From: a virus
Length of the DNA: 23,329 bases
IMG/VR virus record: IMGVR_UViG_3300001589_003128
Coordinates: 1-23,329 of that record
Strand: one strand, 5' to 3'
Part shown: positions 1 to 23,329 of the stretch, one piece after another
Layout of the letters: every line of letters starts with the position of its first letter
Numbering within the stretch: the first letter of the stretch is position 1
Notes under the pieces: model-generated
What the model was told of the DNA's origin: nothing
The model's input: only the letters and a program-made list of their open reading frames with translations
The model's database searches: none
Position numbers and translations under genes: made by a program

Positions 1-233
1 TGACTAATTATAACTGCGGCTTTACCATCTACATTGACTGGCATAGATTCTGACCATTTTAAAAATACTCTTTGGCCTGATTGGATATTTAATACCTCAT
101 CTCCGACTGCGAGTACTAATCCTGGTTTATTACCTTTATCAATCGCTTCGGTAAGTATTATACCACCTGCTGATTGTTCTTCTTTTTCTGTTTCAGCAAC
201 TAAAACGTTGTTGCCTAATACTTGAATTCCCAT
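1..233 (-). CDS. GroES-like co-chaperonin, C-terminus beyond window
   Basis: The reverse-strand reading frame starts at ATG 233-231 after a good AGGAG ribosome binding site (TTTATAGGAGAATAATATG) and is still open at base 1, giving 77 residues. It begins MGIQVLGNNVLVAETEKEEQ and continues with SAGGIILTEA, then the GLVLAVGDEV block and a VFLKWSE segment. This matches the GroES/Cpn10 order: N-terminal strand, mobile loop with an SAGGI-type hydrophobic tripeptide that contacts GroEL, then the beta-barrel 'VLAVG' strand. In T4 the equivalent co-chaperonin, gp31, works with host GroEL to fold gp23. The likely role here is the same (inference), but the sequence looks more like bacterial GroES than T4 gp31. 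It lies 16 bp after tRNA-Ala and is probably co-transcribed with it. Confidence 0.85.
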   Translation of the reverse strand, partial: MGIQVLGNNVLVAETEKEEQSAGGIILTEAIDKGNKPGLVLAVGDEVLNIQSGQRVFLKWSESMPVNVDGKAAVIIS

Positions 234-249
234 ATTATTCTCCTATAAA

Positions 250-325
250 TGGTGGAGCTGGAGGGGATCGAACCCACGACCTACGCGTTGCAAACGCGTC
301 GCTCTCCCTACTGAGCTACAGCCCC
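250..325 (-). tRNA. tRNA-Ala (anticodon UGC)
   Basis: A full cloverleaf is visible on the minus strand. The acceptor GGGGCTG (325-319) pairs with CAGCTCC (260-254). The D stem is GCTC/GAGC, the anticodon stem ACGCG/CGCGT with loop TTTGCAA, and the T loop is TTCGATC. Discriminator A and a genomically encoded CCA (252-250) follow. The acceptor stem carries G3:U70, the alanine identity pair, which supports the TGC anticodon call. The T stem has one T:T mismatch at its second pair. The first 10 nt overlap the end of the upstream CDS, whose TAG stop lies at tRNA nucleotides 8-10. Confidence 0.95.
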
Positions 326-1236
326 TGATTTCTAAATACAAATTCGATTGCACGATCTGCCTCTTTTTCCATATCACGTTTTAAATACCAATTACCTGTT
401 TCATTATCTAGAGTTCTGCAGATATGCGCAACCTCTTTTGATGTAATTGGATATCCTTTATTCAAAGCATTACCTGCCGTTGAAACCATTATCTTATACA
501 TTTGTGAATACCAACCGGTACCTTGTATAGCTTTATATTCGTTAACTTGTTTCTTATTTACAAATGGACAATCATCATAATTAGTCCAACTATAAGAAGT
601 ATTTTTTAATTGATTCTTTCTGTGTTCGATCAATCCCTTCTTTATACCCTCGGGTAATCTATCAAAGAAGTTTTCCGATTGTTGAAAATAAGGATGTGAT
701 TCTAATAAACTGCCGACGTCCATAACATCACCATCATGACTAAAAATAAAATTGTTAGAGTTTTTATATTTAGCAGGTATGTAATACATCCTAGATAAAT
801 CTTTAGTTTGTGCATCAGCGATTCCACCGATTTCTTTATTAAGTGCAAACCAGAAGTGTTTGATTTCATCTTTTTCTACCCATCTATCTAAAGGAAAAAC
901 TAATCTAAAACGAGGTTTATCAGTAGTAGAAGAAGCAGTAGAATAGCAAACATATCTAAATTGTTCATATTTTTTCTCTATATCTTTTATGTTGCCTACA
1001 AAATCATCAACATCGAGAATACCAAAACCGCCCCAAGAAACCACGTTATCGTTAGCACGAGTACTATCAGGCAAATATGTAGCAGGACTGATAAGAGGAG
1101 CTTCAGATTTAGTAGGGTATTTTGTAGACTCTGCGAGCCTATATAAGATGGACTCGAACTGATCGAACGATTTGTAGTCCATTCTTTTATCCGTTTGGTT
1201 ATCATAGATGTTATTAAAAATCGTACAAGATACCAT
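316..1236 (-). CDS. Primase-polymerase (AEP)-like protein with degenerate motif II
   Basis: A 306-aa protein starting at ATG 1236 behind AAGGA, with its 5' end overlapping the MazG-like gene by 23 nt. Three blocks resemble the archaeo-eukaryotic primase fold found in many phage replication proteins. The first is GILDVDDF (about residues 73-79), with the metal-binding DxD. The second is CYSTASSTTDKPRFRLVFPL (about 97-116), the 'S-T-x-S-x-KPR-x-R-hhh-PL' strand pair. The third is DLSRMYYIPAKY (about 146-157). In recognised family members the second block normally has histidines (STHSH-type); here they are A and S, so polymerase activity may be lost. No helicase or Walker motif is present, so it is not a primase-helicase fusion. 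The stop codon lies inside tRNA-Ala. Fold assignment is inference from motif spacing; the biochemical role is unknown. Confidence 0.6.
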   Translation of the reverse strand: MVSCTIFNNIYDNQTDKRMDYKSFDQFESILYRLAESTKYPTKSEAPLISPATYLPDSTRANDNVVSWGGFGILDVDDFVGNIKDIEKKYEQFRYVCYSTASSTTDKPRFRLVFPLDRWVEKDEIKHFWFALNKEIGGIADAQTKDLSRMYYIPAKYKNSNNFIFSHDGDVMDVGSLLESHPYFQQSENFFDRLPEGIKKGLIEHRKNQLKNTSYSWTNYDDCPFVNKKQVNEYKAIQGTGWYSQMYKIMVSTAGNALNKGYPITSKEVAHICRTLDNETGNWYLKRDMEKEADRAIEFVFRNQGL

Positions 1237-1618
1237 AATTTCCTTCGTGATCTGGACCTTCCCAACCTTCAGGTTTGATTAGATCTGGTAAGCCCAGGGG
1301 GTTAGGTCTTGTTTCTTTAACACCGACTTGTTTTTTCATATTAGCTTTTAGGACTTCGTCCCATGCTTTATGACCATCGATATTGAAAGCGTCTAAAGTT
1401 CCAATTGCAACAACGCATATATCTATTAGTGCATCGACTGTTTCTTCTGAGTCAATGTGATACGCTGCAGATTGTAGTTCGTTGAATTCTTCTTCAATGA
1501 ATTTAATTCTAAATTTTAGATATTCTAATTGCTGATCTGCTGTAGCATTTTTCATCCATTTATGTACACCATATTTGGATTGCATTTTATTAATATCTTT
1601 TACCCAATCCTGACTCAT
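1214..1618 (-). CDS. MazG/HisE-like nucleotide pyrophosphohydrolase
   Basis: A 134-aa all-alpha protein. It shows the NTP-pyrophosphohydrolase metal motif: the EEEFNE helix (residues 42-47), then EETVDALID (58-66), i.e. ExxE followed by ExxD. Next come an amphipathic helix, NMKKQ, and a C-terminal LIKPEGWEGPDH segment typical of phage phosphoribosyl-ATP-pyrophosphatase-like proteins. The family hydrolyses (d)NTPs to the monophosphate and pyrophosphate; the substrate here is not known. Its ATG overlaps the preceding stop as TAATG (1620-1616), indicating translational coupling to the barrel-protein gene, and its 3' end overlaps the next gene. In phages such enzymes probably adjust nucleotide or alarmone pools. 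Confidence 0.8.
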   Translation of the reverse strand: MSQDWVKDINKMQSKYGVHKWMKNATADQQLEYLKFRIKFIEEEFNELQSAAYHIDSEETVDALIDICVVAIGTLDAFNIDGHKAWDEVLKANMKKQVGVKETRPNPLGLPDLIKPEGWEGPDHEGNYGILYDF

Positions 1619-1923
1619 TAGACGATGATTCCTGTATTCGATGCTGCTGATAGATCAATTGAGCTAAAAGCTGCTTGGTGTTGTTTCAATAGATCTTCTA
1701 CTGGATCAACCATAAACATTACAAATTTAAGATCTATTTCTATACCATCTTCTGATCCTTTCGTGTAAGGCATAAACGGCATAAATCCTAGTTTGCCTTC
1801 GCCAGCTGGTATAAGAACAATTGCATCTTTAAAGATGATTGTATCAGTATCAATTCCATTTAGATCTACATTCGCGATAATTTCTTCGCCAGATGTAAGT
1901 CTCATTAGTTTAATATTTTTCAT
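1618..1923 (-). CDS. Small LSm-barrel-like protein (paralogue of 17508-17912)
   Basis: A 101-aa protein starting at ATG 1923 behind CGGAG, about 16 nt downstream of the predicted transcription start of its own early promoter. It opens with LMRLTSGEEIIANV, followed by a hydrophobic strand ending in a P, MPFMPYTK, and then VDPVEDLLKQH. The same blocks in the same order occur in the 134-aa protein at 17508-17912 (LINGEQIIAAV, SPWFPFSK, TPVDEEIKEAY). A short strand-rich protein with a 'GE-x-I-x-x-x-V' first strand is reminiscent of Sm/LSm-type barrels; that fold is inference. Function is unknown. It is the first gene of an operon with the MazG-like and primase-like genes. Confidence 0.75.
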   Translation of the reverse strand: MKNIKLMRLTSGEEIIANVDLNGIDTDTIIFKDAIVLIPAGEGKLGFMPFMPYTKGSEDGIEIDLKFVMFMVDPVEDLLKQHQAAFSSIDLSAASNTGIIV

Positions 1924-1945
1924 ATATTTCTCCGTATAGTGGTAT

Positions 1946-1974
1946 ATTATACCATAGTTTTAGTGTGATGTAAA
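1946..1974 (-). promoter_or_regulatory. Early sigma70-type promoter for the 1923-to-1 operon
   Basis: On the minus strand TTTACA (1974-1969), a 17-bp spacer and TATAAT (1951-1946), preceded by GGGGG. The -35 lies in the last codons of the glycosylase-like gene, where GGGTTTACA encodes Gly-Phe-Thr. Predicted start near 1939. Confidence 0.85.
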
Positions 1975-2280
1975 CCCCCTAATTTCGTTAATCACTTTGG
2001 GTTCTAGATCTGGATCATTCCACATACGGTTTAATCCACTAGGGTGGGGTACTTTTAAATGTTTTATATTATGTTTGTCAAAGTATTTAGCTACGATATT
2101 TCCCATAGCTATTACTCTTAATCCTTTAATTTGTTCTAGATGATCTGGGTCTGAGATGTTAGTCCATGTCCAATCTTTTAGATTAGCTTCTATTGACCAT
2201 TTAGTTATCCTTTTTATTGTTTGGGACTTATTCGGCGGATTCTTTCCTGGCTCTGTCCCTACGTATATAGCTCTCGTCAT
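1960..2280 (-). CDS. Small uracil-DNA-glycosylase-like protein
   Basis: 106 residues from ATG 2280. An in-frame TTG three codons upstream (2289) would overlap the polymerase stop; ATG is preferred, and no clear Shine-Dalgarno precedes either. The N-terminus has AIYVGTEPGKNPPNKSQT, like the first active-site loop of the UDG superfamily (GxxPG...). The middle has LRVIAMGNIVAKYF (the 'hxhhGxxA' strand-helix). The end has VPHPSGLNRMWND, like the HPS-x-x-N minor-groove intercalation loop. It is much shorter than classical UDGs (about 220 aa), so it is a minimal or diverged member. It directly follows DNA polymerase and may act in base repair or in handling uracil in host or phage DNA (inference). 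Confidence 0.55.
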   Translation of the reverse strand: MTRAIYVGTEPGKNPPNKSQTIKRITKWSIEANLKDWTWTNISDPDHLEQIKGLRVIAMGNIVAKYFDKHNIKHLKVPHPSGLNRMWNDPDLEPKVINEIRGFTSH

Positions 2281-2281
2281 A

Positions 2282-4804
2282 TTATTCAAAAAATAAGTCC
2301 AATGTCATTTGTGGACTAGATGTCCAGCCAATAGGTTGTAAAATAGCTTCGATAGCATCTAAGAATGTCTTTTCGAATTGTAATTCTTTATCGATGTATT
2401 GTTCTAATCCAAATTCTTCTGGTAAGTAATCTGGGAAAGCAATAACATTTTCTTTAAGAGGATTAGGTTGCTTTAGGTAAATAAACTTTAGCTTATCGCC
2501 ATTTCTTAAGTTTGGATATTTGGTTAGATCTAGATCTTGCTTTTTCTTGTTATAAAGTAAAGCACCACGTACGTGAATAGGTGTGCCTTTCTTATAAATC
2601 GTAGCCGAATCTGCATAGCCAGTAATGTTGTTCGCGCCACGCGGGAAGGCAATTTGATATGGTGGTAAAGAAAAGAAATGTTCTTTGAATTGTTTAATTG
2701 CTTTCTGAACAGTTTTCTGATCTTCTGATATAATAACTTTGAATGTTTCTTTTAAAGCTTCTCTGCAAACTTCAGGTGTAGAACTTTTGTTAGCTTCTAC
2801 GCCAATGGTTTTAATCTTTGGTACTTTATATCTTACACCTTCGTTATCTATTACATTTAGAATATATCTTTTCTTAGCTAGGTAGATGCCACGATCTGCT
2901 ATAACCTCTCTAGACATAACCATTTTGTTTTGGAATCCACCAAACTTATCGTAGAATTCTTGGTAAGCTTTTACGAATACAGGTTCTAGTTTATCTTTTG
3001 AAACAGTATCTAGGAAGTCTACGCTATTCTTAGGATTAAATTTATTTACTAGATCGCCTAGTCCAACGTATAGTGAATCTGTATCGATGGTAATAACATA
3101 ATCTTTCTTAGTTGATAATAGTTTATTTAGGTATTCATTAATTGCATTTTCACCCCATCGGATAATAGCTTGGCCAGATAGTGTAATAGCTTCTGCAATT
3201 CTTTGGTCGAAGAACCTGAAGTAACGGTTACCAAGAGCACCATAAAGAGAGTTAAGTAGAATCTTGATAGACATTTGCCTATTTTCTGCAAGAGATATCT
3301 TTCTTTGTAAATCAAATATGTCTTGTTTATCTTCTGTCTTTTGTAGCTGTTGTTGATATTTGATCATATCTTTTTTAACAGTAACACGTTCTGTGTACAT
3401 CTCTTCGATGATCTTAGGCAGTACGCCTTGTTTAGAAGTATCGAAGTGTTGACCACCAGCTGCAATGCCAGTGTTATCTGGTCTGTTAATATTAGGTTTA
3501 GATAAGACTGTTTCTACATCTAGTTCTGGACTATATTCATTCTTAATAGTTTCTGGTGACATATTAAACTGCATAATGATAGATGGATATAGGGAGTTTA
3601 AATCGAAACTAACTACATGTTCATGCATACCAATATATGGTTCTTTGACATGACCACCAGGATAATTACCTTTCTCTGAATCTTTTGGGAAAGGAACTAT
3701 AATGTTATCTTGGTATAGATCACGGTAGATAATAGAATCCCATATTGCAGTAGTACCAAACGTATCTGAATAGTTAACACCACCACGATAAGCCATAGTC
3801 ATAGCTAATGTAATTAATCCCATTTTATCTTCGAAGCGATCGACTAATTCTACATCTTTGATATTATAATCAATAAACTTTTGGTGATCTGCTTTGTAAA
3901 GATTATATAGAGAACCATGTTCTTCGTAGGATAGTTTCTTTTCGCCAAGTACTACGTGAGCAATATTATTAAGCGAATATGATTCTTGTTGACCATAAGC
4001 ATAACCAAACTTCTTGAATACTTCCATATAATCCATTTGGGATATACCTTGGAATTCGAATGTTTCATCACGGTTTGCAGACTTGTAAGCTATTCTAGCT
4101 TCTCTACGTTCTACCATTCCCCAAGGAGAAAGCTTTTTGATATTCTCTTCGCCGAGGTCAGGCCCAAATACTCTACGAATACGATTGACCAGATAAGGTA
4201 TATCGAAGAACTTAGAGTTCCAGCCAGTTATAACATCAGGTGTATGCGAGGGTGTAGCCCAGTGATTAATAAAGTCTATTAGTAATTCTTTTTCATCTGC
4301 GCACTTTTTGTAAACTACGCGATTTGTTTTCATGATTGCTTTTGATACATCGTAATCGCCTAAGCCCCAGACATAATAGGTATTGTCTATATTATTTTTA
4401 AGACAAATAGCAGTTACGGTCTTAGCAGCTTCTGCAGGTTCTGGGAAGCCATCATCGGATTGAACTTCTATATCGATTGTTGTTACGTTAATTTTAGATC
4501 TATCGAATTCTATTTCACCAGGGAATAGATCATTGACTAAGCAGGCTTGGTGTCTGGTATTGCCAAAGATATGTCTGCCGGCTACATACTGGTTTTCTTG
4601 GATCCAGTTTTTAGCATCTCGCATCGATTCGAATTGAACAGGAGCAACAGGTTTCCCATCGAGAGATTTCCATTTGCTTGCTTTGTTAGTTCCTACGAAG
4701 AGTGTAGGTTTGTATTTGATTTTCTTTTGTACACGTTTACCATTTTCTATACCTCTGTAGAGAAGCATATTACCATAACGAGACACATTTGTGTAAAAAT
4801 TCAT
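2282..4804 (-). CDS. 43: Family B DNA polymerase, T4 gp43 type
   Basis: An 840-aa replicative polymerase (T4 gp43 is 898). All signatures are present. Exo I is TIDIEV (D111/E113), Exo II is ITGWNSKFFDIPYLVNR (D201) and Exo III is YNIKDVELVDR (D317), so 3'-5' proofreading is intact. Polymerase motif A is SFDLNSLYPSII (D401), motif B is KILLNSLYGALGNR (about 514-527) and motif C is ITIDTDSLY (D574/D576). The N-terminus, MNFYTNVSRYGNML, aligns with the T4 N-terminus, fixing the ATG at 4804. No Shine-Dalgarno exists: the -10 box ends 6 nt before the ATG, so transcription should start on the A of ATG (leaderless). It completes the 45-44-62-regA-43 order. Confidence 0.98.
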   Translation of the reverse strand: MNFYTNVSRYGNMLLYRGIENGKRVQKKIKYKPTLFVGTNKASKWKSLDGKPVAPVQFESMRDAKNWIQENQYVAGRHIFGNTRHQACLVNDLFPGEIEFDRSKINVTTIDIEVQSDDGFPEPAEAAKTVTAICLKNNIDNTYYVWGLGDYDVSKAIMKTNRVVYKKCADEKELLIDFINHWATPSHTPDVITGWNSKFFDIPYLVNRIRRVFGPDLGEENIKKLSPWGMVERREARIAYKSANRDETFEFQGISQMDYMEVFKKFGYAYGQQESYSLNNIAHVVLGEKKLSYEEHGSLYNLYKADHQKFIDYNIKDVELVDRFEDKMGLITLAMTMAYRGGVNYSDTFGTTAIWDSIIYRDLYQDNIIVPFPKDSEKGNYPGGHVKEPYIGMHEHVVSFDLNSLYPSIIMQFNMSPETIKNEYSPELDVETVLSKPNINRPDNTGIAAGGQHFDTSKQGVLPKIIEEMYTERVTVKKDMIKYQQQLQKTEDKQDIFDLQRKISLAENRQMSIKILLNSLYGALGNRYFRFFDQRIAEAITLSGQAIIRWGENAINEYLNKLLSTKKDYVITIDTDSLYVGLGDLVNKFNPKNSVDFLDTVSKDKLEPVFVKAYQEFYDKFGGFQNKMVMSREVIADRGIYLAKKRYILNVIDNEGVRYKVPKIKTIGVEANKSSTPEVCREALKETFKVIISEDQKTVQKAIKQFKEHFFSLPPYQIAFPRGANNITGYADSATIYKKGTPIHVRGALLYNKKKQDLDLTKYPNLRNGDKLKFIYLKQPNPLKENVIAFPDYLPEEFGLEQYIDKELQFEKTFLDAIEAILQPIGWTSSPQMTLDLFFE

Positions 4805-4810
4805 AAGTAT

Positions 4811-4839
4811 ATTATACCATAATTTAACGAGGATGTAAA
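4811..4839 (-). promoter_or_regulatory. Early promoter of gene 43, predicts leaderless mRNA
   Basis: Minus strand: GGGGTTTACA (-35 TTTACA at 4839-4834), a 17-bp spacer and TATAAT (4816-4811). Counting the last T of the -10 as position -7 puts +1 at 4804, which is the A of the polymerase start codon. Confidence 0.85.
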
Positions 4840-4850
4840 CCCCCTAATTC

Positions 4851-4883
4851 AAAAAAGGTGGAGGAGAGTTTCCCCTCCTCACC
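4851..4883 (-). terminator. Intrinsic terminator ending the hsp20 cassette
   Basis: On the minus strand a hairpin (4883-4857) with a GGTG/CACC base, one bulged C, then AGGAGGG/CTCTCCT closing a GAAA loop, followed by TTTTTT (4856-4851). It lies 17 bp after the stop of the 44-aa gene and just upstream of the gene 43 promoter, insulating the two units. Confidence 0.85.
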
Positions 4884-4899
4884 CAAGTTTTCTAATTGC

Positions 4900-5034
4900 T
4901 TAATTAAGTGTTGCTAACCAAATTAATGCAGGAGCTGTACCAATACATACTCCAAACACCAATGTAGCTTGTAACGCGTCAATTAAGGTCTTAGCGATTT
5001 CATGTTCAGCCACGTAGGCTTTTATTTTTGTCAT
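4900..5034 (-). CDS. 44-aa small membrane protein
   Basis: ATG at 5034 with a well-placed GGAG (ACTGGAGATAAATCATG); stop TAA at 4902-4900. The N-terminal half is polar (MTKIKAYVAEHEIAKTLIDA). The C-terminal half is one likely membrane segment (TLVFGVCIGTAPALIWLATL) ending in LN. It lies 56 bp after hsp20 and just before an intrinsic terminator, so it is probably the second gene of the late hsp20 unit. I do not recognise the family. It could be a virion-associated or lysis-related membrane peptide, but nothing in the sequence decides this. Confidence 0.7.
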   Translation of the reverse strand: MTKIKAYVAEHEIAKTLIDALQATLVFGVCIGTAPALIWLATLN

Positions 5035-5090
5035 GATTTATCTCCAGTAAAAAGTTTTTACACCATCTACTGAGTGTCGCTAATTGAGAA

Positions 5091-5546
5091 TTACCCTTTC
5101 AGGAATTCTTTCTTTGTTGATGCCCCAGCAGACCCTATTTTGATCTCCCTAGGACGCTTCTCTTCTGGAAGTTCTACCCTAGCATACACTACAAGTATTC
5201 CATCACTAAGATCAGCACCGTCGATTACGACAAATTCAGAGAGGCGGAAGCTCTTCTCGAATTTGCGGGACGATATACCCTTATACGCGAATTCGCGGTC
5301 ATCCTTAGCCATCTCACCTTTAACCTTGAGAATCCCATCTTTGACCTCAACTGATATGTCTTCTTGTCGAAAACCAGCTAATGCCATTTCGATTAAAAAT
5401 TTCTCTTCATCGATCTTCACCACATTATGTGGCGGATAGTTATCTCCTGGTGATTTCCCTGCAGAGTGAATCCTCTCCAGCTCGTCTAATAAAGGCTCAA
5501 AGCCTACGAATAAAGAACGCGGTACGTTCATTGTATTTCTTACCAT
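5091..5546 (-). CDS. hsp20: Hsp20 / alpha-crystallin small heat shock protein
   Basis: 151 aa from ATG 5546, with a strong AGGAGG 8 nt upstream. The alpha-crystallin domain runs from about residue 40 (VVKIDEEKFLIEMALAGF) through EDISVEVKDGILKVKGE to the hallmark C-terminal strand GILVVYARVELPEE and KRPREIKIG (about residues 116-138). The family holds unfolding proteins as an ATP-independent chaperone. Hsp20 genes are common in marine T4-like phages and may assist virion protein folding (inference). Expression is probably late: TATAAATA lies 66 bp upstream. The leader contains a short hairpin (TAAATA/TATTTA, 5580-5562) ending one base before the Shine-Dalgarno, a possible translation control element. 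Confidence 0.95.
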   Translation of the reverse strand: MVRNTMNVPRSLFVGFEPLLDELERIHSAGKSPGDNYPPHNVVKIDEEKFLIEMALAGFRQEDISVEVKDGILKVKGEMAKDDREFAYKGISSRKFEKSFRLSEFVVIDGADLSDGILVVYARVELPEEKRPREIKIGSAGASTKKEFLKG

Positions 5547-5611
5547 ATTTAGTTCCTCCTATAAATAGCAAGGTTATTTAGAGCCGGTCCAATACCGCAC
5601 TCTTTCAGTTA

Positions 5612-5619
5612 TATTTATA
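5612..5619 (-). promoter_or_regulatory. T4-type late promoter for hsp20
   Basis: Minus strand TATAAATA, in the context GTATAAATATAAC, between the regA stop and hsp20. It matches the T4 gp55-dependent late -10 element, and the same GTATAAATA context recurs at 8219-8212 and 21427-21420. Confidence 0.7.
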
Positions 5620-5624
5620 CAGGT

Positions 5625-6053
5625 TTAATCTTTAGATTGATTATTACCAATATTATATTTTGGACATAATTCCCACTCGACTTTTTCTTTAAAAGGTATT
5701 ACCTTTATTTGTCTAAGCGGAGCTACGTCCTTAGCTTGGGAAGGTTTCACCATAGTGACTAATCCCCAATCAGATAACAGAGTAGTAATTGTATTCCTAC
5801 GCTGTACATCATTCTCTATCAAATTAGATGGCTTACCATCTAATAGAAATAATTCTTTGAAGTGGACAATAAAGTATCTTCCTTGTTTATGCAATATATG
5901 GCATGATTGGAATAGTTTATTATCTTTTCGTGATGCGACCCCGATACGAGTAAGTGTTTCTCTGATTTTTAAAAAATCATCGGGTTCGTTTATTGTGACT
6001 TCCAACATATCGTTGGGAGTCCATGGTCTAATTTCATTATTTTGTTCTTCCAC
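5625..6053 (-). CDS. regA: RegA translational repressor
   Basis: 142 aa with a GTG start at 6053 that overlaps the end of gene 62 by 17 nt. The core, MLEVTINEPDDFLKIRETL, TRIGVASRKDNKLFQSCHIL, YFIVHFKELF..LDGKPSN, RRNTITTLLSDWGLV and CPKYNIGN, aligns along the whole length of T4 RegA (122 aa). RegA binds initiation regions of early phage mRNAs and blocks ribosomes, including its own mRNA. T4 RegA starts at the Met corresponding to ATG 6008 here, so that start (127 aa) is a real alternative; GTG 6053 has GAGG 10 nt upstream, while ATG 6008 has none. The T4 neighbourhood (62-regA-43) is kept, except that hsp20 and a small ORF separate regA from 43. Confidence 0.95.
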   Translation of the reverse strand: MEEQNNEIRPWTPNDMLEVTINEPDDFLKIRETLTRIGVASRKDNKLFQSCHILHKQGRYFIVHFKELFLLDGKPSNLIENDVQRRNTITTLLSDWGLVTMVKPSQAKDVAPLRQIKVIPFKEKVEWELCPKYNIGNNQSKD

Positions 6054-6417
6054 CTTTAGTCATCCTCAGTTTTATTTGTTTAATTTGATCGCCAGTAAGA
6101 AGAGATAATATAGACTTTGCTTTTTCATTGCTATATCCATAATGTTTCTTAATGCAATCCAAATCTTCAATCTCCGATGGTTTAACCCATTTGGAGAATC
6201 TTTTTTTCTTTGTTATTATATTTATAAAAAAATCGTTTTGAAGACGGTTATCTAGGTGGTGGTTTACATTCATTTCATTCGCATATAGAACAGTATCTTT
6301 AAAATGAGATAACGTTCTATTTACTAAAAATGGTTGATATGCTTTTTCAGTTACATCATCTACAATTAAATCTTTTTTAGTAAAGTTAATTGCATTTATA
6401 AAATCAAATGGATTCAT
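6037..6417 (-). CDS. 62: Clamp-loader small subunit gp62
   Basis: 126 aa from ATG 6417 (MNPFDFINAINFTKKDL). Upstream in-frame ATGs at 6426, 6444 and 6453 exist but lie inside the preceding ORF and lack a better ribosome site. The block PFLVNRTLSHFKDTVLYANE, then KKRFSKWVKPSE, matches T4 gp62 (KFMVENALSQFP...YAMN; RYGKWAK). It is shorter than T4 gp62 (187 aa), mainly in its C-terminal part. One gp62 with four gp44 subunits loads the gp45 clamp onto primer junctions. The start overlaps the upstream ORF stop by 14 nt and its own end overlaps regA, showing tight coupling. Confidence 0.88.
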   Translation of the reverse strand: MNPFDFINAINFTKKDLIVDDVTEKAYQPFLVNRTLSHFKDTVLYANEMNVNHHLDNRLQNDFFINIITKKKRFSKWVKPSEIEDLDCIKKHYGYSNEKAKSILSLLTGDQIKQIKLRMTKGGRTK

Positions 6418-6649
6418 CTTCTCCATACCTTCCACGGGTTTCATTCCCGTCATAATTTAATTCAGTCATACTTTTTTGCTTAATCTTTTGGTCAAAATTG
6501 TCATCGACTTCGTTTCTATACTTAGTCTTATATTTATTTAGTTCATCTGTAAGAACACCAATGCGGGCATAAGCTGCCTGCAATTGTCCTTGTATTTCTT
6601 TTACCGTACTTTCCATAATCTGTATTTCGTTCAATGCGTGAATAGACAT
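6404..6649 (-). CDS. 81-aa coiled-coil protein between genes 44 and 62
   Basis: ATG 6649 follows the gp44 stop directly (TAAATG). Residues about 5-45 form a heptad-like helix (EIQIMESTVKEIQGQLQAAY, then ARIGVLTDELNKYKTKY), strongly suggesting a coiled coil. The tail is polar and charged, ending GRYGEDESI. I recognise no family. Its location, inside the clamp-loader operon and overlapping gene 62, suggests coupled expression and possibly a replication-complex partner (inference). The overlap with gene 62 and intact frame argue that it is a real gene. Confidence 0.65.
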   Translation of the reverse strand: MSIHALNEIQIMESTVKEIQGQLQAAYARIGVLTDELNKYKTKYRNEVDDNFDQKIKQKSMTELNYDGNETRGRYGEDESI

Positions 6650-7585
6650 TTAGTTAAACTCCGTATTTGCCATTACCTCTGTTAAACATGCCACAAGATT
6701 CAATTCATGATCTGCGACAAAACTATTTTTATATTGGTAATCAGCTAAGATAAGAACGAGTTGTGGTATAGATTTAGCATCGACATAATCATACATTGTG
6801 TCATATAGCTTTCTAAATATAGCAGCTGGTTCGCTATCCATATTGTCTGCAACCCATTGTCTCATCTTTCTGAAGTCTTTCATCTTAAGAAACCTAATTA
6901 GATCGTCTATAGAATCATCAGATAAATTAACCAATACACCAGTATCTATACTACCACCAGACCCATAGCGCTGCAATTCATTAATAACCCTACGCCAATC
7001 TGGCATATGTTTCATAATAAGTTCTGCTAGTACTTGTTTCTCATAATGAACGTCGTTCATTTTAAGAATCATTTCACAACGATTTAAGAATTGTTTACAT
7101 AGATCAGGCATATCTTTTTTGGCTACGTTAAATTCTATAACAGTACACCTAGAATGCAAGGGTTGAATTATCCTATTCTTAAAGTTGCATGTCAGAATAA
7201 ATCTGCAGTTCGAAGAGAATTCTTCTATGAACCCACGTAAAGCTGGTTGGGTGGATTGTGGATTTAGGTAATCCGCTTCATCGAGTATTACGACCTTATA
7301 TCCACCCGAGAGAGAAACAGTGCTTGCGAACTGTTTGATTTTATTTCTTAAGGTATCAATATTACCTTCTTCTGAACCATTCACGATTAGAAAATCTAAT
7401 CCTAGTTCATTGCAAAGTGCCTTAGCAACTGTAGTTTTCCCCACGCCGGCCGTGCCGGTTAGAAGCATATTGTGTAAGTCACCTCCGTTAACAATTTGCT
7501 CGAACGTTGCTTTTATGTGGGAAGGCAAAATTACCTCTGCAATAGTAGCTGGTCGATATTTCTCGACCCATAAAAATTCTGTCAT
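6650..7585 (-). CDS. 44: Clamp-loader AAA+ ATPase subunit gp44
   Basis: 311 aa (T4 gp44 is 319) from ATG 7585. A TTG four codons upstream is in frame, but the ATG forms an ATGA overlap with the upstream stop and has GGGAAG 5 nt before it. It opens FLWVEKYRPATIAEVILP, typical of clamp loaders. Walker A is GTAGVGKT (about 44-51), Walker B is VVILDEAD (about 98-105), sensor 1 is LTCN (131-134) and the trans-acting arginine finger is in the SRC motif (HSRCTVIEF, about 144-152). ATP binding by gp44 opens gp45 and loads it on DNA with gp62. Confidence 0.97.
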   Translation of the reverse strand: MTEFLWVEKYRPATIAEVILPSHIKATFEQIVNGGDLHNMLLTGTAGVGKTTVAKALCNELGLDFLIVNGSEEGNIDTLRNKIKQFASTVSLSGGYKVVILDEADYLNPQSTQPALRGFIEEFSSNCRFILTCNFKNRIIQPLHSRCTVIEFNVAKKDMPDLCKQFLNRCEMILKMNDVHYEKQVLAELIMKHMPDWRRVINELQRYGSGGSIDTGVLVNLSDDSIDDLIRFLKMKDFRKMRQWVADNMDSEPAAIFRKLYDTMYDYVDAKSIPQLVLILADYQYKNSFVADHELNLVACLTEVMANTEFN

Positions 7586-7839
7586 AGTACTTCCCAACCT
7601 TCAACAGTATCTAATCTAAAAGATCTCCAGGCATTTTTGTCTATTGACCAGACAGCATAATGCTCCATGTTTTTCTCGGAATAGTCAATTTGCATTGCTA
7701 CACCATTTGCTTCTAATACTGTGGGATTGAGAGTACAGGGCATAACTCGTAGTTCCCCTGTGTCTATTTTTCTAAATGATACTGTAACAGTACCTTTTTT
7801 GAGTGCGCTGAGTAGCGACTTGTTTTCATTCTTGTTCAT
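7582..7839 (-). CDS. DUF2693 SH3-like barrel protein
   Basis: 85 aa from ATG 7839 with AGGA 7 nt upstream. GTVTVSFRKIDTGELRVMPC, then TLNPTVLEAN, and the end WSIDKNAWRSFRLDTVEGWE, match the DUF2693 family, common in T4-like and other phages ('VTVTFTKKDG..R.M..TLNP...VWD....WRSFR'). Function is unknown; the W-RSF-R end suggests nucleic-acid or protein binding, but that is inference. It overlaps gp44 by 4 nt (ATGA). Its initiation region, AGGAATATATTATGAA, is identical to that of gene 45, suggesting shared translational control. Confidence 0.8.
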   Translation of the reverse strand: MNKNENKSLLSALKKGTVTVSFRKIDTGELRVMPCTLNPTVLEANGVAMQIDYSEKNMEHYAVWSIDKNAWRSFRLDTVEGWEVL

Positions 7840-7850
7840 AATATATTCCT

Positions 7851-7882
7851 AAATAATAAAGTAAGCGGGGCCGAAGCCCCAC
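7851..7882 (-). terminator. Intrinsic terminator after the 86-aa late gene
   Basis: Minus-strand hairpin GTGGGGC-TTCG-GCCCCGC (7882-7865), followed by TTACTTTATTATTT. It begins 3 nt after the stop of the 86-aa gene. The U tract is interrupted, so termination may be partial; read-through would be needed to reach DUF2693 and gene 44, which show no promoter of their own. Confidence 0.75.
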
Positions 7883-7885
7883 CGA

Positions 7886-8146
7886 TTAAGATTCTTCTGA
7901 ATCTTCAACAGGTTCTGCTTCCATTTCTGGAACAGCGCCTTCTGGTGCTTCACCGTCTTTAGGCTGATTTGCCTCGACGAAAGCAACCACTCTGGATCTT
8001 AATGCTCCAACGGTCTCGAGCTCGGGACCTTCGAATGCACCACGCTTAGAACATAGATCAACGATTTGAACCATCGTTGCCATGTCACCAAGTGTAATTC
8101 CAGGTGCTGCAGCTTCTGGAGCTGCCGTTTCATTTGTATCTGTCAT
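7886..8146 (-). CDS. 86-aa acidic protein, probably late-expressed
   Basis: ATG 8146 with AGGAG 7 nt upstream. The core, ITLGDMATMVQIVDLCSKRG, followed by AFEGPELETVGALRSRVVAF, is a compact helical region. It is flanked by Ala/Pro/Glu-rich low-complexity ends (TNETAAPEAAAPG; PEGAVPEMEAEPVEDSEES). Similar small proteins with a 'GD-x-x-x-x-V-x-I-x-D...RGAF-x-G' core occur in marine T4-like phages without known function (from memory). A TATAAATA late promoter lies 66 bp upstream and a terminator directly downstream, so it forms its own late unit inserted between genes 45 and 44. A virion or assembly role is plausible, but unproven. Confidence 0.75.
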   Translation of the reverse strand: MTDTNETAAPEAAAPGITLGDMATMVQIVDLCSKRGAFEGPELETVGALRSRVVAFVEANQPKDGEAPEGAVPEMEAEPVEDSEES

Positions 8147-8172
8147 GATATTCTCCTATAGGTTGACAAATT

Positions 8173-8197
8173 AAACATCCCATAATTGGCGATGTTT
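8173..8197. terminator. Hairpin after gene 45, possible weak terminator
   Basis: An inverted repeat, AAACATC (8173-8179) and GATGTTT (8191-8197), lies in the leader of the 86-aa gene, just past the end of gene 45. Read on the plus strand it is followed by TTCTTTT, so it looks better as a terminator of plus-strand RNA; on the minus strand the tail is AATTTG, weak for termination. Confidence 0.3.
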
Positions 8198-8211
8198 TTC
8201 TTTTCATGGTA

Positions 8212-8219
8212 TATTTATA
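8212..8219 (-). promoter_or_regulatory. T4-type late promoter for the 86-aa gene
   Basis: Minus strand TATAAATA, in the context GTATAAATATACC, overlapping the last codons of gene 45. The next gene starts 66 nt downstream. The sequence context matches the box before hsp20. Confidence 0.65.
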
Positions 8220-8889
8220 CATGAAATTCTGTTGTATTCTCTAAAGCTATAAAATATTCTACTGGATAATTCGAATTAGTCCAATTCGATATCTTAGAAC
8301 TAGATAGAGAAACGTAATAATCTCCGGGTAACAATTTTAAATTAGCGATGTTAAAATCGAAATTAAATTTGTTTGGTACTTTTACATCTGCTTGTGTAGT
8401 TAAATCAAGCGTATATTGATTTGCAGTAACATCTTTTGAATCAAATACTTTAGCATATGTATGATCATCTTGGACATAACTTAAATCACTATGACCAAGT
8501 ACTCCGGCTGATTGGTTAATCTTTTTTAAATCTTCTGCAGACAAATTCATACCAACTTCTGCATTTGGCATTGTAATAGCCTTAGAAGGTGTTGTTAGAA
8601 TTTCTGGGTTAGAATAATAATAAGTAACTTTTTGTTGTTCGTTTTTAATTATAATATGATTATCGAAGAACTCTAGATCTGCATCAGGTATTAAAGACAG
8701 AACAGATAAGAATTCATTCAGATCGTAGATGCCAAATTCGTTTGGAAAGTCTTCTACGATATCTGCTTCGGCCATAATTGTTTTTGATTCAGCAATTGTT
8801 TTTAGCTTTTGCCCTGGTTTAACTACCAGGTTGGGGTTAATAGTTGCGAAGTTCTTTAGAACTGCGATAGTGTCTTCTGACAATTTCAT
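8215..8889 (-). CDS. 45: Sliding clamp gp45
   Basis: 224 aa (T4 gp45 is 228) starting at ATG 8889 with AGGA 8 nt upstream. The N-terminus MKLSEDTIAVLKNFATINPN is close to the T4 clamp (MKLSKDTTALLKNFATINSG). IYDLNEFLSVLSLI and the C-terminal FNFDIANLKLLPGDYYVSLS, then YFIALE, also match. The homotrimeric ring tethers polymerase to DNA and, in T4, activates late transcription through gp55 and gp33. It is the first gene after an early promoter. The initiation region, AATATATTATGAA, is shared with the DUF2693 gene and the CobS-like gene and may be a RegA target. Confidence 0.97.
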   Translation of the reverse strand: MKLSEDTIAVLKNFATINPNLVVKPGQKLKTIAESKTIMAEADIVEDFPNEFGIYDLNEFLSVLSLIPDADLEFFDNHIIIKNEQQKVTYYYSNPEILTTPSKAITMPNAEVGMNLSAEDLKKINQSAGVLGHSDLSYVQDDHTYAKVFDSKDVTANQYTLDLTTQADVKVPNKFNFDFNIANLKLLPGDYYVSLSSSKISNWTNSNYPVEYFIALENTTEFHV

Positions 8890-8922
8890 AATATATTCCT
8901 ATTTAATTTATTTGATGGTATC

Positions 8923-8951
8923 ATTATACCATAGTTTTGGTTGAATGTAAA
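8923..8951 (-). promoter_or_regulatory. Early promoter of gene 45
   Basis: Minus strand TTTACA (8951-8946), a 17-bp spacer and TATAAT (8928-8923) within GGTATAAT. Predicted start at about 8916, giving a 27-nt leader that holds the AGGA site. Confidence 0.85.
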
Positions 8952-8954
8952 TCC

Positions 8955-9488
8955 CTATTTGTAAAATTTATGGGTTTCGATTTGAATAACATAAGTTAAA
9001 TGATCTGCCCAGTAAGGGTGTATGTAATCTGCATGGTACCATAAAGCACCTTCTGTAATATCATAGTTAGATGAATTCAAGGCAATGTCTGCAATTCGAA
9101 TAGATTCTATCCATGTTATTGAATCTTTAGGTTCATCAGATTTCCCATCACAGTACCAGCTAAACTGACACATTCCTCGATTTGGAATCATTTCTCCAGA
9201 CCAAGATTTGTAATAAGATTTTGTTTGATATACCACATCGCAGATTTCATTTGGAAATTGTAGATCAAATACTCTATTTAAAGTTACATGAGCTACAGCC
9301 ATTTTTCCTGCGAATGGTTGATTACCTGCTTCGAAATAAATATTTTGGGCTAAGCAAAACCTATCCCCATTTTCATCACTTGCAAATACATCGTTTGCCC
9401 AAAGTGAAAATATAAGAATAGATGTCATTATACATGCATGCATTGGTAAGAACCATTTCGATCCTGAGTTTGGTAAACTAAGTTTCAT
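8955..9488 (-). CDS. Secreted SleB-type cell wall hydrolase (endolysin candidate)
   Basis: 177 aa from ATG 9488 with AAGGGG upstream. Residues about 12-36 form a signal peptide or anchor (WFLPMHACIMTSILIFSLWA) ending VFA-S, a plausible signal peptidase site. The mature part matches the Hydrolase_2/SleB fold: LAQNIYFEAGNQPFAGKMAV (E53 is the likely catalytic Glu), AHVTLNRV, FPNEICDVVYQ, CQFSWYCDG, ALWYHADYIHPYWA and ETHKFY. The family cleaves peptidoglycan glycan strands. With its own export signal it would not need a large-hole holin, much like SAR or signal-peptide endolysins. It overlaps the two-TM protein gene by one base, so together they resemble a lysis pair. Confidence 0.85.
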   Translation of the reverse strand: MKLSLPNSGSKWFLPMHACIMTSILIFSLWANDVFASDENGDRFCLAQNIYFEAGNQPFAGKMAVAHVTLNRVFDLQFPNEICDVVYQTKSYYKSWSGEMIPNRGMCQFSWYCDGKSDEPKDSITWIESIRIADIALNSSNYDITEGALWYHADYIHPYWADHLTYVIQIETHKFYK

Positions 9489-9823
9489 TATTTTTTCCCC
9501 TTAAAGGTTTTATATTGATCCCAATCTTTGACCCAAACTCTACCATTTTCTTCTGCTTGTCTAAATACCATGTTTGTTACCATTATAGGAATTATTACAG
9601 CTAAGTGAATCCAAATAGAAGATACTATACTGTAGTTCTCCCATCCAATCCAAACCCATGCTACGATTCCAAAATAAGCGCTCCACATAATAAATAAAGC
9701 CATTGTAAAATAAGCTTGTATTGACGGATCAGCAATAAACCTTAAAGGGTTATATCTGTTATCCATTATAATTCTCCAACAATCAATAACAAACATTATT
9801 GTTCTTTTAATCAATTTAATCAT
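9488..9823 (-). CDS. 111-aa membrane protein, possible holin
   Basis: ATG 9823 overlaps the DUF3310 stop (ATGA). The N-terminus is basic and hydrophobic (MIKLIKRTIMFVIDCWRIIM). After DNRYNPLRFIADPS come two clear membrane helices: about 36-60 (AYFTMALFIMWSAYFGIVAW) and about 65-86 (SIVSSIWIHLAVIIPIMVTN). The tail is charged (WVKDWDQYKTFKGKK). I do not recognise the family. The topology and the directly adjacent, translationally coupled cell wall hydrolase make a holin or pinholin the leading guess, but this rests on context only. Confidence 0.7.
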   Translation of the reverse strand: MIKLIKRTIMFVIDCWRIIMDNRYNPLRFIADPSIQAYFTMALFIMWSAYFGIVAWVWIGWENYSIVSSIWIHLAVIIPIMVTNMVFRQAEENGRVWVKDWDQYKTFKGKK

Positions 9824-10107
9824 AGTTTAATGTCCCTGTCGTGCTCGCTAAGCGCGATTAATGCATAGTGTAATACTTTCATAAGATCTTTCCTATGATC
9901 ACTTCTATGACCTTTACGGCCGTATCTCTGTGCATATTTTAATATATTACCAATTGCAAAACCTATACCATGACCGCAGTCGGATATAAATTCTGTAGAT
10001 TGGAATTTGTTTTTAGAATAATGTCCCCCGTAGGTTTCATCGATATACGCTTGAAGCTCTGCAATTAGAGCTCCTTCGTTAAATTTGTAATCTGGTTTAT
10101 TTGCCAT
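9820..10107 (-). CDS. DUF3310 protein
   Basis: 95 aa from ATG 10107 with a strong GAGGAGG 10 nt upstream. The pattern YKFNEGALIAELQAYIDETY, then IGFAIGNILKYAQRYGRKGH, then DLMKVLHYALIAL, matches the DUF3310 family of small phage proteins ('GN-x-x-KY-x-x-R-x-x-x-KG...DL-x-KA-x-x-Y'). They are often annotated as putative nucleotide kinases, without firm evidence. It starts directly at the stop of the CobS-like gene and ends with an ATGA overlap into the membrane protein gene. Function unknown. Confidence 0.75.
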   Translation of the reverse strand: MANKPDYKFNEGALIAELQAYIDETYGGHYSKNKFQSTEFISDCGHGIGFAIGNILKYAQRYGRKGHRSDHRKDLMKVLHYALIALSEHDRDIKL

Positions 10108-11270
10108 TAATATAAATCCTCCTCTGACTCTGGGTTTTCTTCTAATACATCAGGAGTATCTTCTGTGATAACTCCTGAATCAACTTTTGTGTAAAGATCT
10201 AGAAACGCTGACTTAGTGTCTTCGTCGAATCTAGAAATACAAAGATCGATAGCTTTCATTCTATCATTAAAGATAGAAAATGTTTGGACAACGTGGCAAA
10301 GCCTACGTGTAGAAATAACTTCATCGACACCATCATCATAGAAAGTCTTTCTGATAATATCAGCCCATGTGACTAATCTATCTGCAAATTCTAAATCTAA
10401 AGAATCGAATTTATCCATATGTTTGTGTAGGATTTTCTTTTCGATTGCGATAGAAGGGAATAGTTGATCTATAGAGATAGTAAATCTTTCTAAGAAAGCT
10501 TCATCGATTATAGAAGCTGCAGTAAATCTGCCATCTTCTGAACCTTTACCTTTAGTATTCGCAGTAGCTATAACGTTGAATCCTTTAGCAGGAGAAATCA
10601 TTTCACCAGTCTTTTTAACTAGGACTGGTTTACCTTCTAAGATACCTTGAAGACACATGATCTTGTTAGTAGCTCTATCGATTTCGTCGAGTAAAAGTAT
10701 TGCACCATTTTCCATTGCTTTTAGAACTGGACCTTTAGAGAAAACTGTTTCACCATTAATCAATCTAAATCCACCAAGTAAATCATCTTCATCTGTTTCA
10801 GGGTTAATCTGAACTCTAATGAATTCTTTACCAGCTTTAGCACAAGCTTGTTCGACCATAAAGGTTTTACCATTTCCAGATAGACCTGAAATATATGTAG
10901 GGTAAAACATTTCTGATTTAATTATTTTCATAATGTCTGTGTAAGGACCCCATGGTACGAATGTAGGATCTGCTTTTGCAAAAGTCCTTTCATCATTACC
11001 AATTGAAGTAACTGAAGTAGCCATAGCAACGGCAGAATTTGGGATTGAATCGATTTTAGTATCCTCGGGCAGTAAACCATCTAGAGAGTAAGTACCGATC
11101 TTAACTCTGTTTGCTGGTGTAAGTAAAGGATAGAAATCCTTCTGGGTGTAACCAAAAGACTTGGCAACATCTTCGATGATTGCTCTACGGAAGTCCGTTT
11201 GGCCTGGGAATTTCTTAGATATCTCTTCTAAGATAATTCTGGTTGATTGTTTCATTTCACTTTTTTTCAT
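10107..11270 (-). CDS. cobS: CobS-like MoxR-type AAA+ ATPase
   Basis: 387 aa from ATG 11270 behind GAGGAG. Walker A is GLSGNGKT (about 129-136), followed by the CobS-like segment INPETDEDDLLGGFRL. The Walker B motif is AILLLDEIDRA (about 190-200), and FNVIATANTKGKG covers sensor 1. The region ASIIDEAFLERFTISIDQLF carries the arginine finger. The family is annotated as the cobaltochelatase CobS subunit in marine phages, but MoxR/CobS ATPases generally remodel a target through a VWA-domain partner. Such a partner (11385-13565) is encoded next door under a near-identical promoter, so the two probably work together. A role in B12 synthesis is doubtful. Confidence 0.88.
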   Translation of the reverse strand: MKKSEMKQSTRIILEEISKKFPGQTDFRRAIIEDVAKSFGYTQKDFYPLLTPANRVKIGTYSLDGLLPEDTKIDSIPNSAVAMATSVTSIGNDERTFAKADPTFVPWGPYTDIMKIIKSEMFYPTYISGLSGNGKTFMVEQACAKAGKEFIRVQINPETDEDDLLGGFRLINGETVFSKGPVLKAMENGAILLLDEIDRATNKIMCLQGILEGKPVLVKKTGEMISPAKGFNVIATANTKGKGSEDGRFTAASIIDEAFLERFTISIDQLFPSIAIEKKILHKHMDKFDSLDLEFADRLVTWADIIRKTFYDDGVDEVISTRRLCHVVQTFSIFNDRMKAIDLCISRFDEDTKSAFLDLYTKVDSGVITEDTPDVLEENPESEEDLY

Positions 11271-11308
11271 AATATATTAACTCCTCAGTTTTATTTTTTA
11301 ATGTATGT

Positions 11309-11337
11309 ATTATACCGTATTTCTGGCTCCTTGTAAA
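11309..11337 (-). promoter_or_regulatory. Early promoter of the CobS-like operon
   Basis: Minus strand TTTACA (11337-11332), 17 bp, TATAAT (11314-11309). Bases 11301-11322 are identical to 13591-13612 in the CobT-like gene promoter, indicating co-regulation or duplication. Confidence 0.82.
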
Positions 11338-11343
11338 CCTTTT

Positions 11344-11363
11344 TTTCGTCACAATTACGTGAA
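11344..11363 (-). repeat. 20-bp motif, inverted partner of 13666-13685
   Basis: On the minus strand it reads TTCACGTAATTGTGACGAAA. It differs by one base from the plus-strand sequence at 13666-13685. It contains TCAC-N6-GTGA, an operator-like inverted repeat, and lies 6 bp upstream of the CobS-like promoter -35. The two copies flank the CobT-like gene in opposite orientation. Confidence 0.65.
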
Positions 11364-11384
11364 CTTTTAGATTCTTTTGGCATA

Positions 11385-13565
11385 TTAAGCAACTTCTTTA
11401 CCAAATGATGTCATAAGAACTTTGTTTAATTTCTTTCCTTTAGAATGCTTTTTGAAAGCATTTCTTAGCTGAGCATCTGTTTCATTACCAAATATTTCGA
11501 ACTCTTCGTTCTCTGCAGATAGATTTTTACCACCTTTTAATAAGTAGTATTGATCATATCCAAATGCATTTTTTCTAGCAACACATTTGTTCTTTCTGTA
11601 TTCTGCTGCGCAGTCTTTTTTGAAATCATCATACATCTCATAATTGTATTCGCCATTCTCAATATCTCTTTTCATTGAGTATAATCTTTCTCTCCAATGA
11701 CTAGCATCATCAGCCATAAAGAAACCTATTGTTTTAGTATTATATCTTTTGCTTAGGTTAAGTAGAAGCTCTTTAGTACAATTATATCTTTTACCAAGAT
11801 CGATTCTTTTGCCATCGATGATAGCTTGATAACCACCATTGTAAGCATTAGTTTCTATCTTCTTAGATTCTAAAGCACGTGATTGAATTGCATTTAATCC
11901 ATTTGAATCACCATCTGTAAAGGTAACTAAATTCATTTTTTGGACCTGATGCTTGACCTTAAATTCTTTAACCAAATGATGAGCTACGAATAGCGCTTGA
12001 TTTAAAGGTGTTGAACCATATTCTTCGTACTTAGAAAGAGCATCATACCAGCTTCTGGATTGTTTTCTACCGTACATATGTCTTATTGAATCTTCATAAT
12101 CTTTTTTGTTAAGCGAAGATGAACATATAAGAGGCATGGATAAATTATCCATATAAAGATCACCATCTTTTCCGTTAAATGATTCGGTATTATTAGATGT
12201 AAACCCATAAACATCAAATGGAATTTGAACTGATTTACAGAACATAACCAAATGAAGAAGCTGATCCATAACATATGGCATTGATTGAGCCATAGAACCT
12301 GAAAAATCTACGATCATAATCATACCGTGATTTTTAGCATCTGCCAATCTAGTAACTTGAGAAAAGATATCTTCTGATGTTTTATAAGACCAAAGCTTAT
12401 TAACATCGATACGACCAGTTTTAGCAGTAGTAGCTCTAGTGTATTGGAATGCTGCCTTTCTTTGTTCGAATTCTTTAACAGCGAAGTTAACAGATCTCTT
12501 GGTTTCTTTAACGTATTCTTTGAACCCATCATATCTGGAATCATTTTCATTAATGTAATCATTTGACAATCTATCTGCTTTTAATTTTGCGTAAGGTATA
12601 ACTGCAATGTTTCTTTTAGATTTACTAACGTCATTAATTAATACTTTTTGTGAACCATTTTCATCTATATCTAATAGAGATTCTTCGTTTCTCCTAAAAG
12701 CTTCGTCTGTCTTAGAAACATCTTCTTCTGAATGTTCCGGTTGTTTGGAAATCTCTGCATTATTAGGATCACCTTCTAGATCTTCATCTGCAGAATCTGG
12801 ATTGTCATCCCCACCTTGGCCGTCAGGCTCCTCAGTGGCTGAATCCCCATCTTCATCTGCAGAATCGGAATCTTCTGTTGTTTCGTTTTCTTGTTCGCCT
12901 ACACCCTCTTCTGGTTCCATATCGTCATGGCCTTGGGGTATGTCTTCATTATCTTCCATTGGTATACCATCAGTATCTGGTTGTTCCTGTGGTTTTGGTT
13001 CCAATAGTTCTGGTTGGTTTTCTTTTGTATAAGCTAAGATATCTTTTGCTAACTGTACAACTTCATCGAAAGTTTCTGTTTTCATCATTCTATCAAAGAA
13101 GACTAGTTCTTCTGAATTAAAAGGAACGGTTGCAAGATGTGCTAATTTAGCTTTGATGTTTAACTTATCGATAAGCTTAACTTCATTCCATTCTAAATCA
13201 TCTACATCACCAAAGAATCCATCTTCTTTTAAAACCTTATATCCACGTGCCATAGGTCCAACTAGACCTGGGTAAATATTCTTAATAAATTTTTCGATCC
13301 TGGCATCTTCTACAACGTTAAGATATGATCTTGGAGCACCTGCTAATTTTTCTGGGCTATCGTGCCATCCTTCGAAAGGAGTATGTAATGCATGGGATAC
13401 TTCATGACCTACTAAAAGATCATAAACATCTTTACCCATATCTTTCCACATAGGTAAACCTAGAACACGATCTTTAACATCAAACCACGCAGTGTGGTAA
13501 TTACCATGCTTAATAGTAATGTTTTCTTTAGCTAGTAGCTTTGGTAGAATCGAACTTTGTAACAT
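11385..13565 (-). CDS. cobT: CobT-like VWA-domain protein with HExxH metalloprotease motif
   Basis: 726 aa from ATG 13565 behind AAGGAG. The N-terminal region (about 1-185) has VGHEVSHALHTPFEGWHD (H54-E55-H58, a zinc HExxH) and LNVVEDARIE, whose E86 could be the third ligand. Residues about 190-285 are a very acidic linker rich in D, E, S and G. The C-terminal half is a von Willebrand A domain with the MIDAS DFSGS (D420, S422, S424) and a later TFTDGDSN. The architecture is that of CobT-like partners of CobS/MoxR ATPases, with a putative protease domain added. It may be a substrate-processing or metal-inserting machine used on host or virion proteins (inference). No CobN-like large subunit is present in the window. 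Confidence 0.82.
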   Translation of the reverse strand: MLQSSILPKLLAKENITIKHGNYHTAWFDVKDRVLGLPMWKDMGKDVYDLLVGHEVSHALHTPFEGWHDSPEKLAGAPRSYLNVVEDARIEKFIKNIYPGLVGPMARGYKVLKEDGFFGDVDDLEWNEVKLIDKLNIKAKLAHLATVPFNSEELVFFDRMMKTETFDEVVQLAKDILAYTKENQPELLEPKPQEQPDTDGIPMEDNEDIPQGHDDMEPEEGVGEQENETTEDSDSADEDGDSATEEPDGQGGDDNPDSADEDLEGDPNNAEISKQPEHSEEDVSKTDEAFRRNEESLLDIDENGSQKVLINDVSKSKRNIAVIPYAKLKADRLSNDYINENDSRYDGFKEYVKETKRSVNFAVKEFEQRKAAFQYTRATTAKTGRIDVNKLWSYKTSEDIFSQVTRLADAKNHGMIMIVDFSGSMAQSMPYVMDQLLHLVMFCKSVQIPFDVYGFTSNNTESFNGKDGDLYMDNLSMPLICSSSLNKKDYEDSIRHMYGRKQSRSWYDALSKYEEYGSTPLNQALFVAHHLVKEFKVKHQVQKMNLVTFTDGDSNGLNAIQSRALESKKIETNAYNGGYQAIIDGKRIDLGKRYNCTKELLLNLSKRYNTKTIGFFMADDASHWRERLYSMKRDIENGEYNYEMYDDFKKDCAAEYRKNKCVARKNAFGYDQYYLLKGGKNLSAENEEFEIFGNETDAQLRNAFKKHSKGKKLNKVLMTSFGKEVA

Positions 13566-13598
13566 ATAAAACTCCTTATTTTTTTAAATGATGTATGT

Positions 13599-13627
13599 AT
13601 TATACCGTATTTTTGAGTGCTTGAGAA
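13599..13627 (-). promoter_or_regulatory. Early promoter of the CobT-like gene, degenerate -35
   Basis: The minus-strand TATAAT (13604-13599) has the same 22-bp surround as the CobS promoter. At the correct 17-bp spacing the -35 is only TTCTCA (13627-13622), although preceded by the usual G run (GGGGG). It is probably weaker or needs an activator. Confidence 0.65.
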
Positions 13628-13665
13628 CCCCCTCCCCCCTAAAATAACTCACTTTTTTACGATAT

Positions 13666-13685
13666 TTCACGTAGTTGTGACGAAA
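13666..13685 (+). repeat. 20-bp motif, inverted partner of 11344-11363
   Basis: The plus strand reads TTCACGTAGTTGTGACGAAA, 19 of 20 bases identical to the minus-strand motif at 11363-11344. It lies 39 bp upstream of the CobT-like promoter -35 and 20 bp from tRNA-Arg. The rest of the 140-bp gap between the CobT-like gene and tRNA-Arg holds only the promoter and a G-rich run (13626-13640). Confidence 0.65.
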
Positions 13686-13705
13686 CGATACGATTATTTA
13701 TTAAT

Positions 13706-13782
13706 TGGCGCACCCAGGAGGACTCGAACCTCCAACCCTCGGCTTAGAAGGCCGATGTTCTATCCAGTTGAACTATGGGTGC
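13706..13782 (-). tRNA. tRNA-Arg (anticodon UCU)
   Basis: Minus-strand cloverleaf with acceptor GCACCCA/TGGGTGC (7 perfect pairs), D stem GTTC/GAAC, anticodon stem TCGGC/GCCGA with loop CTTCTAA, and T stem GGAGG/CCTCC with loop TTCGAGT. The discriminator is G and CCA is encoded. It decodes AGA (and AGG), the favoured arginine codon in this AT-rich genome. It starts 6 nt after the stop of the 72-aa ORF and is probably cut from the gp55-47-46 transcript. Confidence 0.96.
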
Positions 13783-13788
13783 TTGGTT

Positions 13789-14007
13789 CTAGAAAGGCCA
13801 GGGGTTTGATGACCAGTCGCGATCTTTCTTAAGACAAATTTTGCCTTCTGTGTCTGTATACAATACAAACTTATCTCCGCTGGAGAAACCATGTCTTTCT
13901 AATTGTTCCATAGTAAGCTTGTCTTCATTATCACAAAATTGAATACCATATGGATTCATCTTAAGCTTATATTCGACATACATGATTTCAAATGGTTCGT
14001 TATCCAT
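13789..14007 (-). CDS. 72-aa hypothetical protein
   Basis: ATG 14007 with AGGA 7-8 nt upstream. The sequence MDNEPFEIMYVEYKLKMNPY, then GIQFCDNEDKLTMEQLERHG and KFVLYTDTEGKICLKKDRDW, suggests a small mixed alpha/beta fold. I recognise no family. It lies 12 bp after gene 46 and 6 bp before tRNA-Arg, as the last protein gene of the early 55-47-46 unit, so it is likely expressed early. Confidence 0.65.
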   Translation of the reverse strand: MDNEPFEIMYVEYKLKMNPYGIQFCDNEDKLTMEQLERHGFSSGDKFVLYTDTEGKICLKKDRDWSSNPWPF

Positions 14008-14019
14008 TTTAGATTCCTT

Positions 14020-15735
14020 TTATCTGATTTTGGAAAAGTTCTTTTGCTTAAAGAACTCTATTTTTGATCTAAATTTATTCTCTAATACATCGCCTTTGTG
14101 GGATATAATAAAGGTGTTGCTATCTTCGTCTAATGTATCTAATATTTTGGTCAGACTTTCTACTCCGTCGTGGTCTAGTGAACTATCAAATGTCTCGTCG
14201 AGTATCAAAAGATTTGTCGAGGCACTGTTTTTTAACTTAGCAATCTGTCTCCATGTAAATAGGAGACTTAAATCTATTCTTTGTTTCTCTCCTTCAGAAA
14301 ACGATGCATAATTAAAACTATCTCTATGGCGAGATCTAATTGTTTCATTAAAGTTTTCATCTAAGTGAAATGCAACAAAGAAATCTAACACTTGTAAATA
14401 ATTATTGATTAACCTATTCATAACAGGAAGATATTGTTTAATGACTTTAGTTTTAATACCAGTGTCTTTTAGCATTTCTCCTATTACTTCGTTATAGGTT
14501 CTTTCTTCAACGTATTCTATTTTCTTATCGATAATAGTTTCTTTGTTTGTCCTTAGGGCTTTTAACTCTTTCTTAGCAGCACCGGTATCACCAGTTTGGC
14601 TATTCAATTGATTAATTTCTTTTTGGATCTTATCTATTTCTTTCTGTATTACAGAAATTCTTTCATTGTTAGAATTAATCTTAGATTGTTTTTGTTTTAG
14701 GATATTAGTTTTATCAGAGATTTCTCTTAGTTGGTGTTGTAAAGTGTGGATTTCTTTTTCTAATCCAGCCTTTTCCTGTTGTATACCCTTAGCAGAATTT
14801 TGGATTAGCTGTATTTTCTTTTCTTTTAATTCTGGTCCTACATCTTGATCGCAGGTTGGACAATGGTCGTTGTCCTCATAGAATCTTGCTTGATCGACTA
14901 GATCCTTGATTTTTTGGTTATAGTTTAGATCTAATGATTTTAATTCGGACGATTGGTTTAGATTTTCTTTATGTCTTTTCTCTTCGCCTTTTAATAATGT
15001 CTCTAGATTCTTACCTAACTTTTTAGATTCTTCAAATGTGTCTTTTATAGTTTGCTTATGTACTTTAATAGAATCTCTTTTATTGTCAATTTGATCTTGG
15101 TTTAACGACTCTAGATCTTTTATATACTTTGATTGACCTGTAATCTTAGTCTTAAGTAATTCTATCTGGTGGCTAATATCAACTAACTCATCTCTTATCT
15201 TTGTATTACGTTCTTTCAATAATGTATTCATCTTAGAGAATATATTAATATCCAAAAGATCTTCTATTACAGACCTACGGGACCAAGCAGGTAATTGCAT
15301 AAATGGAATAAAAGAACTAGACCCTAATACAACTACTTGGTGAAATGATTTATGATTAAGTTTTAATATGTTTTGTTCTAAAAACTTTTGGTAATCCCTA
15401 GCGTTACTAGATTGATTAATCATATTACCATTCTGCCATATCTCAAACTTAGCCGGTTTAATACCACGGACAATTTTAAATTCTTGTCCACCTATATCAA
15501 ATTCAACAGTAACTTCTGCTTTCTTTTGATTAATAGAATTAACTAGTTGTCCTTTGTTAATATCTCTATGGGGTTTATTAAACAACGCAAAGGACATAGC
15601 ATCTAGTAAAGTGGATTTACCTGCACCGTTTTGTCCTACTATAAGTGTTGTTGGGGATTTATTCAATAAGACCTTAATTGGGTCTGTTCCAGTGGATAAG
15701 AAATTTTTCCACTCGCATGATTTAAAATTTATCAT
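14020..15735 (-). CDS. 46: Recombination endonuclease subunit gp46 (SbcC/Rad50-like)
   Basis: 571 aa (T4 gp46 is 560). Walker A is VGQNGAGKSTLLDAM (about 33-47). Two coiled-coil arms surround a zinc hook CPTCDQD (C292, C295). The ABC signature is SFSEGEKQRIDLS (about 478-490) and Walker B is LLILDETFDSSLDHDG (about 509-524). With gp47 it forms the Mre11/Rad50-type nuclease that resects DNA ends for recombination-dependent replication and degrades host DNA. ATG 15735 overlaps the gp47 stop by 4 nt (ATGA). Confidence 0.97.
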   Translation of the reverse strand: MINFKSCEWKNFLSTGTDPIKVLLNKSPTTLIVGQNGAGKSTLLDAMSFALFNKPHRDINKGQLVNSINQKKAEVTVEFDIGGQEFKIVRGIKPAKFEIWQNGNMINQSSNARDYQKFLEQNILKLNHKSFHQVVVLGSSSFIPFMQLPAWSRRSVIEDLLDINIFSKMNTLLKERNTKIRDELVDISHQIELLKTKITGQSKYIKDLESLNQDQIDNKRDSIKVHKQTIKDTFEESKKLGKNLETLLKGEEKRHKENLNQSSELKSLDLNYNQKIKDLVDQARFYEDNDHCPTCDQDVGPELKEKKIQLIQNSAKGIQQEKAGLEKEIHTLQHQLREISDKTNILKQKQSKINSNNERISVIQKEIDKIQKEINQLNSQTGDTGAAKKELKALRTNKETIIDKKIEYVEERTYNEVIGEMLKDTGIKTKVIKQYLPVMNRLINNYLQVLDFFVAFHLDENFNETIRSRHRDSFNYASFSEGEKQRIDLSLLFTWRQIAKLKNSASTNLLILDETFDSSLDHDGVESLTKILDTLDEDSNTFIISHKGDVLENKFRSKIEFFKQKNFSKIR

Positions 15736-16793
15736 AATATCTCTAGATTCTGTGCCTCCGTATAAAGCTTACGGAGCTCTACTTTAATATGATCTTTATC
15801 AAGATCTGTTTCTACTGCATCAACATATGAATCTAGAAGTGTTGTTGTATCTTCCATGGATATTTTCTCGTCTTCGACGCTTTCTCCAAGATACTCTTCA
15901 AAGCTTTCTGCTATTTTTAGTTCATAGGTTTCAATACTATTTAACTTATCTACGAACTTGTCGAACATATATAAGTCATTTTTATTTATAACAATTAATT
16001 TAATGAAATGTTTTTCGTATTGGGTAACATCTACTTCGTTATAATCTAATTTACTGTCATCATAAACTACTTTTTTAAATATAGTAAGTGGGTTACGCAC
16101 GGGCGTAAGCTCGCGTGTATCTGTATCTAATACATGAAAGTATTTAGGATCGTCTACATCTGCCCAGGTAAACTCCATTTGAGAACCTAGATAATGAACG
16201 TTATCCCTACTTGATTTAGTATGGAAATGTCCTGTTAATACAGATTCAAATCTCGAGAAGATATCTGCATTCATACCATGTGGATTAGGCATACCTGCCA
16301 TCATTTCAAAACCTTTTAATTCTAAGTGAGCTCCTAGTATTGGTGCTTGACATTGCATTGCCCATTTAGTATATTCTTCTAGATTAGCATTATTAATCCA
16401 AGGTAATACCCCAATCTTTAAACCATCGTAGTCCAAAACTGTTGGCTTCATAACAATGTTTACGTTAGTGGTAAAGTAACCTAATAGTTCTTTTAAGGAG
16501 CATAGTTCATTGGTATTCTTAAAGTATACATCATGATTACCAGGAATGATATCCATAGTAATACCAGCATCACGCAAAGGTTCAAGAAAATGTTTACGAT
16601 TTGCATTAAGAGCTTTAAAATTCACAAACTTGCGATGTTCATAATAATCCCCTAGGTGGAGGATGTTTTTAATCTTATGTTCTTTTAGATAAGGAAAAAA
16701 TACTTCTTCATAGAATCTTTCTTGATAATTTAAGAAAATGTCTGAAGAGTTTCGGACGCCACAATGCGTATCATTTAATATTGCTACTTTCAT
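15732..16793 (-). CDS. 47: Recombination nuclease gp47 (SbcD/Mre11-like)
   Basis: 353 aa. The calcineurin-type phosphoesterase metal motifs are all visible: NDTHCG (D8, H10), HLGDYYEHR, IIPGNHDVYF, a GAHLEL strand and LTGHFHTKS. It is the nuclease half of the gp46/47 complex, giving 3' overhangs for UvsX-mediated strand invasion. The ATG directly follows the gene 55 stop (TAAATG) with GAG 4 nt before it, and the 3' end overlaps gene 46 by 4 nt. Confidence 0.96.
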   Translation of the reverse strand: MKVAILNDTHCGVRNSSDIFLNYQERFYEEVFFPYLKEHKIKNILHLGDYYEHRKFVNFKALNANRKHFLEPLRDAGITMDIIPGNHDVYFKNTNELCSLKELLGYFTTNVNIVMKPTVLDYDGLKIGVLPWINNANLEEYTKWAMQCQAPILGAHLELKGFEMMAGMPNPHGMNADIFSRFESVLTGHFHTKSSRDNVHYLGSQMEFTWADVDDPKYFHVLDTDTRELTPVRNPLTIFKKVVYDDSKLDYNEVDVTQYEKHFIKLIVINKNDLYMFDKFVDKLNSIETYELKIAESFEEYLGESVEDEKISMEDTTTLLDSYVDAVETDLDKDHIKVELRKLYTEAQNLEIL

Positions 16794-17360
16794 TTATCTC
16801 ATGAAAAGCTCTAGCTTTTCTATTTCCTTTTCTTTTTTTGCAAAATCTTTTACTGCTTCATCTTTCTTTCTAACAGTACTTATCCTTTGTCTAAGTGTAT
16901 CAACATAGTTCATAGTCTCTTCAGCACCTGCACCATCCATACCCATTTCTACAAAATCATCAATACCCATTTTTTCAATGAACCTGAATTTAATTTCTTG
17001 TTGCTTTTTCTCTTTCGTAATTCTACGGATAAAAGCATAGAAACATATTTGTGTAAAGTAACTAAACGCATTAGGATTACCTGTACGTGTAGCGGTTTCG
17101 ATCTTATAGTTATTGATTGCTCTTAAACAGTTTTCTACGGCATCCATAACCATTTCTTCTCTGTAAGTATATCTTACGAAGTTTGGTCTGTGCGATAGTC
17201 CCTCTGAAATTTTTATAAAGCACTTTGCAATATAATCCGTAACTGTTGGTTTTGGTAATTCGTTCTTTTTTGCTTTGTCGCATTCTTTAACGTATTCTAC
17301 AACTGCTAATGAAAACTCCTTATTGTTAATATAATGAGCCTTGTTCTTTTTTGTTGCCAT
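16794..17360 (-). CDS. 55: Late-transcription sigma factor gp55
   Basis: 188 aa (T4 gp55 is 185) from ATG 17360 with GGAG upstream. The segments IAKCFIKISEGLSHRPNFVR, EEMVMDAVENCLRAINNYK and NPNAFSYFTQICFYAFIRRI match the region-2-like core that T4 gp55 uses to bind RNA polymerase and melt the TATAAATA late promoter. It is first in an early unit with genes 47 and 46. Its presence agrees with the TATAAATA boxes at 5612, 8212 and 21420. Confidence 0.93.
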   Translation of the reverse strand: MATKKNKAHYINNKEFSLAVVEYVKECDKAKKNELPKPTVTDYIAKCFIKISEGLSHRPNFVRYTYREEMVMDAVENCLRAINNYKIETATRTGNPNAFSYFTQICFYAFIRRITKEKKQQEIKFRFIEKMGIDDFVEMGMDGAGAEETMNYVDTLRQRISTVRKKDEAVKDFAKKEKEIEKLELFMR

Positions 17361-17394
17361 AATTCTATATCTCCATTTTTTAATAGAAGGTACT

Positions 17395-17423
17395 ATTATA
17401 CCATACTTTTGGGTAAAAGTAAA
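17395..17423 (-). promoter_or_regulatory. Early promoter of gene 55
   Basis: Minus strand GGGGTTTACT (-35 TTTACT at 17423-17418), 17 bp, TATAAT (17400-17395). Predicted start at about 17388, 28 nt before the ATG. It is back to back with the plus-strand promoter at 17450-17478; together GTAAACCCC and GGGGTTTAC form a 9-bp inverted repeat. Confidence 0.85.
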
Positions 17424-17449
17424 CCCCTTAATTTATTTTCGCTAGGGGG

Positions 17450-17478
17450 TTTACAAAACACATTTTTTATGATATAAT
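17450..17478 (+). promoter_or_regulatory. Lone plus-strand early promoter
   Basis: Plus strand GGGGGTTTACA (-35 TTTACA at 17450-17455), exactly 17 bp, TATAAT (17473-17478). It is as good a match as any promoter in the window, but points against all identified genes. Predicted start at 17485. The transcript would run antisense to the barrel-protein gene and uvsW. Confidence 0.75.
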
Positions 17479-17507
17479 AATAGAGTCCATTCGAGGGAAG
17501 AGGTACA

Positions 17508-17912
17508 CTAATGAATAGTTTTCTTCTTACCAATAAACCCTTCTTCTTCAAACATCTCAGCCATTTGATCATCAACTTCCATTTCTAATTCTTCTAATAT
17601 TTCCATAGTAGATCGGCTTTCTAATTTGGGTTTAGATAGATTTGACTTAGCATTTAAAACAAACTTAACATAAGCTTCTTTTATTTCTTCGTCGACTGGG
17701 GTTGATTGTAAAACATTAGTAAATCTTATTTTATAATTCTCTTCTTTCGAGAAAGGAAACCATGGTGAAAATTGATAGCCATTTATTATTCCAGCTGTAA
17801 TCTGAACCGGTAGTCCAAGATACCAATTGTCATCATTTTTAGAGTTAACAGCAGCTATGATTTGCTCGCCATTAATGAGTTTAAAGTGTCTTACTTTTAA
17901 ATCTTCTTCCAT
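17508..17912 (-). CDS. LSm-barrel-like protein (paralogue of 1618-1923)
   Basis: 134 aa from ATG 17912, directly after the uvsW stop (TAAATG) and with no clear Shine-Dalgarno, so probably coupled. The strand-rich N-terminus HFKLINGEQIIAAVNSKNDD, then LPVQITAG, SPWFPFSKEE and TPVDEEIKEAYVKF, parallels the 101-aa protein at 1618-1923. It adds a C-terminal acidic helix (EILEELEMEVDDQMAEMFEE), then GFIGKKKTIH. The function is unknown; the barrel fold is inference. Its 3' end faces the lone plus-strand promoter and may be an antisense target. Confidence 0.72.
   Translation of the reverse strand: MEEDLKVRHFKLINGEQIIAAVNSKNDDNWYLGLPVQITAGIINGYQFSPWFPFSKEENYKIRFTNVLQSTPVDEEIKEAYVKFVLNAKSNLSKPKLESRSTMEILEELEMEVDDQMAEMFEEEGFIGKKKTIH
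17511..17588 (+). CDS. Possible 25-aa leader peptide or antisense ORF
   Basis: An ATG at 17511 lies 26 nt after the predicted start of the plus-strand promoter, with AGAGG seven bases upstream (GGGAAGAGGTACACTAATG). It encodes MNSFLLTNKPFFFKHLSHLI plus five residues (INFHF), then TAA. The ORF runs antisense to the end of the minus-strand gene 17508-17912, beginning just beyond that gene's stop. Promoter, spacing and ribosome site are what suggest it is real; the peptide itself resembles nothing I know, and the RNA may act as an antisense regulator rather than a message. Confidence 0.3.
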   Translation: MNSFLLTNKPFFFKHLSHLIINFHF

Positions 17913-19418
17913 TTAAATATTTACTTCGTGTAATTCGTAATCAAATTTTTCTTTACTATATATCTTTATTCGTTCTGCAGCGTGTTCAAGAGTATAGTTC
18001 TTTTTAGTCTTCCAATGTAAATCATCTGCTATATCAAATACTTGTGTATCTCTATCACTTTTTCTAAGTCCTCTACCAATAGATTGTAATACTCTTATTT
18101 GGCTTTTTGACGGTGAAGCAAAGATTAAATTGTGTAGTCTCTTTATATTTATACCCGTAGAGAATGTGCCTAATGAAGCTACAATAATTGCATTCTCTTC
18201 TTTCTCAGTTATCGCGCGTACGCTCTCTCGCGTGTCCACGTCTGTCTCGCCTGAGACATAAAAAAGCTTCCTATCTTTACCTTTAAGTTTTTCTTTTAAG
18301 ATGTTATGTAAGGGTTTTCCATGCTTTTCGACGTAATTAAACAGGATTAAACTATTACCTTCGAGGTCAATAGCTAAGTTAGAAACAAAATTATTTCGGG
18401 GAGTATACCTTACAATAAAGTCTAACTCCTCTTGGTATTTTAGTTTAGATATTTCTTTACAGTGCTCTTCTTTATATTTTAATAGGATCATTTTAATATC
18501 TAGTTTAGCTAACTGATCAGAATCGATTAATTCTTTTGTTGTAGTTACTTTATTTACTGGTCCAAATAATCCTTCTAATACTAATTGATGTGTTTGTGTT
18601 CCATCCAACGTACCAGTAGTTCCTATACGATATTCTGCTTCTGTACATTTTTCCATAATGGATGTTAATGACTTAGCTTTAAATTGATGTGCTTCATCAC
18701 CGATAACCATTCCAAAGTTCTGGAAGAATTCTGCAGGTCTTTTATATATGGATTGCCATGTAGATATAACTATTCTTTCTAGCATTGCACCCTTCTGAAC
18801 ACCACCGTGTATTTTATTTGCCCATTCGTCTATATGAAAAAAATCATCTTTCATACTATAATCAGCAAAGTCTGAATACATTTGTTCTACTAAAGAAATA
18901 GTTGGAACTATAATTAATATCTTCTTACTTGGATCGTGATCTATATACCATCTAGATGCTAAGTAAATAATTAAAGATTTACCGGATGCAGTCGGAGATA
19001 ATAGTAAAGCATTTTTGTTTGTTAGCGAGTGTCCTAGAGCGTTTAACTGATAGTCACGGGGTGTAATTGGTACTTGATTAGATGTTAGTTTTAAATTATC
19101 TAACCATTCTTTATTGATATATGTTCTGTCTTCAACTGGATCTAACTCACCATACTGCTTAGAAGAGGCCGTCAGGACTTCGTATTCACGCTGTACAGCA
19201 AACTCCTTTAGATACTTATATAAACCAATGTATAAAGTTTTCTTACGCGAATCAAACAGTCTTATTTTTCCATCCCAATATTTGTTTCTATATGCAGGCA
19301 TAAACTTATACCCAGGAACATAAAAACAGAAATGCTCAGTCAGTTCCATTTCAATACTAGGATCTGTTTCGATGTACATGAACGCGTGGTTCTTCTTTAC
19401 AATCTTTATTTGATCCAT
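17913..19418 (-). CDS. uvsW: UvsW recombination DNA/RNA helicase
   Basis: 501 aa, like T4 UvsW. An N-terminal DNA-binding domain (residues 1-115) is followed by ITPRDYQLNAL (Q motif), LSPTASGKSLI (Walker A, about 140-150), ILIIVPTISLVEQM (Ia), GDEAHQF (motif II, about 240-246), GTTGTLDGT (motif III) and LQSIGRGLRKSDRD (motif VI). UvsW unwinds R-loops and branch-migrates replication forks, shutting off origin-dependent replication late in infection. It overlaps the upstream glycosyltransferase gene by one base. Confidence 0.95.
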   Translation of the reverse strand: MDQIKIVKKNHAFMYIETDPSIEMELTEHFCFYVPGYKFMPAYRNKYWDGKIRLFDSRKKTLYIGLYKYLKEFAVQREYEVLTASSKQYGELDPVEDRTYINKEWLDNLKLTSNQVPITPRDYQLNALGHSLTNKNALLLSPTASGKSLIIYLASRWYIDHDPSKKILIIVPTISLVEQMYSDFADYSMKDDFFHIDEWANKIHGGVQKGAMLERIVISTWQSIYKRPAEFFQNFGMVIGDEAHQFKAKSLTSIMEKCTEAEYRIGTTGTLDGTQTHQLVLEGLFGPVNKVTTTKELIDSDQLAKLDIKMILLKYKEEHCKEISKLKYQEELDFIVRYTPRNNFVSNLAIDLEGNSLILFNYVEKHGKPLHNILKEKLKGKDRKLFYVSGETDVDTRESVRAITEKEENAIIVASLGTFSTGINIKRLHNLIFASPSKSQIRVLQSIGRGLRKSDRDTQVFDIADDLHWKTKKNYTLEHAAERIKIYSKEKFDYELHEVNI

Positions 19419-20311
19419 TAGATAATTTCTTTTAATCGTTTCACAGTACTATTTATATCACTACAAAGATAACCATATATGTACCAATTAATAAACTTGT
19501 TTGCGTAGAATGGATCATGCCAAGTTAAATCTGTAATTAAATCTTCTAGTTGGGTTAATGATTGTAATTGTTTTGTAGCCCAATGGTATTCAGGAAATCC
19601 ATAAGATATGATTGGTACCTGATGCATTAAACATTCTATTCCAGCAGTACTATTTTCTGTAATAGCTACTCTTGTTTTAGGTAATACATCATGAATACTG
19701 ACATATCCTTCTATTACCCTAATCCCAGATTTTTTCCACTGGTTAATCTGGTTTGTTTTTCTTTTATCCTGGAATGATGGGTGTAATTTAACTACAATCG
19801 GTCTTGTCTGTGATACTAATAACTTGGCAACAATACTACAAATTTTAGTCCAATGGTTACCAAATCCGAATCCATCTACTGTTTCATCTTTAGGTTGTTG
19901 TACTATAACGAGAACATGATCTTTAGGAAAGTTTTTTCTCAAATCGTCTTTCCATTTAACCATAATAGAATCATCCCATTTATTAGATTTAGATTTAATT
20001 AATTCTGATATATCGGAATTATCAGTATATTCTTTTTTTAATCCAATCGGCTCTTTAAATGCTAGTGTAGAACTATTAGCGTACCCGTGGGTATCTATTG
20101 CAAAGTGATCACTGGTAGGACCAGTTGGTTTAAAAATAAGAGTATATTCGCTCCAGGCTGGAACTTCTGATATATGACAATGATTGTATATATCAATATC
20201 AGCGATATCGCTTTGGCTTTCAGTATGTCCTAGAACAGACATAGCTTGATGTATTACGTTTTCGTGTTTAGTAAAATTATCGAAACGGTATTGATGTATT
20301 TTATATTCCAC
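19418..20311 (-). CDS. Capsule-synthesis-type glycosyltransferase-like protein
   Basis: About 297 aa from GTG 20311, overlapping the uvsY end; an in-frame TTG at 20332 is the alternative and neither has a clear ribosome site. The C-terminal half has VVKLHPSFQD, then VIEGYVSIHDVLPKTRVAIT, ENSTAGIECLMHQVPIISYG and FPEYH. This is the pattern of the KpsC/KpsS capsule polysaccharide synthase family, a GT-B fold in which 'HP' and 'NSTxGxE' contact the sugar nucleotide. The N-terminal half (YTLIFKPTGP; FAIDTHGYAN) is less conserved. It may modify host surface sugars or phage components (inference). It is an unexpected cargo gene between uvsY and uvsW. Confidence 0.62.
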   Translation of the reverse strand: MEYKIHQYRFDNFTKHENVIHQAMSVLGHTESQSDIADIDIYNHCHISEVPAWSEYTLIFKPTGPTSDHFAIDTHGYANSSTLAFKEPIGLKKEYTDNSDISELIKSKSNKWDDSIMVKWKDDLRKNFPKDHVLVIVQQPKDETVDGFGFGNHWTKICSIVAKLLVSQTRPIVVKLHPSFQDKRKTNQINQWKKSGIRVIEGYVSIHDVLPKTRVAITENSTAGIECLMHQVPIISYGFPEYHWATKQLQSLTQLEDLITDLTWHDPFYANKFINWYIYGYLCSDINSTVKRLKEII

Positions 20312-20744
20312 TAGTAAATTTACGCCACTCAATCATATTCTTAATTGTTTGGTGACGCCATTTAATGCTATCTAATATCTCTTTTAGAGTACTACATAAT
20401 TCTTCTTGATATGCTATTCTTTTTTGCATTTCTTGGATAATAGGATCTGAATCATAATACTTATCCATATCGGATTTAAGTACTGTTAGTCCATTTAATG
20501 GATCGTATTCCCATCCTTTTTCATTTAATTCGTCTTGGGTTAGTTTACCATTATAATGATTAAACTTATCTCTAAGTAAAACCTTAAAGTCTAATTCTAA
20601 TTGTTTCAATTTTAATCTGCTTACACTATATATCTCCAAGTATTTGGAGTGTAGTTTTGCTGTTGCTCGGGAGGATTCATCTAATGCCATTTCATCAATA
20701 ACATTATCTTTTTTCCACATTTCTAATACATTTTCTAAGTTCAT
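20301..20744 (-). CDS. uvsY: UvsY recombination mediator
   Basis: 147 aa (T4 UvsY is 137) from ATG 20744. The N-terminus MNLENVLEMWKKDNVIDEMA, LHSKYLEIYSVSRLKLKQLE, KVLLRDKFNHYNGKL and the C-terminal IKWRHQTIKNMIEWRKF follow T4 UvsY (LYSKWLNKHSSIKKEML; YYSG; IKSRGFAIKHIQDMRAF). UvsY loads UvsX recombinase onto gp32-coated ssDNA. The -10 box ends 7 nt before the ATG, so the mRNA should have no leader or a single base. Confidence 0.93.
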   Translation of the reverse strand: MNLENVLEMWKKDNVIDEMALDESSRATAKLHSKYLEIYSVSRLKLKQLELDFKVLLRDKFNHYNGKLTQDELNEKGWEYDPLNGLTVLKSDMDKYYDSDPIIQEMQKRIAYQEELCSTLKEILDSIKWRHQTIKNMIEWRKFTSGI

Positions 20745-20751
20745 AACGTAT

Positions 20752-20780
20752 ATTATACCACAGTTTACGAGAAAAGTAAA
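20752..20780 (-). promoter_or_regulatory. Early promoter of uvsY, predicts leaderless mRNA
   Basis: Minus strand GGGGTTTACT (-35 at 20780-20775), 17 bp, TATAAT (20757-20752). Predicted +1 is 20745 or 20744; the ATG begins at 20744. Confidence 0.83.
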
Positions 20781-20783
20781 CCC

Positions 20784-21254
20784 CTATCTAAATTCAAATG
20801 ATGTGTATTTTAGTACTAAGTCTGCTTGTACGTACTCTATATCTGTTGCTTGTGCGTTGAATTCTGTTGCGCTTAGAGATATAGGAAATACCCCTGAAAA
20901 TGCAATTTCTTTATTAACATTATTATGTGATGACAATATCTGAAGTACTGCATCAAATTTATAATTCCTATCAGCATCTTTTTTCTGTGCGCTGTTAGTT
21001 AACCAGTTAAACGTTTCTATATAGTTTTCCATATTTTCAGTAACGTTAAACCGAATAGCAAGATCTTCAAATCCCATCCTATCACCTGTAAATGCAAGGT
21101 TAACACCTTTATACGGGATTGGAACATCACCCAGGGAAACCCCGGGTAACGTTACGGCTGTACAAAAATATTCCAAATTTGGAAAATTTGTATTGTCGAT
21201 CTTAAAGTTAAACCCTACTGGGCTTAAAAAGTTCTTGTTGGTTGTTAATGCCAT
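20784..21254 (-). CDS. Tail-tube-fold protein (gp19/gp3-like)
   Basis: 156 aa from ATG 21254, one base after the stop of the 43-aa gene. FLSPVGFNFKIDNTNFPNLE, then YFCTAVTLPGVSLGDVPIPY, GDRMGFEDLAIRFNVTENME and a C-terminal IEYVQADLVLKYTSFEF match the T4 gp19-type tail tube fold (PNLF..CKATALPA...AGDRTFDDWTVTVM). In marine T4-like phages the gene between 23 and uvsY is usually annotated gp3, the tail tube terminator, so by position this may be gp3 rather than the main tube protein; sequence alone does not decide. It follows a late promoter, fitting a structural gene. Confidence 0.75.
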   Translation of the reverse strand: MALTTNKNFLSPVGFNFKIDNTNFPNLEYFCTAVTLPGVSLGDVPIPYKGVNLAFTGDRMGFEDLAIRFNVTENMENYIETFNWLTNSAQKKDADRNYKFDAVLQILSSHNNVNKEIAFSGVFPISLSATEFNAQATDIEYVQADLVLKYTSFEFR

Positions 21255-21255
21255 T

Positions 21256-21387
21256 TTATGTTATATTTTTCCTAATAACTTTGTGGAGTCTACCTGATTT
21301 CATCATTTTGTGAAATTTGCGATCCTGCAAAAGAAGATACCAGCCTAATATCGCCCATGGCAATAACAATAGTGTCATTGCTTCCAT
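21256..21387 (-). CDS. 43-aa small membrane protein
   Basis: ATG 21387 with AGAGG 8 nt upstream; stop at 21258-21256. The sequence MEAMTLLLLPWAILGWYLLL is a membrane segment, followed by a very basic tail (QDRKFHKMMKSGRLHKVIRK, then NIT). It lies about 33 nt downstream of a TATAAATA late promoter and is followed one base later by the tail-tube-fold gene, so it is the first gene of that late unit. No family recognised. Function unknown; a positive-inside single-pass membrane peptide made late could be lysis-related or virion-associated. Confidence 0.68.
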   Translation of the reverse strand: MEAMTLLLLPWAILGWYLLLQDRKFHKMMKSGRLHKVIRKNIT

Positions 21388-21419
21388 GTATGTGTACCTC
21401 TTTTTTCATAATGTAATAC

Positions 21420-21427
21420 TATTTATA
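21420..21427 (-). promoter_or_regulatory. T4-type late promoter for the 43-aa / tail-tube unit
   Basis: Minus strand TATAAATA, in the context CGTATAAATAGTATT, between the gp23 terminator and the 43-aa gene. The downstream GTATT is close to the T4 late consensus TATAAATACTATT. Confidence 0.8.
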
Positions 21428-21448
21428 CGACCTAAAAAACTAATCTAC

Positions 21449-21474
21449 AAAAAAAGGGACACCGAAGTGCCCCT
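21449..21474 (-). terminator. Intrinsic terminator after gene 23
   Basis: Minus-strand hairpin AGGGGCAC-TTCG-GTGTCCCT (21474-21455): 8 pairs, UUCG tetraloop, followed by a run of seven T. It is 28 bp after the major capsid stop. Confidence 0.93.
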
Positions 21475-21502
21475 TAATCGAATTAGATTTAACTAATCAG
21501 GT

Positions 21503-22843
21503 TTACACCATGATGTCGTCAACTCTGAAGATTCTGAAGTATTGGTTGGATCTATCTGCACCGACAGTCCCATCAATAGCTACGTAAGGATTAGCAATCA
21601 TGCCGTACCTTGTTTTGAATCCCATTCTAGGTTGGAAGTCATTCTCACCAACTGCTTTAACCATAGTTAAAGGAACGTATGGACAATAGAATAGTCCTGC
21701 GTCATATGGATTTGAACCTCTGTAACCAACACATGCGAAATCAACAGTTGAATATGGATCAATGTAAACTTTCATTCTGCCATTTAAGACACCTGCGAAA
21801 GTATTACCAGTATCGTCAACATTCAAGTTAGCTGATAAAGCTGGAGTGTAGTCTAATAGACCAGCAGCTGCTAGAGCTGAAGCAACGTCTGAAGAACATA
21901 ATACGAAATTACCTTTTCCTCTTCTTGTTTCTTTAGCGATAACATTAGCTTCTCTTTCGAGTTGCATAATTAGACCTTTAAACTTCTCTACCATCCATCT
22001 ACCATCTGAGTCTGTACCGACGTCAAAGATACCTGAAGTAGCAGTTGAAGATTGAAGTGCACCGATTTTAGCAGTTTTTAGAACTGTTCTAATAACTTCT
22101 CTGTTGATTTCCGCTAGGATTTCAGATGATAAGATATTAGCAAGTTCGCCTTCTGCGTCTAAGCCGTGAACGGCTTTAAGATCTTGTGCTAGTTCCATTG
22201 TGTACTCAGCTTTTAATGCTCTTGATTTAGCAGTTACTGTAGCTTTCTCGATTGTGAAAGCCATCTCACCGAATGCACCGTCGCCTGATTCGCCAACACC
22301 TAGTCTTTCTGCGGCTGAGGTAGCTATACCTGCACCGAATGTTGAGACTGTGTCGCTTTCATCTGCGATTGTACCGTCAGTGTCTGCATCAGAAACACCA
22401 GATAGACCTGTTGGGTCTGCTTGATGTGTACCTGCTCCAGAGAAATCAGTATCAGCTTCATTAAAGAATGCTTCTGTTCCTGATTGAGTTGCGTACTTTG
22501 ATTTCATTGCAAAGATAAGTCCAGTAGGACCAGTCATAGGCTGAACACCTGCGATATCATATGCAATAAGGTTTGGCATTGCTCTTCTTACGAGAGAGAT
22601 CAATACTGGGTCAAAAGTTCCGATGTTATTCGGAGCTGAACCTGTACCAATATTGTTAGCAGCAGCTGCTTCAGAAATGTAATTTCCTTGCGCCTGTGCT
22701 TGTTCTTCTCTCAAAGCAACTTCTTGGTTCTCTAACAATCTAGCTGTAACAGCTTTCTTGTAGCGGTCTTCAATAGCTGGAGCACTTTCGTGATCTAGTA
22801 CTGGTGACCATTTTTCGATTAATTGTGAATCTGCGTTAAACAT
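21503..22843 (-). CDS. 23: Major capsid protein gp23
   Basis: 446 aa (T4 gp23 is 521) from ATG 22843, with AAGGGG upstream. The N-terminal propeptide (MFNADSQLIEKWSPVLDHES...) ends at ISE58-AAAA, matching the (I/L)xE cleavage rule of the gp21 prohead protease. After that come GTFDPVLISLVRRAMPNLIA, YDIAGVQPMTGPTGLIFAMK, the insertion region with many D, G and T, the ELAQDLKAVHGLDAEGELAN helix and the C-terminal FQPRMGFKTRYGMIANP, all typical of T4-like capsid proteins. It forms hexamers of the head shell, and probably needs GroEL with the phage GroES-like protein to fold. Confidence 0.98.
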   Translation of the reverse strand: MFNADSQLIEKWSPVLDHESAPAIEDRYKKAVTARLLENQEVALREEQAQAQGNYISEAAAANNIGTGSAPNNIGTFDPVLISLVRRAMPNLIAYDIAGVQPMTGPTGLIFAMKSKYATQSGTEAFFNEADTDFSGAGTHQADPTGLSGVSDADTDGTIADESDTVSTFGAGIATSAAERLGVGESGDGAFGEMAFTIEKATVTAKSRALKAEYTMELAQDLKAVHGLDAEGELANILSSEILAEINREVIRTVLKTAKIGALQSSTATSGIFDVGTDSDGRWMVEKFKGLIMQLEREANVIAKETRRGKGNFVLCSSDVASALAAAGLLDYTPALSANLNVDDTGNTFAGVLNGRMKVYIDPYSTVDFACVGYRGSNPYDAGLFYCPYVPLTMVKAVGENDFQPRMGFKTRYGMIANPYVAIDGTVGADRSNQYFRIFRVDDIMV

Positions 22844-22861
22844 TTGTTTTCCCCTTTAAGA

Positions 22862-23329
22862 TTACTTATTAAATTTAGTTATAGCCTGAGTGTATCTAGA
22901 CATAGTGTCGGATTGGACTTCGACCGGAGCCTCGTCTTCACCTACCATGCTATTTACTTCGTCAACCGATTCCTTAACTTCACCTTTGAAATATGATTGT
23001 TTGATAGTGTCAACTTTCTGTTGGAAAGTATCTATATTATCAAACTCAACATCTTCACAGAGTTTAGCTAATTTTTCGGCTTCAGTTTCTGCAAGCCCTG
23101 AAGATGCTTCTCTAACAATTTGGTCTTTCTCGAAAGATGAGACTTTGTTGTGTAAAGAGATATTATCTTCTGTGGATTTATTTAAAGATTCTTCTAGTTC
23201 AGATACTTGCTCGGCTAGATCGTCGATTAAGTCTTCTTTACCTTCTGGAACCTCGATATAATGTTCTTTGAACACTGCTTGTAAGGAAGTCATAAAGTCT
23301 TCAGCAATCTCGGTTTTAAGACCTTGATT
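22862..23329 (-). CDS. 22: Prohead scaffold protein gp22, 5' end beyond window
   Basis: The frame is open to base 23329 and upstream of an internal ATG at 23293, giving 155 visible residues. EDFMTSLQAVFKEHYIEVPE corresponds to an internal T4 gp22 segment (ESMLGGLKELFVEHNVVVPE), so the true start lies outside the window. Long acidic helices follow (DLIDDLAEQVSELEESLNKS), ending SDTMSRYTQAITKFNK. gp22 is the core scaffold on which gp23 assembles; it is degraded by gp21. It lies 18 bp before gene 23 in the usual T4 order. No late promoter for gene 23 is seen in this stretch. Confidence 0.9.
   Translation of the reverse strand, partial: NQGLKTEIAEDFMTSLQAVFKEHYIEVPEGKEDLIDDLAEQVSELEESLNKSTEDNISLHNKVSSFEKDQIVREASSGLAETEAEKLAKLCEDVEFDNIDTFQQKVDTIKQSYFKGEVKESVDEVNSMVGEDEAPVEVQSDTMSRYTQAITKFNK

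Follow-up and report, generated by a model that had tools for sequence, protein, structure and literature searches.

A probably leaderless gene 43 (DNA polymerase) message in T4-like phages, with a promoter design that recurs at uvsY and further genes

Gene 43 of phage T4 is the textbook case of translational autoregulation through an mRNA leader, and the lambda cI mRNA made from PRM is the classic leaderless message of a phage. The T4 product, gp43, represses its own translation via a leader hairpin and the ribosome binding site, and some T4-related gp43 proteins do not autoregulate (PMC3014915). On known leaderless mRNAs the 5' AUG is the binding site of 70S ribosomes, and cI is handled as an mRNA of this kind (PMC9031893). 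Leaderless bacterial genes are marked by a -10 signal some 12 bp ahead of the start codon (Zheng et al. 2011, PMC3160421), and the AR9 authors describe phage transcripts as often leaderless (PMC5312081). Early promoters of cyanomyoviruses resemble those of host sigma70, the middle-mode factors MotA and AsiA being absent from the group, and no leaderless genes are mentioned in the cyanomyovirus review (PMC2984593).

Here we analyse a 23,329-nt stretch of viral DNA (positions 1 to 23,329 of IMGVR_UViG_3300001589_003128, hereafter the window) and propose that its gp43 mRNA is leaderless, a design common to uvsY and further genes in related marine phages; judged on sequence patterns, we place the probability of this reading at roughly 0.86. 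The locus shares with the bacterial genes of Zheng et al. the TA-like signal, its -12 position and the inference drawn from them, but theirs belong to cellular genomes, whereas here replication genes of T4-like phages are concerned, with repeated switching at one gene. As with lambda cI, a phage message would begin with AUG; cI, however, encodes the repressor of a temperate phage, and the genes here encode the replicative DNA polymerase and the recombination mediator of T4-like phages. Compared to gene 43 control in T4 and RB69, gene and protein are homologous, but T4 has a leader operator while the transcript predicted here has no leader. Host sigma70-like promoters are likewise shared with the cyanomyoviruses, although gp43 of Syn9 is leadered and that of the window is predicted not to be.

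The encoded protein is a family B DNA polymerase with an exonuclease domain and a T4-type N-terminus, as for T4-like gene 43 polymerases (Pfam matches DNA_pol_B, 1.5e-31, and DNA_pol_B_exo1, 6e-22), and its near relative in the 130-kb record G001 matches the phrog_262 DNA polymerase. The residues F3-Y4-T5-N6-V7 are invariant in the aligned gp43 proteins, which are 44-67% identical to that of the window, and the ATG at 4804 is therefore the true start, in agreement with the original prediction, which had fixed it by alignment of the N-terminus. The next in-frame ATG is codon 13, and initiation there would give a leader of about 36 nt. A GGTAA stretch does precede Met13 within the coding sequence, but such a start would remove the FYTNV motif that all compared proteins keep, and we reject it as hardly credible.

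Table 1. Positions of the features discussed, numbered along the window.
Feature	Position	Strand	Remarks
Gene 43, family B DNA polymerase, 840 aa	2282..4804	-	ATG 4804-4802; Pfam and FYTNV N-terminus
-35 hexamer TTTACA (gene 43)	4834..4839	-	TTTAC(A/T), TGTACA or TTGACA at spacing 17 in near relatives
Extended -10, TGG-TATAAT (gene 43)	4811..4819	-	end 6 nt from gp43 ATG
Predicted +1, A of AUG (gene 43)	4804	-	inferred from sigma70 spacing; distance 6 in 11-13 gp43 clusters
Intrinsic terminator upstream of gp43 promoter	4851..4884	-	stem of about 12 pairs, then six U
uvsY, 147 aa, second predicted leaderless gene	20301..20744	-	Pfam UvsY 3e-26; ATG 20744
uvsY promoter, TTTACT-17-TATAAT, spacer end TGG	20752..20780	-	followed by ATACGTT (7 nt), then ATG
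Leadered control promoter	1946..1974	-	22 nt to ATG 1923, SD CGGAG
Leadered control promoter, gp45	8923..8951	-	33 nt to ATG 8889, SD AGGA
Leadered control promoter	11309..11337	-	38 nt to ATG 11270, SD GAGGAG
Leadered control promoter, late sigma-like by relative in L530	17395..17423	-	34 nt to ATG 17360, SD GGAG
RegA-type translational repressor gene	5625-6053		Pfam Translat_reg 5e-44
tRNA-Ala (TGC) gene	250-325	-	
tRNA-Arg (TCT) gene	13706-13782	-	
ORF resembling a GroES-type co-chaperonin	3-233	-	MGIQVLGNNVLVAE..GGIIL, by eye only

Upstream of this start lies a promoter with a 17-nt spacer ending in TGG, its TATAAT occupying 4816-4811 of the minus strand. With 11 of 12 consensus matches plus the extended -10 it is the top-scoring site within 3800-6500; the matrix used is that of E. 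coli, which may not be that of the phage's host, and the +1 is a prediction from sequence. The bases ATACTT separate TATAAT from the ATG, placing the first T of the hexamer at -12 and its last T at -7. Since the -10 ends 6 nt upstream of the ATG, the +1 is expected at the A of the AUG, which is the seventh base past the -10 and is directly preceded by T; an A after a T is the favoured context for a sigma70 start. No Shine-Dalgarno (SD) sequence precedes the ATG: the upstream duplex reaches -2.8 kcal/mol, weaker than in SD-bearing genes, and is owed to the GG within the -10 region. Thus the TATAAT 6 nt before the ATG and the missing SD, on which a leaderless message had been predicted, are both present as described, as is every other sequence element claimed.

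We propose that the host sigma70-type RNA polymerase would initiate at the A of the gp43 AUG, such that the 5' end of the mRNA coincides with the start codon, and that ribosomes, probably 70S monosomes carrying initiator tRNA as on known leaderless mRNAs, would start there independently of SD pairing. The sequences show the promoter, its spacing, the missing SD and the recurrence in relatives; where exactly +1 lies, initiation by 70S ribosomes and the effect on regulation are inferred. The first 30 nt of the predicted transcript are weakly folded (z -0.2).

Weak -10-like sequences are frequent in AT-rich DNA, and an ordinary promoter might have landed at the start codon by chance. However, the window contains seven strict promoters (TGN-TATAAT and a -35 matching at 4/6 positions or more), while 300 shuffles yield 0.36 on average and never more than 3, and the spacing is bimodal, anticorrelated with SD sequences and repeatedly recurrent, as described below. 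Chance placement is rejected on the shuffle excess and the bimodal gp43 spacing, and we consider it next to impossible. Among the seven promoters found upstream of genes in the window, two lie 6 and 7 nt from the ATG (gp43 and uvsY) and five at 22-38 nt. A single promoter type would then serve two translational classes, one leaderless and the other with leaders of 22-38 nt, mostly bearing an SD.

The upstream terminator, also part of the original prediction, is confirmed in the window as a strong stem followed by six U (4884-4851, -18.7 kcal/mol, z -2.6), but it is not evident in all near relatives, some close ones being among the exceptions. In the window it would curb read-through from the hsp20 side, and the leaderless message would probably be the main gp43 mRNA; in relatives without an evident terminator, read-through messages may contribute. 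That gp43 is mostly made from read-through or processed messages of the upstream cluster, the promoter being a minor supplement, would fit these relatives as well as some cyanophage-like clusters in which gp43 has no promoter and adjoins the upstream gene. The strength of the terminator in the window and the retention of the promoter among near relatives speak against it, and a read-through message would have no SD either; we regard this explanation as very improbable.

The arrangement was compared across relatives, starting from 80 IMG/VR loci picked by gp43 protein similarity, blind to the upstream sequence. Every near relative whose upstream region is long enough has a promoter with spacing 17 and TATAAT (TACAAT in two). 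The gp43 genes nearest to that of the window (75-92% identity) lie 6, 7, 9, 10 or 11 nt from the -10, none with an SD, and more distant ones lie at either 6-12 nt or 25-36 nt, with AGGTGA frequent in the latter. Three further similarity scans, two loci from bacterial bins and named phages were added, bringing the parsed gp43 starts to 312; where the upstream sequence sufficed, they form 49 clusters at 80% identity, of which 36 carry a promoter scoring above 99% of shuffled upstream regions. In these 36 the distance from -10 to ATG is bimodal, 6-12 nt in 16 clusters (6 in 11, 7 in two, 9 in two, 12 in one) and 22-43 nt in 20, with none at 0-5 or 13-21 nt, and two more clusters at distance 6 fall marginally under the promoter threshold. 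A gap at 13-21 nt is expected if leaders must either be close to absent or leave room for an SD. Eleven of 36 at exactly 6 corresponds to a binomial probability of about 2e-10 against a uniform distribution, kinship ignored. An SD, called where the duplex reaches -4 kcal/mol, is absent from all 18 short clusters and present in 16 of the 24 long clusters (p=5e-6); the clusters are still related, such that these p-values overstate independence. Long leaders lacking an SD also occur in some relatives, so that its absence alone is not decisive. All 145 loci of the short class start with ATG, as does gp43 of the window, while GTG and TTG also occur in the long class. The short class is no more open in its 5' coding structure, the first 45 nt folding at -4.7 kcal/mol versus -5.0 in the long class. 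A DNA pattern scan allowing 4-9 nt placed 50 of 80 loci, whose gp43 is about 34-77% identical to that of the window, at exactly 6. The bimodal distance with its mode at 6, together with the lack of SD sequences in the short class, lends comparative support to the leaderless message predicted at the outset.

On a gp43 tree made by a quick method, unrooted and hence without a set direction of change, the short and long states require no fewer than 10 changes; for the short label, well-supported branches demand 8 or more. The short design is thus unlikely to be a single inherited accident; judging from these sequences, the two states appear to interchange repeatedly. Among named phages, C48C1 has TTGACA-17-TATAAT 7 nt from the gp43 ATG, and Pelagibacter phage HTVC008M has TTGACT-17-TATAAT at 12 nt; the leaders predicted for them are 0-1 nt and about 5 nt. 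The gene is leadered in Melnitz (26 nt, SD present) and, from a promoter-like site at 41 nt, in Syn9, while no clear promoter precedes it in Mosig. When named phages were searched at the DNA level with three divergent loci, the matches were mostly internal to gp43, and the best were those to HTVC008M. The two bacterial bins with gp43 relatives are Rhodobacteraceae and Gammaproteobacteria assemblies, and gp43 is leadered in both.

The spread of short distances bears on whether the leader is strictly absent. Transcription might start 1-5 nt upstream of the ATG, for example at A4808 or T4806, with a leader too short for an SD, and such an mRNA would still work via recognition of the 5'-end AUG. 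Relatives at 7, 9, 11 and 12 nt (the last including HTVC008M), several with an A at position 5, point in this direction, as the 7-12 nt spacing in several close relatives implies leaders of 0-8 nt and not strictly zero. In the window, however, there is a T at position 5 and, at position 7, an A after T, the favoured start, and distance 6 is the clear mode among gp43 loci, making such a short leader unlikely.

Two further arrangements were observed at gp43 promoters and leaders. An inverted repeat, TTGACTTTTTAAGTCAA, lies in the gp43 -35 region of L207 (HTVC008M, about 2521-2537), L294 and L289, and could by its position be an operator overlapping the promoter. In a group with leaders of 26-33 nt and no SD, a 4-codon upstream ORF such as ATGGTTATACTATGA (5 codons in L040) ends in a TGA that overlaps the gp43 ATG (L035, L038, L040-L043, L045, L047, L048, L052, L054 and L067); it is kept in 12 distinct leader sequences, an arrangement suggestive of translational coupling to a very short leader peptide.

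The leaderless start had been tied to gp43, a scope that needs correction, as the design recurs at uvsY and other genes across marine T4-like phages; a mechanism specific to gp43 is rejected because these genes use the identical design. In the window no SD precedes the uvsY ATG at 20744, and among uvsY relatives most distinct upstream regions have the promoter at 6-11 nt, while an SD accompanies most of those at 24-43 nt. Of 19 promoters in G001, 9 lie at 6-11 nt and 10 at 22-35 nt, with none at intermediate distance and an SD in 9 of the 10 long-distance genes versus 0 of the 9 short ones (p=1e-4). Its leaderless-type genes include gp43, uvsY and the ribonucleotide reductase large subunit, whereas gp45, the late sigma factor and ribosomal protein S21 are among the leadered ones. 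Of 8 sites in the distant record G002, 7 lie at 0-7 nt, the site at 0 falling within a reductase gene and that at 4 being doubtful; in both records each gene was taken to start at the first ATG of an ORF with 55 codons or more, and some starts may be misplaced. A primase-like gene near gp43, its family assigned via the homologue in the window, is also leaderless-type in several relatives.

S21 is phage-encoded in G001 (L531:10728-10976), with similar genes in L536, L141, L149 and L096, and the S21-encoding phages carry a leaderless-type gp43. As the anti-SD end of 16S rRNA is where S21 acts, a link to leaderless translation is worth considering. Tentatively, and with somewhat less than even odds, the data may reflect a programme of two classes in which DNA polymerase, UvsY, the primase-like protein and ribonucleotide reductase are leaderless and translated by 70S ribosomes, escaping SD competition and leader-binding repressors and possibly tuned by S21.

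As for regulation, a T4-style leader operator cannot form on the predicted gp43 transcript because it has no leader, and the T4/RB69 arrangement of a hairpin and SD within a leader is not found there. The statement that T4 leader autoregulation is impossible here is accordingly fair for the leader operator, but less distinctive than it sounded, as autoregulation was known to be missing from some T4-related gp43 proteins. The phage may nonetheless encode leader-directed repression, since a RegA-type gene is present (Table 1).

Leaderless phage mRNAs as such are already known; for gp43 or uvsY we found no report of them in the open-access literature, where they appear to be undescribed. For annotation, gene callers based on SD sequences can misplace leaderless starts. 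The possible gain from a leaderless gp43 may be escape from repression, independence from SD competition or plain economy. The repeated absence of the gp43 leader among many marine relatives, with the same design at uvsY, the primase-like gene and ribonucleotide reductase, would represent a natural experiment on why leaderless translation is used over SD-led translation.

Follow-up and report, generated by a model that had tools for sequence, protein, structure and literature searches.

Near-universal conservation of a backward promoter beside gene 55 of marine T4-like phages suggests a switch in gene regulation and not a cryptic mini-protein

Position and make-up of the backward promoter

The locus considered here raises the question of what a promoter that faces backwards relative to every gene around it might be doing there. 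The window, namely, the whole 23,329-nucleotide stretch of viral DNA that was analysed (IMG/VR record IMGVR_UViG_3300001589_003128), contains seven promoters of the (G)GGGTTTAC[A/T]-17-TATAAT family, six of which lie on the minus strand before genes, with only the seventh being found on the plus strand and hence opposed to all other genes, as the initial annotation had described. This promoter lies in a gap of 147 bp (17361-17507) that separates gene 55, encoding the late sigma factor (16794-17360, minus strand; assigned from the ORF list and gp55 relatives), from the gene encoding a "barrel" protein (17508-17912, minus strand), beyond which is found the uvsW helicase gene (17913-19418, minus strand; assigned from the ORF and synteny with annotated isolates). 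In the window sequence, the promoter (17445-17478, plus strand) comprises a G run (GGGGG, 17445-17449) just upstream of the -35 box TTTACA (17450-17455), a 17-bp spacer and an extended -10 box TATAAT (17473-17478) with TG 5' of it. The back-to-back arrangement that had been proposed for the gap was also found, with a gene 55 promoter of the same family being directed along the minus strand (17395-17423; -35 TTTACT, 17423-17418; -10 TATAAT, 17400-17395). The two -35 boxes are separated by 26 bp (17424-17449), which is one of the helically phased classes described below.

The (G)TTTAC-type -35, the 17-bp spacing and the TATAAT box are those of the early set of this phage group. No plus-strand gene lies downstream of the antisense promoter in the window and, being placed opposite coding genes with no gene of its own, the promoter is of the cis-antisense kind. 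T4-type early promoters share the GTTTAC-like -35, the TATAAT -10 and the 17-bp spacing, whereas the gp55-gap promoter has no gene behind it, precedes a G-rich leader and keeps helical phase with a divergent partner. Transcription is predicted to start at A or G at 17484-17485 on the plus strand, since an A/G pair 6-7 nt past the -10 box is kept among the aligned loci, with G at the offset of the predicted start in 60 of 72 distinct sequences and A one base earlier in 63 of them; this agrees with the start near 17485 proposed earlier.

Conservation of the promoter and of its leader

To follow the promoter across relatives, 80 IMG/VR loci, chosen as carrying the closest relatives of gp55 and representing 72 distinct sequences and 660 kb in total, were considered. 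The antisense promoter was present in the gp55 gap of all 80, always with a spacer of exactly 17 bp and with TATAAT unchanged. Across the 72 distinct sequences, information content reached up to 2 bits per position in the hexamers and was mostly below 1 in the spacer, which is near random. Strong promoters opposing genes were found 83 times in the 660 kb, with 80 of these corresponding to the gp55-gap promoter, one per locus. As the same pattern runs against genes in only 3 other places, the antisense promoter cannot be ascribed to chance. In the 113-kb contig of locus L082, the gp55-gap promoter is the sole match to its pattern on that strand.

The same gap was examined in 13 Kyanoviridae isolates of several genera, namely, C48C1, HTVC008M, P-SSM2, S-PM2, Syn1, Mosig, Melnitz, ACG-2014b, ACG-2014d, ACG-2014f, S-RIM2, S-RIM14 and S-B05. 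A clear antisense TTGACA-type promoter was found in 12 of these, with the Melnitz copy being weak. The loss of the -35 and -10 boxes in relatives, which the initial annotation had held to count against the promoter, was thus seen neither among the metagenomic loci nor, clearly, in 12 of the isolates. No nucleotide relatives of the window were found among phage isolates. One IMG/VR locus (L005, IMGVR_UViG_3300025137_000120) is 99.9% identical to positions 9511-23329 of the window and probably comes from the same population.

The predicted RNA begins with a G-rich leader (17485-17509, plus strand) that contains GAGGG and AGAGG and an inverted repeat, as delineated by G content, arm covariation and folding, the latter predicting a hairpin at approximately 17485-17506. 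The first 25 nt from the predicted start are 37% G, as compared to 17% at 148 sense promoters, and GGG is present in the leader at 82% of the antisense promoters but at only 3% of the sense promoters. The arms of the repeat covary, in that each sequence's own arms pair better than do swapped arms (z ~6; 0 of 400 permutations), although this permutation ignores relatedness, such that the z value is not to be read as a probability. Exact two-base compensatory changes were noted in two background pairs (L034 versus L036/L047, and L066 versus L072). Single-sequence folds of the leader were no better in energy than those of shuffled sequences.

Conservation of the RNA among loci does not extend past about +40, so that no specific antisense target is indicated by sequence. 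No intrinsic terminator was found on the antisense strand of the window up to position 21500, and antisense intrinsic terminators that might mark the end of the RNA occur at the background rate. Judging from the alignments, what is kept is the promoter, a predicted start near the AG at 17484/17485 and a G-rich leader of ~25 nt with a covarying repeat.

Helical phasing and phage-specific -35 boxes

Among the IMG/VR loci, the distance between the -35 boxes of the divergent pair falls into classes of 23-27, 32-37, 42-47 and 54-58 bp, with nothing between the classes. In 33 representatives, phasing reached an R of 0.66, a value attained by none of 5000 draws from a uniform null (p < 1/5000), and the gp55 tree calls for at least 26 changes between gap classes. 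Two control distances, namely, the length of the 5'-UTR and the distance to the stop codon, were unphased. In the isolates, gaps of -16, -7, 3, 5, 24, 35 and 57 were measured; compared with the phase of the first set, these gave p values of 0.0009, 0.004, 0.04 and 0.18 at periods of 10.25, 10.5, 10.75 and 11, respectively. Because the null ignores descent and because overlapping boxes share bases that may impose gaps near -7, the evidence for helical phasing is graded as strong in the metagenome set and as supportive, in a period-dependent manner, in the isolates. At the cyanophage gaps of -16 or -7, the two promoters overlap, and hence simultaneous binding cannot explain phasing there. Such phase locking suggests, for both promoters, a reader that has to stay on one face of the DNA, for example, the alpha subunits of the polymerase or a phage -35 factor. 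Together, the near-universal conservation of the backward promoter in marine T4-like phages and its fixed helical alignment with the gene 55 promoter suggest a real regulatory switch.

Phages differ from one another in the T/G core of the -35 box and in the four bases preceding it, yet within any one phage these bases are common to the promoters, the antisense promoter included. As a separate observation, the strong promoters of loci L007-L086 share their -35 within each phage, as would be expected if a factor encoded by the phage read them. Most cyanophage genomes contain one or two further copies of the promoter together with the start of the leader, AACNNTGT, with the same variant being used within a given genome. 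These copies, found in Syn1 (16507), S-PM2 (162737), ACG-2014b (12546 and 46676), S-RIM2 (13388 and 48201), ACG-2014d (36925) and S-RIM14 (52997 and 163192), precede CpeT or early gene clusters, with a position between CP12 and CpeT being among those found. From their sequences, the AACNNTGT-bearing copies look like a small co-evolving promoter set and, given their recurrence before genes and the one variant per genome, the antisense promoter is taken to belong to a working set of promoters.

Possible roles of the divergent pair

With the -35 and -10 boxes being kept throughout the 80 loci and clearly in 12 of the 13 isolates, a counter-gene antisense RNA, predicted to oppose first the "barrel" protein gene and then uvsW, is a good reading of the locus. 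The initial annotation had offered either an antisense regulator or a micropeptide; the conservation of the boxes in relatives favors an antisense RNA, with regulation by it being putative, while the micropeptide is disfavored by a frame that is not conserved. Antisense RNA is already known in these phages, given that CfrI of S-PM2, which is located at psbA and a gene for an endonuclease, was shown experimentally (Millard 2010, described in PMC2984593). Like CfrI, the RNA predicted here from sequence would be antisense to coding genes of a T4-like marine phage; by contrast, the promoter considered here sits at the gap between gene 55 and its neighbor, is conserved family-wide and is known from its sequence. 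In the literature searched, no description of the gp55-gap promoter was found, and it is in this sense so far undescribed; a Syn9 start-site study that lay outside that search may list it.

The likeliest explanation, albeit a tentative one, is that a conserved divergent pair has this promoter as its antisense arm, which imposes an early block on the "barrel" protein gene and uvsW that is lifted at the late switch. By its sequence, this arm is a sigma70-type promoter carrying the phage's own -35 signature; it points away from gene 55, towards the 3'-terminal part of the "barrel" protein gene and uvsW, with the pair lying at the point at which the uvsY-uvsW-"barrel" cassette meets gene 55. The promoter would be used early by the host RNA polymerase to yield an untranslated RNA, possibly shielded by the structure of its 5' leader. 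Antisense transcription, together with coupling to the gene 55 promoter, would then keep expression of the opposed segment down until the shift to late transcription, when the early promoters are shut. The UvsW protein of T4 is made late and removes R-loops (PMC3016281), which fits such an early block. Cyanophages are without MotA and AsiA (PMC2984593). A more specific proposal, to be entertained with greater reserve, is that the pair, phase-locked over ~7 turns (-16 to +58 bp) across the Kyanoviridae and bearing phage-specific, co-evolving -35 boxes, is a face-of-helix switch, linking expression of the late sigma factor gene with untranslated antisense transcription opposed to uvsW and the "barrel" protein gene. 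Helical phasing would offer a clue to how early transcription is coupled with the late switch in these phages. If transcribed, the antisense RNA would be one maintained, beside the "barrel" protein gene and uvsW, in a phage group that ranks among the most abundant of the sea, at the point where the early and late programmes meet.

It is also possible, if rather doubtful, that the antisense promoter serves the gene 55 promoter, acting at the level of DNA through competition, cooperativity or supercoil coupling to tune the timing of the late sigma factor, with any RNA being a by-product. The helical phase lock of the two -35 boxes points in this direction, as do the adjacent or overlapping -35 boxes of cyanophages and the correlation between the -35 types of the two promoters, although that correlation is partly genome wide. 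Moreover, such a role would not account for locus L018, where the pair is split by 217 bp and off phase yet the antisense promoter still adjoins the "barrel" protein gene, nor for a -10 box and leader that are conserved as fully as in a used promoter.

A replication origin of the R-loop kind, resembling T4 oriF, at which G-rich RNA from an early-type promoter would stay hybridised and prime leading-strand synthesis, is an unlikely alternative. It would suit an orphan promoter with G clusters right after its start, lying near uvsW and uvsY, genes with counterparts in T4 that are relevant to R-loop origins (PMC3016281). Indeed, T4 oriF, or ori(uvsY), likewise involves a phage promoter making RNA in the uvsY-uvsW neighborhood (PMC3016281), where here the RNA is predicted. 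T4 oriF, however, relies on a MotA middle promoter and an A+T-rich unwinding element (PMC3016281), while the -35 box considered here is of the early rather than the MotA type, and the promoter is reversed relative to the genes. Because an early-mode promoter appears to be required at T4 oriE (PMC3016281), the missing MotA-type promoter does not exclude every origin. Still, the DNA downstream is no richer in A+T than at sense promoters (~65% at both), and the position of the promoter relative to GC-skew extremes is inconsistent among genomes, a skew minimum being near the promoter in HTVC008M and C48C1 but not in S-PM2 or Syn1 (2 of 5 genomes in which the position is known). In cyanophages, moreover, the same leader precedes ordinary genes.

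The "barrel" protein (T4-GC 139; PF16243; PHROG 471/527), encoded by the nearest antisense target, is Sm-like according to its profile match to PDB 3by7 (E 2.8e-6) and to an AlphaFold model (mean pLDDT 85.6) that matches 3by7 with a target TM-score of ~0.9. It thereby shares the fold of 3by7/PF16243, an Sm-like protein of putative cyanophage origin, a likeness that concerns the neighboring protein and not the promoter. The Syn1 homologue scores above the PF16243 cut-off, whereas the window copy, searched as a single sequence and bearing an acidic tail, falls below it. In many cyanophages, T4-GC 139 is labelled "methylamine utilization", where profile and fold indicate an Sm-like protein. A trans-acting small RNA working with this neighbor is improbable. 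The Sm-like assignment and the confinement of conservation to the 5' leader are what would be expected of it; no conserved terminator or 3' end was found, Rfam gave no match at the locus, and RNA binding by the Sm-like family is only putative.

Less probable still is a sense-strand role for the inverted repeat, by which the uvsW-Sm-like transcript would be terminated or would carry a structured 3'-UTR. The repeat directly follows the stop codon, the sense strand is C-rich there, and the wobble pairs (20 G-U, 29 A-C) do not tell the strands apart; yet the hairpin is not followed by a T run, and such a role would leave the invariant antisense -10 and -35 boxes and the start-site pattern unexplained.

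Finally, the 25-codon antisense ORF (17511-17588, plus strand) was rejected as a micropeptide gene and almost certainly is not one: the AGAGG (17499-17503) that had been noted seven bases before ATG 17511 is indeed present in the window but does not form a conserved unit with the ATG, the distance from purine run to ATG varying between loci, and the frame read from the conserved position ranges from 1 to 81 codons, being Met-stop in 8 loci. Read on the opposite strand, the ATG is itself the last codon of the Sm-like gene before its stop, an invariant His codon, and, as this gene ends His-stop in all 74 extracted proteins, the antisense start codon is of necessity ATG or GTG.

Two minor observations concern the neighboring genes. 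The Sm-like protein of the window and of 74 relatives ends in a hypervariable acidic tail that always closes with His, mostly as Thr-Ile-His, a pattern in the sequences suggesting that this C-terminal tripeptide may be a binding or processing signal. Between uvsY and uvsW, the window contains an ORF with a TTG start (19418-20332), a place occupied by other genes in HTVC008M, Mosig and P-SSM2.
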